From positions 477,933-541,932 of the forward strand of contig JAIEMW010000004.1 of the NCBI GenBank assembly GCA_019751815.1: a DNA stretch of 64,000 nt, written 5' to 3'. Origin of the DNA: Cyanobacteriota bacterium. Lineage in GTDB: Bacteria > Cyanobacteriota > Vampirovibrionia > Vampirovibrionales > Vampirovibrionaceae. Under the pieces are notes generated by a model. That model searched no databases and was not told where the DNA came from. It saw nothing but the letters and a program-made list of their open reading frames with translations. Shown here one piece after another: positions 1 to 64,000 of this stretch (position 1 is the stretch's first letter; the number at the start of each line of letters is the position of its first letter). Position numbers and translations under genes: made by a program.

Positions 1-218
1 AGGGAAAACCAAGGATAAATTTTAGGAGTGATGCAATACTCGACCTCTCTTTAGCATGAAAACCATCATCTAAAGCCTTGTGTCAGGTGCACTCTTTAAA
101 TTTTTATAAATTTCTTGCCCCAAAAATTAAAGAAAACCCAGAACTGGATCGAAGGGTAATTATAAGGCGCAGAAGACGCGATTTTTTGACGTTTCCAACG
201 AGGTGTTTCCGTTAATTT
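1..218. other. Left-edge region without a supported gene
   Basis: No reading frame with coding character crosses this AT-rich stretch. Plus frame 3 stays open from base 3 to a TGA near base 57 and could be the tail of a gene to the left, but it is too short to judge. The region presumably carries the promoter of the TPR/protease gene. AT-rich blocks lie around 91-130, but no well-spaced -35/-10 pair stands out. Confidence 0.4.
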
Positions 219-245
219 TTGGAGTGTGAAAGTCTGTCTAAGACG

Positions 246-983
246 ATGACTAAGGCTGCTTTGTTTTTGGTCCTGGTAATACAACTGCTGTGTGTGCAGT
301 CTGCCAGTGCCAAAACATTCTTTGATTATTATCAAAACGGGGTGATGGAATACCGTCAAGGATCGTATTCACAAGCCATGTCAGATTTTCAGCAAGCCTT
401 TTCGCTATCTCCCAGTAACAGCAATGTTCATTATTATCTGGGCCTTCTCAATGACCAATTTAACCGCAATCATGAGGCGGTGGTGCATTATCAATTCGTG
501 ATGGATCATTGTGATGAGACCCGCCTGGTTGATTACGCAGCCACACGGGTTCGGGATATCCAAAAAACAGCACTTGCAGGCATTTCAAGCCCTGTAAAAA
601 CGGCTGGTGTCGTTGCACTGAAGCAGTTTTCCAATGCACTGTTGGTGGAAGCCACGATGAATGAAAAGGTGGCGGGAACCTTTATTGTGGATACGGGTGC
701 GACCTACACGTCTATCTCTCGAGAAATGGCTGATGCGTTGGGGCTGGATCTCACCCACGCTGAGCGCGTGCCGATTACCACGGCCAACGGGCGGATTGAA
801 GTACCGAAAGTGATGCTGAAAACGCTCAGTGTTAACGGTGTGGAAGCACACAATGTGGAAGTGACGGTTTTGGATCTCAGAAAAGGGGCTAGCTTTTCCG
901 GTTTGCTCGGACTAAGCTTTATTAAACAGTTTCGCCTGACGATTGACCCTCAACTCGGGCAGCTGATTTTTCAGCCCTTGTAA
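246..983 (+). CDS. Exported TPR protein with retropepsin-like aspartic protease domain
   Basis: The N terminus has a hydrophobic signal segment ending in an SASA-type cleavage site, so the protein is probably periplasmic or membrane-anchored. About 80 residues resembling two tetratricopeptide repeats follow. The C-terminal half has one DTGAT motif (DTG about residue 150 from this start) and ends with a GLLGLSF stretch, the hallmarks of clan AA retropepsin-like proteases that work as homodimers. In-frame TTG (219) and ATG (246) starts are possible; neither has a strong ribosome binding site, and ATG leaves a cleaner signal peptide. The substrate is unknown. The aminotransferase 20 bp downstream may be co-transcribed without being functionally linked. 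Confidence 0.8.
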   Translation: MTKAALFLVLVIQLLCVQSASAKTFFDYYQNGVMEYRQGSYSQAMSDFQQAFSLSPSNSNVHYYLGLLNDQFNRNHEAVVHYQFVMDHCDETRLVDYAATRVRDIQKTALAGISSPVKTAGVVALKQFSNALLVEATMNEKVAGTFIVDTGATYTSISREMADALGLDLTHAERVPITTANGRIEVPKVMLKTLSVNGVEAHNVEVTVLDLRKGASFSGLLGLSFIKQFRLTIDPQLGQLIFQPL

Positions 984-1003
984 CGCCATTTGGGATTCGT
1001 ATT

Positions 1004-2197
1004 ATGGTCACAGAATTTCTTCCGGCTCCTGCGAGTCGGTTAAAAAAGCTTCCTACTTACGTTTTTGCTGAATTGGACGAGATGAAAGAGGCCGCCCACA
1101 AGCGTGGTGCCGATCTCATTGAACTCGGGATGGGCAATCCCGATTTGTCCACCCCAAAACCGATTATTGAAGAGATTCAAAAAGCCGTTGCCCGTCCAGA
1201 GAATCATCGCTACCCTCTCTTTAAAGGGAAGCCGGCGTTTAGAGAAGCCGTTGCCGCTTGGATGGACCGACGTTATGGGGTCTCTATTGACCCGGAAACT
1301 GAAGTTCAGGCACTCATTGGCTCTAAAGAGGGTCTTGGACATCTAACCTTTGCTTATATTGAGCCTGGTGACTACAGTCTGGTCCCGTCGCCCTATTACC
1401 CTGTGCATTCCCGTGCCACATGGCTGGCTGGTGGCGAGGTGCTCCATCTCCCGCTCACACCAGAAAATGCTTTTTTGCCGGATTTAGACAGTATTCCCAG
1501 TGAGATTGCCGCCAAAGCCAAGCTGTTTTTTGTCAGTTATCCCAATAATCCGACCACTGCCATTGCACCGCTGTCTTTCTACGAGAAGCTGGTCGATTAC
1601 TGTAAACGCCACAGCATTGTTCTGGTGAGCGACCTGGCCTATGGAGAGATTTGCTTTGAGGGCTACCGTCCCCCCAGTATCTTTAATGTGCCAGGAGCCA
1701 AATCTATAGCGGTAGAATTCCACTCCTTCTCCAAGAGTTTTAATATGGCAGGTTGGCGGGTGGGCTTTGCCGCCGGCAATCCACAAGTGATTAAAACCTT
1801 GTACAGTCTCAAGACCAATCTAGACTACGGGGTTGCTTCCGCTATTCAAGACGGGGCCATCTATGCGCTCAACCATGGAGAAAGCTTCCTAGACGAGATC
1901 AACGCCACGTATCAACAAAGACGAGATGTGGTTATCAACGGCTTTCGCTCTTTGGGTTGGACAGTGGAGCCGACTAAGGGAACGCTCTACGTGTGGCTGC
2001 CCATTCCTGAGCGCTTTGAAAACTCCAAGGCCTGGTGTAAATACCTCTTGGATGAGGTGGATGTGTTGATCACCCCCGGAATTGCCTTTGGAGATGCAGG
2101 TGATCGCTTTTTCAGAGTGTCCTTGGTCAGTGATGTCCCTGTCCTAGAGAAGGCGATTGCTCGGCTTCAGGCCAAAGGGATTAGGTTCCAGGGATGA
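1004..2197 (+). CDS. Class I/II PLP aminotransferase, DapL-like
   Basis: This is a fold-type I aminotransferase of typical length (397 residues). The PLP lysine lies in the SFSKSFNMAGWR motif (Lys 244), with SYPNNPT near 178-184 and a cofactor-contacting D-x-A-Y near 210. The N-terminal LGMGNPDL block and overall pattern resemble LL-diaminopimelate aminotransferase homologues of cyanobacteria, which use glutamate as amino donor in lysine and murein synthesis. Paralogues with other substrates (alanine or aspartate aminotransferases) share these motifs, so substrate is not certain. Its stop overlaps the next gene by 4 bp (ATGA), so translation is probably coupled to the sugar-nucleotide operon. 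Confidence 0.82.
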   Translation: MVTEFLPAPASRLKKLPTYVFAELDEMKEAAHKRGADLIELGMGNPDLSTPKPIIEEIQKAVARPENHRYPLFKGKPAFREAVAAWMDRRYGVSIDPETEVQALIGSKEGLGHLTFAYIEPGDYSLVPSPYYPVHSRATWLAGGEVLHLPLTPENAFLPDLDSIPSEIAAKAKLFFVSYPNNPTTAIAPLSFYEKLVDYCKRHSIVLVSDLAYGEICFEGYRPPSIFNVPGAKSIAVEFHSFSKSFNMAGWRVGFAAGNPQVIKTLYSLKTNLDYGVASAIQDGAIYALNHGESFLDEINATYQQRRDVVINGFRSLGWTVEPTKGTLYVWLPIPERFENSKAWCKYLLDEVDVLITPGIAFGDAGDRFFRVSLVSDVPVLEKAIARLQAKGIRFQG

Positions 2198-3228
2198 CTG
2201 CCGGCACGCGCAGTTACCTTGTAACGGGTGGCGTTGGATTTATCGGCTCACACCTCTGTCAGGCCCTGTTGGAAGGTAGAGATGAGCGAATTACCTGCAA
2301 TGAGCTTGTGATTCTCGATGACTTCAATGATTTTTACGATCCCCGGATCAAAGAGGCGCATTTAAAGGTGCTGACTGAGACAGCCCGCTCTGTGGGGACT
2401 CCTTTACACCTCTACCGGGTTGATATTCGAGACCGAGCGGCGTTAGAGCCTATTTTTGAAAGACATGCACCCGGGTTACGACAGGGTGGGATCGTTCATC
2501 TGGCAGCCCGTGCGGGCGTGCGCCCTTCTTTATCAGAACCTGCCCTGTATCTCAGTACCAATGTGGACGGTACCTTCAATCTGGTTGATTTGGCCAGACG
2601 CCATGACATTCAAAAGTTTGTATTCGCCTCATCGAGCTCTGTTTACGGGGATAACCCTGATCAGGTCCCGTTTCGAGAGGATCAAGACGTCAATCACCCA
2701 ATTTCTCCCTATGCGGCCACCAAAATTATGGGAGAGAATCTGCTCTATTCCTATGTACATCTGTATCAAATGCAGATTGTGGCACTGCGGTTTTTTACGG
2801 TCTACGGGCCTGGGCAACGGCCCGATTTGGCAATTCATAAATTTACCCGCCTGATCAGTGAAGGGAAAACAATCCCTGTATTTGGCGACGGTTCTACACG
2901 TCGCGATTATACCTATATCGACGATATTATCCAGGGTGTGTTGGCCGCTGTTCACTATGACAAGACACTATTTGAGGTGATGAATCTGGGAGAGTCTCAG
3001 ACCACCAGTCTTTCAGAGCTAATTTCCCATCTGGAAGAGGCCGTGGGTAAAAAAGCCATTATTGACCGCCAGCCATTACAACCTGGGGATGTGCCCATCA
3101 CCTATGCCTGTATCGATAAAGCCAGAAATTTACTGAATTACAGACCCGTAGTCCCTGTTTCTCAAGGAATTCCTCGCTTTGTGGCCTGGTATAAAGCCCA
3201 TCAAAATGCGCTTTCAGCGACGTTGTGA
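2194..3228 (+). CDS. NAD-dependent sugar epimerase, probable UDP-glucuronate 4-epimerase
   Basis: This is an extended short-chain dehydrogenase/reductase. The Rossmann motif TGGVGFIGSH is at residues 11-20, the catalytic serine region is SSSSVYG (about 146-152) and the YAATK pair is Tyr 173/Lys 177. The RFFTVYGPGQRPDLAIHKF stretch and the internal DFNDFYDP segment are characteristic of UDP-glucuronate 4-epimerases, which make UDP-galacturonate. UDP-glucose 4-epimerase is a less likely alternative. UDP-glucose dehydrogenase and UDP-xylose synthase genes follow directly and would supply and share the UDP-glucuronate substrate. Confidence 0.82.
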   Translation: MTAGTRSYLVTGGVGFIGSHLCQALLEGRDERITCNELVILDDFNDFYDPRIKEAHLKVLTETARSVGTPLHLYRVDIRDRAALEPIFERHAPGLRQGGIVHLAARAGVRPSLSEPALYLSTNVDGTFNLVDLARRHDIQKFVFASSSSVYGDNPDQVPFREDQDVNHPISPYAATKIMGENLLYSYVHLYQMQIVALRFFTVYGPGQRPDLAIHKFTRLISEGKTIPVFGDGSTRRDYTYIDDIIQGVLAAVHYDKTLFEVMNLGESQTTSLSELISHLEEAVGKKAIIDRQPLQPGDVPITYACIDKARNLLNYRPVVPVSQGIPRFVAWYKAHQNALSATL

Positions 3229-3240
3229 TACCATTTTTCT

Positions 3241-4590
3241 ATGAAACTTTGCGTTATTGGCACCGGATATGTGGGCTTGGTCACCGGAACCTGTTTGGCC
3301 GAAATGGGCAATCAGGTGATCTGTGTGGACGTGGATCCCACTAAGATAGATGCTTTGCGCCGAGGGGAAGTCCCGATTTATGAACCAGGCCTGGACGAAT
3401 TGATTCAGACCAACACGCGTGAAGGCCGTCTGCATTTCACAACCGATCTTTCCTGGGCGGTCCAAGAATCTTTGGTCTGCTTTATTGCTGTTGGAACCCC
3501 GCCTCGAGTCGATGGTTCTGCCGATCTCACTGCCGTGTTTAATGTGGCGATCTCAATTGCGCGTGCAATGCCAGACTACCGGGTGATTGTGACCAAGAGT
3601 ACAGTCCCTGTTGGGACTTCTGAGCAAGTGGGCAGGTTGATCGCGGAAAACACGAGCACCCCTTTTTCCATCGTCTCGAATCCAGAATTTTTAAAACAGG
3701 GTGCGGCCGTTGATGATTGCTTGAAGCCTGACCGGGTGGTTGTTGGCACAAACGATCAACGGGCTTCCGATATTATGCAGGAGTTGTACTCGCCGTTTTT
3801 ACGGACAGGAAATCCCATTATTTTGATGGATATTCCTTCTGCGGAGATGACCAAATACGTGGCCAACGCTTTTTTGGCCACCAAAATTTCCTTTATCAAT
3901 GAGATGAGTAAACTCTGTGAGCAGGTGGGTGCGGATATTTCCCAAGTGCGAACAGGGATTTCGACGGATTCTCGAATTGGAGGGCAGTTCCTCTTCCCAG
4001 GAATTGGGTTTGGAGGGTCTTGTTTCCCCAAAGACATTAAGGCTTTGATTAAAACATCCCAGGAGTTTGGCTGTCCGTCTCAAATTCTGCAAGCGGTGGA
4101 TCAGGTCAATCAAGATCAGCGTGATTTCTTTCTCGATAAAGTATATCGACGTTTTGGCGCGGATCTTTCCGGAAAAACCTTTGCAGTTTGGGGCCTGGCT
4201 TTTAAACCCAGAACAGATGATTTGCGAGAAGCCCCCAGCGTCACTGTGATTGAAGCGTTACTGTCCCGAGGGGCTAGAGTTCAAGCCTACGATCCCAAGG
4301 CGATCCCCAATGCCAAAGTTCTTTTTGAATCGCGGGTGACCTTTGCAGACACCGCTTATGAGGCACTCAATCAAGCAGACGCGATGTTGCTGATTACCGA
4401 GTGGAATGAGTTTCGCCGTCCCGATTTTGATCAAATGAAGCAGCGGATGAAAACCCCGGTGATTATTGACGGGCGAAATCAATACGATCCAGAGCGGATG
4501 CTTCGCAGAGGCTTTGAATACCAGGCCATGGGACTGTTGATTCCCACAGGTATACCCGCAGACTCCCATTCTTCAGGGATTGGGGTCTAA
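3241..4590 (+). CDS. ugd: UDP-glucose 6-dehydrogenase
   Basis: This enzyme oxidises UDP-glucose to UDP-glucuronate in two NAD-dependent steps. The N-terminal Rossmann motif is [10 protein letters not shown] (7-16), NPEFLKQG lies near 147-154, and the catalytic cysteine is Cys 261 in the [10 protein letters not shown] motif. The length of 449 residues is normal for the family. Its stop codon shares one base with the next start (TAATG), and the preceding epimerase ends 12 bp upstream, so the genes form one operon. Its product feeds both neighbours: epimerisation to UDP-galacturonate and decarboxylation to UDP-xylose. Confidence 0.95.
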
Positions 4591-5555
4591 TGGGAGGCGC
4601 TCGTCAGATTCTGGTAACCGGTGGGGCGGGTTTTATTGGTTCACATTTGTGTGAACGGCTTTTAAATGACGGACACAGTGTTATTTGTGCGGATAACTTT
4701 TTTACTGGATCCAAAGAAAACATCCTCCCTCTGCTCTCCAATCCTTACTTCGAGCTGCTTCGGCATGATGTGAGTGAACCGCTGTTGATTGAGGTGGATG
4801 AAATTTACAACTTGGCTTGTCCGGCGTCTCCCATTCATTATCAATATAACCCCGTGAAAACTGTGAAAACCAATGTGATGGGGACGATCCATATGCTAGG
4901 GTTGGCCAAACGAACCCGGGCTAAGATGCTGCAGGCCTCAACATCAGAAGTATACGGCGATCCACAAGTACATCCACAACCGGAAACCTACTGGGGTAAT
5001 GTCAACCCCATTGGGATTCGCAGCTGTTACGATGAGGGAAAACGCCTGGCCGAAACACTGTGTATGGATTATCACCGACAAAATAATGTGCTCGTCAAAA
5101 TTGTTCGTATTTTTAATACCTACGGACCCCGAATGGCTGAGAATGACGGCCGGGTGGTGAGTAATTTTATTATTCAGGCCCTCAAAAATGAGCCAATTAC
5201 CCTGTACGGGGACGGTCAGCAAACTCGCTCTTTCTGCTATGTGGCGGATCTGGTAGAAGGGTTGGTTGCGATGATGAACCGAACGGACCCACGGGAAACA
5301 GGGCCGATTAATTTAGGGAATCCCTCTGAATTCACGATTCTGGAACTGGCAGAAACGGTCATAAAAATGACCGGATCTCGTTCCAAAATCGAGCAACACC
5401 CCTTGCCCGCAGACGATCCCACACAACGCAAACCAGATATTACCTTGGCACAAAAAAAATTGGGTTGGGCCCCGAGTATTTCTTTGGAAGAAGGGTTAAA
5501 GCCGACAATCGCCTATTTTGAAGCCCGTCTACACAAGGCCAAAGTAACGCTATAG
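4590..5555 (+). CDS. UDP-glucuronate decarboxylase (UDP-xylose synthase)
   Basis: This short-chain dehydrogenase/reductase converts UDP-glucuronate to UDP-xylose. The NAD site [10 protein letters not shown] is at residues 10-19, and the family-specific run [15 protein letters not shown] is near 71-85. The catalytic pair is Tyr 147/Lys 151 in YDEGK, followed by [10 protein letters not shown]. The length of 321 residues matches bacterial and plant UXS enzymes. It is the last gene of the UDP-sugar operon and converges with the cupin gene across 12 bp, with no obvious terminator between them. Xylose on a capsule, glycoprotein or LPS is the likely fate but is not shown here. Confidence 0.93.
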
Positions 5556-5567
5556 TATTTTATTTGG

Positions 5568-5909
5568 CTAGTATTCAGGCGGCTCAGCTTCAGGAACAGC
5601 ATTGAGCGTCACCGCTGGGGTGCTACTGGTGACGGTGACATTGTGCAAAATATTGGCGTCAAGATCCAATCGGTCCCCCGGATTGAGTTCCACCACCCCG
5701 TAGCCAGGAAACGAATATTGAACATGTCCACTCACCACAACCCGCACCAGTGGCATCGGAAATTTAAGCTCTGGGCTGTGTGAATGGGCTGGGTGCTCTT
5801 GTTGTTTGGGATGAAAGCCTTCACGTTCAAGCCAGCGAATTAAAAATTCGACCGTGGGCTCTTTGGGGGCATCCCAGCGGGAAACTTCAAAGGGGCGTTG
5901 CTGTGTCAC
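5568..5909 (-). CDS. Small cupin-fold protein
   Basis: The 113-residue product contains one cupin-like double-stranded beta-helix region. There are histidines in the HPAHSHS segment, a typical GHVQYSFPGYGVVELNPGD turn, and a second-motif histidine in ILHNVTV. The GTG start at 5909 was chosen because it lies 16 bp after the glycosyltransferase stop, with a GAGG about 11 bases upstream. The same frame is open further 5', but that part overlaps the glycosyltransferase and has no cupin character. It probably belongs to the same operon as the glycosyltransferase and Tic20-like genes. Its ligand or enzymatic role is unknown; metal or sugar binding is possible. Confidence 0.68.
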   Translation of the reverse strand: MTQQRPFEVSRWDAPKEPTVEFLIRWLEREGFHPKQQEHPAHSHSPELKFPMPLVRVVVSGHVQYSFPGYGVVELNPGDRLDLDANILHNVTVTSSTPAVTLNAVPEAEPPEY

Positions 5910-5925
5910 AAGAAGTAATGCCTCG

Positions 5926-8730
5926 CTAAGTATTAATGAGTTGATTGAGTTGATCGAGTGCCGGCATCGACAGATCCACAAAGTGGACCGAGAGAACCGG
6001 CAATCGGCCATGACCAGAGTAATCGACCGTTTGAACAATCCCTTTAAGGACTGTGGAGGTTTGGCTGTTCCACTGGAATTTAATCGAGACCACTTCACCT
6101 TTGGCAATATCGATTCGGTTTTTAAGGGTGATGGTACAGCCTAACTCACTAATGTCTCGGGTGAGTCCGCTGAAAGGCTTTTCTTCGTTGGCGATATTGG
6201 TAAAGCATGGAATGGCCTTTCGGGTAGGGGTAGCCACCCGAACCAGAGAAGAGCCTGCTCCAGAAGTGCTGAAAGGCTTTGGAAAGAGGAGTTCAATCAA
6301 CTGGAGTCGCTCGTCTTTTCCCATATGGATAAATTGAAAGCCAATAGAGACTTTTTGGAGTGCCACCCCTTGAATCCGGCTGACTGTGGCCTGTGTCTGT
6401 GTCCATTGTTCCTCACTCCAACGCATGGCGATACTAACCGTGTCCCCTTCTTTAAGAGGGTTTGGATAAGGCAAGGAGAGATTAATTCCGACTTCGCTGA
6501 TTTCTTCACTGACGCCCATTAATTTTTGTCCATCACTCAGCGTAATTTGGGCGGTCAGCGTTTTTGGAAAACGCACCATCCGGCGAGATTCATCTTCACT
6601 TTTGTGAGACATCATGCGCATTGGGGTCATTAAAAAGTCGCGCATACTTTGGGCCCGTTCAATCAGTGAACGAAGTTTCTTTTCAGAGGCAATGGATCCG
6701 TACATGTGTTGCACAGCCAGGGCTTTGGCTGGAGCTGTTGGGGCTTGATTGAGATTGTCTTGAAAACGAAAGCCGACACTAAAGCTTTGATCGTCATTAA
6801 TCGCACTGCGAACGGCCTGCACAAAAAACGTATTGGCCGTGTCTATGTCCCAATCCAGTATTTTGACAGGCATGGTTCCCGAAAGGGGAATCGGCGACAT
6901 AAAAGTCGCTGAAAAGCCGGTTTCACTGATATCGGTGGTTTTACCAAAGGCGATCGATCCGTCTAATAACCGCAACTCACAACTGAGCGCCTTGTAAATT
7001 CTCGGAGTAATCCGGTAACGCGGGCGTTCGTTGGCAACCAACATGACCCCGCCCAAGATAAAGAGATTGTAGAAAGTCCAGATAAAGTAAACCCAGACGC
7101 CTTCTTCACCCCAGTAGTTCATAATCACTGTTCGGGCGATATAAACACCCAGCCCTATCCAAAGAAGGACAGAAATAAATAACTGTGTACTGATTGGCGT
7201 CAGACCGAGCCCGGATTTAAGACGGTTTTGAATTTGCTTGGCGGTTTTTTGAGGAGATAACAACGTGAGTAAGGCGGTGAAGGTTAAGTATGCACAGAGC
7301 GCCGTCTCATAGACTTCTGCCCACAGGCTTTCTCGATGGCCTTGGTGAATAATGGAGTACCCAATCGCCAAGCAGATAAAACTGGGACCGTAATAAATCA
7401 GTACTTCAGCAAAAGTGGCGTGAAATGCGGGAACTTGGAAAAACAAGAAAGACAGTGGGGCGATTAAAAAGACCAGGCGAGGAATCCCTTCAAAAAAGTA
7501 GGCAGCACCGGCCAAGTAGCAAATTTTTTGATACTTGCTCAGCTTTTTTGCCGAAAGGGGGTTTTGTTTTAACAACAATTGCCCCACACCGCGTGCCCAG
7601 CGGACACGGTCGTTCACAAAGTCAAGAAAGGTTTGCTCCGTAAAGCAGGTGGATAAATACTCCCCGATATAGAGTGATTTCCAGCCCAGTTGGTGAATTT
7701 CGTAACCGGTCACCAACTCATCTTTGGCGGTGTCAGTCGAAAACCCACCGACCTCATCCAGTGCTTTTCGCCGTATTACCGAACCAGAACCCATCAAAAA
7801 CGCCGTATCCCATGCATCATTGCCGGTTTGCATGGTGTGGAAAAACAAATCTTGTTCATTATTGGTCACCTGTTCAGCGAGTAAATTTCGCTGAAAGGGA
7901 TCAGGGGCATAGTAATGAGTACGGGTCTGCACAAACCCAAGCTCTGGATCGGCAATAAAATTCGGCAGGACCTGTTCAAAAAACGGCTTTATGGGTGCCA
8001 TATCCGCTCTCAGTAGGCAAACATATTCTCCCTGGCTTCGCTGAAGAGCCTTATTGAGAATTTCCGTTTTCCCCGAGGCTTCTTTTTGTAAGGGGAGATA
8101 AATAACCCCAAGTCTTTGCGCAAGTGAAGCCCGCGCTTCATCAATATGGTCATCCAGTAAATAAATGGTTTTGTTGGTATAAGACAGTGCCAGACAGCTC
8201 ATCAGGGTTGTTTCTATGGTGGAGAGGGGTTCAGTCAGAACTGGAATAAAGATATCCACATAAGGTTGGTTTAGCTGCAGTTTTTGTTGCGCCTGCTTAT
8301 TCGGGATTCGTCGTTTGATTTGCAGGGTCTGTAAGTAGCTGAGCAAGAGATAAATAAAGGCTGCCACTTCGGCCAAAAACAGCAAAACACTCCAAAAGGT
8401 AGAAAACGCACTGCTGGTGTTTAAGGTCTCGAGTCCGCGCCATTGAAGTTGCCGAAGAATAGCTGCTCCTGTGATCATCATGGCATACGCTCTTCCCTGA
8501 GGGTAAAACCGGTCATTAATCAAAATCAGCGCGATCAGCACAGCAGAAAAGAAGATTTGGAGAAGTATGGGAAGGCCAAGGGAGAGCTCAGGTAAATCCC
8601 ATTCGTGAAGACGGATAGCCTCCCAATGGAAAACATCCGGTTGAAAGTGACTGTAAATGATGAAAGCACCAAAGCCTGTGGCAATTAAGCATAGGCTGAT
8701 GCTGAAGGTTAGAAAGAAAAATCGTTTCAT
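5926..8730 (-). CDS. BcsA-like membrane glycosyltransferase (GT2) with three PilZ-like regions
   Basis: The 934-residue protein has the cellulose-synthase layout: about four N-terminal membrane helices, a cytosolic GT2 domain, about five further helices and a C-terminal PilZ region. The GT2 core shows YLLDDH (first Asp pair), FLMGSGSVIRR (in place of FFCGS), AKDE (TED position, catalytic Asp kept) and DRVRW (Q-x-x-R-W position). Two motifs deviate: the D-x-D site reads RAD and the Gln of QxxRW is Asp. Three successive PilZ-like units follow: RPRYR with DISETG, RRMVR with EISEVG, and a third with DISELG but no RxxxR. PilZ domains bind cyclic di-GMP, so allosteric control is likely. No BcsB, BcsC or BcsZ is adjacent. 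The polymer made is unknown. Confidence 0.82.
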   Translation of the reverse strand: MKRFFFLTFSISLCLIATGFGAFIIYSHFQPDVFHWEAIRLHEWDLPELSLGLPILLQIFFSAVLIALILINDRFYPQGRAYAMMITGAAILRQLQWRGLETLNTSSAFSTFWSVLLFLAEVAAFIYLLLSYLQTLQIKRRIPNKQAQQKLQLNQPYVDIFIPVLTEPLSTIETTLMSCLALSYTNKTIYLLDDHIDEARASLAQRLGVIYLPLQKEASGKTEILNKALQRSQGEYVCLLRADMAPIKPFFEQVLPNFIADPELGFVQTRTHYYAPDPFQRNLLAEQVTNNEQDLFFHTMQTGNDAWDTAFLMGSGSVIRRKALDEVGGFSTDTAKDELVTGYEIHQLGWKSLYIGEYLSTCFTEQTFLDFVNDRVRWARGVGQLLLKQNPLSAKKLSKYQKICYLAGAAYFFEGIPRLVFLIAPLSFLFFQVPAFHATFAEVLIYYGPSFICLAIGYSIIHQGHRESLWAEVYETALCAYLTFTALLTLLSPQKTAKQIQNRLKSGLGLTPISTQLFISVLLWIGLGVYIARTVIMNYWGEEGVWVYFIWTFYNLFILGGVMLVANERPRYRITPRIYKALSCELRLLDGSIAFGKTTDISETGFSATFMSPIPLSGTMPVKILDWDIDTANTFFVQAVRSAINDDQSFSVGFRFQDNLNQAPTAPAKALAVQHMYGSIASEKKLRSLIERAQSMRDFLMTPMRMMSHKSEDESRRMVRFPKTLTAQITLSDGQKLMGVSEEISEVGINLSLPYPNPLKEGDTVSIAMRWSEEQWTQTQATVSRIQGVALQKVSIGFQFIHMGKDERLQLIELLFPKPFSTSGAGSSLVRVATPTRKAIPCFTNIANEEKPFSGLTRDISELGCTITLKNRIDIAKGEVVSIKFQWNSQTSTVLKGIVQTVDYSGHGRLPVLSVHFVDLSMPALDQLNQLINT

Positions 8731-8757
8731 AAACTTATTATCGCTCTTTTTTTGATT

Positions 8758-9243
8758 TTAGACTTGCCGGCGAACAATGCCTGTGATGCCAGGCAGTTGC
8801 AAGGTTTGGCCAAGAAGTGTGGAAATCCCCAAAACACCCCCGATGGTATACGATGCCAAGACAACCCCCTGGTTTAACCAGGGCTGTAAGGTGAGCTCGA
8901 TGAAAGTGGCCATCTCAGTTTGCTGGGCGATGAGTAGGAGGCTGTATAGGCAGTTGATGAATTCCGTCAAAATTAATACGGTCAAACAAAAGACAAAAAA
9001 CACCACCAATCCTTGAAAACTGTGATACCGCAGTAAATAAGGAAAACGCGCACTATTGGGCCGAATAAACACCCCGTAGATAATTGCCAGCAAAGGCAGC
9101 AATAGTTGAATGGCCAGTCTGACATTGCTGCAGGCAAGCCCGAGTGTTCCGTAAATAATACAGCACAACAATCTAACCCCCCATCCCTCTGAAGGGTGGC
9201 TTTGCTGTGGTTGTTTAGGGAAGCGAATCACTTTCGAGGACAT
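8758..9243 (-). CDS. Tic20-like small membrane protein
   Basis: The 161-residue protein has about four hydrophobic segments. A cytosolic RFPYLLRYHSFQG stretch resembles the arginine-rich, F-N/H-x-x-Q loop of the Tic20/Ycf60 family in cyanobacteria and plastids. That family contributes to the plastid protein-import channel; its bacterial role is unclear. ATG 9243 was chosen over an upstream TTG (9288) because it leaves a short polar N terminus before the first helix. It is the first gene of a minus-strand operon with the glycosyltransferase 27 bp downstream, so a role near polysaccharide export is possible. The family call rests on pattern recognition only. Confidence 0.55.
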   Translation of the reverse strand: MSSKVIRFPKQPQQSHPSEGWGVRLLCCIIYGTLGLACSNVRLAIQLLLPLLAIIYGVFIRPNSARFPYLLRYHSFQGLVVFFVFCLTVLILTEFINCLYSLLLIAQQTEMATFIELTLQPWLNQGVVLASYTIGGVLGISTLLGQTLQLPGITGIVRRQV

Positions 9244-9324
9244 TGAGTGAACCGGGCTGTTTTTTGCATAATGTTTGCATAATAACAAGCAAGCGGATGT
9301 TTAAACATCCCATTTTATAGAAAC
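9244..9324. promoter_or_regulatory. Divergent control region between slt and the glycosyltransferase operon
   Basis: This 81-bp spacer separates two divergent operons. It contains a perfect 16-bp palindrome, GGATGTTTAAACATCC (9295-9310). Next to it are two direct copies of TTTGCATAAT (about 9263-9272 and 9274-9283) that could act as -10 elements or operators. The palindrome lies in the presumed 5' leader of slt, 14 bases before its ATG, and upstream of promoters reading the other way. Position and symmetry suggest a dimeric regulator binding site; no regulator gene is adjacent. Confidence 0.5.
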
Positions 9325-11520
9325 ATGAAATCAAACGTCTTTCACTGGCCATATGTGCGCCAAATTCGACAGTTTCGCCGGCAGCACCCTCGGCAGTTTT
9401 TGCTGGGTTCGCTTTGCGTGGCCTGGATTGTAACCAGCCTCATATTTTCCATGTTTCAGGAAACCTCTGTGTCAGCGGTCATGTTTAATCCTTTGGCCGG
9501 GAAATCAAAAGCCACGGCAGATGCCCAGTATAAGCAGGCGGTACAGGCCATACAAAGAGGAGACGGGAGAGAGGCCTTGCACACACTCCAGTCTTTAGAG
9601 GCCGTATTTCCAGGTTACCGTCCCCTTTTGCTACTCCACGAAGCAGAAGCCGCGGCACTAACCGGAGATGAGTCTTTGGTACAACATGCTCTTGGCCAGA
9701 TTTTACACCTCAAAAATCATCACACCCTCAAGCCTTTAGCCCAATATCGACTGGCGCAGTCACTATTGAGAAGCCGAAGGGAAGCCGCCGCTTTGACGAT
9801 GTTTCAAACGTTACAGCACACCTACCCCCAAACCGAGTACGCGATCGGCGCGCTTTACTATATGGGTCTTTTGGCCAAGAGGCCGGAGTACTGGGCCCAG
9901 TATCTGACACTTGCACCAACGGGTCGTTTTGCCAATGAGATATTGGCAAAGAAACAACAAGCCTTAAGTCTGTTAGTCCAGGCCAGGGCTTACGCCCGGG
10001 CAAAAAACTGGCAACAGGCATTGCGCTGCTTTAAACAGGCCTCTCAACAAGATCATGAAAAATTATCAGCGACAGACCGTCTTTTACTGGCAGAGACGTT
10101 AATCCAGAGTAATCATTTGAATAATAATACTGTGGCACAAGGCCGAACGCTGATTGAGGCAAATTTGGCGGCCAGTCCAGATGCCGAAACGACCGAAAGG
10201 CTGGTTGATCTGGTCATCCAAAATCAACAGAAAACAGGCTGGCTTAAAACCATGATGGCCTATTACCAGAAGCCTTTCCTGGGGTGGGAGTATTTGGCTT
10301 GGAAGCTGGGGCAGTTGGACCCTGCGATGAAGGGGGAAGCCTCTTGGTGGATCCTGAAGAATGCGCCTCAGAGTGATTATGCTCCAGAGTCTAGATGGTT
10401 TTTACTATGGCAAGCAGTACAGTCCGGGCAGTACGGGCTCTGTGTGGATCACGCCCGGCAATTTCTAGCGCATTACCCCTCAGCCCGCTCAGCGCCTAAG
10501 GCCATGTTTTGGCAAGGCAAATGTTTGGAAAGAGGTGGGCAGGCAGAACAAGCCGCAGAAGTGTATCAATCAATTCTGGCAAGCTATCCTCAGAGCTATT
10601 ATGCCTTTCGTGCTTCCGGTCGGCTAAAATCTTTACGAGATAAACAGCCCGATCCCGCCTGGCGTCTGCTGGCGACATCGGTGGATTTGTCTGACACGAA
10701 AAACAACGCTGAAAACTCCCAAGCACGAGAAACCACACCAGAGCAATTGCTGGATACCTTAAGTCAGGTACTCAGCTCTAAGGCTGACTTTATCAACGAT
10801 AAACCGTTAATTGTCGCTTTAGCCCGCTCTCACGCCTTTGATGATGCCCGTCTTCTTGGCCATGAGCTCAGCAGTGAGAAAACAAAACCAAACGAAAACG
10901 CAGAACCGCTCACCGGCACCATGTTAGAGAATGCCATGTTAGAGAGTGCCTTACTTGCACTCGAGGGGAACCGAACAGAGAGCATCCGGGTTTTACGGCA
11001 GGCCCTGGCCCGTTCTTCACATCCCTACCAGCTCAGTAAGCTAGAAATGCAGTTGATGTACCCTCGCTACTTTCAAGATCTTATTCGGCAAGAGGCAAGT
11101 CGTAACGGGCTTCCTCCTGATTTGATTACCGGCTTAATGAGAGAGGAAAGCCATTTCCAAGAGACTGCGGTCAGTGGCTCTCAGGCCATGGGGCTGATGC
11201 AGCTGCTTCCTTCTACCGCTCAAGAGGTTGCCAGAACAGAAGGACTATCCTCGTTTACAGCACTGTCTCTCTTTTCGCCAGAAATCAATGTTCGACTGGG
11301 CAGCCGGTATCTTAAAAGCTTAATCAACCGCTTTGACGGCAACCCAATGCCCGCTGTGGGGGGGTATAACGGAGGGCCTAATGCCATGGCGCGCTGGATT
11401 TCAGAGAAACAGGGGATGGACCCGGATCAATTTGTGGAGTCAATTCCTTACGATCAAACCCGAGAATATATCGAAAAAGTCTTTGCCAGCTGGTGGAACT
11501 ACGATCACTTTTCCTTCTAA
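9325..11520 (+). CDS. Slt-type lytic murein transglycosylase with TPR superhelix
   Basis: The 731-residue protein has an N-terminal signal-anchor (hydrophobic stretch near residues 28-45), a long alpha-helical TPR-like region and a C-terminal goose-lysozyme-like SLT domain. The catalytic glutamate sits in LMREESHF. It is followed by the family motifs GLMQLLPSTA and GGYNGGPNAM and the C-terminal IPYDQTREY. The enzyme cleaves the MurNAc-GlcNAc bond of peptidoglycan, forming 1,6-anhydro ends, and acts at the periplasmic face. The architecture matches Slt70. ATG 9325 has only a weak ribosome binding site (AGAAAC). Confidence 0.93.
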   Translation: MKSNVFHWPYVRQIRQFRRQHPRQFLLGSLCVAWIVTSLIFSMFQETSVSAVMFNPLAGKSKATADAQYKQAVQAIQRGDGREALHTLQSLEAVFPGYRPLLLLHEAEAAALTGDESLVQHALGQILHLKNHHTLKPLAQYRLAQSLLRSRREAAALTMFQTLQHTYPQTEYAIGALYYMGLLAKRPEYWAQYLTLAPTGRFANEILAKKQQALSLLVQARAYARAKNWQQALRCFKQASQQDHEKLSATDRLLLAETLIQSNHLNNNTVAQGRTLIEANLAASPDAETTERLVDLVIQNQQKTGWLKTMMAYYQKPFLGWEYLAWKLGQLDPAMKGEASWWILKNAPQSDYAPESRWFLLWQAVQSGQYGLCVDHARQFLAHYPSARSAPKAMFWQGKCLERGGQAEQAAEVYQSILASYPQSYYAFRASGRLKSLRDKQPDPAWRLLATSVDLSDTKNNAENSQARETTPEQLLDTLSQVLSSKADFINDKPLIVALARSHAFDDARLLGHELSSEKTKPNENAEPLTGTMLENAMLESALLALEGNRTESIRVLRQALARSSHPYQLSKLEMQLMYPRYFQDLIRQEASRNGLPPDLITGLMREESHFQETAVSGSQAMGLMQLLPSTAQEVARTEGLSSFTALSLFSPEINVRLGSRYLKSLINRFDGNPMPAVGGYNGGPNAMARWISEKQGMDPDQFVESIPYDQTREYIEKVFASWWNYDHFSF

Positions 11521-11616
11521 GGCGTAATTCATGCTTTTCAAGTGACCGTCTTCTCGGTATGATCGCGGATAAATCAAGTTTGTGTCTTACAAACAAGAAG
11601 TGGAGACGTATTGCCA

Positions 11617-13416
11617 ATGACGGCTCAGTCCAGTGGAGAAAACGCCCAGTCGCCCTCGTTTGATGCATCCCAAGGGGTGCAAGGGTCTTTTGTATTGATG
11701 CTTCACAGCCACCTACCCTTCTACCGAAAGGCGGGAATGTGGCCTTTCGGGGAAGAAAATCTTTACGAATGTATGGCAGAAACTTACTTGCCGCTGTTGA
11801 ATGCGGTGAATGAATTATTGGCAGAAGGAATTTTGGCCAAGATTACCGTTGGAATCACCCCTATTTTGGCGGAGCAATTGGCCGATGCCCATTTGCAACA
11901 AGGGTTTATTGATTATATTCGGGCTCGTTTAAAAGCAGTAGAAACCGATCTGGCACAGTATCCCGATCCCAAAGTGCCTCATTCAGAACATTTGGCTTAT
12001 CTCGCGTCGTTTTATCAAAAGCAATTCCGACAAACGCTGGACGATTTTACGAATCGCTACGAGCGAAACTTACTGGCGGGTTTTAAAAAGCTCCAAGACG
12101 CGGGTGCGATTGAAATTACCACTTCGGCTGCAACCCATGGGTTCTCTCCCTTGCTTGCTTCAGATGCCAGCTTACAAGCCCAGTATAAAACAGGGGTAGA
12201 TGCTTACCAAAGACATTTTGGTAAGTCTCCTCGGGGTTGTTGGTTGCCAGAGTGTGCGTACAGGCCTGCCATGGATGTGGTTGATCCGGCTACCAGTCAG
12301 GTGAACCGTCGTCCTTCCATTGATGCGTTTTTATATCAGAACCAATTACAGTACTTTTTTACTGAATACCACGCGATTGAAGGCGGGGTTACCTATGGGA
12401 CAAGGCCTCTGGCAGGAATTTACGGCAGTATTCAACATATTCCTTTGCCGGCCCGAGTGCCCACCGGGTTAAGTACCTACGAAGCATACTGGATGAAAGA
12501 TTACCCTGTGGCGGTGATGGGCCGCAATGATCGGGTCAGTTTTCAGGTGTGGTCTGCTGCTCATGGATACCCGGGAGACGGTCTCTACCGAGAATTCCAC
12601 AAAAAAGATGAGCAATCCGGGATGCATTACTGGGCTTTGACCAGCAAGGACTGCGATTTAGCCCATAAAATGTACTATGATCCCGAGCGAGCGGTAAATC
12701 AAACACAAAGCCATGCGGATCACTTTGTGCATCTGGTTCAAGAGATGATTGAACAGCGCCGTGCTGAAGAGGCTTCTGCTGACGCGGGATCTCAGACTGA
12801 TGCGGATGCGTCCCATCCTTTGGTGATGGTGTCCTTTGACACAGAACTCTACGGGCACTGGTGGTTTGAAGGCGTTGAGTGGCTAAAACGGGTTATTCGG
12901 GGTTTGCATCAGAACCCGGTGGTTCAAATACAAACAGCTGGTGAGTATCTAACCCAGTATCCACCCAAGCAAAGTATTGGACTGCCAGAGAGCACCTGGG
13001 GCCAAGGTGGTCACTACTGGGTGTGGAATAACCACCACACGGAGTGGATGTGGCCTGTGATTCACCAGGCAGAACGTCAGATGGAAAGTCTGGTTGCTCG
13101 CTTCGGGGAAAAGCCAAACCCACTTCAGACTCGAATACTCAATCAGGCGCTGAGAGAATTGCTGCTGCTTCAAAGCAGTGACTGGCCGTTTTTGGTGACG
13201 ACTTTCCAGGCCAAAGATTATGCTATTGAGCGCTTCCAGGGCCATGTGGATCGTTTTAATCTACTCTTTGACATGCTTGAGCTAAAAAATGCGGATGAAG
13301 TGGCTCTGGCCGAAATCGAAGAGCTGGATAATGCCTTTCCAGGGATTGATTACCGATGGTATCACCTTGAGGCCATCCCTCAGCCTCAGACCACGGCGGT
13401 TGCTCTCACAAAGTAA
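11617..13416 (+). CDS. GH57 family 1,4-alpha-glucan branching enzyme
   Basis: The N-terminal motif LMLHSHLPFYR, the THGFSPLL block, the nucleophile region GCWLPECAYRP (Glu about 212) and the acid/base region SFDTELYGHWW (about 410) define a glycoside hydrolase family 57 branching enzyme. Such enzymes introduce alpha-1,6 branches into glycogen. The C-terminal helical domain (HHTEWMWPVIHQAE, LLLLQSSDWPF) is also typical. At 599 residues it is longer than many homologues because of an insertion near 385-400 rich in Ala, Glu and Asp. GGAG at 11602-11605 serves ATG 11617 with 11-base spacing; TTG 11611 is an alternative. It implies glycogen storage, though no other glycogen genes are nearby. Confidence 0.92.
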   Translation: MTAQSSGENAQSPSFDASQGVQGSFVLMLHSHLPFYRKAGMWPFGEENLYECMAETYLPLLNAVNELLAEGILAKITVGITPILAEQLADAHLQQGFIDYIRARLKAVETDLAQYPDPKVPHSEHLAYLASFYQKQFRQTLDDFTNRYERNLLAGFKKLQDAGAIEITTSAATHGFSPLLASDASLQAQYKTGVDAYQRHFGKSPRGCWLPECAYRPAMDVVDPATSQVNRRPSIDAFLYQNQLQYFFTEYHAIEGGVTYGTRPLAGIYGSIQHIPLPARVPTGLSTYEAYWMKDYPVAVMGRNDRVSFQVWSAAHGYPGDGLYREFHKKDEQSGMHYWALTSKDCDLAHKMYYDPERAVNQTQSHADHFVHLVQEMIEQRRAEEASADAGSQTDADASHPLVMVSFDTELYGHWWFEGVEWLKRVIRGLHQNPVVQIQTAGEYLTQYPPKQSIGLPESTWGQGGHYWVWNNHHTEWMWPVIHQAERQMESLVARFGEKPNPLQTRILNQALRELLLLQSSDWPFLVTTFQAKDYAIERFQGHVDRFNLLFDMLELKNADEVALAEIEELDNAFPGIDYRWYHLEAIPQPQTTAVALTK

Positions 13417-13442
13417 GACAGTAATAAAAGGGGAATTTGTCC

Positions 13443-14228
13443 ATGCGCTATGAAATCTTGGGCGACGATATGCAAATGGTGGTTTTGTCACTCGATCCAG
13501 GCCAAGCCATGATGGCTGAAGCGGGTTCAATGATGTACATGACGGATAGTATCGAGATGGAAACCCGGCTAAGAGGCCAAAAAAAGGATGAAGGGCTTTT
13601 GGGTGGACTGGCCTCAGGTTTCAGTCGTGCACTCTCTGGCCAAAGCTTTTTTGTGACCACCTACACGGCTAACCGGGCACCAGGCACAGTTGCGTTTACC
13701 CCGCCTTATCCAGGCAAGGTGATGATGCTGAATTTGCGTGAGACTGGCCCGATGGTTTGTCAGCGAAATTCCTTCTTGTGTTCAGAACTTGATGTGGAGA
13801 TTAATGTGGCCTTCACTAAGCGTTTTGGTGCAGGTCTGTTCGGCGGAGAGGGATTTATTCTCGAAAAACTAAGCGGGGACGGGTCGGTGTTTATTCATTC
13901 TGCTGGGATGGTGGTCTCGTTGGATCTCGAATACGGTCAGTCACTTCGGGTGGATACGGGTTGCCTGGTGGCGATGACCGAGAGTGTGGATTACGATATT
14001 GAGATGGTGAAAGGGATTAAATCTATCTTCTTTGGGGGAGAAGGCATGTTTCTGGCCCGTCTGCAGGGACCTGGCAAGGTGTATTTGCAATCATTGCCGT
14101 TTAGCCGGATGGCGGATCGTATTATTCAGGCCTCCCATTTGTCAGCCGGTGGCGGGCGTGTTGAACAATCTACTGGGGTCGCTGGTATTGGCGCAGACCT
14201 GCTGGGTGGATTGTTTAGCGGAGAGTAA
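13443..14228 (+). CDS. AIM24 / TIGR00266 family protein
   Basis: The protein begins MRYEILGDDMQMVVLSLDPG and runs through AEAGSMMYM, KMMMLNL-like and LDLEYGQSLRVDTGCLVAM segments, the pattern of the TIGR00266/AIM24 beta-sheet family. The family is widespread in bacteria, is named for a yeast mitochondrial member, and its bacterial function is unknown. A glycine-rich tail follows (LSAGGGRVEQSTGVAG). AAGGGG at 13428-13433 fits ATG 13443 with 9-base spacing; the upstream TTG would be too close. It lies alone between the branching enzyme and recA. Confidence 0.85.
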   Translation: MRYEILGDDMQMVVLSLDPGQAMMAEAGSMMYMTDSIEMETRLRGQKKDEGLLGGLASGFSRALSGQSFFVTTYTANRAPGTVAFTPPYPGKVMMLNLRETGPMVCQRNSFLCSELDVEINVAFTKRFGAGLFGGEGFILEKLSGDGSVFIHSAGMVVSLDLEYGQSLRVDTGCLVAMTESVDYDIEMVKGIKSIFFGGEGMFLARLQGPGKVYLQSLPFSRMADRIIQASHLSAGGGRVEQSTGVAGIGADLLGGLFSGE

Positions 14229-14360
14229 CCTCTCTGGTAAGCTGTAAAACCGAATATTTGTAACATTGTGTCGTGTGGTTTTGGGTTAAAATCCAAACAA
14301 AGCAATCAGACAAAGCAATCAACCCAATAGAGATACAGTACAGAGAGAGGTGGCCTTGTT
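14229..14360 (+). promoter_or_regulatory. recA upstream region
   Basis: This spacer has a weak promoter-like pair, TTGTGT (14266-14271) and TAAAAT (14287-14292), but the 15-bp spacing is short. It also carries a near-tandem repeat of ACAAAGCAATCA (about 14296-14320). GAGAGAGG about 10 bases before ATG 14361 is the ribosome binding site. No recognisable LexA box of the E. coli or Bacillus consensus was seen, so SOS control of recA is not supported by sequence. Confidence 0.35.
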
Positions 14361-15482
14361 ATGGCAGTGAAAGATAAACAGAAATCCTCAGCAGAGTCGA
14401 ACAATGAAGTGGTGTCCTTAGATCCGGCGCAATTGCAGGAGCGGAAAAAGGCCCTGGGCTTTGCCTTGGAAAAGATTGAAAAAGATTTTGGCAAAGGCGC
14501 CATTATGAAACTGGGTGACCGCGCTTCCATTGGGATGGATGTGGTGCCCACTGGCGCACTCTCTCTGGACTTAGCACTTGGGGTTGGCGGGCTTCCTCGG
14601 GGCCGGATTATTGAAATCTACGGACCAGAATCTAGCGGGAAAACCACATTAACACTTAGTGTGGTGGCAGAAGCCCAAAAAGCAGGCGGTATTGCCGCCT
14701 TTGTGGACGCAGAACATGCCCTTGACCCTGAATATGCTAAAAAACTGGGTGTCAATATTGATGAGCTGCTGGTGAGCCAACCCGATACCGGGGAACAAGC
14801 CTTGGAGATCGCAGAGCAACTGGTGCGATCCGGCGCGATTGATGTCCTGGTCATTGACTCTGTGGCGGCATTGGTCCCTAAAGCGGAGATTGACGGAGAA
14901 ATGGGTGATACCCACGTGGGTCTCCAGGCCCGCCTGATGAGCCAAGCCCTGCGGAAATTGACGGCGATTGTTGGCAAAACCCGTACTATTGTGATTTTTA
15001 TCAACCAGCTCCGACAAAAAATTGGGGTGATGTACGGTAATCCAGAGACCACCACCGGTGGGAATGCCCTGAAATTTTATTCGAGTGTCCGTCTGGACAT
15101 CCGCCGGATTGAAACCTTGAAGCGAGACGGTACCGAATACGGCAACCGGGTCAAAGTACGGGTTGTTAAAAACAAAGTGGCTCCGCCATTCCGAGTGGCA
15201 GAATGTGATATTCTTTTTGGTGAAGGCATTTCCAGTGAAGGTTGTGTGCTGGATGTCGCCACTGAGCTAGGAATCGTCAAAAAAATGGGTACCTGGTACA
15301 GCTACAAAGAAGACAAGCTAGGCCAAGGTCGTGATAAAGCCCGTGAGCTGCTGAAAGAGAACAAAGCCTTGCTGCAACAGATTGACACAGAAGTCCGTCA
15401 GGCACTGACCGCTTCCCGTGAAGAGCTGAGCAAAACCGCAGCGGTCTCCACCTCTCCAGCAGAAGAGACAGAGGCTGAGTAA
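14361..15482 (+). CDS. recA: Recombinase RecA
   Basis: RecA forms ATP-dependent filaments on single-stranded DNA, drives strand exchange and stimulates LexA-type self-cleavage. The P-loop GPESSGKTT is at residues 88-96. The Walker B strand [16 protein letters not shown], the L2 region [22 protein letters not shown] and the C-terminal lysine/glutamate-rich tail are all present. The length of 373 residues is slightly longer than E. coli RecA because of an N-terminal extension of about 25 residues before the conserved [15 protein letters not shown] helix. It appears monocistronic, with an inverted repeat just downstream. Confidence 0.98.
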
Positions 15483-15508
15483 GCCCTAAAAATCGATATT
15501 CAGATATC

Positions 15509-15540
15509 AACCCCTGTGTCAAAAATGAGGCACAGGGGTT
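15509..15540 (+). terminator. Probable recA transcription terminator
   Basis: A perfect 10-bp inverted repeat, AACCCCTGTG and CACAGGGGTT, is separated by 12 bases and lies 27 bp after the recA stop. There is no strong T-run after the right arm, so it may be a weak or factor-assisted terminator, or an RNA-stabilising 3' hairpin. Confidence 0.55.
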
Positions 15541-15671
15541 GTGTCTTGGGACTTTAGGGAAAGAAAGCGCACAAAAAACCCATATATTGTTTTTATACAT
15601 GTACAAATACTTAGTGTGGTGGTTTCAATGTCTCGTCACGTCAATTGATATGGCGGATAAAGGGGTGTGCT

Positions 15672-16370
15672 ATGGTTCAAAGTGGCCAATCTGGCTTTTC
15701 TCAGCCGTCTTCGCAGCCGGCTTCTCAGGCTGCTTCTCAACAGATGACATCGCCAAGTGTGCCAGGCAGAAGTCCTTCTGTGGGTGTTAACGCTAATATG
15801 ACGACGCCCGAATTATTAAGACCATTTACACCCAAAGCGAGTGGGGACCCTTTGCGGGGGTCTGGGTTTGGTTTGCCTCTTCATGAAGAAAAGACGCAGT
15901 CTGAAAAGGTTCCAGAGAAGTCTCTCACGCCTCCAGCACTGCCAAAGACCGCTGTAAAACCCAAATTAGAGCCGCCCAAGTTAAAATCAAGCACGCCTGG
16001 TTTGGTGCAGAGCAATTTGCCAAAACCCTGGAAGCCTTCTGCGGCGATGACTTCTCCCGCTCAAGAGATGGCTAGAAAAGGGCCTAAGCCTTTCCAGGTG
16101 CCAACAATCAACCGCTTTACACCAGACGGTAAGACAGTAGATTTAACCAAGGGTTCACCGGATAGCTTGAGCTATGTGATGAAATGGTCTGGCACGAGGG
16201 CGGACGATCCGCTGGACAGGTCCCCGGGGGGACAAAAATCCAAATCGGTCATTAAGTCCAGTCTCGATCAAGTCACTTCTGCCACGCAAACTGTAACTGA
16301 TTTTGCGGACGGGCTGATGGGCTGGGTCACGATGAAGTTTGATAAGCCTTTAGAAATGAGCATTGGCTAA
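15672..16370 (+). CDS. Proline/serine-rich orphan protein
   Basis: The 232-residue product is not recognised. It is low-complexity in its first two thirds (Gln/Ser-rich repeats such as SQPSSQPASQAASQ, then Pro/Lys-rich stretches) and has a more ordered C terminus from about residue 140 (RFTPDGKTVDLTKGS). No signal peptide or membrane helix is visible. ATG 15672 was selected because AAGGGG lies 7 bases upstream; an upstream start would add ten residues. Its end slightly overlaps the upstream part of the ymdB frame, suggesting one transcript. Confidence 0.65.
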   Translation: MVQSGQSGFSQPSSQPASQAASQQMTSPSVPGRSPSVGVNANMTTPELLRPFTPKASGDPLRGSGFGLPLHEEKTQSEKVPEKSLTPPALPKTAVKPKLEPPKLKSSTPGLVQSNLPKPWKPSAAMTSPAQEMARKGPKPFQVPTINRFTPDGKTVDLTKGSPDSLSYVMKWSGTRADDPLDRSPGGQKSKSVIKSSLDQVTSATQTVTDFADGLMGWVTMKFDKPLEMSIG

Positions 16371-16386
16371 TAGCTGCGTAAATGCT

Positions 16387-17223
16387 ATGCTCTTGGGCAC
16401 TGTGTCCAACCCAATTGAATTGTTATTTTTTGGTGATATTGTCGGCAAATCTGGCCGGCATGCTGTGCAGCAGTATCTAAAAACGCTGGATAATCCTGCC
16501 GATGTGGTGATAGCCAATGCAGAAAATGCCACCCATGGGTTTGGTCTTTCCCAGACCCATTATCAGGAGTTGCTCGACTCGGGGATTGATATTCTCACCG
16601 GCGGAAATCACACGTGGGACCGCAAAGAGATTCTCCAATTTATTAACGAAGCACATTATTTATTGCGCCCAGACAATTTGCCTATTGCGATGCCAGGTTC
16701 TGGGATTCGTGTGTTTGATATCCCACTGGTTGGGGATAAAAGCTTTCGAATTGGGGTGATTAATTTGATTGGGCAAGTGTTTATGGGGAATTATAATGCG
16801 CCACTGGAGCGGCTTCGTGCCATCGTTCCAGAACTAATGGCTCAAACACCGATTATCTTTTTGGATTTTCATGCCGAAGCCACGGCAGAAAAGATTACGC
16901 TGGGTCATGTGGCCGCCCAACTGGGAGTCAGTGCGATGGTAGGGACGCACACTCATGTGCAGACTGCGGACGAGCGAATTTTACTGAACCGAATGGGCTA
17001 TATCACTGATGTGGGCTTTAACGGGGCCTATCATTCGGTGATTGGTATGGAAGTTCGGAGTTCGATGGAGCGAGTGGAATCCTTGGTTCCCAGTCGTTTA
17101 GAAGTGGCAGAATCCGATGAAGTCCAGGTGAATGCCATTCGATTTAAGATCGATCCAGAGCACGGGGACTGTTTGGGGCTAGAGCGTATTTGCCAAGTGA
17201 TCACCCTGAATACGGACAATTGA
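16387..17223 (+). CDS. ymdB: YmdB-type metallophosphoesterase (TIGR00282)
   Basis: This is a calcineurin-like phosphodiesterase with the metal motifs FFGDIVGKSGR, NAENATHG, TGGNHTWD, FLDFHAEATAEK and GTHTHVQTAD, and the family signature GFNGAYHSVIGM. Bacillus YmdB hydrolyses 2',3'-cyclic nucleotides and influences biofilm choice and sporulation. The length fits the family (about 265-280 residues). The start is uncertain: ATG 16387 has no clear ribosome binding site, and a TTG at 16363 and a GTG at 16399 are in frame. yqeK and rsfS follow, after an 89-bp gap with its own promoter-like element. Confidence 0.92.
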   Translation: MLLGTVSNPIELLFFGDIVGKSGRHAVQQYLKTLDNPADVVIANAENATHGFGLSQTHYQELLDSGIDILTGGNHTWDRKEILQFINEAHYLLRPDNLPIAMPGSGIRVFDIPLVGDKSFRIGVINLIGQVFMGNYNAPLERLRAIVPELMAQTPIIFLDFHAEATAEKITLGHVAAQLGVSAMVGTHTHVQTADERILLNRMGYITDVGFNGAYHSVIGMEVRSSMERVESLVPSRLEVAESDEVQVNAIRFKIDPEHGDCLGLERICQVITLNTDN

Positions 17224-17307
17224 ACCAACACAGGGTATAATGAGAAGTGTCGGATACTCACGTGCTGAAGACTCGTATGTTGGATACTAACCCATGAGGA
17301 TACTCAC
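17213..17307 (+). promoter_or_regulatory. yqeK-rsfS promoter region with repeated decamer
   Basis: A perfect -10 hexamer TATAAT lies at 17236-17241, with CGGACA at 17213-17218 as a partial -35 at 17-bp spacing. Downstream, between the probable start of transcription and the yqeK start, the decamer GGATACT(C/A)AC occurs three times (17252-17261, 17282-17291, 17298-17307). It could be a regulatory protein site in the leader. A nine-codon reading frame starting ATG 17294 overlaps the yqeK start. Confidence 0.5.
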
Positions 17308-17312
17308 TGCGT

Positions 17313-17969
17313 TTGATCAATGACACCGTCTCTGATTGCTTGAAGCAGCTAAACTGGCAGCATCTCACTGCCTGGCTTAGTAAGCGACTTTCCGAAAAAC
17401 GGACGAGCCACTGTCTGGGCGTCCAACAAAAAGCGACTGAGCTTGCAACGCGGATGGGCTTGCCGGATTGGCAAGTAGTACAAGCAGGGCTGGCGGGGTT
17501 GCTCCACGATTGTGCCAAAGAAATGCCGGTGCCCGATTTACAAGAGGCGGTGAATACCTACGGGGTATCAGTTTCTACTGAAGATCTCCTGCATATTCAA
17601 ACGCTCCATGCCTTTGTGGGCGCTGCAATCGCAGAAAAAGAGTTAAATATTGACGATCCAGTGGTGCTTGATGCAATGAGGTACCATACCACGGGGCGTC
17701 CTGAGATGAGCGTGGTTGAAAAAATTGTGTTTATTGCCGATAAGATTGAAGAGAACACCCGTGATCCACAACTGACGAAAGAGATCTCTCGGTTGATCCA
17801 TCCAGAAGACATTCAGTCACTCGATTCAGCGCTTATGGCGTTGTATACTCGAACGGTGGCCTATTTAACGCTGCGAGGGTTTGGGATTCACCCCAGAACA
17901 CAAGCCGCAATTACAGCCTTAGAAACACAAACGCATAGTCCCCAATCACATAGTCATTGTTTACAGTAA
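17313..17969 (+). CDS. yqeK: YqeK-type HD-domain hydrolase
   Basis: The product has the HD-domain arrangement: a first His in SHCLGV, HD in LLHDCAKEMP, HAFVGA, and a distal Asp in IVFIADKIEENTRD. This fits YqeK, a symmetrical Ap4A hydrolase giving two ADP. In Firmicutes yqeK typically sits between nadD and rsfS; here rsfS follows 16 bp downstream but nadD is absent from the window. TTG 17313 is the only start before the conserved core, with AGGA 12 bases upstream. The length of 218 residues is about 25 longer than usual. Confidence 0.9.
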   Translation: MINDTVSDCLKQLNWQHLTAWLSKRLSEKRTSHCLGVQQKATELATRMGLPDWQVVQAGLAGLLHDCAKEMPVPDLQEAVNTYGVSVSTEDLLHIQTLHAFVGAAIAEKELNIDDPVVLDAMRYHTTGRPEMSVVEKIVFIADKIEENTRDPQLTKEISRLIHPEDIQSLDSALMALYTRTVAYLTLRGFGIHPRTQAAITALETQTHSPQSHSHCLQ

Positions 17970-17985
17970 GCAGGAGGAACCCCAT

Positions 17986-18378
17986 TTGTCGTCAAACACA
18001 CCGAATTCACTGGATCTAGCATCGTTGATCGCCAATATGGCTGAGCAGAAAAAGTCGCTACAAACCACGGTTTTGGACACGCATCAGGTGTCGACCTTTG
18101 CAGACTACTTTGTGATTTGCACGACAGACAGTGCGGTTCAGACCAAGACACTGATGGATGCGATTGAAGGTATTTTGAAACGGGAATATGGGATTGAGGC
18201 GATTGGGAAAGAGCGGGATCGTCAAGGAACCTGGTGTTTACTTGATTACGGCGATGTAATTGTGCATGTGATGCACAGACAGGCGCATGATTACTATCAA
18301 TTGGAACAATTTTGGAATCATGCCAAGGTGTTGCCGTTGCAATCCTGGCAACATAAGAAGTGGTCACAGGCGTCTTAA
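17986..18378 (+). CDS. rsfS: Ribosomal silencing factor RsfS
   Basis: RsfS (Iojap/DUF143) binds ribosomal protein L14 and blocks subunit joining during starvation. The diagnostic stretch FADYFVICTTDS, the GIEAIGKERDRQGTWCLLDYGDVIVHVMH core and the YYQLEQFW end are all present. The length of 130 residues is typical. The start is TTG, supported by a strong AGGAGG (17971-17976) nine bases upstream. It is co-transcribed with yqeK and converges with queD. Confidence 0.95.
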   Translation: MSSNTPNSLDLASLIANMAEQKKSLQTTVLDTHQVSTFADYFVICTTDSAVQTKTLMDAIEGILKREYGIEAIGKERDRQGTWCLLDYGDVIVHVMHRQAHDYYQLEQFWNHAKVLPLQSWQHKKWSQAS

Positions 18379-18394
18379 GGGAAACGAGAACACT

Positions 18395-18751
18395 TTACTC
18401 GTAGTACACAGCGCACTGCGTGGGGGTTTCAAACACGCAGATCTTAAAAACGCCAGGGACTGAGCTTTTTAAGCGGTGATAGGCGTAACGGGCAATGTAT
18501 TCAGCGCTGGGGCTTTCCCCTTTAAAATCGGCGAATTCGTTTAAATCAATGTGGTCTAGGTCGTCCACAACGGCGTTGAGAGCTTCTTTGAGGAAGGTGA
18601 AGTCGACGGCAATATTGGCCTTATCGAGGGTTTCGCTTTTGGCCCAGGCTTGTACCACGTAGTTGTGCCCGTGTGGGTTTTCGCACTTGCCTCGGTAGTT
18701 GAGCAAGTGGTGGGCTGCGGCAAAGTGTTTTTCGACCATGACTTCAAACAT
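18395..18751 (-). CDS. queD: 6-carboxy-tetrahydropterin synthase QueD
   Basis: This is a 118-residue PTPS-family enzyme making 6-carboxy-5,6,7,8-tetrahydropterin in queuosine/7-deazaguanine synthesis. Zinc-binding histidines are visible in FAAAHHLLNYRGKCENPHGHNY. The catalytic Cys lies in RGKCENPHG, and a C-terminal ETPTQCAVYYE strand is conserved. The start at ATG 18751 gives the expected N terminus MFEVMVEKHF; the frame is open farther upstream but would run into the tRNA promoter. It is divergent from tRNA-Pro. No other queuosine genes are adjacent. Confidence 0.93.
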   Translation of the reverse strand: MFEVMVEKHFAAAHHLLNYRGKCENPHGHNYVVQAWAKSETLDKANIAVDFTFLKEALNAVVDDLDHIDLNEFADFKGESPSAEYIARYAYHRLKSSVPGVFKICVFETPTQCAVYYE

Positions 18752-18819
18752 AGCCCTAGTTTTACCACAAAAAAGGGTTGTTTCCCTGGTTGTGCTAAAA
18801 TCATCTGGTTTTAGTGAAT

Positions 18820-18877
<58 letters not shown>

Positions 18878-18893
<16 letters not shown>

Positions 18894-19100
18894 TATTTTT
18901 TAGAAACACCTCTAAGTGGACATAGACAGGGTTTGAACCTGTAGAAAGCTATAAAGATTAAATCCTGTCATCCTGATATTTTTTAGAAACACCTCTAAGT
19001 GGACATAGACAGGGTTTGAACCTGTAGAAAGCTATAAAGTTAAAATCCAGTCATCCCGATATTTTTTAGAAACACTTCTCAGTAATCATAGTCAGGGTTT
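18878..19100 (+). repeat. 83-bp tandem repeats carrying the tRNA-Pro 3' end
   Basis: Units start at 18878, 18961 and 19044, an exact 83-bp period. The first begins inside the tRNA T loop, so each unit opens with a copy of the tRNA tail (AATCCTGTCATCCCGA, with 1-base changes in units 2 and 3). Units 1 and 2 are nearly identical. Unit 3 diverges after about 35 bases and fades by about 19100. Units 1 and 2 also contain GACAGGGTTTGAACCTG, the reverse complement of the tRNA T arm with one mismatch, so each could fold back on the tRNA end. The layout recalls the repeats behind E. coli tyrT. Confidence 0.9.
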
Positions 19101-19115
19101 GTCAGGACAGTGTAT

Positions 19116-20201
19116 GTGAAACAGCAGAAACCCTTGGGGGGGTATTTTGAAACCGAAGAGACAGCGCTCCTGCCGCCGACACAGAGTCCCAACCCGTTAA
19201 TTTTTCAAAATGCAGTCACTTTCACCAGTGGCAGGGCTGCTCTCTTGGCCATTTTAGAGAACCTGCCTCCGTGTCAGCTGTATATGCCCCTGTATTGCTG
19301 TGGCGTGCTGCAAGAGGCCCTTGCTCCCAGCCCTCATATTCAACCGTGCTATTACCGGTTGAAGGCAAAACCGGGATCGTTCTTGTTAGAGCCCGAGTTG
19401 CCGCCAGATTTGCCGTCTGATGTCCGGGTTTTGTATGTGAATTATGCGGGCTTACAAGGGACAGTGGTCTCAACATTACTTGAGCAATTTGGGACCAGGC
19501 TGATTCTAGATAACACCCATGCGTTTTTTGAGACCCCTCCGACGGGGTGTTTTGGGTTTAATTCCGCGCGTAAGTTTTTTGGGGTGCCGGACGGGGCCCT
19601 GGCCTACGGGCTAAATTCAAGTCAGTACAGTGCTTTTAGACCTAACAATAGCCTGGTGACAGATGAACATTTAACCCTAAAAGCCATGGGGGATGATCAG
19701 GCGGGGTATGAGATTTATGCCCGTCATGAACAACAAATGAGCCAGTCTTGCCGAACGGATTGGGCGATGTCGGTTTATACACTGAAGATTCTTGAAAGAA
19801 TCAACACGGATTGGGTTAAAGCCAGGCGGCGAGAAAATTATCAGTATTTAAGAACGGCCATTGCCTCATTGAAAGACACACAACCGGGTTTAGATAACGA
19901 GTGGCATTTGCCCGTCGTTTTGCCGATAGACACTATCCCGTTTGCTTATCCCTTCTATCCAAAGCAGGCTGTAGAAAATCCGTTATTTTCATCGCAACTG
20001 AGACAATACTTGCGAGATCAGCAAATCTACACCCCCACATTATGGCCAGAAGTCTTGGATACATCAGGCGAAGAACTGGAAGCCCAGAGTGTGGAAGCAA
20101 AACTAAGTCGTGACACCCTTTGGTTGCCACTCGATCACCGTTACACGCCTGAGGATTTGACTCGATTGATCGCTGTATTAGAGACTTCTGGGGCCAAATA
20201 G
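19116..20201 (+). CDS. PLP-dependent aminotransferase-fold protein of unknown substrate
   Basis: The roughly 361-residue protein looks like a fold-type I PLP enzyme. It has FTSGRAALLAIL (cofactor phosphate loop), ILDNTHAFF (Asp contacting the pyridine nitrogen), and a candidate Schiff-base lysine in NSARKFFGVPDGA. It resembles the DegT/DnrJ-like sugar aminotransferase group but is diverged. GTG 19116 is preferred (AGGA eight bases upstream); GTG 19110 is too close to it. The ribosome binding site lies just past the degenerate end of the tRNA-derived repeat. Its 3' end overlaps yggS on the opposite strand by 24 bp. Confidence 0.7.
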   Translation: MKQQKPLGGYFETEETALLPPTQSPNPLIFQNAVTFTSGRAALLAILENLPPCQLYMPLYCCGVLQEALAPSPHIQPCYYRLKAKPGSFLLEPELPPDLPSDVRVLYVNYAGLQGTVVSTLLEQFGTRLILDNTHAFFETPPTGCFGFNSARKFFGVPDGALAYGLNSSQYSAFRPNNSLVTDEHLTLKAMGDDQAGYEIYARHEQQMSQSCRTDWAMSVYTLKILERINTDWVKARRRENYQYLRTAIASLKDTQPGLDNEWHLPVVLPIDTIPFAYPFYPKQAVENPLFSSQLRQYLRDQQIYTPTLWPEVLDTSGEELEAQSVEAKLSRDTLWLPLDHRYTPEDLTRLIAVLETSGAK

Positions 20202-20939
20202 CTGAGTGCCGAGTCGGATGATCGTGGCCCCTTCTGCAATGGCCCATGGATAGTCTCCAGACATGCCCATAGACAGCTCTGTTACGGGTGCGGATTCTAT
20301 GTGTTGAGACTGAATCCTCTCCTGAAGATACCGAAGTTGTGAAAAACAAGTCCTGACCGCTTTCTCATCGGCGCTATTGAGCCCGAGAGTCATCAGTCCG
20401 TTGACACGAAGTTGAGGCAGTGCCGCTACAGATGTGATGAGATCCTCTGCCTCTTTGAGGCTGGTGCCAAATTTACTGGCTTCTTCTGAGGTGTTGACCT
20501 GAATAAAAACCGGTAGAATGCGACGGGGAAACTCAGTTTCCAACTGCTGCTGGAGCTTTTCGGCCAGAGGGAAGCGGTCAACAGATTGAACACAATCGGC
20601 AAATTTGAGGACACTGGCCACTTTGTTGCGCTGGCAATGGCCAATAAAGTGCCAAGAGAGTGGGGTTAACGGGGCTTGTACTTCTCTTAGTTTCAGGGTT
20701 TTTTCCGTTGCTTCTTGGGCCTTATTTTCGCCCAGCAGAATAGGGAGTGTCGCTCTAAACTGTTTCGCCTCCAGCTCGGCACAGGCCAGTATACGCTCTA
20801 AAGAAACGGTTTTGGTCACTAACATCAGCCGAACTGATGCGGGATGGCGACCCACCTTGTTGCAGGCGGTATCAATCTGCTCGTGAATGCGCGAGAGATT
20901 TTCGAGTAACTCTGGCTGTGTATCTGGCATAGACGGCAT
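20178..20939 (-). CDS. yggS: YggS/PLPBP family pyridoxal-phosphate homeostasis protein
   Basis: This alanine-racemase-like TIM barrel lacks known catalytic activity; family members buffer PLP and affect amino-acid and vitamin B6 balance. Conserved blocks are VRLMLVTKTVS (the PLP lysine, here Thr-Lys-Thr), LLGENKAQEA, WHFIGHCQRNK (usually GxLQxNK), VQVNTSEEASKFG-like and ELSMGMSGDYPWAIAEGATIIRLGTQLFG. The length of 253 residues is a little longer than usual because of insertions. It ends within the 3' end of the convergent PLP enzyme gene. Confidence 0.93.
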   Translation of the reverse strand: MPSMPDTQPELLENLSRIHEQIDTACNKVGRHPASVRLMLVTKTVSLERILACAELEAKQFRATLPILLGENKAQEATEKTLKLREVQAPLTPLSWHFIGHCQRNKVASVLKFADCVQSVDRFPLAEKLQQQLETEFPRRILPVFIQVNTSEEASKFGTSLKEAEDLITSVAALPQLRVNGLMTLGLNSADEKAVRTCFSQLRYLQERIQSQHIESAPVTELSMGMSGDYPWAIAEGATIIRLGTQLFGPRSL

Positions 20940-20968
20940 TGTCTCATGATGCCTGGGGGGGAATCTAT

Positions 20969-23900
20969 TTACGCAGTTTTTGGTGTCTTATGGATAAACC
21001 GTCGCCACTTTTGTTCCAGTGTCTTAATGAGTACGTATTGAACGGGAACAACAAAGAGACTCAGTTGGGTTGATAGAATCATGCCACCAAAAACCGTTGT
21101 GCCAATCACTTGTCGAGAAGCAGCGCCTGCCCCGGTGGCAAAGACCAGAGGGACTACCCCAATGATAAAGGCAAAGGACGTCATGACAATGGGTCGAAAC
21201 CGAAGTTTGCTGGCTTTAATAGCCGCATCCATAATCGAGAGTCCCTCGGTGATTTGCAATTGATTGGCAAATTCTACAATCAGAATCGCATTTTTACTGG
21301 CCAGCCCGGTGAGCAGAATCATTCCGATTTGCGTAAAGACGTTATTATCAAAGCCGCGGATAAATGTGGCGGCCAGTGCGCCTAACATGGCGAGGGGGAC
21401 AGATAAGACGATAATAAAAGGATCCACAAAACTTTCATATTGTGCGGCCAGTACAAGATAGACAAAAACAATGCCGAGCATTAAAAAGAGCACGGTTTGA
21501 CCACCAGACTCCAACTGTTCCAAATACAGCCCAGCCCACTCGTAACCAAATTGTTTGGGCAGGTGAGTGGCAAGATCTTGCATCGCATCAATGGCTTGCC
21601 CGGAGCTAATCCCTTTGCTGGGAGAGCCATTAATTTCGGTGGCACGGAATAAATTAAAGTGAGAAATAATTTGGGCCCCCGTGGTTTCTTCGACCGAAAT
21701 CAAACTGCTCAGAGGCACCATCTGTCCGTTCATACCCCGGACGTAGAGACTGTTAAAAATTTGCGGGGAATCACGGAAATTATGATCGGCTTGTGCGTAA
21801 ACCCGGTAAGAACGGTTCTCAAAGGTGAAGTCATTCACATAGGCAGACCCGAGTAAAATCTGCATTGTGCGTAAGACTTCCCCCACCGGGACACCGATAG
21901 AAACCGCCAAATCGCGTTTCACGTTCACTTTCAGCAAGGGGCTGTCTGTGGTGAAGGTGGCAAACACCCCGGTGAGTGAAGGTGTTTTTTGACTTTCTCC
22001 CATCAACTGAAACTGTGCCTTGGCCAGATCAGACAAGGGGTTGCTTCCAGAACGGTCTTGCAGATAAAACTGAAATCCACCCATATTACCAATCCCCCGA
22101 ATAGCAGGCGGTTCAAATGGGATGACAATGGCGTCAGGAATTGAAATAAGGGGGCCACGGATTTTTTCAATCAAGGCACTGGCTGTTTGCCCAGGGCCTT
22201 TCCGTTCATCTGAGGGACGCAAGGGAACAAACATCAGCGCCCGGTTTGGGGCATTGCCGCCAAAGCCAAAACCATTGATCGCGAAAACCCCGTTTACCTC
22301 CTTTTTGTAAGGCATAATAATATTTTCGATTTTGCTGATAACACGAGTCATGTAGTCGTAAGAGGTGCCTTCTGGGGCTTGTGCCGCCACAATAAAGTAG
22401 CCCTGATCTTCTGTGGGTACAAAGCCTTTGGGAAGGACTTGGAAAAGCACCAAAGTGGCCATTAACATCAGCGCGAACACGCCCATGACAAGGCCCTGAT
22501 GGTGAATGACTGCATCGAGCGCGCGGTTATAGATACGGGTCATCCCGTTAATACCTAAATTAACCACCTGAAAGAAACGGTTGTTGTTCACCGTTTCTTC
22601 GTTTTTCAGAAAGAGTGCGGTTAATGCAGGGGTGAGGGTGATCGCGTTAAAGGCAGAAATCGTGACAGAAAAGGCAATCGTCAGCGCAAATTGTTGATAC
22701 AGCAAACCAGTGGTTCCGGGGAAAAACCCAACAGGAACAAATACCGCGATGAGGACCAGTGCTGTGGCCACCACCGCGCCGAATACTTCAGTCATCCCCT
22801 TTTTTGCGGCCTCAAGGGGGGAAATCGATCGATCTTCTTCCATTTGTCGGGAAATATTTTCGATTACGACGATCGCATCATCCACGACAATCCCGGTAGC
22901 CAGAATTAAACCGAACATGGTGAGAAGGTTAATACTAAAACCAAATAGTTTCATCACGAAGAATGTACCGACCAATGAGACCGGAATCGTTAAGGTGGGA
23001 ATAATCGTGGTGCGCCAATTTTGCAAGAAAAGAAAAATCACCAACACGACAAAAATAATGGCCTCAATCAGTGTTTTATAAACTTCATGAATGGATTCAT
23101 CGATAAAGGTGGTTGGGTCAAAACCCACTTCATAGGTCATGCCTGGCGGAAATTCTTTCTTCATGGACTGTAATTCTTTTTGGATTTGTTGGGCCAGTTG
23201 CAAGGCATTGGTGCCGGGTAATTGTGTCAGACCAAAGCCAACACAATTATGTCTGAGCCAACGAACCGATTTTGTGTAATCTTCTGCACCAAGTTCCACA
23301 CGTCCAATGTCGCGTACTCGTAGCACCCCGTTATAACGATCTTGCCGCAAGACCAAATCGCCAAATTCTTGTTCATCTCTTAGGCGGCCTTGCACCAAAA
23401 TAGGCAGTTGATACCATTGGGAATGATTGACTGGTTGTTGTCCTATTTGCCCTGCGGGCACTTCCACATTCTGTTCTTGCAGCGCGTTGGTTACATCAGT
23501 GACGCTCAATCCGCGCGCATTCAGTTTCATTGGATCGAGCCAAAGGCGCATGGCGTATTTCCGCTCTCCAAACATATTAATACGGCCTAGGCCTTTAATC
23601 CGTTTGAGCTTTTCAACCACATACCGATCCACATAATTGGAGACAAAACGTTGATCGTAGCGGTCATCCGGGCTGAAAAAAGCAAGACCCATAATAAAGG
23701 CGTCACTGACTTTTTGAACGGATATCCCAGTCACTTTCACTTCTTGCGGGAGTCTTCCTGTGGCAATATCCACCCGGTTTTTAACATCAACTACCGCTTT
23801 GTCCACATCACGGTCTTGGGCAAAGGTCACTGTAATCGAACTCAGCCCATCATTGGTGCTGTGAGATTCTACATAACGCATGCCTTCCACCCCATTGATC

Positions 23901-24106
23901 TCTTGCTCAAGGGGGATGGTGACAGCGGCTTCTACGGTTTCTGCGTTGGCGCCGTTATAAATCGCAGTCACCAAAACTTTGGGGGGGGCAATATCGGGGT
24001 ACTGCTGAACAGGTAGCGATGATGCGGCAATCACACCCATAATCACGATGACGACAGCAATAACGGTGGCAAAAATCGGTCGTTCAATAAAATAATTAGA
24101 GATCAT
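20969..24106 (-). CDS. RND multidrug efflux transporter, inner-membrane pump (AcrB/MexB type)
   Basis: At 1045 residues this is a full-length HAE1-type RND pump. It begins MISNYFIERPIFATVIAVVI, has the paired aspartates of the proton relay in GIVVDDAIVVIEN, and shows the GFVPTEDQGYF and MILLTGLASKNAILIVEFAN family motifs. It works as a trimer powered by proton flow and exports hydrophobic compounds. It is the last gene of an operon ordered outer-membrane factor, fusion protein, pump; its ATG overlaps the fusion-protein stop by 4 bp. No TetR-type or other regulator is adjacent. Confidence 0.96.
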   Translation of the reverse strand: MISNYFIERPIFATVIAVVIVIMGVIAASSLPVQQYPDIAPPKVLVTAIYNGANAETVEAAVTIPLEQEINGVEGMRYVESHSTNDGLSSITVTFAQDRDVDKAVVDVKNRVDIATGRLPQEVKVTGISVQKVSDAFIMGLAFFSPDDRYDQRFVSNYVDRYVVEKLKRIKGLGRINMFGERKYAMRLWLDPMKLNARGLSVTDVTNALQEQNVEVPAGQIGQQPVNHSQWYQLPILVQGRLRDEQEFGDLVLRQDRYNGVLRVRDIGRVELGAEDYTKSVRWLRHNCVGFGLTQLPGTNALQLAQQIQKELQSMKKEFPPGMTYEVGFDPTTFIDESIHEVYKTLIEAIIFVVLVIFLFLQNWRTTIIPTLTIPVSLVGTFFVMKLFGFSINLLTMFGLILATGIVVDDAIVVIENISRQMEEDRSISPLEAAKKGMTEVFGAVVATALVLIAVFVPVGFFPGTTGLLYQQFALTIAFSVTISAFNAITLTPALTALFLKNEETVNNNRFFQVVNLGINGMTRIYNRALDAVIHHQGLVMGVFALMLMATLVLFQVLPKGFVPTEDQGYFIVAAQAPEGTSYDYMTRVISKIENIIMPYKKEVNGVFAINGFGFGGNAPNRALMFVPLRPSDERKGPGQTASALIEKIRGPLISIPDAIVIPFEPPAIRGIGNMGGFQFYLQDRSGSNPLSDLAKAQFQLMGESQKTPSLTGVFATFTTDSPLLKVNVKRDLAVSIGVPVGEVLRTMQILLGSAYVNDFTFENRSYRVYAQADHNFRDSPQIFNSLYVRGMNGQMVPLSSLISVEETTGAQIISHFNLFRATEINGSPSKGISSGQAIDAMQDLATHLPKQFGYEWAGLYLEQLESGGQTVLFLMLGIVFVYLVLAAQYESFVDPFIIVLSVPLAMLGALAATFIRGFDNNVFTQIGMILLTGLASKNAILIVEFANQLQITEGLSIMDAAIKASKLRFRPIVMTSFAFIIGVVPLVFATGAGAASRQVIGTTVFGGMILSTQLSLFVVPVQYVLIKTLEQKWRRFIHKTPKTA

Positions 24107-25383
24107 TTGTTGGCCGCTTCTTCCTTGATCCCAGAGACTGGCACGCCGTCTTGGAGTTTTTGAATCCCTCCGGTGATAATTTGAATTTCTTTTTGAATCC
24201 CGCTGGTGATCGGATATTTCCCATTGGCAATTGGCCCGAGTGTGACAGGAAGCAATTTAGCAGTATACCCAGCTCCCTTTTGAACAGCTTGGTATATAAA
24301 CGGCTGACCGGCCACTCGGTTGATGGCCGAAGCAGGTACCACAAATTGGGTTTGCTCACCCAAAATCATCCGTGCGCGCAACACCTCATCTGTGGTAAAC
24401 AGGGGTGCTTTTTGTGTGTTGCTTATGCGGACCTTGGTGGTGAGTGTCTGTGTCATTTTATCCAGTGTGGGGGCAATATAATCCACTTTGGCCTCAGACA
24501 AAAACGTTCCATTGGTGCTGTAAAGAGCCAGTCGTGTCCCTAGTTTGACTTTATTTTTTAAGGCTATCGGTATGGGGATCGTGATTTCCATCTCCCGGTC
24601 ATTGTTGACCCTTGTCAGAGCTGTGCTGTAGTCAATTTGATCCCCAACGGTCACCAAAATATCTCCCACGGTACCAGTGAAGGGGGCTTTTACGGTATAA
24701 AAATCGAGCGTTGCCCGGGCACTATTGCTGGCCGCAATGTCTCGTTGGATTTGCGCTTCCAATTGCTGCACATGTCGTTGTTCTGCCTGGATATCATGAT
24801 TCAGCCCGTCCACTTTGTTCTGAAGCTGAGTGACCGTACTTTGGTATTGCTCCCAGTCTTTTTGGCTGACAGTCTGTGTGGCCCGTAATTTTTCGTAGCG
24901 AGTGAGTTGTGTTTGGTTAAATTGTAAATCGGCAGTAGCGGCTTTTTGTTGGGCCTGGATAGATTGGACGGTTGATCTGGCCTTTTGAGCTTCTGCTTGT
25001 GATGCTTTTAAAATCGCTTCTAAACTGTGCAAATTTTCGGCTTGCGGACGGCCGTCAATGGCAAATAACGGTTCCCCTTCAACAACTCTAGCGCCGTCTT
25101 GTACAAAGACACGAACAATTTTTCCGGCCACTTGCGAGCGAACCGTGGTGGCATTGTCATTGTGGGTGGTCCCTAAAAATTCCACATTATCGGTCACGGC
25201 TTCTTTTTGGATGGTTTCGATCACCACGGGCACAGCAAAGCCACCCGGAGGTCCATGATTGGTGAAAAACGTTGCAAACACCCAATTACCCAGCGCAAAT
25301 AGCGCCCATAAAATAAGCCCCCACATCACAATACCGGGCGCCATTTTTTTAACCTTCTCAATGTTTGGTGTACGATTGCTCAT
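24103..25383 (-). CDS. RND efflux periplasmic adaptor (membrane fusion protein)
   Basis: The 426-residue AcrA-like adaptor has an N-terminal membrane anchor (GIVMWGLILWALFALGNWVF) and a split biotinyl-lipoyl domain (TVRSQVAGKIVRVFVQDGARV, VKAPFTGTVGDILVTVGDQI). Between these lies a long alpha-hairpin coiled coil rich in Gln/Ala, and a beta-barrel and membrane-proximal domain follow. It bridges pump and outer-membrane channel. The ATG is 3 bp after the stop of the outer-membrane factor and the stop overlaps the pump start, so the three are translated as a unit. Confidence 0.95.
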   Translation of the reverse strand: MSNRTPNIEKVKKMAPGIVMWGLILWALFALGNWVFATFFTNHGPPGGFAVPVVIETIQKEAVTDNVEFLGTTHNDNATTVRSQVAGKIVRVFVQDGARVVEGEPLFAIDGRPQAENLHSLEAILKASQAEAQKARSTVQSIQAQQKAATADLQFNQTQLTRYEKLRATQTVSQKDWEQYQSTVTQLQNKVDGLNHDIQAEQRHVQQLEAQIQRDIAASNSARATLDFYTVKAPFTGTVGDILVTVGDQIDYSTALTRVNNDREMEITIPIPIALKNKVKLGTRLALYSTNGTFLSEAKVDYIAPTLDKMTQTLTTKVRISNTQKAPLFTTDEVLRARMILGEQTQFVVPASAINRVAGQPFIYQAVQKGAGYTAKLLPVTLGPIANGKYPITSGIQKEIQIITGGIQKLQDGVPVSGIKEEAANK

Positions 25384-25386
25384 TGT

Positions 25387-26889
25387 CTAGAATCCGCCTC
25401 CCACGGCTTTTATCACACTCAGGTGATCAATCAATACTTCTGCTTTTTGCTGTGCTAGAGCTTTTTCAAACTCTAGACGCTGACTTTCTTGAGGCAGCCA
25501 ATCAGGCTCACTGACCAACCCTTCTTCAAAGCGTCTTTTTTGTTGAAGCGCAAGTCGGGTGTTTCCCGCCAGCTGTGTAGTCACAGACTCTAAGATATCT
25601 GTGTTAGCACTGAGAACGGATAAGGCATTTTCCGTTTCTTCCAGAGCGCTGAGAAGGCGTTCCCGGTATTGATGAAACAAACTTTCGTATTCTGCTTTGC
25701 GGTAGCGGATCCCGGCAGAAATGGCGCCCCCTTCATAAATGGGTTGGCTAAAGGTGGGCATTAAATAACTGGAGATGCTGCGAGAGCTAAACACGTTGGT
25801 AATACCCAAGGCACTTAAGCCAGTTTGCGCATCGAGTTTAAAAGACGGTAACATTTCTCTTCGGGCCACTTGGATATTGATAAACGCAGCCTGCATTTGC
25901 GCTTCTATTTGTTGAATGTCTGGCCGGTGCACAATGATTTCTGAGGGGACCCCAGCATTGAGGGTTGAAGGGATCTTTAAATCGCTTAAACGCTTATTGA
26001 GCAGTTCTGTATCGAGCGGATGTGCTTGTGAGGCCGATTCTCCCAGAAGACTGTGAAGATGGTTGAGTGCTTGCTCTTGATTGCTCAGGAAATTCTCGTA
26101 GCGAATCCGACTGGCCTCATATTCTTGAGTGGCCTTATCCAACACATCAGTACTGGTCAGCCCTTCGGCAAATAATGCTTTTTGATGCCGCTGGTTTTTC
26201 TCGTTTAAGGACAGCAGTGTTTTTTCGCTCTCCACCATCATGTTGAATTTCAGTAAATTGATATATTGACTCACCACACTGGTGGTTAATTGAATGATGA
26301 CGTTATGGTAAGCGGCTTGCTCTGCACGCGCTTGAAGTTTTGTTACCTGATATTTTTTTAGGTTTTTACCCCAAATATCCGCTTCATAGGTCATGGAAAG
26401 AGGAAAGGCAAAGGAATGAAACGTGCGTGATCTCAAGGGGAATAGAAATTGCCGTTGGCTGTATTTTTGCCATAAATACTGCCCGCCAAAGGAAATCTTT
26501 GGAAACAAAGGAGCACGACTCAAAAGGGCGTTGGCTTTGGCAACTTCAACCCGTTGAGAGGCGATTTCTAAGGTGGGATTTTGAAGAATGGCCGTTTGAA
26601 TGAGTTGGTTTAAAGTGGTATCTCCAAACTGTGCCCACCACTCGCTTTCTGGAAATGTTTGAACGTATTGCGACAGAGAGATTCCTGATCGCCAGGTCTG
26701 AGATTCTTTGCTGAGAGAGTCATTGAGGGTGTCTCTGCGAACGGTAGGCGCGGGCTCTTTTTTGGGCAGCAGGCTAAACGCAGATATGGACTGAAGAGCA
26801 GTTACAGGTTGAAGAATAGTAAAGATACACAAAGTGAACACAAAACGGGTAAGGTGAAATTTACCTGGCAATCGAGACAAGATACTCAT
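25387..26889 (-). CDS. RND efflux outer-membrane factor (TolC/NodT family)
   Basis: The two OEP repeats are recognisable, with motifs such as NPTLEIASQRVEVAKANAL, PLSMTYEADIWGKNLKKYQ, SEIIVHRPDIQQIEAQMQAA and SQPIYEGGAISAGIRYRKAEYE. The N terminus looks like a signal peptide with no clear lipobox cysteine. ATG 26889 is proposed; a TTG at 26907 is also possible and neither has a good ribosome binding site. It is the promoter-proximal gene of the efflux operon and provides the outer-membrane exit, implying a diderm envelope. Confidence 0.93.
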   Translation of the reverse strand: MSILSRLPGKFHLTRFVFTLCIFTILQPVTALQSISAFSLLPKKEPAPTVRRDTLNDSLSKESQTWRSGISLSQYVQTFPESEWWAQFGDTTLNQLIQTAILQNPTLEIASQRVEVAKANALLSRAPLFPKISFGGQYLWQKYSQRQFLFPLRSRTFHSFAFPLSMTYEADIWGKNLKKYQVTKLQARAEQAAYHNVIIQLTTSVVSQYINLLKFNMMVESEKTLLSLNEKNQRHQKALFAEGLTSTDVLDKATQEYEASRIRYENFLSNQEQALNHLHSLLGESASQAHPLDTELLNKRLSDLKIPSTLNAGVPSEIIVHRPDIQQIEAQMQAAFINIQVARREMLPSFKLDAQTGLSALGITNVFSSRSISSYLMPTFSQPIYEGGAISAGIRYRKAEYESLFHQYRERLLSALEETENALSVLSANTDILESVTTQLAGNTRLALQQKRRFEEGLVSEPDWLPQESQRLEFEKALAQQKAEVLIDHLSVIKAVGGGF

Positions 26890-26994
26890 GGTGATGGGGA
26901 AGTCCAACTTTTAGTCATAAAATATAGGTTTCAGTATGTAACTACTAGGCACAGTAAGGGATAACCGTTGGTGAAGTCAATCAAAAGATCCGTC

Positions 26995-28254
26995 TTAAAA
27001 AATCCGGATGAGTGGGGTTCTCATCACGCTGGAAAGCGTTGAAGCAGAACGGTGGTAAGCTTCTAATAAGACCGTGTGTGAGACTAAAATCCCCAAGTAA
27101 TCTTGATCTCGGGCAAGTTCTAGCAAAGGGATGTTGGCCTCTCCCTCTGGGTTTTCTTGAAACGGGTCGTACGTGGTGACGTGATAACCTTTGGCTTTAA
27201 GAATGTCGACGATTCGAAGCGCGGGACTTTCCCGAAAATCTGCAATATTGGGCTTGTAGGCTAGTCCCAATAAGCAAATCCTGGGAGACTCAATGTTTGA
27301 AACGGCATCAATAATACGTTGAGCACAATAATCGGGCATTCTGTCATTGACTTCGCGGGAAGTGCGAATTAAACGGGTATTTATTGGGGACGCTTCCACA
27401 AAAAACCAAGGGTCAACGGCAATACAATGTCCACCTACGCCAATACCCGGTTGTAACAAGTTAACCCGGGGGTGATGATTAATGATGCTTCGGGCTGATG
27501 TGATCTCCACCCCGTATTCATCCGCCAAAACAGAGAGTTCGTTGGCCAGGGCAATATTGACATCACGGTAAGTATTTTCAGCCAACTTGCAGAACTCTGC
27601 AGTGACAGCATCCGTGAGCAATAATTGACCCTGAATCACCCCTTGCATGAGGGTTTTTGCTTTTACAGTACACTGCGGCGTCACACCGCCAATAATACGG
27701 TCATTTTCGACCAGCTCACGGGTTGTGTTTCCGGGTAAAACCCGCTCTGGAGAAAAGCATAAATGCAGAGATTCCCCAATAGATAGACCGGTAGCGGATT
27801 CTATTAAGGGTTTAATTATTTCGGTGGTTGTTTTAGGAGGCACTGTGGACTCTAAAATCACACAGTCTTCCGATTTTAAGACGGGCAAAATCGATTTTGT
27901 CGCTGCAAGCACTGCGCGTAAATCGCACTGTTTTGTCTGTGAATCAATGGGGGTCGGTACCGCAATAATAAAAACATCCGCTGCTTCTGGTTGGACGGCT
28001 GCACGCAGAGGCTGATTATGGTTTAAGAGTTCCTGCTCCCAATCCGCAAGTTCAGGGTAGACTGCGGCAATTCGACGCTGATTGACTGCATCAACCAGGG
28101 TTGGATTAATATCCACCCCAAGTACCGGGTGTCCTCCTCGGGCGTATAATAGGGCAGTGGGCATCCCCACATAGCCAAGCCCGACCACACAAACAGATAA
28201 TAATCCTGTTTTGGCGGGATTTAGGTTTTCTGGTGAGGAGGGCAGAACGGTCAT
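26995..28254 (-). CDS. wecC: Nucleotide-sugar dehydrogenase, UDP-N-acetylmannosamine dehydrogenase (WecC) type
   Basis: The Rossmann motif is GLGYVGMPTALLYARGGHPVLGVDIN. The catalytic-cysteine block PGIGVGGHCIAVDPWF distinguishes WecC-type dehydrogenases (UDP-ManNAc to UDP-ManNAcA) from UDP-glucose dehydrogenase, which has [10 protein letters not shown]. The length of 419 residues is normal. WecB, the epimerase that usually accompanies it, is not in the window. Related enzymes acting on UDP-GlcNAc (WbpA/WbpO type) cannot be excluded. It stands alone on the minus strand, divergent from nhaA. Confidence 0.85.
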   Translation of the reverse strand: MTVLPSSPENLNPAKTGLLSVCVVGLGYVGMPTALLYARGGHPVLGVDINPTLVDAVNQRRIAAVYPELADWEQELLNHNQPLRAAVQPEAADVFIIAVPTPIDSQTKQCDLRAVLAATKSILPVLKSEDCVILESTVPPKTTTEIIKPLIESATGLSIGESLHLCFSPERVLPGNTTRELVENDRIIGGVTPQCTVKAKTLMQGVIQGQLLLTDAVTAEFCKLAENTYRDVNIALANELSVLADEYGVEITSARSIINHHPRVNLLQPGIGVGGHCIAVDPWFFVEASPINTRLIRTSREVNDRMPDYCAQRIIDAVSNIESPRICLLGLAYKPNIADFRESPALRIVDILKAKGYHVTTYDPFQENPEGEANIPLLELARDQDYLGILVSHTVLLEAYHRSASTLSSVMRTPLIRIF

Positions 28255-28355
28255 GACAATCCGGATACCAACCAGTAATAGGCTAAAAATAAAACACCCT
28301 TACCTTAATCAAAATAGTGTTGAGTAACAAGATTAACAATAGAAACAGCGTTTTT

Positions 28356-29615
28356 ATGCCCGTAAAATGGATCCAAAAGACAAAGCAGACGGTTCGCTTG
28401 CCGTTTCAACATTTCGTGGAATCAATTACCACCAGTAGTGGGCTGCTAGTGGGGATGTTTCTTCTTGGTCTTGTCTGTTCTAACTCGGTGATGGGTCAGT
28501 CGCTTTACCGTTCTGTGTTTACGGCTGGGCTAACGCACTTTATCAATGACGGCCTGATGAGTGTGTTTTTTCTGTTGGTTGGTTTGGAAATTCGCCGTGA
28601 GTGGCAATCGGGAGAACTCTCAGAGCCAAATAAAAGAAGACTCCCTTTAATTACTGCGGTGGGGGGAATGCTGTTTCCGGCATTGATTTTCTGTGTGTTT
28701 AATCCCCCAGGGACCCCTTGGGCGAAGGGATGGGGAATTCCAACAGTGACCGATATCGCCTTTTCACTGGCGGTGCTGTCGTTTCTGAAAAATCGGATTC
28801 CCGACTCCCTCAGGGTGTTGCTCACGGCGCTGGCTATTTTGGATGATATCGGTGCGATCCTCCTGATTGCCTTGTTTTACACGAGTCAGCTGCACGTGTT
28901 TCCAATGGCGATACTGGTGATTGGGTTTTTGCTGTTTGGCATTTTAAGAACTAATCCTGCTTTTGACGTTAAGCGATACCCTGGTATAGCATTTTTTGGG
29001 ATAGCACTTTGGACCGTTACCGCAATAGGGCTTTGGGTCTTGCTTTATCAGACAGGGATACATCCTTCTATCAGCGGGGTGATTTTAGCCTGGATGATGG
29101 GAACCGCTGATTACCCGGATAATGCCACGCTGGAAAAACTGGAAGAATCTCTCGCTCCTTGGGTTAATTGGTTGATTGTACCCGTGTTTATTTTGGCCAA
29201 TACACAGATGCCGCTGGCTGGCTTACTGGGCACCAGCAGCCAGTCTCCATTATCCCTGGCTCCTTTATTTTGGGGGATTACGTTGGGCCTTTTTGTGGGG
29301 AAACCTTTGGGGATTATCCTGTCCGGAACCATGGCGCTGCGTTTGGGTGTGGCCAGTTTGCCGCCATCTGTTTCAGTCCGTCATGCTTTTGGGGCAGCGG
29401 TTTTGGCAGGGATCGGTTTTACCATGGCCCTTTTTGTGTCTCTCTTGGCTTTTAATGATGCTCCAACCCTTTTTGCACAAGAGCTTCTCACAAGCAAAGC
29501 GGCTATATTTTCTGCATCACTGGCTTCTGGTCTACTGGGGTACTTCATTTTGGCCTTGGGTAAGCGGTCTGTCGCTTCTAGCAATCTCACGCAGGGTGTC
29601 GATCATCTGGATTAA
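28356..29615 (+). CDS. nhaA: Na+/H+ antiporter NhaA
   Basis: This is an integral inner-membrane antiporter with about 12 helices. Landmarks are the N-terminal FINDGLMSVFFLLVGLEIRRE, the PTVTDIAFSLAVLS discontinuous helix, the essential aspartate pair in LAILDDIGAILLIAL, and HPSISGVILAWMMG. NhaA exchanges two protons for one sodium ion at alkaline pH. ATG 28356 places about 25 residues before the conserved SSG; a GTG at 28317 would lengthen the tail. The 3' end overlaps the opposite-strand decarboxylase by 84 bp. Confidence 0.95.
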   Translation: MPVKWIQKTKQTVRLPFQHFVESITTSSGLLVGMFLLGLVCSNSVMGQSLYRSVFTAGLTHFINDGLMSVFFLLVGLEIRREWQSGELSEPNKRRLPLITAVGGMLFPALIFCVFNPPGTPWAKGWGIPTVTDIAFSLAVLSFLKNRIPDSLRVLLTALAILDDIGAILLIALFYTSQLHVFPMAILVIGFLLFGILRTNPAFDVKRYPGIAFFGIALWTVTAIGLWVLLYQTGIHPSISGVILAWMMGTADYPDNATLEKLEESLAPWVNWLIVPVFILANTQMPLAGLLGTSSQSPLSLAPLFWGITLGLFVGKPLGIILSGTMALRLGVASLPPSVSVRHAFGAAVLAGIGFTMALFVSLLAFNDAPTLFAQELLTSKAAIFSASLASGLLGYFILALGKRSVASSNLTQGVDHLD

Positions 29616-31097
29616 ATCGGCGCTTGTGGTGAGGGGGTTCATTAAGGTCAGTCGCAGATATACTTTCCCGTTGAGTGTTGTTTTAACCAGATAGTACTGT
29701 CCTGAGGCAATAATCTCTTCTCGGAGCCAGCCCTGAAACGCGTTGATTTGATCATTAGAGAAAGCAAAATCTGGAATATACCGAAAGCAAACGATATTGC
29801 TCTGAGGTAAAACAGGGAGTTCAAAGTCGGGCTGCTGTTGGAGCCATTCCGCAAAGTCCTGACAGCGGCTGTAGGTGTTTTCAATATGATCTTGAAAGGG
29901 CTTTACCCCGTAATGCTGAAGACAGGTGTACAACGGAGTGGCCATCATCGTTTTGGTGCATTCTAAGGTCTGATGGGCAAGATCAAAGGCATACTCAGGT
30001 GTATGTTCTGCTGCCTCTTTCCCCTCAAGTAGATAAGCCGCAGAGGTGGGGTCGTTGAGGTAGGCCAAATGTTTGTCTTTGAACAAAACGCCTGTGACCA
30101 AGGCCGGCATTTGCAGCATTTTGTGAGCATCCCAGACAATGGAATCGGCGTGCTCAATCCCTTTCAGGAGATGCCGATAACGCTGACTGATTAAGGCTGA
30201 AGCGCCGTGGGCTCCGTCCACGTGGAACCAAAGCCGGTTTTCACGGCAAATCTCTGCCGTGGCTTCTAGTGGGTCGTAGCTTCCTGTTGCAGTTGTGCAC
30301 GCACTGCCGACAACAGCAAGCACAGGTCTGCTTTGATGCTGGCAGTCTTGAATCGTTTTTTTTAAGTGAGGAAGGCTCATTCTAAAGTGAGAATCTGTCT
30401 CGATAGCAATGACCCCTGCGTTCCCTAGTCCCATCATACGGGCGGCTCTTTGGATACAATAATGGGCTTGTTCAGAGACAAGAATGCAGGGTGCTAAGGC
30501 TTTCTCAGAGTTATTGAGGGTTATTTCATGCTGTTGTTCATAATGCAGCCTGGCAATTTGCAAGGCGCTGAGGTTTCCCACTGAGCCACCTGAGGTGAGA
30601 TACCCACCCCTGTGTTCAGCTACATATTCTGTATCTAGGCAGACCCAATGGTTCATCCACTCAATGACTCTGTGTTCTAGTATGGTATTGACGGGGCCCA
30701 TTTCAAAAACCGCACTGCCGTTGTTTAATAGGCTGGTCAAAGTGTGAATAATCACGGCCAAAGGCAGAGGTACTGAAACTTGATGCCCGATATAACCCGG
30801 ATGGTGCAGATGATTAGACTGTGCCAATAAAGGCGCGATCATTGAAGGCAGTGTATGGGTGGACTGTTTACTGGCGAGTCCTTCAAGTGCTAGTTTGGGC
30901 CAGTTCATTTGCTGCTGTTGGTGCCAATCAACAGAAGGGAAGCGAGCTGGTAAAACGGGGATAGAATCTGGTTTTTCTTGAATTTGGTTTAAATAATCGG
31001 CTAGAAAATCGATCATGGCGTGCCCTTGCTGTCGAAAGGTAGGGGCAGCAAAGAGATCGCTCAGAGAAATTGTGGATGTGGCAGAAGCTTTTGACAT
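29532..31097 (-). CDS. Group II PLP-dependent amino-acid decarboxylase
   Basis: The 521-residue protein shows the group II decarboxylase pattern: PGYIGHQ, SGGSVGNLSAL, SEQAHYCIQRAARMMGLG, WFHVDGAHGASALIS and the PLP lysine in VWDAHKMLQMPALVTGVLF. Relatives include aromatic-amino-acid, diaminobutyrate, cysteine-sulfinate and glutamate decarboxylases; the sequence alone does not settle the substrate. A 54-residue membrane peptide gene lies 26 bp upstream on the same strand and an MFS transporter is divergent, suggesting a decarboxylation-plus-transport cluster. The last 28 codons lie opposite the end of nhaA. Confidence 0.88.
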   Translation of the reverse strand: MSKASATSTISLSDLFAAPTFRQQGHAMIDFLADYLNQIQEKPDSIPVLPARFPSVDWHQQQQMNWPKLALEGLASKQSTHTLPSMIAPLLAQSNHLHHPGYIGHQVSVPLPLAVIIHTLTSLLNNGSAVFEMGPVNTILEHRVIEWMNHWVCLDTEYVAEHRGGYLTSGGSVGNLSALQIARLHYEQQHEITLNNSEKALAPCILVSEQAHYCIQRAARMMGLGNAGVIAIETDSHFRMSLPHLKKTIQDCQHQSRPVLAVVGSACTTATGSYDPLEATAEICRENRLWFHVDGAHGASALISQRYRHLLKGIEHADSIVWDAHKMLQMPALVTGVLFKDKHLAYLNDPTSAAYLLEGKEAAEHTPEYAFDLAHQTLECTKTMMATPLYTCLQHYGVKPFQDHIENTYSRCQDFAEWLQQQPDFELPVLPQSNIVCFRYIPDFAFSNDQINAFQGWLREEIIASGQYYLVKTTLNGKVYLRLTLMNPLTTSADLIQMIDTLREIARSDRPLTQGQNEVPQ

Positions 31098-31123
31098 TTT
31101 AGAAGAATAAAAGAGCTACTTCT

Positions 31124-31288
31124 TTAGGGATGGTAATGGGGTGAGCGAGGATCGCTCGTGTCGATATCATAGCGCTTCTTGGGTGGAAATAACATCTTGT
31201 GATAGGACAGCAACCAAAAGAATAGACAGGTAGGGACAATGGTTGCCAGAATCAGTCCGGCGATTAAAAACCCGACGTAGGGACACAT
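31124..31288 (-). CDS. 54-residue single-span membrane protein
   Basis: A complete short reading frame begins ATG at 31288 and ends TAA at 31124. The product starts MCPYVGFLIAGLIL, has one strongly hydrophobic helix of about 25 residues (residues 5-29), then a basic patch FPPKKRY and a polar, histidine-containing tail ending SPHYHP. The clear helix plus positive-inside pattern and the 26-bp spacing to the decarboxylase argue for a real gene in that operon. The ribosome binding site is weak (AAAGAG). Function is unknown; a transporter or enzyme accessory subunit is conceivable. Confidence 0.6.
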   Translation of the reverse strand: MCPYVGFLIAGLILATIVPTCLFFWLLSYHKMLFPPKKRYDIDTSDPRSPHYHP

Positions 31289-31446
31289 GGTCACTGGCTC
31301 TTTCTGGTTGGTGGCTTCAAGTTGATGATGGTTTCACGAGAACCTGGGAATCTTCTCGACCAAAAATTGTTTTTTTACAAAATGTCCGCAACAGGGGGCC
31401 AAATTTGTTACAATCATGGCTGCTTAAAGAGAGAGGTTTATTTTCT

Positions 31447-32718
31447 GTGAGTAATGTGAGTGAGCAAAAACTCCCCTTCTGGCATGGGGTAGAGCCTTAT
31501 CATTGGATGGTATTCCTGGGCTGTTGGATGGGCGGTATTTTTGATGGGATGGATTCCAATCTCTTTGCGGTGATCCTGCCCAATGCGATTCAGGAACTGT
31601 CTCACTCTGCAGATAAGACGGTGATTAGCCAGATGGGATCACAGGTCACATTTCTCTTTCTGATTGGCTGGACCTTGGGCGGCATTGTTTTTGGGGTTTT
31701 GGGCGATAAGTTAGGCCGGGTTAAGGCGATGGTGCTTTCTATTCTGCTTTATTCTCTTTTTACGGGCCTTGCGGGCTTTGCTCAAGAAGGATGGCAATTG
31801 GCGATTTGTCGTTTTTTAACGGGCTTGGGGATTGGTGGAGAGCTAGTCAGCATTTCAACATTGCTGTCTGAAACATGGCCAGAACGCTCTAGGGCTTTTG
31901 CTGTGGGGTCTCTCTTGTCTTCTTATCAGGTGGGTGTCTTTATCTCTGGGGTTATCACCAGCATTATTCATGACTGGCGAATGGCCTTTTTTGTGGGCGC
32001 AGTGCCTGCACTGCTGGCGATTTTTGTCCAAACAAAACTCCATGAACCTGATAAATGGCATCAGAGTAAGGAAATCAAGGATACACTCCCTGCTGATGAC
32101 AAAAGTCACCCGCTTAAAGACATTTTTACCCCAGAATTTCGAGGCAGTGTGACAGTAGGAGCCGTGGCTTTTGGTGGTCTGCTGATTGGATACTGGGCGT
32201 CTTTGGCGTGGATTCCCACATGGATACAAGATTTGGTGGGCCCTGGCGGCACAGGACAAGAAAAAAGCATTGCAACCATGTATCACGGCCTTGCTGCGGT
32301 TTGTGGCTGTCTGCTCTCTGGGTATTTGGCCGATCTTCTGGGCCGCCGAAGCACCATTATGGTCAGTTATCTGGGGGCCTTCCTTGTTTCTTGGTGGATG
32401 TTTTCAACAGTGAAAGAGTTTAGTCAGTGGATCTATGTGTTTGACGCCATGTTGGGCTTTTTCATTGGGATAGCCCAAGCAATCATGTATGTCTATCTTC
32501 CGGAACTATTCCCGACCCGGGTTCGGGCTACGGCCATTGGGTTTTGCCTCAATGCAGGGCGCTTGTCTGCGGCGATTGCTGCATTATATGTGGGGCTTGT
32601 GGTTTCATTTTTTCATGGGTATGCTGGGGCCTGTCTGGCATTTTCAATGTCCTATCTGGTAGCGGTTCTTGCTGGTATCTGGGGACGAGAAACACGCGGT
32701 GAGCCACTGCCAGATTAA
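31447..32718 (+). CDS. MFS transporter, 12 transmembrane segments
   Basis: The 423-residue major facilitator has the family signature between helices 2 and 3 (GVLGDKLGRVKAMVLSILLY), its half-repeat GYLADLLGRRSTIMVSYLG, and RFLTGLGIGGELVSISTLLSETWPERSRAFA. This resembles the sugar or aromatic-acid:H+ symporter groups. GTG 31447 is chosen because GAGAGG lies about 10 bases upstream and the protein then starts MSNVSEQKLPFWHG; the upstream open frame has no protein character. It diverges from the decarboxylase/peptide pair, so its substrate may be the decarboxylase substrate or product. Confidence 0.87.
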   Translation: MSNVSEQKLPFWHGVEPYHWMVFLGCWMGGIFDGMDSNLFAVILPNAIQELSHSADKTVISQMGSQVTFLFLIGWTLGGIVFGVLGDKLGRVKAMVLSILLYSLFTGLAGFAQEGWQLAICRFLTGLGIGGELVSISTLLSETWPERSRAFAVGSLLSSYQVGVFISGVITSIIHDWRMAFFVGAVPALLAIFVQTKLHEPDKWHQSKEIKDTLPADDKSHPLKDIFTPEFRGSVTVGAVAFGGLLIGYWASLAWIPTWIQDLVGPGGTGQEKSIATMYHGLAAVCGCLLSGYLADLLGRRSTIMVSYLGAFLVSWWMFSTVKEFSQWIYVFDAMLGFFIGIAQAIMYVYLPELFPTRVRATAIGFCLNAGRLSAAIAALYVGLVVSFFHGYAGACLAFSMSYLVAVLAGIWGRETRGEPLPD

Positions 32719-32734
32719 CAAGTGGAATAAATTC

Positions 32735-33169
32735 ATGACCCTCACCTTAGAAAATGCTCAAGAGATTGTTTATAGCCAAAGTCTGCTCGTGCCGCAAACC
32801 ACTCAGCAGGCACTGATGCAGCTTCAGCATCATATCCAGCGATGTTTGGCTGCTTATGAGGCAGAGAAAACGTTGGAAACCCAACAAGTACTCGAAGATA
32901 TTCTGGTTTCTACTCTGATTGCCATGAAAACGCTCAATATTTCTGCAGAACAAGCACTTTCTCGCTGGCAGGCGCGTCAAAAATCTGCCGCCACCAGTCG
33001 GCTGATCAAGCTTTGGCCAGACAGGCTGGAGGTCTGGGTGGACGGACGTCCCCAAGGGGGTTGGCCGCTCTATTCGGAGCAAGAATACCAGTCAGCTTCA
33101 ACACTGGCTGCAGAACTTGGCTGCCGTCTAGAATACGCAGAAGTCGATCAGGGTAGGCTTTTCTCATGA
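32735..33169 (+). CDS. Small helical protein, possibly MazG-like
   Basis: The 144-residue product is not firmly recognised. Its helical middle (VLEDILVSTLIAMKTLNISAEQALSRW) parallels the second half of MazG-type domains, for example MGDILFATVNLARHFKIHPEVAL in the mazG gene of this window. The usual metal-binding EExxE/ExxD acids are mostly missing, so it may be a catalytically dead relative. The C-terminal 50 residues (LWPDRLEVWVDGRPQGGWPLY) form a different, strand-rich part. ATG 32735 follows the MFS gene by 16 bp with GTGGAA upstream. It overlaps the pseudouridine synthase start by 4 bp. Confidence 0.6.
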   Translation: MTLTLENAQEIVYSQSLLVPQTTQQALMQLQHHIQRCLAAYEAEKTLETQQVLEDILVSTLIAMKTLNISAEQALSRWQARQKSAATSRLIKLWPDRLEVWVDGRPQGGWPLYSEQEYQSASTLAAELGCRLEYAEVDQGRLFS

Positions 33170-33966
33170 ACAAGCAAGCGGGCCCCAAAAAACAAGTTCG
33201 GCTCAACAAATGGCTGGCGGATGCTGGGGTCTGCTCACGCCGTGAGGCGGATCGTTGGATTGCAGAAGGCCGGGTGAGTGTAAACCAAACGGTGGTAAGC
33301 GAGATGGGTATCCAAATTGACCCCGCCCGAGATAAGGTGTTTGTGGATAAGCGCCGGGTGCAGGTACAAGCCAAGCTTTATCTTGCCTTTCATAAACCCA
33401 AAGGGGTGGTTTGTAGTCGTTCAGATGAGCGGCAGCGAAAAACCATTTATGATTTCTTAGACCCTGCCTGCCATAGCGTAGACCCTGTGGGGCGACTAGA
33501 CAGGAACAGCAGTGGGTTGATGCTGCTTTCAAACGATGGGGATTTCTTGCACCGTGTCATGCATCCGGGGTTTCACTGGGAAAAAGTTTATAAAATCTCG
33601 TTTAATCAGCGTATTACCAAGTCGATGGTCTCGCTGTGGTTGAAAGGGGTTTACTTAGAGCCTGAAGCGGTGTTTGCTAAAGCTGAATCTATTGAGGTTT
33701 TAGCCAATGAGGCGGGTGTATACGAGGCGAAAATGATCCTCATCACAGGGTATAACCGGCAGATTCGACGGATGGCAGAAGCTGCAGGGTTGGATGTGTT
33801 GAGCTTAAAACGCTTATCTGTGGGTCCAATCAAGCTGGGACGTCTAAAAATGGGAGAAATAAGACCCTTGACCACTCAAGAAAAACGCGCTTTAGAGCAA
33901 GGGGTGGTACCAGAGGGCGGGAAATCTCATTCAAATCCAAACGCTAAAAATCTAAAAAATTCCTGA
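33166..33966 (+). CDS. RNA pseudouridine synthase, RsuA/RluB family
   Basis: An N-terminal S4 RNA-binding domain (RLNKWLADAGVCSRREADRWIAEGRVSVN) is followed by the catalytic domain, with the essential aspartate in DPVGRLDRNSSGLMLLSNDG and the later RQIRRMAEAAGLDVLSLKR motif. This fits the RsuA/RluB/RluE/RluF family that isomerises one uridine in 16S or 23S rRNA; the RluB subgroup is most likely. The 266-residue length is usual. It is translationally coupled to the upstream small protein (ATGA overlap). Confidence 0.9.
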   Translation: MNKQAGPKKQVRLNKWLADAGVCSRREADRWIAEGRVSVNQTVVSEMGIQIDPARDKVFVDKRRVQVQAKLYLAFHKPKGVVCSRSDERQRKTIYDFLDPACHSVDPVGRLDRNSSGLMLLSNDGDFLHRVMHPGFHWEKVYKISFNQRITKSMVSLWLKGVYLEPEAVFAKAESIEVLANEAGVYEAKMILITGYNRQIRRMAEAAGLDVLSLKRLSVGPIKLGRLKMGEIRPLTTQEKRALEQGVVPEGGKSHSNPNAKNLKNS

Positions 33967-34120
33967 ATATTCACAAGAAAGGGTGCGGTCAGTTGTTACG
34001 CGTGATAGTATTGTAAACGGACCCGTGTCCCGGTTAGAATTGAGAGAGGGATCTTGCGACGGTTCTGGCCTTTTGAGATTACGTTAATATCCCACACAGC
34101 AGAGAGTGTTAAGTACAGCT
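33967..34120 (+). promoter_or_regulatory. clpC upstream region
   Basis: This 154-bp spacer precedes clpC. TTGTTA and TATTGT occur near 33993-34015, but their spacing does not fit a standard promoter. No CtsR or CIRCE (GCACTC-N9-GAGTGC) heat-shock operator was found. A GTG at 34106 is in frame but would add only five residues. Confidence 0.25.
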
Positions 34121-36601
34121 ATGTTTGAACGGTTTACAGAAAAAGCAATTAAAGTGATTATGCTGGCCCAAGAAGAGGCCCGTCGGCTCGGCCACAACTT
34201 TGTGGGCACGGAGCAAATCCTGCTAGGATTGATTGGTGAAGGTACCGGTATTGCTGCCAAAACACTCAAAGGGATGGGTGTCAATCTGAAAGAAGCTCGC
34301 GCTGAAGTTGAAAAAATTATTGGTCGCGGTTCTGGCTTTGTGGCTGTCGAAATTCCATTCACGCCTCGTGCAAAGCGTGTTTTAGAGCTTTCCTGGGATG
34401 AAGCCCGTCAGTTGGGCCACAACTATATTGGGACAGAGCATTTGCTGTTGGGCCTTATTCGCGAAGGTGAAGGGGTCGCTGCCAGAGTGTTGGAAAACCT
34501 TGGCGTCGATCTCACCAAAGTGCGTAGCAATGTTATTCGGATGCTGGGAGAAACTCGCGGTTCATCTTCTACCGCTTCTACCGCTGGCGGCAGAAGCAAA
34601 ACGCCCACTTTGGATGAATTTTCTCAGAACTTGACCTTGGCCGCGCAAGAGTTGAGGCTTGATCCGGTGGTGGGCCGGGAAAAAGAAATTGAGCGCGTGA
34701 TCCAGATTCTGGGCCGTCGGACAAAAAACAATCCCGTTCTCATTGGAGAACCGGGTGTTGGGAAAACCGCGATTGCCGAAGGGCTCGCACAACGCATTGT
34801 GAACGGGGACGTTCCTGATATTTTGCAAGAGAAAAAGATTGTTCAGTTAGACATCGGTCTCTTGGTTGCTGGCACGAAGTACCGCGGAGAATTTGAAGAA
34901 CGCCTGAAGAAGGTGATGGATGAAATTCGTCAGGCCGGTAATATCATCCTGGCTATTGATGAGTTGCACACCTTAATTGGGGCTGGGGCAGCCGAAGGTG
35001 CCATTGATGCGGCCAATATTTTGAAACCCGCGCTTTCTCGTGGGGAAATTCAATGTATTGGTGCCACCACGATCAGTGAATACCGTAAGCATATTGAAAA
35101 AGATGCCGCTCTTGAGCGCCGGTTCCAACCTGTTCAGGTGGATGAGCCCAGCATAGAAGAAACGATTGAGATTATGCGCGGTCTGCGTGAGAAATATGAA
35201 CAACACCATAAATTGGTGATTACGGATGAAGCCCTTGAAGCGGCTGCAAAACTGTCAGCACGCTATATCCCCGATCGCTTCTTGCCCGATAAGGCCATTG
35301 ATTTGATCGATGAGGCCAGTTCTCGTGTTCGTCTGTCTCATAGTGCGTTGCCGCCTGAAGGCAAAGAACTTGAAAAAGAGCTGAAGACCCTTGTCCGGGA
35401 AAAAGAACAAGCGATTCGCAATCAAGAGTTTGAGAATGCCAGTGAGCTCCGCGATCAGGAAGCCAAGTTGCGCGATAAAATTCGCGAAATGGCGGATGAG
35501 TGGAAAAAAACCATTGAAGATCAAAAAATTGAAGTCACCGAAGAGCACATTGCTCAAGTGGTCAGTGGCTGGACCGGTGTGCCAGTCTCCAAATTGACTG
35601 AAAGCGAAAGTGAGCGCTTGATCAAAATGGAAGGCATTCTGCACGAGCGAGTGATTGGACAGCATGACGCCGTTACAGCGATTTCTAAAGCCATTCGCAG
35701 AGCTCGGGTTGGTTTGAAAAATCCCAACAGACCCATTGGTTCCTTTATCTTTAGTGGTCCTACTGGGGTTGGTAAAACAGAACTCGCCAAAACCCTTTCA
35801 GAATATGTCTTTGGTTCTGAAGACAATTTGATTCGGGTGGATATGTCTGAATTTATGGAACGCCATACTGTCAGCAAATTGATTGGCTCTCCCCCAGGCT
35901 ATGTCGGCTTTAATGAAGGCGGACAACTAACTGAGATGGTTCGCCGCAAGCCTTATTCCGTGGTGTTGTTTGACGAGATTGAAAAAGCACACCCGGATGT
36001 CTTTAACATCTTGCTGCAAATTTTGGATGACGGCCGTCTGTCAGACTCGAAGGGCAGAACAGTTGACTTTAAGAATACGATTATCATTATGACCAGTAAC
36101 GTGGGTGCCCGCGGGATTGAAAACTCTGCGCCACTTGGGTTTGCTGTGAGCGATAATGATGATAAGGCACGGTACCAGAAGATCAAAGATACTGTGCTGG
36201 AAGAGATGAAGAAAACCTTCCGCCCAGAATTTCTGAACCGTCTGGACGATATCATTATCTTCCATCCGTTGACCAAGACAGAAATCCGTAGCATTGTTGA
36301 TGTGATGGTGCGTGATTTGGTGAAGCGGGTCTCTACACAAAGCATGGAGCTGGTTATTAGCGATGAGGCCAAGGATTATTTGGCCAAAGAAGGCTATAGC
36401 CCAAGTTATGGTGCTCGACCGTTGCGCCGCGCGATCCAAAAGCAACTGGAAGACGAGCTGACTGATATGCTCTTGCTGGGCAAGTTTAAGGAAGGTGACG
36501 TGATTCATACCGTGATGAAAGACGGTAAAATCGTGTTTGAAAAATCCTCACCAAGCAAGAAAAAATCAGCTGCGCAAGCTGCAGAAGCTGCTTCGACCTA
36601 G
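34121..36601 (+). CDS. clpC: ATP-dependent Clp protease ATPase subunit ClpC
   Basis: This AAA+ unfoldase hands substrates to ClpP. The N-terminal double Clp-N repeat starts [20 protein letters not shown], the start conserved in cyanobacterial and plastid ClpC. Walker A motifs are GEPGVGKTA (first AAA+) and GPTGVGKTE (second). A UVR/M domain ([22 protein letters not shown]) lies between them and distinguishes ClpC from ClpA and ClpB. The C-terminal D2 domain is complete. At 826 residues it is full length. No mcsA/mcsB/ctsR genes are adjacent, unlike Firmicutes. Confidence 0.97.
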
Positions 36602-36615
36602 TGTTGTGCCGGTGA

Positions 36616-37593
36616 ATGCTTCCAGACGAGCGACCCCCTGATCTTTTCTGGTTTTTGCCACCGAGCTTTGGTGCGGGTGTGTCGATGGTACTGCTCGTAT
36701 TATTGATGCCTATTCTCCTTTTGGGAGTCCAGGCTGTGGCGGCGCCTGTGAGTGAATGGGTGATGTCGATGTGGCTTCCAGGAGGTATACAAGCTGTGTT
36801 GGTTCTTCCCGTGATGCCGATGGCTCAATTTGCAGGGGTTTCCGTACTGGCTTTTGTTATGGGTTCTCAGCTTCTCAGTCGCGTTAAAACCGCGTATGTT
36901 TCCGGCTGGGCTTCGCATCTGCATCGTCCCCATCTGTTGCATGTGGATTATAGCCGGGATCCCAAATTGGCCTCACAAGCGTTATTGAACTGGGTGTTAT
37001 ACCGGCTATTAATGGTGTTTGGTCCGACGCTGGTGGTGCTTATATTGATGGCATTGGTAATGGGCTTAAGCATGACCTTGTTTAATCTTTTTATCGATCT
37101 GCCAACGGCGAGCTTGCCGATCATTACAGTTTCAGGCTTATTTGGCACGATGTTGCTTGGGCTTATCTTGGTGTTAACGGTTATTTATGGTGTGTGGTCA
37201 GCGGTTGTGACGCTTTCAGGGGATGTAGTGGCGATGACGGAACCGGATCTTCCTGCGAAAATGATTGATGAGCGCTGCCGGCGGATTGCCTTTTCCTCAG
37301 GATGGGTATTCTTGCTCTACCCAGCGTATTTGGTCTTTTGGGCTGGGGCGTTGTATGCAGGGGTAATGTTGGTTTTACATTACCAGTGGTCGGATGTGTT
37401 AAGCGGAAAACTATTTAGCCCAGTAGTGTTTGGCTTGTCTGGTGCCCTCATTTTTGCCTATGTGTTATTACAACGGGCTAAATTGCTCAATTACCACCAG
37501 GCGCTGATGTCTTATTATCACGAGCTGCCCAAAGCCTTTAAAGAACGTTTTACACCCCCTCCTGCAAGAATGAATCCTTTTATTCAGGCTTAG
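36616..37593 (+). CDS. Six-helix membrane protein of unknown function
   Basis: The 325-residue protein has about six hydrophobic helices (roughly residues 20-42, 55-82, 130-160, 167-198, 228-252, 268-290). Charged loops lie between them, for example HVDYSRDPKLASQ and EPDLPAKMIDERCRR, and the C terminus is proline-rich (FTPPPARMNPF). No transporter or enzyme signature was recognised. It starts 14 bp after the clpC stop with a weak ribosome binding site, so it is probably translated from the clpC transcript. Confidence 0.75.
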   Translation: MLPDERPPDLFWFLPPSFGAGVSMVLLVLLMPILLLGVQAVAAPVSEWVMSMWLPGGIQAVLVLPVMPMAQFAGVSVLAFVMGSQLLSRVKTAYVSGWASHLHRPHLLHVDYSRDPKLASQALLNWVLYRLLMVFGPTLVVLILMALVMGLSMTLFNLFIDLPTASLPIITVSGLFGTMLLGLILVLTVIYGVWSAVVTLSGDVVAMTEPDLPAKMIDERCRRIAFSSGWVFLLYPAYLVFWAGALYAGVMLVLHYQWSDVLSGKLFSPVVFGLSGALIFAYVLLQRAKLLNYHQALMSYYHELPKAFKERFTPPPARMNPFIQA

Positions 37594-37758
37594 TTTTGTC
37601 AGGTTCTCGCTTGCCGGCGCTTGAAATTTTGATAAAACGGATTACGGTTTCAGTTAGATAGAGGATCTTTGCCTCTAATGACTGGATGTCTTTGGGTGAT
37701 TGACCGAACAGTTACCTGAGGAAGCTTGTAATTGCTATTTTGAGTTGAGTTGAAACCG
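37594..37758 (+). promoter_or_regulatory. Spacer upstream of the TPR orphan
   Basis: A short hairpin TAGAGG...CCTCTA lies near 37659-37677. A possible promoter pair TTACCT...TATTTT with 18-bp spacing lies just before the next gene. No small reading frame with coding character was seen. Confidence 0.3.
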
Positions 37759-39105
37759 ATGGTAACCCGTATTTATACCCCCCCTATAAAACCTTACGTC
37801 AGGCCTAGTGTGAGTTCATACGGTCAGTCTGTTGGCTATTCCTCGCCCGATCCGTCTCAAACCAGTCCACATTCTGAGCAAGCTCCTGGGCAGTATTCAT
37901 TGCATGGCACCGTCTATGGCGGGGTCCAAGAACATTCAGAATCTGGCTTTGAGCCTGGAAACCTATCCCATGGCCTGCAATCTGTGCAAGATCAGTTTCA
38001 AAATCGGCCGATCAGTATCAATAGCGTGTTAAAGGATTTTGGCAGTACGATGGATGCCCTTGGGGCCAGTGATGCCGTTCGCTCAGAAGTGGCGGTGTAT
38101 TTGGACGGGGTTTCGCTACAGTCGCAAAAGGATAGACCCTCAGTGCCCTTTATCAAAACAGCACTGAGAACTTCTGCTGACAGTTTGGATGGATTTATCA
38201 CCGAGGCTTTGGGACAGCCCTCTAAGGTGGTTCGTGATTGGATAGATGCCTTACTGCTCCAAAACATTGAGTTTAAGGCAAAAGCAGCGGCCGGAGGCTC
38301 CTCGAACACAAAAGTGGCCACTGAAGTTGCTGAAGAAATGCTGCCCTCAGCTCCTGAAAAAGCCTACCATTTGAGCGACTTAGACAAGGCCACGCTGAAA
38401 ACGCTCATTCAAACAGCACGTCTTCAGGACTCTCCCCAAAGTTTACAGCAAGCCCAAGCCTCTATTCAGCAAGCTCTGGGATTACTAGAGGGCAAGAACC
38501 GCCCGGATTTAACTGGAAAGTTCTGGTCTCTCCAAGGGCGGCTTTTAGAAAAAGGGCTGCAACAACCAGAACAAGCTTTAGCGGCTTATGCAAACGCCAG
38601 TCGTGATTTTGAGCAGGCCAAACAGCCAGACAAACAGCGGCAAGCGCTCCATGCGATGGCCAGAATTCATGACCACCTGGGGAATTTGGATCAGGCGGCT
38701 TCTTTCTACGATCAAACCCTAAGTCTCGACCGGATGCTGGCCGACACAGGGGCGATTGCCGGCACCCTAAACGAACGGGCCTTGGTCAGCCTCAGACAAG
38801 GCAATCATGATGAAGCCCTCCAACTGTTGAATCAATCAGCCCTTGAGGCCAGCCGCACCCCAGACAATGCAGCCCTGCTGCCTTCGATTTTCAGCAATCT
38901 AGGCGGAGCTTACCGCCAGCAGAACCGGTGGCAAGATGCAGAAAAAGCCTATCAAGTGGCGGTGGATCACGCCGTTCGGCTTCGCGATAAGACCAGCCTT
39001 GCCAGAACCTTTCAACAAATGGGTGGGTTTTACCGTCAAATTGGCAATGAAGCAAAGGCGGTGGCTGTTTCACAGAAACTGGCCAGATTGCAAACACCGG
39101 CCTAA
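37759..39105 (+). CDS. TPR-repeat protein of unknown function
   Basis: The first 80 residues are low complexity and rich in Pro, Ser and Tyr. From about residue 195 to the end the sequence is a tetratricopeptide superhelix. It includes the typical A-x-x-x-Y/F-x-x-A-L pattern (GNLDQAASFYDQTLSLDR, GNHDEALQLLNQSALEA, QNRWQDAEKAYQVAVDHA). No signal peptide or enzymatic domain is visible, so a cytoplasmic scaffold role is the simplest inference. The ATG at 37759 has no strong ribosome binding site; TTG 37750 is also in frame. Confidence 0.75.
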   Translation: MVTRIYTPPIKPYVRPSVSSYGQSVGYSSPDPSQTSPHSEQAPGQYSLHGTVYGGVQEHSESGFEPGNLSHGLQSVQDQFQNRPISINSVLKDFGSTMDALGASDAVRSEVAVYLDGVSLQSQKDRPSVPFIKTALRTSADSLDGFITEALGQPSKVVRDWIDALLLQNIEFKAKAAAGGSSNTKVATEVAEEMLPSAPEKAYHLSDLDKATLKTLIQTARLQDSPQSLQQAQASIQQALGLLEGKNRPDLTGKFWSLQGRLLEKGLQQPEQALAAYANASRDFEQAKQPDKQRQALHAMARIHDHLGNLDQAASFYDQTLSLDRMLADTGAIAGTLNERALVSLRQGNHDEALQLLNQSALEASRTPDNAALLPSIFSNLGGAYRQQNRWQDAEKAYQVAVDHAVRLRDKTSLARTFQQMGGFYRQIGNEAKAVAVSQKLARLQTPA

Positions 39106-39273
39106 ACGGGCGAGGGGTTCTGAAAACATAATTGTAAAATTTGTAAAATTTTAAGCAATTCTGTCCTTAAGATTGTTTTTATATTCTTGGATATAGTGAC
39201 GTGTTTTCGTCACCTACAGAGCAGATTCACTTTTAGGTTTTTTGAGAGAGCAGACAGAGAAAGCGAGAGAGAG
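39106..39273 (+). promoter_or_regulatory. AT-rich leader with hairpin upstream of the repeat orphan
   Basis: The spacer contains a TGTAAAATT repeat (about 39131-39149), a TTGTTT...TATAGT promoter-like pair with short spacing, and a hairpin GTGACG-TGTTTT-CGTCAC (39196-39213) in the probable leader. A purine run GAGAGAGAG directly precedes ATG 39274. The hairpin may influence leader stability or bind a regulator. Confidence 0.35.
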
Positions 39274-40173
39274 ATGTACGGTGCAGATGCGTTCGCATTG
39301 ATGAACAATCCACAGTTGCGGGCAACTGTGATGAACCGATTGGCAACGATTCGGGCTAATGTCGAGCCAGAAAGTCCAGTGGCTGCGGCTTTAGAAGCTA
39401 AAATCAATGAATTATTTTCGATGGATGCCCCGGTTGAGTTTTCAAACTCCTTTGGCTTTGGGGCAAAGGGCCTCACGCCAATGGCTTACAATCCCTTTAA
39501 TCCCCCAGTGGCTTCTGCTTTTGGCGCCGTAAACCCTTGGGGACAAAGTACACAAGCCCCGGCTGATGCGGCCAGTAATTCCCCCTCGTTTTTATCCAAT
39601 ATGATTCAAAAACTGGAGCAAATGGGTCAGCAATTGGTTCCCAACTCACCGATTCGCCAAGCTTTGGAGCAGCGAATTCAGATGCTGAAACGTCAGCAAT
39701 CTCAAAGCGATGCGTACAACGGCTTTAACACCGTGATCCAAGATGCTCAACAAGGACAAGTGCCAGAATTTGAGAAGATTAAGACGTTAATTGATCAGTT
39801 AGATGTCAATGAAAACGCCAGTGGCGCGACGATTGTGGACCGTGCTGCCAATATGCTTGACCAATTGGGCCAAGCTGGACAAGCCCGTGCGGATCAAACC
39901 CGGCTCTACTTTCAACAGAGCTCTTTAGAAGACACGATGACCCAATTGCGCTCACTCCTGGGCAACTTCAAAGAAGGAAGCGCTCAGTATACTGCCTTGC
40001 AAGGACGCTTAAGCTCAATGGGTGCGATGTCCTCCATGTTGAGCGATCAACTTTCTTCCGCGCTGTCTTCCGACCCAACCAACGGGGCGGCTGTGGTAGA
40101 TGAGAGCCCCTTCTCTTCTATCAGTGAGCGGATGGCCCGTTTAATTAATGTATTATCCGGTCTGGCCCGGTAA
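39274..40173 (+). CDS. Orphan protein with three internal helical repeats
   Basis: The 299-residue product is not recognised. Three related segments of about 27 residues are visible, at residues 22-48, 113-139 and 224-250. Each has the form L-x-x-[LI]-x-x-x-[VF]-x-x-x-S-x-x-x-A-L-x-x-[KR]-[IL]-x-x-[LM], for example QLVPNSPIRQALEQRIQML. Linkers are rich in Asn, Pro, Gly and Ser. No signal peptide or membrane helix is present in this form. ATG 39274 follows a purine-rich ribosome binding region. It is followed by a strong terminator, so it is probably monocistronic. Confidence 0.7.
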   Translation: MYGADAFALMNNPQLRATVMNRLATIRANVEPESPVAAALEAKINELFSMDAPVEFSNSFGFGAKGLTPMAYNPFNPPVASAFGAVNPWGQSTQAPADAASNSPSFLSNMIQKLEQMGQQLVPNSPIRQALEQRIQMLKRQQSQSDAYNGFNTVIQDAQQGQVPEFEKIKTLIDQLDVNENASGATIVDRAANMLDQLGQAGQARADQTRLYFQQSSLEDTMTQLRSLLGNFKEGSAQYTALQGRLSSMGAMSSMLSDQLSSALSSDPTNGAAVVDESPFSSISERMARLINVLSGLAR

Positions 40174-40191
40174 AACAGACTTTGTATTGAT

Positions 40192-40228
40192 AAAACCCCC
40201 TTGGTGTGAAGGACGCTAGGGGGTTTTT
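40192..40228. terminator. Bidirectional rho-independent terminator
   Basis: Arms AAAACCCCCT (40192-40201) and AGGGGGTTTT (40218-40227) form a 10-bp stem. It is followed by T residues on the plus strand and, symmetrically, by TTTTA on the minus strand. It sits between the convergent repeat orphan and the radical-SAM gene and can serve both. Confidence 0.85.
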
Positions 40229-40243
40229 CAATGGCGTTTTATT

Positions 40244-41572
40244 TTAAAACAGCGTAGCCAAAAAATCCTTAGCACTGTAGGGATTTTCCACCACTTTCAT
40301 CGTTAAGCCCAGCTGTTGTGACACTGAACCCACAGTCTCATCGTCTAAAAACAGCTGTGTTCCCTGTTTTAACATCACACTGGGAATAATGGCCCAGTCA
40401 TAACCGCGTAAATCATGCCCTTGCGTAGAGGTAACCAAATCTTTTCCAGTGATCAGTCCGGCCACATCCACAGAACGCCCCCAGAAGGCACTTTCAACGG
40501 TGAGAATGTCAATAAATAATCCCTCTATCTGGTTGAGCCTTGCCACAATCGGCTGTAGAGTCATGCTGGCCAGTTTCCCAGTCATCACGAGTAATTTACG
40601 ATCGGGTGAAATTTTTGCTGGTAGGGTACTTTCCAGGTTATGGAACTCTTGTAGCAACAGTCTGGCAGTCCCTACACCGTCATCTAGCTGGGGGAAGTCT
40701 CCATAGGCTTCGTAACTGGGTAAGGGCTCACCCACCATCAGGTAAAACTCGTCGGAGAGGTAGATAAACGGATCGCTAGGATCAGCACTTGTCTTTGCGT
40801 TATTTGCATTCGTTTGATTCACAATATCAATGGTCCGGCGGGCAACCTCTGGGGTCACGGCGGTTAATTCAGGCAGATCCCCTCGGTGCTGGGTAAGTCC
40901 CACGGGGACCACGGCTACAGAGAGGGCTTCCGGGCGAAGAGTGCTTAAATCACTAAGTGTTTCAATTAAAACATCCCCATCATTAATCCCCGGGCAGAGC
41001 ACCACTTGGCAATGGAAGGGAATATCAAGGGATTTCAGCCAGGATAGCTCTTTCATAATATGACCGGCCTGCTTTTTGTTTTGCAGCAAGCGTTCTCGTA
41101 CTTCGGGGCGAGTCGCATGCACAGAGACGTATAAAGGGCCCGGTCGAATCTGTTCAATTCTCTTTCTGTCGTGTGGGGTCAGGTTGGTTAGCGTGATGTA
41201 AGTATTATGAAAGTAAGACAGGCGGTAATCATCATCCTTTACATAGAGGGAAGCCCGAAGACCACTGGGTTGTTGGTCGATAAAACAAAACGGGCATGCA
41301 TTATTACAGGTTTTAATTGGGGTAAACAGGGGGGATTGAAAGTGGAGACCGAGATCTTCATCCGGCTCTTTCTCAATATCAAAGACGGTTTCTTCTCCGT
41401 TGACGTGTTTTACCCACAGCGACAAGGTTTCAGTGCCGAGCACCTCAAACTGATAGTCAAACAAGTCTTCCAGGTCCCGACGCGCGTTCAGCTCAATAAT
41501 CTGGTCCCCAGGGACCAGGTTAAGGGCTTCGGCTATACTGCCGGGCTGAACGGCATGAATCAAAATGTCCAT
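40244..41572 (-). CDS. PDZ / radical-SAM-like iron-sulfur protein (DUF512, TIGR03279 type)
   Basis: The N terminus (residues 3-60, VQPGSIAEALNLVPGDQIIELN) is PDZ-like. A radical-SAM-like core follows with Cys 89, 93 and 96 in a C-x3-C-x2-C motif (TCNNACPFCFIDQ), LYVSVHATRPEVRERLL and a C-terminal DUF512 region (LMVTGKLASMTLQP-like, GLITGKDLV). TIGR03279 describes this as a putative FeS oxidoreductase of cyanobacteria; clostridial relatives exist and the reaction is unknown. ATG 41572 is chosen because the PDZ begins at once. Upstream codons in the same frame are antisense to the next gene. Confidence 0.85.
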   Translation of the reverse strand: MDILIHAVQPGSIAEALNLVPGDQIIELNARRDLEDLFDYQFEVLGTETLSLWVKHVNGEETVFDIEKEPDEDLGLHFQSPLFTPIKTCNNACPFCFIDQQPSGLRASLYVKDDDYRLSYFHNTYITLTNLTPHDRKRIEQIRPGPLYVSVHATRPEVRERLLQNKKQAGHIMKELSWLKSLDIPFHCQVVLCPGINDGDVLIETLSDLSTLRPEALSVAVVPVGLTQHRGDLPELTAVTPEVARRTIDIVNQTNANNAKTSADPSDPFIYLSDEFYLMVGEPLPSYEAYGDFPQLDDGVGTARLLLQEFHNLESTLPAKISPDRKLLVMTGKLASMTLQPIVARLNQIEGLFIDILTVESAFWGRSVDVAGLITGKDLVTSTQGHDLRGYDWAIIPSVMLKQGTQLFLDDETVGSVSQQLGLTMKVVENPYSAKDFLATLF

Positions 41573-41603
41573 CGGATGTCCATATCTGTAATACAATCTT
41601 AGT

Positions 41604-43340
41604 ATGAACCAGCCGCCCTCTCCACCCCCGTCTAAATTGTTTATCCGCAGCGAAGTACTTGCGGTGATTGAATTTTTGGCGACCGTTGAGACCCCCTCAA
41701 AGCAAGAAAAAGCCAAGCAGATCAAGCGTTTGCGGGCGATCGAAGACCAAAAAACGGTCCTGGAAATTTTACTGAAAGAACTCCAGCGTGCCCATAGCTC
41801 ACAGCGGTTGATGCAGGTGGTGAGCGAGTTGTTGATGGAAATCGGATCGATTGAACATTTGCACGATCCCCTCTGGGAACTCATCCGCAGTATCGATACC
41901 CGCGATGAGGTGAAAGATGCCGCCAACCTGGTTCTTAGACACTTAGGGGATCAGACGGATCCCGATCTCTACCTGGAATATTTGCACGATCCCCAAGGGC
42001 TGATTAACCGTGAAACAGAGAGAATGCTGGAAGTGGCTTCACGGAATCCGGAAGCCCTGATTGATTTTATCGACTTTATTTTTTCGCTCCCCGTCGATGA
42101 ACAGCTCAATTTAATTCAATCACTCCACGCCGATTATGAGCCGGATCACCTGTTGAATATCTATATTCCAACGATGTGGGCCGATCCGCCCAAGCCGATT
42201 CAAGAACTGATTTTGCGCAATATTAGCCAAATTCGGACCAAACGGGCCGCACTGTTTTTGTACGACTACGGCCAATGCTTACAGGCCGCTGACCCAGAAG
42301 CCGAGGAAACACTCCACCGGACGCTCCGCAGGGCGGTGAACGAACTGCGCATTGCGGGGATTTACCGGGATGATGCGATGGAAAGTTACCGCAAAGAAAC
42401 CAAGCAATTGCACGAGTTGGTGCAGGATTCTGTGGTGGACAAATGCTACGTGACGCTGAGTGATGGGATTGGGAATCAGGGCCTGATTCTCAGCCGTAAA
42501 CGTGCCAACGGGGATGTGGTGATGATGAGTGTGGCCATTAATGACATGCACGGCATCATCGACTGCTTTGGCTTTTATCAGCTGACAGAAGCGGATTTTG
42601 CCAAAATCGCCGAAAAATTTCACGAAGAATCCAGTAAATTTGAAGCCACTGGGGCCTACTGCGCCTATAAACTTCGCCATTGCGAGGATTTAAACCGTCA
42701 AAACGGACTGCGCATTCCCTATGAATATTCTTGCTGGAAGGTGCTTTTGGGCGATCTGACGCTCGAAAATCATGAATCGATTGACTTTGAGACCCCGTCA
42801 CGGCAAGCTGCAAACCCTGCCTGGGTGGAATTAAGCGCGAATCTTTACCACCACCCTGATTTCCAAACCTGGTTTTTGGAAGAAGGGGATCACCCCGTAG
42901 TGACCCAGGTTTTGGCCGAAGTGGACGGGGTGTTAACTCGCTTATTTAGCAATGCACGGCAAAACGGCGGTACAGGCGGTATCTTTGATCAGACCGAATT
43001 TACCCGCTGCATGGATCTCTGTGCCTTCAGCCTGGTCAAAGGTTTGTTCACCACGGATTGGAAAACACTCTTTGTGCAGCGGCTTGCCGATGCGGTGGTG
43101 TTGTTAAACTGCCAAGAATCTAAAACCTTTGCTGGTCTTGCCGCCACAGAGGTGATGAAATTGATAGAATACCCGGCTGAACAAGAAGACGCTGTGCTGA
43201 AAACCGGCTTTGTGCAACAGTTTGGCCGCCGTTGTGTGGAAGAATATCTGTTGCGCCGCAAGCAAAAGGCCACAGAAGAAGAGCAGGTACTGCTCACCCC
43301 TGCCATCGAGAAACTACTGGACGGTTGGTCGATTGAATGA
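41604..43340 (+). CDS. Large helical-repeat orphan protein
   Basis: The 578-residue product is not recognised. Residues 20-230 consist of regularly spaced amphipathic helices resembling HEAT-like repeats (LEILLKELQRAHSSQRLMQVVSELL, DEVKDAANLVLRHLGD). The middle part (KCYVTLSDGIGNQGLILSRKRANGDVVMMSVAINDMHGI) is strand-rich with a conserved look and might be a distinct domain. No signal peptide is seen. It diverges from the radical-SAM gene across only 31 bp, so their promoters must overlap coding sequence, and it overlaps ruvX by 8 bp. Confidence 0.72.
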   Translation: MNQPPSPPPSKLFIRSEVLAVIEFLATVETPSKQEKAKQIKRLRAIEDQKTVLEILLKELQRAHSSQRLMQVVSELLMEIGSIEHLHDPLWELIRSIDTRDEVKDAANLVLRHLGDQTDPDLYLEYLHDPQGLINRETERMLEVASRNPEALIDFIDFIFSLPVDEQLNLIQSLHADYEPDHLLNIYIPTMWADPPKPIQELILRNISQIRTKRAALFLYDYGQCLQAADPEAEETLHRTLRRAVNELRIAGIYRDDAMESYRKETKQLHELVQDSVVDKCYVTLSDGIGNQGLILSRKRANGDVVMMSVAINDMHGIIDCFGFYQLTEADFAKIAEKFHEESSKFEATGAYCAYKLRHCEDLNRQNGLRIPYEYSCWKVLLGDLTLENHESIDFETPSRQAANPAWVELSANLYHHPDFQTWFLEEGDHPVVTQVLAEVDGVLTRLFSNARQNGGTGGIFDQTEFTRCMDLCAFSLVKGLFTTDWKTLFVQRLADAVVLLNCQESKTFAGLAATEVMKLIEYPAEQEDAVLKTGFVQQFGRRCVEEYLLRRKQKATEEEQVLLTPAIEKLLDGWSIE

Positions 43341-43833
43341 CAGCGATCAGCCCTTAAGTCAGCCCTTGAGCAGCGAAACAGAGCTGGGCCTTCCTTCCAG
43401 GGTGCTTGCCCTGGATTTAGGCAAAAAACGGGTGGGTCTGGCGGTGAGTGACCCGTTGGGTCATTTTGCGGTGGGGCTGGATACGGTGACCTTTCGCAGC
43501 CCAGAGCAGTTGGCCCCCATGATCCAGGCTTTGGTTGAAAAATACGATGTTAAAACCCTGATTGTCGGCCTGCCGGTTCATCTAAAGGGAGTAGAAGGCA
43601 GCCAAGCAGGATGGGTACGCGGAGTGGCTGAATATTTGGCCGCAGAAACTGGGTGCCAGTTGGTTTATCTGGATGAGCGGCTGACCTCTGTCATCGCCAA
43701 GCAGAGCCTGCGAGAACAAGGCATACAGCCCTCGCGTCCGAAGGTTCGGGCACAAGGGCTGGTCGATCAAGTGGCGGCAATGCGCCTGTTACAAGATTAT
43801 ATGGACGGACAACCCGGCCTGAAACACTTGTAA
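43333..43833 (+). CDS. ruvX: Putative pre-16S rRNA nuclease / Holliday junction resolvase RuvX (YqgF)
   Basis: This is an RNase H-fold protein of the YqgF family: LALDLGKKRVGLAVSD (first catalytic Asp), TLIVGLPVHLKGVEG, VYLDERLTSVIAKQSL (acidic DE) and GLVDQVAAMRLLQDYMD (last Asp). The family completes 16S rRNA 5' processing in E. coli and was earlier proposed as a resolvase. TTG 43333 is taken as start because it overlaps the upstream stop by 8 bp and gives 166 residues; no ATG precedes the core in frame. The frame is open upstream but antisense-like to the orphan. Confidence 0.9.
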   Translation: MNDSDQPLSQPLSSETELGLPSRVLALDLGKKRVGLAVSDPLGHFAVGLDTVTFRSPEQLAPMIQALVEKYDVKTLIVGLPVHLKGVEGSQAGWVRGVAEYLAAETGCQLVYLDERLTSVIAKQSLREQGIQPSRPKVRAQGLVDQVAAMRLLQDYMDGQPGLKHL

Positions 43834-43853
43834 CGGGGCCTTAAAACGAGAGT

Positions 43854-45227
<1,374 letters not shown>

Positions 45228-45321
45228 GGGAAAAGATCCTTTCTGAGTTGCCGGAGGAAGACAATCGCGTATGGGTAATCTTGCGCAGTTTGTATTCTAG
45301 CGAAAACAGACGGATTTTCCA

Positions 45322-45361
45322 GAAAAAATCTTGTAACATCACGGCCTGCCGTGAAATTGTT
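45322..45361 (-). terminator. Terminator after the signal-anchored orphan, upstream of glnA
   Basis: Read on the minus strand, TCACGGC-AG-GCCGTGA forms a perfect 7-bp stem. It is extended by flanking TGTAACA/TGTTACA and followed by AGATTTTTT. This is a classical rho-independent terminator for the gene ending at 45389 and isolates glnA transcription. Confidence 0.8.
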
Positions 45362-45388
45362 ACATGTACACGAAGTGTAAAATAGGGC

Positions 45389-46228
45389 TTAATAAGGAAG
45401 TGAGGGTCGGGTTTCTACCCGAGTGGGGAGTGGGTCGCTTTGGTACTGGCTATCCCCGTCTTTGAGTAGAAAAACCGCCTGTGTGGCATCGTCAGAGATG
45501 TTCACTTCGACGCGGGGGTCTAGTGCAGAGGGCTTTTTCTTGTTAACAGGCTCCAGAGGGCTGGCAGGGCTGTCTTCAATTTGATGGAGTTGAAGTTCAA
45601 GACTCACCTGGTTTTGGTGTAAAAGACGAAGCTGTGTATTCCCGTCTTGACGGGAAATCTGACCCAGATAAATCCCTGGTGCCAGGGTGCTTTTGGCTGT
45701 GACCGCCAGCGGAACAGGAACACGAACCATGGGGTTGTTTTTGGGTGCTGTTTCGCGCGGGCCGACATCCAAAACCACGGGGGCCGGGTTGACAAAGGTC
45801 TTGGGATCGGGTCCCTTGCTTTTACCAAAGACTTTCCAGAATGGCCGTTTTTCAGGGATTTCAATATCTTGGGGCAGTCGCTGGGTGGTGGTGCTGGCAT
45901 CCACGGAAAGCCCTGTGGCCGGGCTGGGTTGAACTGGATTGTGCTTAAACTGCTTTTTGGGGTTTTCTTTTTTAATCGGTAGAATCGGTTTGAGTCTGGG
46001 TATTGAAGGCTCTTGCCACTCAGACCAGTTTGTACTGCTGGGTGTGGCAGCATCTTGGAGATCATCTGCCCAGAAGGGTGAGACATTGAAAACCCAAATG
46101 TTTAAAACCAGGAAAAGAGAAAATGACTGAACGGCAAGCGAGATTAACCTGTTAGGAACATGGCTAGAAAAAAAGCAGAAAGATCGGCTATTATATATAC
46201 AAGAGATATGAGTTTTGAGTGTTTTCAT
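45389..46228 (-). CDS. Signal-anchored, proline-rich envelope protein of unknown function
   Basis: The 279-residue product has an N-terminal basic stretch followed by a hydrophobic anchor (LISLAVQSFSLFLVLNIWVF). A proline- and lysine-rich linker and a C-terminal strand-rich domain (MVRVPVPLAVTAKSTLAPGIYLGQI ... LELQLHQIEDS) follow. The last part has a regular two-residue hydrophobic pattern typical of beta-sheet. No family was recognised. ATG 46228 is chosen; an ATG at 46303 would overlap the divergent small membrane gene. A strong terminator follows. Confidence 0.6.
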   Translation of the reverse strand: MKTLKTHISCIYNSRSFCFFSSHVPNRLISLAVQSFSLFLVLNIWVFNVSPFWADDLQDAATPSSTNWSEWQEPSIPRLKPILPIKKENPKKQFKHNPVQPSPATGLSVDASTTTQRLPQDIEIPEKRPFWKVFGKSKGPDPKTFVNPAPVVLDVGPRETAPKNNPMVRVPVPLAVTAKSTLAPGIYLGQISRQDGNTQLRLLHQNQVSLELQLHQIEDSPASPLEPVNKKKPSALDPRVEVNISDDATQAVFLLKDGDSQYQSDPLPTRVETRPSLPY

Positions 46229-46302
46229 TCTGTTAGACTGCTCGCGGTTGTTTTGATATAGAGTCCCCAGTATATCCATACGGACCATACGGAAGCTCCC
46301 CA

Positions 46303-46566
46303 TTGTATTATTTTAGTCGCAAAACCTGGCAAAAAATCGTGCTGCATTTCAGTAAAACGATGGCAGTGTTTATTAACATTGGTGTGACTGGTACTGTTAT
46401 CCTCATCATCTCTGGCTTTATCGCATCTCTGGTTTATACCATTTCTTCCAGTTCTAGCTCTCATGGATCACCTGAGAGCATGCGCACAGCATTAGTGACA
46501 ATGGGGGTTATCGCTGCGGTACTGTCTTTAATCGCATTATGGGCCTATGTCCGATTGCGTCGTTAG
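46303..46566 (+). CDS. Small two-helix membrane protein
   Basis: The 87-residue product has two hydrophobic helices (about residues 20-46 and 62-82), separated by a serine-rich loop (SSSSSSHGS), with a basic end (RLRR). TTG 46303 has a GGAAG seven bases upstream and is preferred; ATG 46360 would start inside the first helix. It stands upstream of serS with a 62-bp gap containing TATAAT (about 46590). Function is unknown. Confidence 0.55.
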   Translation: MYYFSRKTWQKIVLHFSKTMAVFINIGVTGTVILIISGFIASLVYTISSSSSSHGSPESMRTALVTMGVIAAVLSLIALWAYVRLRR

Positions 46567-46628
46567 CCCCCTAAGCGAGCCTATCTATACTATAATGAGT
46601 TTGTTTCGGCAGGCATATAGAGTAGATC

Positions 46629-47930
46629 ATGCTCGACATTCGACGTATCAGAGAGAATCCTGAGGCAGTCAATATAGCGCTTCAGCGGCGTAATAGCGCG
46701 CTGTCGATTGATACGCTCCTCGCCATTGATGTGGAGCGCAGACAGCTATTGGGCCAAGAAGAAGAACTTCGCAGTCGGCGTAATCAACTGACTCAAGATA
46801 TTGCCCGTGCCAAGCGAGAAGGCCAAGACACCGAGGTGATACAGCAAGAGACCAAGCAGTTGGCCACCGAGATTAAGCGGATTGAAGAAGAAAAAGAAGT
46901 TTTAAACACCCGCCAAGAAGAGTGGCTGCTAACGGTTCCCAACACCCCACAAGAGATTGTGCCAGAGGGGCCTGATGAAAGTGCCAATGTGGTTGTAAAA
47001 ACTTGGGGAGAGGAGTTTCTATCCCGCCCCCAGAAAAACGTAAAGCCCCACTGGGAAATTGCCACAGATCTGGGCCTGGTCGATTTTGACCGCGGCGTGA
47101 AAATTGCGCAATCTCGTTTTTCCATTTTTCGCGGAGAGGGCGCCCGACTAGAGCGCGCCCTGATTAATTTCATGCTCGATTGTCATAGAAACAGTGGCTA
47201 CGAAGAGATTTCCCCGCCGTTTTTAGTGAATGCCGCTGCCATGCAAGGGACCGGACAATTACCCAAATTTGAGGCCGACATGTTTCGCTGCCGTGATGAC
47301 GCGCTCTTCTTGATTCCGACAGCCGAAGTCCCTGTGACCAATATGTTCTCAGGCGAAATTTTAGAAGAAAGTCAGCTCCCAATTTATATGACCGCCTACA
47401 CCCCTTGCTTTAGAAGAGAGGCGGGGAGTGCAGGACGGGATACCCGTGGGCTGATTCGCCAGCATCAGTTCGATAAAGTCGAATTGGTGAAGTTTACCCG
47501 GCCCGAAGATTCTCAGCGAGAGCATGAACAGCTGCTGTCAGACGCAGAGGGGATTCTGCGTCGCCTTGAGATCCCTTATCGCGTGGTAGAATTGTGTACT
47601 GGGGATCTGGGTTTTGCTGCTTCTCGGTGTTTAGATATCGAGGTGTGGATGCCCTCCCTGGGTGTTTACCGAGAAATTTCCAGCTGCAGTAACTTTTTGG
47701 ATTTTCAGGCCCGGCGGGCCTCTCTAAAGTACCGAAGTGAGGCCACTGGAAAACCCGCTTTTCTCCACACACTGAATGGATCGGCACTGGCAGTTGGCCG
47801 CACATTTGCTGCCATCCTGGAAAATTACCAAGTCAGCGATGATGAAGTTCATATCCCCGAAGTGTTATGGTCCTATTTGGGGAATCAACTCAAATCAATC
47901 AAAAAGGGAGCGCTTTCATGTCAGGTGTAA
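46629..47930 (+). CDS. serS: Seryl-tRNA synthetase
   Basis: This class II synthetase has an N-terminal antiparallel coiled-coil arm for the tRNA-Ser variable loop (about residues 30-110). Motif 1 is around [13 protein letters not shown]. Motif 2 is [26 protein letters not shown], and motif 3 is [22 protein letters not shown]. The length of 433 residues is standard. The ribosome binding site is weak. Its 3' end overlaps the pilT start by 13 bp. Confidence 0.97.
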
Positions 47931-49111
47931 ACGAACAACCGATGCTGAATATCCCTGGGGGAGATCAGGCAACTGCTGAAAAAACTGTTGCCAAGACAGA
48001 GACAGCCCCTAAAAAATCTTCAGAAGCAGCCCCAGCGATTGATTTAGACACATTTTTACGGATGGTGGTGGCTCAAGGGGTCTCTGATATCCATCTTCGG
48101 GTCGGCTATCCACCGATGCTTCGTAAAGACGGGGATATGATGACCACCAAGTTACCTCAGCTCACCCCGGATGATGTGATCAGCTTTGCCAAAAAAGTGA
48201 TCCCTCCCAAAATCCTTAACATGGTCCGTAACCGCAGAGAGTATGATTTTGGCTTCGACTTTGATGCTTCAGCCCGGTTCCGGGTGAACCTTTTTTACGA
48301 GATGAACCGACCGGCAATGGTCTTGCGGGTCATTCCGTGCCGGATTCCTACCCTGGACGATATTGGTCTGCCAAACTATGTGAAACGCTTTACGGAGTTA
48401 AATAAAGGCTTGGTCTTGGTCACAGGTCCTACGGGGGCCGGTAAAACCACCACGCTTGCTTCTATTTTGAATCACATCAACCACAACTTCCAAAAACACA
48501 TCATCACACTTGAAGACCCGGTTGAGTACGTTTATCACAATGCCAAAGCGGTGTTTACCCAGCGGGAACTCGGGGTCGATACTGACAGCTTCCCCAACGG
48601 TCTGAAGTACGCCTTAAGGCAAGATCCCGATGTTATCTTGATTGGGGAGATGCGGGACCGAGAAACCATTAGTAGCGCCCTTCACGCGGCAGAAACAGGT
48701 CACTTGGTGTTTTCCACTCTCCACACCACGGATGCCATCCAGACAATCAACCGAATCATCAATATCTATGAGCCTCACGAACGCGAACCGGTTCGTAAGC
48801 AACTGGCTGCTGTGTTACAAGGTACTGTTTCTCAACGCTTGGTCCGTAGAGCAGAAGGCAAGGGCCGCATTGCAGTTGCTGAAATGATGACTGTTACCCC
48901 TGCTGTGCGAGATTATATTGCCAGAAATGAGATGGATGAAGTGTATCAGTTGTTACAAACCGGAGAATTTGACGGGATGTGCAGCTTGAACATTGCTCTC
49001 TACCGGACATACCGCAATAACCTGATCAAGGGAGAAGATGCCTTGGTCGTCTCTGACAACCCCACAGAGCTTCAACAGATGTTCCGAGGCGCTTTCCACG
49101 GCAGTGGCTAA
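47918..49111 (+). CDS. pilT: Type IV pilus retraction ATPase PilT
   Basis: This secretion ATPase depolymerises type IV pili to drive twitching and DNA uptake. It has Walker [11 protein letters not shown], Asp-box sequence DPVEYVY, Walker [32 protein letters not shown] with the His box, and the PilT-specific [14 protein letters not shown]. The N-terminal 40 residues are a low-complexity Ala/Thr/Lys/Glu extension not typical of PilT. ATG 47918 has a strong AAGGGAG upstream. No other pilus genes are in the window. Confidence 0.95.
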
Positions 49112-49137
49112 AAAGAGACTTGCTCCAATCTGATACA

Positions 49138-51201
49138 ATGAATTTTAGTGACAGAGATAGAGTGTTTTGTCCCGTGCCTTTAAGCCCCCTGTTTTCTCAG
49201 CCCCCCCAGTTTGGACGGCTCAATTTTAGACGGCCCAGTCTACTCTGGGCATTTTGGGTTGCTGTTCTGCTTGTCTTAACCAGTTTCTGCGGGCTTGACC
49301 GTGCTCAGTTATACGCTCAGCAAGTCTCGTTGACCCCCTCCCTGACCCCCTCTGAGGCCAGTCCAGCGCAATTTGTCTTGAAAGATCTCAAAATCTCCCG
49401 CGGCTTAAGCCCAACGGTGGCGTTAAAATTTGCCAGTGATAATACAGGACACCTTTCTTCAGGACAAGCTCTCTCGGGGCTCACGCCCAGTATGACCAAT
49501 CTGAAGCTGATCTATCCCTTTCGGCTGATTGTGGATATAGCCAACACCGGCATGGGCAATCAGAAGCAAACTCATTGGGATGTGAACCGTGGTGGCATTT
49601 CCACGGTGGACATCACCGAGAATAAAGGGGTCTACTATCAGTCTTTACGGATGGTGGTGACAGTCGAAGACTTTGATACGCTCAGGAGATTGTCCCCAGA
49701 AGTGACGAGTCAGCGTTTACTGGTGTCCCTTGGCTCTCAAAGTGGGGCTGAGGTATTGAATAAAACCGTTACCAAGACGAGTGCTGCCTTGAAGCAGTTT
49801 CTCCACTCAGACACTGCTGGCAACTCGCCCTCCCCCCCCTTGCCTCCAGAGCGCTTAATGCCAGAGAAACTGGCGCCTTCAGCTTCAGCTCCTCTTGCCG
49901 TGAATACAATCAACAATTTGGTGGTGATCTCTGAGGTCAGCGTCAAAGACGGACAGTTATACATCACCGCACGGGGTCCTAAAGAGACCGTTTTGAAAGT
50001 GAAAAACCGGTTTATTCTGAGTGACCCCAAGCGACTCGTCATTGATCTGGACCATACAGTGCTTCCAAGCACGATTAAAGCCAATGCAGCTTCGCCTTTT
50101 CGCTCCGTCAGGCTGGCACAGTTTGATCCAGAAACAGTCAGACTGGTGATCGAAACAGAAACCCCAGATCGGGTTCAGCTTTATTATCCCTCAGAAAACA
50201 GACAACCCCTTTACGGGCAAACGCTTTGTATTAGTGGGCTATCGGATTCCAGTGTGGCGACGCTGCCTGTCGGAACACAGCTAGGGGTGCTCGATAATGT
50301 CTATCTTGATCATGAAAAAGGTTCTACTGTCTTGCGGTTGGAGACGTCTAGTCCCTTAGTCCATCGAATCCAGAAGCAGGGAAACCGGGTGGTGATTGAT
50401 ATGCTCAATATTGCGGCTCGCCCAGGGGGTCTGAATTATGACAAGCAAGAGTTTGCCCAATTGGCCGGTGTTCGTGTCGACGGGCTCAATGCAACACAGC
50501 CCAACAGCCGTTTTGTGCTGGAGTTAAAATCTGGTGATGAGAGTGAGATGACTTCTCAACTCTCTGCCGACGGGAAACTGCTCTCTGTGACACTCACTCC
50601 TGTGATCCGAACTATCACAGGAGGCAATGGACTCATCAGCAAAGCCCCTTTTCCAGCCAGAGTGGTGATTGATGCCGGCCATGGCGGCAAAGACAAAGGC
50701 GCCAATCGAGAAGGGCTGTTGGAAAAAGACCTTAATTTAACCGTCGCCCTGAAGTTGAAAAGGGCGTTGGAAACCCGTGGGGTACGGGTCACCATGACGC
50801 GCTCTGTGGATATGTTTTTGGAATTGAGCGAAATCACCGCAATTACCAACCGCGAGCTGCCGGATTTGTTTGTGAGTGTGCATACCAATGCCAGTACAAA
50901 CCCCGGGATTTATGGCTTAGAGACCTACTATTACACCCCCCAGAGCCGACTATTGGCGCAGAAAGTCCACAATAAACTGGTTAACCTGGTTGGTGCACCA
51001 GACCGCGGGGTGAGAACGGCCGTATTTTACGTGATTCATCACACCCAGGTGCCTGCGATTTTGTGTGAGATGGGCTATATCTCCAATACAGCCGAGCGCG
51101 CTGCCTTGCAGAGCGACGCCCGGCAAGACAAAACTGCCAGTGCCATTGCCGAAGGTGTTGTAGAATATCTAAAATCACGGGTTGCTGCCAGCGCTCGCTG
51201 A
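49138..51201 (+). CDS. amiC: N-acetylmuramoyl-L-alanine amidase with AMIN-like repeats (AmiC type)
   Basis: A signal-anchor near residues 30-55 is followed by about three beta-rich AMIN-like units that would target the protein to septal or polar murein. A C-terminal Amidase_3 domain then begins VVIDAGHGGKDKGA. Zinc ligands are the His in DAGHGG, the Glu in LLEKDLN and the His in FVSVHTNAS; the catalytic Glu is in AILCEMGYISN. It cleaves the MurNAc-L-Ala amide bond and has roles in cell separation. The start is ambiguous between TTG 49120 and ATG 49138. murI begins 46 bp downstream. Confidence 0.92.
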   Translation: MNFSDRDRVFCPVPLSPLFSQPPQFGRLNFRRPSLLWAFWVAVLLVLTSFCGLDRAQLYAQQVSLTPSLTPSEASPAQFVLKDLKISRGLSPTVALKFASDNTGHLSSGQALSGLTPSMTNLKLIYPFRLIVDIANTGMGNQKQTHWDVNRGGISTVDITENKGVYYQSLRMVVTVEDFDTLRRLSPEVTSQRLLVSLGSQSGAEVLNKTVTKTSAALKQFLHSDTAGNSPSPPLPPERLMPEKLAPSASAPLAVNTINNLVVISEVSVKDGQLYITARGPKETVLKVKNRFILSDPKRLVIDLDHTVLPSTIKANAASPFRSVRLAQFDPETVRLVIETETPDRVQLYYPSENRQPLYGQTLCISGLSDSSVATLPVGTQLGVLDNVYLDHEKGSTVLRLETSSPLVHRIQKQGNRVVIDMLNIAARPGGLNYDKQEFAQLAGVRVDGLNATQPNSRFVLELKSGDESEMTSQLSADGKLLSVTLTPVIRTITGGNGLISKAPFPARVVIDAGHGGKDKGANREGLLEKDLNLTVALKLKRALETRGVRVTMTRSVDMFLELSEITAITNRELPDLFVSVHTNASTNPGIYGLETYYYTPQSRLLAQKVHNKLVNLVGAPDRGVRTAVFYVIHHTQVPAILCEMGYISNTAERAALQSDARQDKTASAIAEGVVEYLKSRVAASAR

Positions 51202-51247
51202 AGTATCACACAAGGGCTTAAGGGATGGCTTAAAGGGTATGGTGACC

Positions 51248-52159
51248 ATGGCGTTGTCTTCACATAAAAATCTGGGGTGTTTTGACTCCGGGGTGGGTGG
51301 GCTGAGTGTGATTTCTGCATTACTCGTCGCCTTGGATGCTGACCCAGCCAGTTTTACCGGTATTGGTGCACTGAAGATAGTCTACATTGGGGATACAGCC
51401 TATGTCCCCTACGGGGAAAAATCGGTCTCTGTAATCACAGAGCGTGTGGCATTGATTATGGATTGCTTACAGCGCCATCATCAGGTGGATGCCGTTCTGG
51501 TGGCATGTAATACCTCTGCTTCCACTGTGGTGATCCCCGAGCGCTTACCGGTGTTTTCTGCTGCCGAAAAGCTTTCTGGACCAACCCAGTCTGGACTGAT
51601 CTTGGATACCATTCGCCCCATTGCCGCCTCTGCCGATTTGGCTCAATACAAGCGCCTGGCAGTGATGGCCACGCCACTGACGGTGGGCTCAGGCCAATTT
51701 ACTCAGCAAATTCATTACCATCACCCAGATATCGAGGTGCTGGAGATAGCTTGCCCGGGGTTGGCAGCCGCGATTGAGACGGATACTCCTGCCGAGTGGG
51801 CCAGTATCGATGGCGCACTTGGCCAGTGGGCTGAACAAATTCAAGCCTTTCAAGCCGAGGCCCTGATCTTGGGCTGTACCCATTATCCCTTTGCAGTCAA
51901 TCGTCTGAAAGCCTTACTCCTAGATGAAATTCAGCTCTTAGATCCGGCGACCTATATGGTAGACGCCCTGCTCACAGCTTTAGAGGCAAATAATACATCA
52001 TTTGACAGAAGCCCAGACACGAAAGCGGACGTGTCCGTTCAGATTTTCGTCACCGGGGATCCCGCCCTGTTTCAACAGACGGCTAGCACCCTGGCCGTGC
52101 ATCCACGGCTTAAGCAGGCAATTGCCAGTACCCAAAGTCTCGGCTTAATGCCAGTTTGA
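51248..52159 (+). CDS. murI: Glutamate racemase
   Basis: MurI supplies D-glutamate for peptidoglycan. The Asp/Ser motif GCFDSGVGGLSV, VYIGDTAYVPYGEKS, the first catalytic cysteine in VLVACNTSAST and the second in LILGCTHYPF are all conserved. At about 303 residues it is slightly long because of insertions. AAAGGG (51232-51237) lies ten bases before ATG 51248; ATG 51239 and an upstream start overlapping amiC are alternatives. Pairing with the amidase groups cell-wall synthesis and turnover. Confidence 0.95.
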   Translation: MALSSHKNLGCFDSGVGGLSVISALLVALDADPASFTGIGALKIVYIGDTAYVPYGEKSVSVITERVALIMDCLQRHHQVDAVLVACNTSASTVVIPERLPVFSAAEKLSGPTQSGLILDTIRPIAASADLAQYKRLAVMATPLTVGSGQFTQQIHYHHPDIEVLEIACPGLAAAIETDTPAEWASIDGALGQWAEQIQAFQAEALILGCTHYPFAVNRLKALLLDEIQLLDPATYMVDALLTALEANNTSFDRSPDTKADVSVQIFVTGDPALFQQTASTLAVHPRLKQAIASTQSLGLMPV

Positions 52160-52170
52160 TGATTGCCGGT

Positions 52171-52207
52171 TTAAAGCGAACTATATTAAAGCGAACTATA
52201 TTAAAGC
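52171..52207. repeat. Tandem 15-bp repeat at the 3' end of the helical orphan
   Basis: TTAAAGCGAACTATA occurs twice in direct tandem (52171-52185, 52186-52200) and a third partial copy (TTAAAGC) begins at 52201. On the minus strand each unit begins with TAA, the stop of the orphan gene, so the stop is repeated in phase. It looks like a slippage expansion over a gene end. Confidence 0.8.
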
Positions 52208-52647
52208 ACCATGCCCAACCCGGCTTCTTCTCCCAGTGAGCTGGTGTCCGAGCGTAGGGTTTGCACCTGAGACAACAATTTGCTGACTTGCGCTTGATCC
52301 TGTAGTTGATGGCGAATGGCACGGTGGGAGAGGCTTAAATCTGCTTCTCGCTGTTGTAAGCGGTCTACCAAACGGTTAAGCACCGCATCCGATAAATCTG
52401 AACTCAGCCTGCAGCCGGTGGCTATCATCATGGTCAGCTCCGGGGTGTCCCCAATGCTTTGCCGGTAATCCTCGACCAGGTTGTGAAAATGGGCGATTAA
52501 ACTCAGCAAGCCATTGGCGCGGCCGGGGTTGAGCTGCTTCAAGGCTTTTCGGTCTAGCTGAGAGTCCATGAGCTGAATGGTCTCCTGTAAGGTAGACGGC
52601 CAGGAACCAGGACCAAAAGACGGTATGGGTGAAGACATATAAGACAT
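52201..52647 (-). CDS. Small helical protein of unknown function
   Basis: The 148-residue product is predicted helical, with a proline/glycine-rich first 15 residues and then long amphipathic stretches (QETIQLMDSQLDRKALKQL, VLNRLVDRLQQREADLSLSHRAI). It has no signal peptide, cysteine motif or recognised domain. It might be a coiled-coil accessory or chaperone-like protein, but nothing supports this further. The start at ATG 52647 has no strong ribosome binding site; ATG 52638 would remove three residues. Confidence 0.6.
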   Translation of the reverse strand: MSYMSSPIPSFGPGSWPSTLQETIQLMDSQLDRKALKQLNPGRANGLLSLIAHFHNLVEDYRQSIGDTPELTMMIATGCRLSSDLSDAVLNRLVDRLQQREADLSLSHRAIRHQLQDQAQVSKLLSQVQTLRSDTSSLGEEAGLGMVL

Positions 52648-52761
52648 ATGCGGTCGACAAATCCCCCAAATAAAACGTGTATACCACCTATCGGAGGGAA
52701 AAGGGGCCGGCTAAAATCTCGTCCTCTGGCTGGAGGAGATACTGAAAAAAGGGGGCTTGTT

Positions 52762-53784
52762 CTAAGGCTTACTGGCCGAAGGTTTTACCTCAAAAAAGGC
52801 GTTGCCTGGCATGTATTTGACGATCCAATCGACAATGCTGCCTTCCACCTTGGGGTCGTTGTGAAGCATATCGGTGCCGTGACCAATGTTTTTGTACAGA
52901 TGAATGGCCTTCTCGCCTGAAGCCAGTCGGTAGAGAACCTGGGTGGAATTGTAAGCGTAGGTATCACTTTGACTGACCAAGAATAAAATAGGATGGTTGT
53001 ACGTCACCAGCTGGCTGCCTGGTTTGATGCCCTTGTAATCTTCACCGGGTGAGAGAGCAATCACCGTTTTAACAGAACTCAGATTTTTGAGTCCCGCGAC
53101 CAGTGCGGTATTAGCCCCAATACTGGCGCCGACAATACTGACTTGCTTGGCATTCACCTGTGGGTAATCTTCGGTATGCGCGAAAAAATCGATGACTTGC
53201 GTGATATCTCGGGGGTATTTTTTCCAATCGCTTTCTTCAAATTCACGCCAGCTCAGACCCGAGTCAGAACCTTCTTTGTAAGCGCTTTTTCCGTGTCCAC
53301 GAAGGTCCATCGCAAAAACCGCATACCCTTTGGCCACCAATTTAGCGGGGAGTTTTCCCCAGTCTCGATACGATCCATCCAGGGCGTGGAGTAAAATGAC
53401 CAAAGGGTATTTCTGAGCGGCAATTTGCGTTTCTTGGCTTTGAGAAGCGCTGGAATCACTTTCAGCATCTGTCTCAAGCATTTGAGAAGGGTCGTAGAGC
53501 TTTCCGTACAGAATATTACGGTCAGATGCAGGAATACTAATTTCTTCAGAGGGTATCCCGCCGGCCTCAGCACCGCCTCCAGTATCTCCGCCTGAATCCC
53601 CACCGGCATCTCCAGTGCCGGATGATGTAGGATCTCCTGAAGTGGCAGGATCTGCTGTGGCAGTTGGGTCACCAGTCTTGGGGGCTTCTTTCTTTTGGCA
53701 ACCTGATGACACTAAAGACACTGAGAGCACCGCGATCACGCAGAGCACACAGAGGATTATATTTTGAAGTCTTTTCTTTCTCAT
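52762..53784 (-). CDS. Lipoprotein alpha/beta-hydrolase
   Basis: The N terminus MRKKRLQNIILCVLCVIAVLS leads to a lipobox (VSSGC, Cys 29), so it is a membrane-anchored lipoprotein. A 60-residue Gly/Ser/Thr/Asp linker follows, then a hydrolase domain. The HALDGSY oxyanion region, AMDLRGHGKS, the nucleophile elbow GASIG, a probable acid Asp in SQSDTYAY and the His in NIGHGTDM are all present. A peptidase/esterase type (dienelactone hydrolase-like) is likely. It lies 27 bp downstream of the histidine kinase gene, so it could be a target or sensor partner. Confidence 0.82.
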   Translation of the reverse strand: MRKKRLQNIILCVLCVIAVLSVSLVSSGCQKKEAPKTGDPTATADPATSGDPTSSGTGDAGGDSGGDTGGGAEAGGIPSEEISIPASDRNILYGKLYDPSQMLETDAESDSSASQSQETQIAAQKYPLVILLHALDGSYRDWGKLPAKLVAKGYAVFAMDLRGHGKSAYKEGSDSGLSWREFEESDWKKYPRDITQVIDFFAHTEDYPQVNAKQVSIVGASIGANTALVAGLKNLSSVKTVIALSPGEDYKGIKPGSQLVTYNHPILFLVSQSDTYAYNSTQVLYRLASGEKAIHLYKNIGHGTDMLHNDPKVEGSIVDWIVKYMPGNAFFEVKPSASKP

Positions 53785-53811
53785 TCCGTATTCCATGGTT
53801 TTCAGTGTCTT

Positions 53812-55197
53812 TCAATTTAAGGTAAGAGGCAGAATCAGTGCAAACGTACTGCCAGAGGTGGCATCGCTTGAGAGTAACTCTACAGAGCCGCCGTGAGCTT
53901 GCAAAATTTTTCGGCTGTGAGCCAGTCCTAACCCACTGCCATTTTTTTTGGTCGAGAAATACGGGGTAAATAGCTTGGGAGCGACAAACGGATCCACCCC
54001 GCTACCCTGATCCTTCACTTTGACATAGAGCTTGTCGTCTCGGTTTCGGCTGGCTACAGTGACAATGACAGTTTTGCCTTCGGGTGTTGCCTCTAGGGCA
54101 TTTTTCAGCAAGTTAATCATCGCTTGCTTTAGGCGCTCTGCATCAACCGACAAGGTAAAGGTATTGTTTTCAAGCCGCTCTGGACTAATCTCAGGAGTTC
54201 CCCAGGTCAATGTTTTGCCTTCCGCCTCAAAAACCGGTTGATAGGATTTTACCCAGTCGTGAATCAGTGTCAGGATATCTTCAGGGGCTACTTGTAGTTG
54301 TAAAGGCCTGGCATAGCTCGAGAGGTCACTTAAAATCCCTTCTAAGCTTTGTACTGAGCTGCGAATGAGCTGGATATTGGACTGAATGGAGGAGACGGTG
54401 TCCGGGGTGTTTTCTGTCTCTGGGGATAAGGCTGCTGTGATCTGGGTTTCCACAATTTTGGTGTACAGTTCAATCAAGCCCAAGGGATTGCGGATTTCAT
54501 GGGCAATCACAGAGCAAAGTTGGCCAATGGCCGCCAGGCGTTCTTGATCCACGGCCCGCTGATTGAGTTCATGAACGGTTTCAAGGGCATCTGCAAGGGC
54601 AATGTTTTGTGTTTCCAAGCCTTGGACCAATGAGCTGATCAGGATACCCAGCTTCTCATCAAATCGTCGGTCTAGATGCGTATAAATATCGGCCCAGCCA
54701 CTGGGGGAGAGGCGTAGTTGAGTGTGTACGCTTTCGCCCAGCTCTCGACAGACCTGAGGATGGAAATTCCACCCCCCTTGAAGACGCCTGCCCATGCTGC
54801 TATGTGGAAACTCGTGTCGTCGTTCGGACCGCCAAATCACGCTGGCGCACAGCCGGTCGGTCAAAATAATCAAATAACCCCCGTCAGCAAAGACAGGGGG
54901 GCCTTCTATGCTTCGGGTGTCGATCCATTGTAAGGTTTGGTGCAAGGTTTTCGATACAGTATCTGGCCCTGGTAGGGCCTGCTTGAGGGTATCCTGAAAA
55001 TCCGGGTGGGGTCCTGGATCGCTGAGGATCAACCCCTTCATCCCGTGTTCTACCACCAATTTCAGCAGGCAGCGGTAGAGGGTTAAAAACGTAAAACGGG
55101 AATAAATCCCCGTCGTCCCCCCGCCTTGAGCTTGAACCAAGGCCTGGAAAGCTTCCAGTGAAATAATGGCCTCCGGGGAAGATGCAGAAAAGGGCAA
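53812..55197 (-). CDS. Soluble histidine kinase with unrecognised N-terminal domain
   Basis: The 461-residue protein has no membrane helix. Residues 1-180 form an unrecognised sensor-like domain (FADGGYLIILTDRLCASVIW) and a coiled-coil linker follows (DALETVHELNQRAVDQERLAAIG). The H-box VIAHEIRNPLGLIELY has the phospho-accepting His 233. The N-box is MINLLKNALEATPEGK and the G boxes are VKDQGSGVD and KKNGSGLGLAHS. The start is TTG 55197 with AAGGA eight bases upstream. It follows the response-regulator gene by 137 bp on the same strand and would control it. Confidence 0.88.
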   Translation of the reverse strand: MPFSASSPEAIISLEAFQALVQAQGGGTTGIYSRFTFLTLYRCLLKLVVEHGMKGLILSDPGPHPDFQDTLKQALPGPDTVSKTLHQTLQWIDTRSIEGPPVFADGGYLIILTDRLCASVIWRSERRHEFPHSSMGRRLQGGWNFHPQVCRELGESVHTQLRLSPSGWADIYTHLDRRFDEKLGILISSLVQGLETQNIALADALETVHELNQRAVDQERLAAIGQLCSVIAHEIRNPLGLIELYTKIVETQITAALSPETENTPDTVSSIQSNIQLIRSSVQSLEGILSDLSSYARPLQLQVAPEDILTLIHDWVKSYQPVFEAEGKTLTWGTPEISPERLENNTFTLSVDAERLKQAMINLLKNALEATPEGKTVIVTVASRNRDDKLYVKVKDQGSGVDPFVAPKLFTPYFSTKKNGSGLGLAHSRKILQAHGGSVELLSSDATSGSTFALILPLTLN

Positions 55198-55217
55198 GCA
55201 AAAAATCCTTATAAATA

Positions 55218-55255
55218 GAGACAGGGGGAAGATATTCCCTCTGTCTCATTATAAT
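55218..55255 (-). promoter_or_regulatory. Operator-like palindrome and -10 box before the histidine kinase
   Basis: A minus-strand TATAAT (55248-55253) is directly followed by a 30-bp inverted repeat (55218-55247) with arms GAGACAG and CTGTCTC extended by GGGAA/TTCCC around a 4-base loop. Transcription would start inside it, so it could be an operator for autoregulation or a leader hairpin. A matching -35 was not found at normal spacing. Confidence 0.55.
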
Positions 55256-55334
55256 GCAGGGTGTGTTAACCGGCGCGGTTTTGCGATTTCATCTTTTTCG
55301 ATTTAAGGTGACGCGCCGTCTCTCTCTCTTACGA

Positions 55335-56051
55335 CTAGCCAACAGCTTGAAGATTGCTGCTGGGTTCCACCAGACCGTACTTTAGGGCGTACAACACCGC
55401 TTGGGTGCGGTCATTTACCTGAAGCTTTTGGAAAATGTTGTTCACGTGGGTTTTCACCGTGGTTTCGCTAATCACCAACTTGTCGGCAACGCCTTTGTAG
55501 GTGACGCCTTCAGTCAAGAGCTGAAGAACCTCTTTTTCACGGTTGGTTAAGTAGGTGAGCAAGGCTGTTTTGGTGGGGTCTGCTTGCGCAGGGCCTTGGG
55601 TGATCACCCCTTTGACATGGAACTCTTCAAAAAATTTGGTGGCCAGTGCAGGAGGTAAAAACACTTTTCCGGCAATCACTTCCTCAATGGCGCTCAGCAG
55701 TTGTGAGGTCACCATCGTTTTCAGGATATAGCCACGGGCGCCCGCTTTCATCGCCCGGAAAATTAAATCGGGGTCGTCATAACCCGTCAAGGCCAGGATT
55801 TTGACCGCACTGTTTTTGGATGCGATCCGCTCAATCACAGAGATGCCGTCCATTTCAGGCATGTTCATATCCATCAGCACGATGTCGACATCCAGGGATG
55901 CCAGCCGCTGAATGGCTTCTTCTCCGTTGGTGGCCATCCCAATTACGGAGTAGCCAGACTGTAACTCCAGCAGTTGTTTAATGCCGGCACTGTGGTTTGC
56001 ATTGTCATCCACCACGAAAATTCGAATATCGGAAAAACCTACATTTCTCAT
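55335..56051 (-). CDS. NarL/LuxR-type response regulator
   Basis: A receiver domain has acidic pair D15/D16 in FVVDDN, phospho-acceptor Asp 61 in IVLMDMNMPEMDG, Thr in ALTGYD and Lys in MKAGARGYILK. It is followed by a LuxR helix-turn-helix (LTNREKEVLQLLTEGVTYKGVADKLVISETTVKTHVNNIFQKL). AGGAGG precedes ATG 56051 by 12 bases. Together with the kinase directly downstream it forms a two-component system; the lipoprotein hydrolase may be a target. Length (238 residues) is slightly above average owing to a linker of about 30 residues. Confidence 0.95.
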   Translation of the reverse strand: MRNVGFSDIRIFVVDDNANHSAGIKQLLELQSGYSVIGMATNGEEAIQRLASLDVDIVLMDMNMPEMDGISVIERIASKNSAVKILALTGYDDPDLIFRAMKAGARGYILKTMVTSQLLSAIEEVIAGKVFLPPALATKFFEEFHVKGVITQGPAQADPTKTALLTYLTNREKEVLQLLTEGVTYKGVADKLVISETTVKTHVNNIFQKLQVNDRTQAVLYALKYGLVEPSSNLQAVG

Positions 56052-56574
56052 CTTGGCGAAACGCCTCCTAAAAACTCCACTAAAAAAACCACCACCAAAA
56101 GAGCATCACCAAAACAGCACTGTCAGGCGGTGTTCAAGATCCACATACTGGTTATTGTTGGCTACTTATTTGTCACTTATCTTGAGTGCGCTGCGTGTGT
56201 GCCTTGTCCCTGCTGCGCCATCCACGTCTTGCATATCCTCATAGTAGCGGATCAAAACATCCCGTCTCATCATCTGAAAGTTGGATATTCTGGCGGTCGG
56301 TATTGACCACTGGGTTAATATCGATCAGTCGATACCCCCTTAAAACCGCCCTATTTTAGGGGTGGGATAAGCTGACAAAACCTTTACCAGGCTTGGCTTT
56401 AGCACTTTTTCTGTCCAAGCAAATTGCCCGCTGTTTTCGCCCTTCAAAATGACTCCTGCCCGTGGAGGAGGGGCTTTGGCCATAAACTCAGCTACACAGT
56501 GGGTATTTCTCCTTCAGAGGCGGTAGAGCGCAAAAGCGCTTATACTGATATCAATAACGATAAAGCGGAGAATT
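56052..56574. other. Gene-free 520-bp region with inverted repeats
   Basis: No convincing reading frame occupies this region between the divergent response regulator and DUF192 genes. It is rich in complementary segments: ACCGCC (56345-56350)/GGCGGT (56519-56524), AGCTGA (56370-56375)/TCAGCT (56488-56493), GCTTGG (56391-56396)/CCAAGC (56415-56420) and CTCC/GGAG near 56453-56467. A hairpin GGTATTGAC...GTTAATATC lies at 56299-56322. Read on the minus strand, CCACCCCTAAAATAGGGCGG is followed by TTTT, terminator-like. The set could be a structured leader or small RNA, or only chance pairing. TATACT at 56541-56546 may serve the DUF192 gene. Confidence 0.35.
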
Positions 56575-56937
56575 TTGAGCGTGACCACTGCCCATAACCA
56601 GACGCGAAATATCACCGTTGCACACAGTGTGGAAACGGCAGACACGTATTTCTCTCGGTTGTTTGGCTTGATGGGGCGAGCCGGTTTGCCCCAGGGCCAT
56701 GGGATGTGGATTACCCCGTGTGCCGATATTCACTCATTTTTTATGCGCTTTTCCTTCGATGCCCTCTTCCTCAGCAAAACAGGCGAGGTGTTGCACAGTG
56801 TGTCTGCGATGGCGCCTTGGCGGGTCAGTCGCTGGGTACGGGGCAGTGCCGGGGTCTTAGAGCTCCCAGCTGGGGTGATCGAAAAAACCCAAACTCAGCT
56901 TGGGGACCATATTATTATTGAGGTGTCGTCGTCGTAA
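56575..56937 (+). CDS. DUF192 family protein
   Basis: The 120-residue product has the DUF192 pattern RLFGLMGRAGLPQGHGMWITPCADIHSFFMRFSFDALFLSKTGEVL, then GVLELPAGVIEKTQTQLGD. Family members are small beta-barrel proteins of unknown function, often with a signal peptide, which is missing here. The start is TTG 56575 with GGAG four bases upstream, or GTG 56581 at ten bases. Its last 23 bp overlap the end of mazG on the opposite strand. Confidence 0.85.
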   Translation: MSVTTAHNQTRNITVAHSVETADTYFSRLFGLMGRAGLPQGHGMWITPCADIHSFFMRFSFDALFLSKTGEVLHSVSAMAPWRVSRWVRGSAGVLELPAGVIEKTQTQLGDHIIIEVSSS

Positions 56938-57802
56938 CTCGTTTTGCCTGATTCCAGAGAGTATCCCAGTCCTCAAAACTCAATTGCTCTAAGGTGAGAC
57001 CCGGATGTTTTTCTGGCAGTAGCGCTTCCATGGTCTCAAAACGCTGGGTAAATTTTTGGATGGCCTGATTCAAGGCGACCTCCGGATGAATCTTAAAATG
57101 CCGGGCCAGATTCACGGTGGCAAACAGGATATCTCCCATCTCTTCTTCCAATTTGGCAGGAACGGCTTCGGGGATTTCTGCCTGGAATTCGGCATATTCG
57201 CTCATCACACACTGCCACAGTGACTCAAAATTGGGCCATTCAAACCCGTAAGAAACGGCTTTTTGACTGACTTTGAGCGCCCGCGACAGGGCGGGCAATC
57301 CCTTGCCTGTGCTGGCAATTCCTGTGCCGGTGTTTTTCGTCTCTTTTTCGGCTTGCTTAATCTGCTCCCATTGGGCACTGACTTGCTCTGGGGAGACAAT
57401 GGCCGCATTGGGTGCTTGAAACACGTGAGGATGGCGGCGAATCAGCTTATCGGCAATACCGCCAGCCACGCTTTCAAAATCAAAGTGTTTGGCAGGGTCT
57501 TTTTCTTCTGAAGCCAGTTGCGCATGGAGTGTTACCTGTAACAGTAAGTCTCCCAGCTCTTCAGCCAAGGCTGTATAATTCTGCGTCTCGCCTTCGGGGG
57601 CAATGGTATCGATCACTTCATAGGCTTCTTCTAGCACATAAGGACGAAGCGAGGCGTGGGTTTGTTTTAAATCCCAAGGGCAGCCGGTTTTTGGGTCTCG
57701 TAGTTGTGAGACCACAGCGAGCAGGCGTGCGGTTTCTGTCAGGGGGGGGTGTGTCCCCAAGGAAGGCGAAATAGACGGCTGAATGGGATCGGTGATTGTC
57801 AT
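56915..57802 (-). CDS. mazG: Nucleoside triphosphate pyrophosphohydrolase MazG
   Basis: This enzyme cleaves nucleoside triphosphates to monophosphates and pyrophosphate, sanitising pools or affecting ppGpp. It contains the two tandem MazG domains: CPWDLKQTHASLRPYVLEEAYEVIDTI with EELGDLLLQVTLHAQLA, and a second with LEEEMGDILFATVNLARHFKIHPEVALNQA. The IADKLIRRHPHVF motif lies between them. ATG 57802 is chosen since the earlier codons (from 57940) are repeat-rich and not conserved. The gene converges with the DUF192 gene and has repeats upstream. Confidence 0.95.
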   Translation of the reverse strand: MTITDPIQPSISPSLGTHPPLTETARLLAVVSQLRDPKTGCPWDLKQTHASLRPYVLEEAYEVIDTIAPEGETQNYTALAEELGDLLLQVTLHAQLASEEKDPAKHFDFESVAGGIADKLIRRHPHVFQAPNAAIVSPEQVSAQWEQIKQAEKETKNTGTGIASTGKGLPALSRALKVSQKAVSYGFEWPNFESLWQCVMSEYAEFQAEIPEAVPAKLEEEMGDILFATVNLARHFKIHPEVALNQAIQKFTQRFETMEALLPEKHPGLTLEQLSFEDWDTLWNQAKRVTTTTPQ

Positions 57803-57879
57803 GGGGTTTAAAGTCTTTAAGCCCTGTTGATTGAAGAAAGCGGGTATTTTGACGATATCCAAAAAATACCCCCCAAGCA

Positions 57880-57989
57880 ACGAAGTTGCGCTTAGCTGAA
57901 AAGACGAAGTTGCGCTTAATAAGCAATAACGAAGTTGCACTGTTAGAAAGAACGATCCCAGAAAGAATGAATTCGCGCTACCAGAAAGA
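57880..57989. repeat. Iteron-like repeats between mazG and nrnA
   Basis: ACGAAGTTGCGCTTA occurs at 57880-57894 and 57904-57918, and a diverged copy (ACGAAGTTGCACTGTTA) at 57929-57945, spaced 24 and 25 bp. These are followed by three AGAAAGA copies (57945-57951, 57960-57966, 57983-57989). The array lies 80-190 bp upstream of mazG and just before TATAAT (57996-58001), a likely -10 for nrnA. Helical-turn spacing suggests regulator binding; an expansion by slippage is the alternative. Confidence 0.7.
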
Positions 57990-58075
57990 TTGGCCTATAA
58001 TAAGAAAAACTGAATAAAGTCTCTCTTAAAAAGATGGACTGAGCGGGCTATTCAAGATTGACTCATTAAAACTGT

Positions 58076-59083
58076 TTGAGGAATTCGGTTATTCACGACG
58101 CATTTATTGAAGCGGTACAAACCGCAAAATCCGTTTTTATCACGGCTCACGTGGGCCCCGACGGCGACACACTGGGTTCTATGCTGGCCTTTAAACACGC
58201 CTTTGAGAAGGCCTGCCCTCATATCCACGGGGTGCATTGCGTGATTGCCGGAAAAATGCCCGATGTGTACCGCTTTCTCCCCGGCATTCGAGACGTGAAA
58301 AATATTGAGACCGATCCCGAGATACTGGATTACTACGATCTGGCGATTTCTGTCGATTGTGGTTCGGCCGATCGGTTTGGTCCCGCTGAACGGGTGTTCA
58401 GTGCTGCTGGCGTGTCCGTCAATATTGATCATCACATCAGCAATAAGCAATTTGGCAAAATCAATATCAACGTTCCTACGGCCGCAGCCAGTGGGGAAGT
58501 GGTGGCGGATCTCCTGACGGAGTTGAAAATCCCTCTGGATGCCAACATTGCTACCTGCCTCTACACGGCGTTGGTGACTGATACAGGTGGTTTTAAGTAT
58601 TCCAATGCCACCGCCAAGGCCTTTGAGCTGGCAGCCAAACTGGTGACAGCCGGTGCGGATCCCGAATATATCTACAAAGAGCTTTATGAAAAGCGTCCTC
58701 GCGCCCAAGCATTGATGCAAGCAGAGGCCTTGTCCAAAACCCGCTTTAATGAAGACTATACCCTGGGCTGGACCCTGGTAGACCGAGCCATGTTGAAAAA
58801 ACACGGGGCCTTGGAAGAATATATTGACGGTCTGGTCGAATCAATTCGTCAAATGGACACGGTGGTGATAGCCGCTGTGTTTAAGGAAACTCCGGACGGG
58901 AACACTAAAATTAGTCTGCGCAGTGACTCACACGCCATTGATGTTGCAGCCGTGATGGAACCTTTTGACGGGGGCGGACATAAAATGGCTGCCGGGTGCA
59001 CGATGCTGATGCCGCTGCGGGAAGCGGAAGCGACGCTGATTCCCATTTTAAAAGACAAGATTCGCCAGAAAATTAGCGTCTAG
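58076..59083 (+). CDS. nrnA: DHH/DHHA1 phosphoesterase, NrnA-like oligoribonuclease
   Basis: The DHH domain carries metal motifs TAHVGPDGDTLGS, SVDCGSADRFG and NIDHHISN. The DHHA1 domain ends with GGGHKMAAGC. NrnA degrades nanoRNA and dephosphorylates 3'-phosphoadenosine 5'-phosphate; cyclic-dinucleotide hydrolysis is known in relatives. At 335 residues it is typical. The start is unclear: TTG 58076 opens the frame but GAGGA (58078-58082) lies inside it and would suit a start near ATT 58091, a rare codon. It converges with waaA, with 6 bp between them. Confidence 0.92.
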   Translation: MRNSVIHDAFIEAVQTAKSVFITAHVGPDGDTLGSMLAFKHAFEKACPHIHGVHCVIAGKMPDVYRFLPGIRDVKNIETDPEILDYYDLAISVDCGSADRFGPAERVFSAAGVSVNIDHHISNKQFGKININVPTAAASGEVVADLLTELKIPLDANIATCLYTALVTDTGGFKYSNATAKAFELAAKLVTAGADPEYIYKELYEKRPRAQALMQAEALSKTRFNEDYTLGWTLVDRAMLKKHGALEEYIDGLVESIRQMDTVVIAAVFKETPDGNTKISLRSDSHAIDVAAVMEPFDGGGHKMAAGCTMLMPLREAEATLIPILKDKIRQKISV

Positions 59084-59089
59084 ACACTC

Positions 59090-60430
59090 TTATAATGCAG
59101 ATCTAGCGACTTCAGGCAGATGACTGATAATGGCCCGAAATAGCTTTTCTTTAACGCCTCGATTCACTTCTAAGAGCCGTTGGCCGTTATCCACCATATG
59201 GCTGTACACTTCAGGCTGTGTTAACAGCTCTGTTACCGCATTGCACAGCGATTCTTCCGCATCTGTGACCGTCATACCTGCGTGAGCCTCTTGAATCATT
59301 TTGCTCAGTGCCTGGAAGTTAAACATATGCGGGCCAAAAATAACAGGAATCCTCGCGTTTAGGGCTTCCAGTGGGTTGTGCCCCCCGTGCTCGATAAAAC
59401 TACCGCCCATCACGCAGACGGTGGATAAATGCAGGACAGCGGCCAATTCCCCGATAGAATCCAAGAGGATGACTGGGTGAGTATTGGCTGATTCTGGCGT
59501 GAGATGACTGCGAATGGAAAACAGCAGGGCGCGGCCCGAGAGTAACTGTCTGACTTCGGGCATACGTTCTGGATGGCGGATGGCCAAGATCATTTTGAGT
59601 TCGGGGAAATCATGTTTCAGGGTCAGATACGCTTCGATAAAGCGTTCGTCTTCCCCTTGATGGGTGCTGGCAAAGGTCAGTACCGTGTCGCCCTCTTGAA
59701 TCCCAAGTAACTCCCTTAATGCCGCATCTTGGGCCTCATCTGTGTGCCTTGCCACATCAAACTTGATATTGCCTGATAAGTGTATCCTCTCTTTTGGCAA
59801 GCCCAGTGCCTCAAAGCGGGTGGCATCGTCATGTGTTTGGACGTAAGCATGGCTCAGACGGTTCAGCATGGCCTCGGTGAGAAAGCCAATCTGTTTGTAC
59901 CCCCGAAAGGAACGCTCTGACAGCCTGCCGTTAATTAGAATAACTGGGATAGGCGGCCGCTTTTTGAGTGAAAACTCTCCCACCGCATACCAAAGCAAGT
60001 TGGGCCATAACTCTGTCTCGGTCAAAATAACCAAATCAGGGCGAATCACCTGAAATGCCCGGCGGATGCCTGGGAGTAAGTCATACGGAAAGTAGGTGAT
60101 GGGCAAATTAGGAAAGGTTTGCTTGGCCAAAGTGTAACCAGTGCGGGTGGTACAGGTGAGAAATACGGTTGAAAATGCTTCCAATAGAGGGATTAATGGC
60201 TTAATGGCATTAAATTCGCCGACTGAAACTGCATGAATCCAGATTCGGGGTTTTTCCGATTGGGCCGCACAGGCGCTGAGGAAGCGTTCGGAATAAAACC
60301 CAAGCTTTCGGAAAAATCCGGCCCGGGCTTTTCTGGAAACCACCATGAGCAGTGCGATAACAGGCAACAACACCAGCACTGCAAGGAACAGGCAGGTGTT
60401 GTATAGCGCAAAGACCAAAAAGCGTTTCAA
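59090..60430 (-). CDS. waaA: 3-deoxy-D-manno-octulosonic acid (Kdo) transferase WaaA
   Basis: WaaA transfers Kdo from CMP-Kdo to lipid A at the cytoplasmic face. An N-terminal hydrophobic anchor (LYNTCLFLAVLVLLPVIALLMVV) precedes IWIHAVSVGEFNAIKPLI, TTRTGYTLA, ILTETELWPNLLWYA and GGSFIEHGGHNPLEALNARIPVIFGPHMFNF, the GT30 signature. The start is TTG 60430, 24 bp after the rpoC2 stop, within a near-exact 11-bp duplication (TTGAAACGC). Placement directly behind RNA polymerase suggests readthrough. It is strong evidence for LPS. Confidence 0.95.
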   Translation of the reverse strand: MKRFLVFALYNTCLFLAVLVLLPVIALLMVVSRKARAGFFRKLGFYSERFLSACAAQSEKPRIWIHAVSVGEFNAIKPLIPLLEAFSTVFLTCTTRTGYTLAKQTFPNLPITYFPYDLLPGIRRAFQVIRPDLVILTETELWPNLLWYAVGEFSLKKRPPIPVILINGRLSERSFRGYKQIGFLTEAMLNRLSHAYVQTHDDATRFEALGLPKERIHLSGNIKFDVARHTDEAQDAALRELLGIQEGDTVLTFASTHQGEDERFIEAYLTLKHDFPELKMILAIRHPERMPEVRQLLSGRALLFSIRSHLTPESANTHPVILLDSIGELAAVLHLSTVCVMGGSFIEHGGHNPLEALNARIPVIFGPHMFNFQALSKMIQEAHAGMTVTDAEESLCNAVTELLTQPEVYSHMVDNGQRLLEVNRGVKEKLFRAIISHLPEVARSAL

Positions 60431-60454
60431 GGGCGTTTCAAGTCAGGAGTGGTA

Positions 60455-63400
60455 TTACTCGAGACTGTCATCACCACTGATGTTATCGCCTTCGACCACA
60501 GCATCCTCGTCGAGGTACTCACTGGTGTCATCGACATATTCTTCGTCCAGCAAGAAAGCACCAGCAGCGGGGGCAGGAGCACCCATGGTCTGCTCATTGA
60601 TTTCTGGGGCGCCAAACATGCTTTCAATTTCTTCCAAGATAGCTGATGGCTTGCGGGCAGTCGACTTGGAGGAAGCGGGCTGATCATCGAGCATATCATC
60701 TCTCACATCTTTAAAGTGAGGGAAGCCAGTTCCTGCTGGAATCAAGCGTCCGATGATCACGTTTTCCTTCAGGCCGCGCAGGAAGTCTTTCTTCCCTTCC
60801 ACAGCAGCTTCTGTTAAGACGCGGGTGGTCTCTTGGAAACTGGCCGCGGAGATGAAGCTGTCTGTGTTCAAGCTGGCTTTGGTAATCCCCAGCAGAACAG
60901 GGTGGGCTTCAACCAGATTTTCTGACCCTTCGGCTTTCAGTCTGTCATTGGCTTCTTTTACCACTTTTTCATCGAGCATCTCACCGACCAGGAGGATAGA
61001 ATCCCCGCTTTCGTCAATGGTGACCTTCTTGGTCATTTGACGCACGATAATCTCAATGTGTTTATCGGCAATTTCTACCCCTTGAGAGCGGTAAACGCGC
61101 TGGACTTCATCCACCAGGTACTTGCGGACTGGGTGAATCCCTGAGACGAGCAAGAGATCATGTGGGTTGATCGCCCCATCTGTGATGGGTTGTCCGGCAG
61201 TAATTGCCTGTTTGTCTTCAACGAGAATGTTGGCACCCAGCGGGAAGGGAACTTCTTCTCGACCGTTATCACTGATCAAGAAGATTTTATAGGTCCCGTC
61301 ATCTTCGCGGAGAAGCTCAACAGTGGCATCATATGGAGAAATAATGGCACTTTCCTTGGGTTTTCTACCTTCCAGCAATTCTTCAACCCGAGGAAGACCT
61401 TGGACGATATCTCCGGTTTTCTGACGTTCAAAAATCAAGGTGGCAACCAGATCGCCCCGTTGAGTAATGTTTCGGTTCTCCACCTGGAGTTGCGCACCCG
61501 CACTAATTAAGTACGGACGGCCCGTCCAGAGGGTAACACTGGCTTTATCCACAGAGAAAACCTGACCAGAAATAGGGGACAACATTCCTTTGTTGGTGAT
61601 TTCTTGGTTGGTTCGGACGTAGTCCTTCACCTTGACGTTGGGGGTGCCGTCTACCTTAAAGGTTTCCAAGTGATGATCGCTGACCAGCAGAACCCGACGA
61701 ACGTCTTTGTCACCTGTCGCGTTGCCCAAGCTAATTCTACCGTTATTTCGGGCAAGCACCTGGGTTTTGACCACAGGGGTCTTCTTGTCGATTTGCTGAC
61801 CATGACTCACCAACAGTTGGGTTTGGGTGTCGACTTCGGTTCTAAATGTGTCACTGGCCGCTTCACGACGAATGGTGAGGTTTTCCAGAACCACAATTTT
61901 CACGTTGGATTCATCGTTTTTGCCAATGCCGTCGTGGATTTCCACAACGCCTTTCAGCCGAGAGAGGTAGCCCTTCATCTGTAACACAAGGCTGGTACGA
62001 ATCAAAGGAGCGCCTTCAACGTGACGAATCCGGTCACCGTCGTTAAACTGTAACTGTGTGACTGGAACAATCGAGATATTCTCGTCTTCGGTTGAATTAA
62101 ATCCGATTTTCACGTCTCTGGGGGCGACATCAAACTCTTGAACGGGACGCATCAACACATCGGCGTATTCGAGATCGCTGGTATCATCCAAATCTCCGTC
62201 TTCGTCTTCTGGATCGCGGATTTGGTAGTTAATGGTCACCAGACAGCGCTCTTTGGCTTTAATTTTTGGAGCCACTTCAGCGCCTTTCTCAACCACAGTG
62301 CCGTCTTCGACGTTTAAGGTGGTGATATCATCGACGTGGTAGATTTCGCCAGGGCGGACAATCACTTCTCGAACGATGTCATTGTCTTCAACGATTTCAA
62401 CAATGCCGTCGATTCGTGTGATCACACCTTTCACCACTTCAGTGCCGGCTTTGTAGAACTTGCCAGTTTCGATATCCGGCATTTTCAGTGAAATGTCTTT
62501 GCTAACCTGGTGAATTTCTTCCGGAATAAAGAACACACGGCCTGGCTTGGTGATGATCCGCTGCTCATCGACTTCCACATCATCAAAGCGAATTTCGCCA
62601 CTGCCGGGTGCGACCAGGGTCTCATCCATCAATTCAGCAATGATGCTGCCGTTTTCCACGGTGGTCCCCACAGGGGATTTCAGCACGTAGGACTCTTTTG
62701 TTTTGCTGCCTTGGACTTTCCAGATCTGTTCTTTCTTGGTCTGGTTCAAATCAGCATTATCCGGGGTGATAGAGGCGATAATAATCGTCAATTCTTTCCC
62801 GTCAGAAATAAGCTCGACGTTTTCTTTACCCACTTTGGTTTTCTCGGTTTTCAGATCCTCTGGAATCCGGACTTCGCCGCCGTGTTCGCTGACAACCATC
62901 GTTTCAGCAATGATGCTGCCTTTTTCAATCTCTTGATTGTCTTTCAACATGTTTTTGGCACCGGGCGGAAGGGTGTAGACATCCCCGCTCAGCACCCAGA
63001 TGGTGCCGCCTCGGTTGGCAGTACGGGAGATGTTGCCTTGCCGGTCACGTTTTTCATCGGCTTCAAAGTCTTCAAAGATAATTTCACCGCCCAGATCCGC
63101 GTTGATATCTTTGGTCGCCCGCTCAGTTAATCGTCGAACGTCACCGCGAACAGCAGAAGGATCGTACTCAGCGATGATATCGCCGGCTTTCACTTTCACA
63201 CCTTTTTCTGGGACAAACACGGTCGAACCATAGGGGAGATTGTATTTTTCGGTTTTTCCGTCCGTGGTTTTAATCTCCAAGGTGGAATCTTTGGTGGTGA
63301 CTTGCACTTCATCCCCGTGACGTGTCCGGAAATCCCGGGTTGTCACTGCGGTTTGTGTGGTACCGTCGTTCTTCGCTTTGATCTGCTCTCTGCTAATACG

Positions 63401-64000
63401 ACCACTGAAAGCCCCTCCAGTGTGGAAAGTTCTCATGGTGAGCTGGGTTCCTGGTTCCCCAATACTTTGGGCCGCCATAATCCCAATTGCTTCTCCGATA
63501 TCCACCAATTTGTTGGTGGTAAGAGACCAGCCATAGCACTTTTGACAAATACCAAAGGGGGTTGCACAGCTCAGGCCAGAGCGGACCAGAACGGTTTTAA
63601 CACCGGCCTCAATAATGGCATCGGCTTTGGAGGGAGAAATCACATTCCCGGCTTCAATCATCACTTCACCGTCGGGGCTGACCACATCCACGGCGGCAGT
63701 CCGGCTGACAATCCGGTCACGCAGGGTCACAATCACGTTGTCCCCTTCAAACAAGGACTGCATCAGCACCCCTCGTTGTGTTCCGCAATCGGGTTCAGAA
63801 ATAATGACATCTTGCGCGACATCCACCAGACGTCGGGTGAGATACCCGGAATCGGCTGTTTTTAAGGCGGTATCTACAATCCCTTTACGGGCTCCGTAAC
63901 TGGAAATAATGTAGTCCGTAACGCTCAAACCTTCTCTAAAGTTGGTTTTAATCGGCAAATCGATGATCTGACCTTGGGCGTCTGCCATCAGGCCCCGCAT
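60455..64000 (-). CDS. rpoC2: RNA polymerase beta-prime subunit, C-terminal part (rpoC2-like), truncated by window edge
   Basis: The 1181 visible residues begin [10 protein letters not shown] and run to an acidic tail. Visible are [20 protein letters not shown], zinc-binding cysteines ([24 protein letters not shown]), the start of the trigger loop ([23 protein letters not shown], about residues 174-196) and its continuation [21 protein letters not shown] (about 862). Between them lies an insertion of about 660 residues made of repeated sandwich-barrel motifs ([30 protein letters not shown]). This matches the giant SI3 of cyanobacterial RpoC2. Whether the gene is split (rpoC1/rpoC2) or fused lies outside the window. 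Confidence 0.95.

Follow-up and report, generated by a model that had tools for sequence, protein, structure and literature searches.

A degenerate cellulose synthase paralog with a preserved PilZ domain in a genome of the Vampirovibrionales

The 64,000-nucleotide stretch of DNA analysed here (the window) encodes a paralog of BcsA, the catalytic subunit of bacterial cellulose synthase, in which the motifs of the glycosyltransferase active site and of the gating loop are selectively lost and the first of three PilZ domains is preserved with a complete cyclic di-GMP (c-di-GMP) signature. In sequence and predicted structure, the protein has the attributes of a pseudoenzyme: its catalytic residues are lost, its fold is kept, an active-looking paralog is encoded in the same genome, and its reading frame is maintained. 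On the whole, it is probably a pseudo-synthase that has been kept for sensing c-di-GMP at the membrane or for regulation. The Vampirovibrionales are non-photosynthetic Cyanobacteriota, and the source organism is related to the predator Vampirovibrio.

Architecture of the protein and origin of the gene

The gene is a single open reading frame of 934 codons (934 amino acids) with an ATG start. Pfam assigns it the GT2 and cellulose-synthase domains and PilZ stretches, three at E ≤ 1 and two at E ≤ 0.001, PilZ1 being the weak match among the three units. The top NCBIfam models are those of the UDP-forming cellulose synthase catalytic subunit. The protein scores 415 bits against the TIGR03030 equivalog cut-off of 699 bits; this cut-off was rejected as a discriminator because four canonical relatives also fall below it (606–664 bits). 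The closest solved structures are the BcsA proteins of E. coli and Cereibacter (Rhodobacter) sphaeroides, at 24–26% identity. An AlphaFold model (mean pLDDT 78.8) has the BcsA fold, namely a GT-A domain with a membrane channel and PilZ, and comprises a BcsA-like membrane glycosyltransferase followed by three barrels, each six-stranded with a closing helix (strands 583–656, 726–801 and 841–917; whole spans 583–677, 726–815 and 841–933). The top eight Foldseek matches in the PDB are all BcsA (TMq 0.54–0.64, with 0.61–0.64 for 4p00, 9b8v and 5ej1), and the canonical paralog from the same genome, modeled as a control, shows this architecture as well. The original prediction of a cellulose-synthase-like protein with three tandem PilZ-like units is thus borne out by the reading frame, the Pfam stretches, the fold match and the three modelled barrels, rather than a single PilZ fold being found. 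The features of the locus are as follows.

5926–8730, minus strand: degenerate BcsA paralog (putative pseudo-cellulose synthase), from the reading frame, families, PDB homologs and fold match
7576–8280, minus strand: GT-A domain, residues 151–385, with DDH (193–195), SGKTEI (219–224), RAD-M (241–244), KDE (336–338) and DRVRW (374–378), from alignments and motif map
7027–7245, minus strand: former gating-loop region and following transmembrane (TM) helix, residues 496–568, from alignments and AlphaFold pLDDT
6751–7026, minus strand: PilZ1, residues 569–660, with RxxxR (R573–R577) and DISETG (600–605) intact, from motifs, AlphaFold and identity ratio
6286–6591, minus strand: PilZ2, residues 714–815, with RRMVR (716–720) and EISEVG (743–748), from the best Pfam stretch (715–816) and a barrel in the model
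5932–6246, minus strand: PilZ3, residues 829–933, without RxxxR and with DISELG (859–864), from Pfam, motifs and AlphaFold
8758–9288, minus strand: upstream small membrane protein, “Tic20-like” by appearance and without a family match, with homologs beside intact bcsA in two relatives
9325–11520, plus strand: divergent SLT-domain protein (lytic transglycosylase-like), a bcsA neighbor in seven relatives
11611–13416, plus strand: GH57/branching-enzyme-like protein of the same syntenic block
14361–15482: recA, after the GH57 gene
3241–5555, plus strand: UDP-glucose dehydrogenase (UGDH) and NAD-sugar dehydratase/decarboxylase (UXS-like), convergent neighbors, from families

The order of genes in the window, in which the Tic20-like gene is followed by the divergent SLT gene, GH57 and recA, is that of the bcsA site of relatives. 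In G002, G003 and G005–G009, seven relatives in all, an intact bcsA and the SLT gene are divergent. In those loci whose flanking DNA was read, GH57 comes after SLT in G002, G003, G005 and G006, a Tic20-like gene lies in between in G002 and G003, and bcsC lies downstream of bcsA in G003, G005 and G006; in two relatives (G001 and G004), bcsA occupies other places. Because an intact bcsA is found at the same site in seven relatives, the window gene is, by position, the resident bcsA copy, at a site that holds the working bcsA in most members of this family; the intact bcsA-bcsC pair is now located elsewhere and bcsC has been lost from the locus. Indeed, among the reading frames and family matches of the window, no bcsB, bcsC or bcsZ is adjacent to the gene, as had been noted originally. 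A small cupin-like reading frame (5568–5921, minus strand; sub-cut-off Pfam match) lies directly downstream, where relatives carry bcsC.

The second BcsA of the genome (C1:884110-886734), which the original prediction did not include, has three PilZ units and every motif intact, shares 37% identity with the window protein, and has as neighbors a gene for a GH6 cellulase and one for a BcsC with a BCSC_C domain. In a phylogenetic tree, the window protein falls inside the three-PilZ clade (support 100/99). The AU test rejects neither its sisterhood with the canonical copy of its own genome (p = 0.163) nor its grouping with family f3 (p = 0.165), and the former value fits both a duplication within the lineage and an arrival of the intact copy from a related lineage. 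Two divergent bcsB genes lie in tandem at C1:368238-372464 (L074), far from any bcsA. Co-duplication of the window gene with these was considered and rejected, because relatives with one three-PilZ BcsA also carry two BcsBs. Within the family, two divergent bcsB genes occur in nine of ten genomes (the relatives at L057–L073), adjacent to each other wherever the contig extends far enough, and the tenth, with one, is a 76% complete assembly; genomes of family f3 encode a triple-PilZ BcsA with no BcsB match. A shorter second BcsA-like paralog (685–726 amino acids) with intact TED and QxxRW and no triple-PilZ tail is present in G002, G011 and G013 (L044/L045/L046).

Active site and gating loop

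Active-site residues were assigned from alignments at about 35% identity, in every one of which the motifs are anchored by conserved flanking blocks, and from a motif map. The DxD motif reads RAD (Arg241-Ala-Asp243) and QxxRW reads DRVRW (Asp374-Arg-Val-Arg377-Trp378), so that the glutamine (Gln379 in BcsA numbering) is lost and RxRW is kept; both replacements had been correctly predicted. By contrast, the earlier assumption that the aspartate of TED is kept does not hold: TED aligns with Lys336-Asp337-Glu338, and in every alignment it is Glu338 that takes the place of the general base, Asp343 in Cereibacter BcsA. Three further losses extend beyond what had been described. HAKAGN is replaced by SGKTEI, and His249 (BcsA numbering) is replaced by Met. 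The FxVTxK gating loop is gone, with KxIQNR (K498, I500, Q501, N502 and R503) in place of FxVTPK and a deletion of about four residues, and the model has pLDDT below 50 at residues 500–502 and 504–508. Finally, the tether acid (Glu371 in Cereibacter BcsA; Asp in 12 of 12 relatives) is Gln366. In Cereibacter BcsA, Glu371 latches the gate to a PilZ arginine when c-di-GMP is absent (PMC10374906). As Gln366 replaces this acid while R573 and R577 are kept, the latch between PilZ and the gate appears to be gone and the ligand site does not. A motif search of the whole protein found no intact GT-domain DxD, QxxRW or TED at another place, so that the original prediction withstands this check.

These losses are concentrated in the functional motifs. 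Taking the invariant columns of 12 canonical triple-PilZ BcsAs of the Vampirovibrionales as a reference, the window protein keeps 11/12 in the N-terminal TM region, 61/107 in GT-A, 20/24 in the TM region, 11/21 in the gate and next TM helix, 19/28 in PilZ1, 9/10 in PilZ2 and 8/10 in PilZ3. Invariant positions within motifs, for which windows were chosen by the analyst from published motifs, are kept at 10 of 29, as against 129 of 183 other invariant positions (Fisher p = 0.0003).

Some of these changes correspond to positions that have been mutated in related enzymes. In BcsA, activity is abolished by F503A, F503I, K508A and K508R, and about 20 and 10% remains in V505A and V505L, respectively (PMC10592267); the window protein has K, R and I at the positions of F503, K508 and V505. 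In NodC, alanine at any residue of QxxRW is inactivating (PMC4132801). Since several changes of this kind occur here together, glucan synthesis by the window protein is very unlikely, judging from homologs and from mutagenesis in these other enzymes.

On the other hand, residues that contact UDP are kept (Asp193, Asp194, Lys221, Asp243, Arg377 and Trp378); among them, Asp193/Asp194 represent the Asp of D,D,D,Q(Q/R)xRW that contacts uracil. With Arg377, Trp378, Lys221, Asp193 and Asp243 in place, some residual or altered transferase chemistry could persist, and Glu338 could act as a catalytic base. The altered pocket (RAD, Glu338 and Asp374) might use a different substrate on the donor or acceptor side, UDP-xylose or UDP-glucuronate from the neighboring genes being candidates, and make a different glycan, which is consistent with the retained GT-A fold, UDP contacts and RxRW and with the adjoining UGDH and UXS-like genes. 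These UDP-sugar genes are the one positive pointer to the other acceptor or polymer that the original prediction offered, and as a substrate clue they are weak, because they are unspecific and UGDH and UXS also lie further on from an intact bcsA in one of the relatives (L075 in G003). Such neofunctionalization is also at odds with the loss of a gating loop that cellulose synthases require, and no new conserved motif is recognizable without orthologs. We regard it as unlikely.

Enzymes that do make another polymer differ from the window protein in this respect. RiGT2 of Romboutsia ilealis and BgsA of Sinorhizobium meliloti are BcsA-like GT2 synthases of mixed-linkage glucan, the former with a C-terminal PilZ and the latter with a different c-di-GMP-binding C-terminus, and both keep D,D,D,Q(Q/R)xRW (PMC10374906), whereas the window protein does not. 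The Orphan proteins of pseudomonads, which are NdvB-like cyclic glucan synthases, are likewise BcsA-like without being the BcsA of a bcs operon; they are described as synthases that combine GT2 with GH17, and the polymer proposed for them is another glucan (PMC10237404).

The dismantled variant was found in one genome. No ortholog was detected among 18 genomes of the order or 386 genomes of the phylum, nor by variant-specific peptides in a genome contig collection; close relatives may be missing from the collections searched. The canonical relatives keep the motifs, and loose patterns recover all four of them in 107 of 108 further BcsA homologs, a set in which 80 loci from named genomes were collected via the HAKAGN or DPFQRNL patterns and are thus biased toward intact enzymes. 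By a simple pattern, L098, a BcsA with two PilZ matches, has no recognizable FxVTxK. A keyword search of the open-access literature, covering few subscription papers, found nothing on an inactive BcsA paralog or on triple- or multi-PilZ BcsA.

PilZ domains and uneven divergence

PilZ1 combines a barrel with both elements that define a PilZ receptor, RxxxR (RITPR, 573–577) and [D/N]xSxxG (DISETG, 600–605), and its c-di-GMP signature is thus complete. PilZ2 has RRMVR, and its EISEVG has a non-consensus first letter. PilZ3 lacks RxxxR, as predicted, and so do the PilZ3 of the canonical copy in the same genome and, by alignment reading, those of relatives. A PilZ domain with an intact signature may still not bind c-di-GMP, as in RiGT2 (PMC10374906).

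The triple PilZ arrangement was considered as the novelty and rejected, because it is common to all canonical relatives in the order: profile HMMs, one for each PilZ block, found three units in 14 of 14 canonical BcsAs recovered in the Vampirovibrionales, one of which (L019) has its third PilZ cut by a contig end. Among the 80 BcsA loci from named genomes, three PilZ units occur only in the two Vampirovibrionales and two units in four loci, and among 28 further BcsA loci of the phylum the corresponding counts are 0 and 2. The BcsAs with two PilZ matches are L082, L098, L116 and L117 (Deltaproteobacteria and Nitrospira) and L204 and L214 (phylum genomes). Layered control by PilZ domains thus characterizes the order and not the window gene. 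Since all canonical BcsAs of the order are triple-PilZ proteins, the part of the original interpretation that proposed layered c-di-GMP control special to this protein is unsupported, and its peculiarity, as far as the sequence indicates, is its active site and not its number of PilZ domains.

This can be seen by comparison with known enzymes. With the BcsAs of Cereibacter (4HG6/4P00) and E. coli (9B8V and 9FMV), the window protein shares the fold, the TM-GT-A-TM-PilZ topology, RxxxR and D/NxSxxG of PilZ1, the first DD, the K, the second D of DxD, and RxRW. Unlike them, it lacks the first D of DxD, TED, the Q of QxxRW, HAKAGN and FxVTxK, has two extra PilZ domains, and has no bcsC at its locus. 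With the canonical triple-PilZ BcsAs of its order (C1:884110-886734; OFTM381; Vampirovibrio sp. MAG.114), it shares the whole architecture, including three PilZ domains with no RxxxR in the third, and with those of relatives the Tic20-like/SLT/GH57 locus; the active-site and gating motifs are intact in these enzymes but dismantled in the window protein.

Divergence was compared along the protein by the ratio of its identity to relatives to that of the canonical copy of the same genome. This ratio is 0.96 for PilZ1 (95% interval 0.79–1.17), 0.84 for the TM/interface helices, 0.81 for PilZ2 and 0.85 for PilZ3, and falls to 0.63 (0.55–0.71) for GT-A and 0.45 (0.31–0.60) for the gate region (PilZ1 vs. 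GT-A, permutation p = 0.00015). PilZ1 has thus diverged no more than the PilZ1 of the canonical copy. It is less outstanding on fully invariant columns, so its preservation rests on overall identity and the intact signature. The sensing half of the protein, in contrast to its catalytic half, does not appear to be decaying.

The resident bcsA may have become redundant beside the intact copy and be turning into a pseudogene that is functionless now, which would agree with the loss of the adjacent bcsC and with the occurrence of the variant in a single genome. The terminal branch of the window protein is about three times as long as that of its canonical paralog (2.11 vs. 0.68 changes per site). 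Neutral evolution along the extra length predicts about 78 stop codons, but the 934 codons of the gene contain no stop or frameshift. Together with losses concentrated in GT-A, the gate and the linker and a normal overall constraint on PilZ1, this makes a relic unlikely: the gene is probably not dead by drift, and at most the onset of function loss could be very recent.

A dead BcsA might alternatively serve independently of c-di-GMP as a structural subunit, either filling a non-catalytic place in an array of several synthases or anchoring a BcsB copy, given that its TM/interface helices are well kept and that two divergent BcsB copies are encoded in tandem. Such a scaffold would leave unexplained why PilZ1, the c-di-GMP site, has the highest identity ratio, and two BcsBs are also present in relatives that have no pseudo-synthase; we consider it distinctly improbable.

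A putative membrane receptor for c-di-GMP

The reading as a regulatory pseudo-synthase, the other half of the original interpretation, is better supported than that of another acceptor or polymer, because the losses cluster at the positions for donor, metal, base, acceptor and gating, PilZ1 has been preserved, and the genome also encodes an intact paralog. BcsA is the textbook example of an enzyme on which c-di-GMP acts via a PilZ domain in the same protein. The source genome encodes candidates for diguanylate cyclases (GGDEF; eight strong matches and one weak). Two stand-alone PilZ proteins (frames of 237 and 276 amino acids) are encoded close together at G000:C1:662778-663877 (L001, L003 and L041).

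The most likely scheme for the regulatory pseudo-synthase is as follows. With intact bcsA, bcsC and GH6 genes now elsewhere in the genome, the resident bcsA would have become a pseudo-synthase. Its GT-A domain and membrane helices remain BcsA-folded in the model and keep several UDP contacts; having lost the first Asp of DxD, the original base residue, the acceptor motif and the gating loop, it should not polymerize glucose. PilZ1, with its full signature under apparently normal constraint, would most likely make it a c-di-GMP receptor anchored in the membrane, acting in trans on cellulose output and making no cellulose itself, for instance by pairing with the active BcsA or by competing with it for BcsB, of which there are two copies. 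Alternatively, it might buffer c-di-GMP at the secretion site.

More specifically, we tentatively propose, as a possibility short of an expectation, that a cellulose synthase has turned into a membrane protein dedicated to c-di-GMP reception, through which the active synthase would be regulated in trans, be it in a heteromeric complex or by competition for BcsB, with sensing and synthesis, the two halves of an ordinary BcsA, split between paralogs. If so, this would represent a natural separation of the catalytic and sensing functions of BcsA, and would provide a system in which to ask whether the PilZ domain of BcsA can work in trans and whether mixed synthase complexes occur in bacteria.
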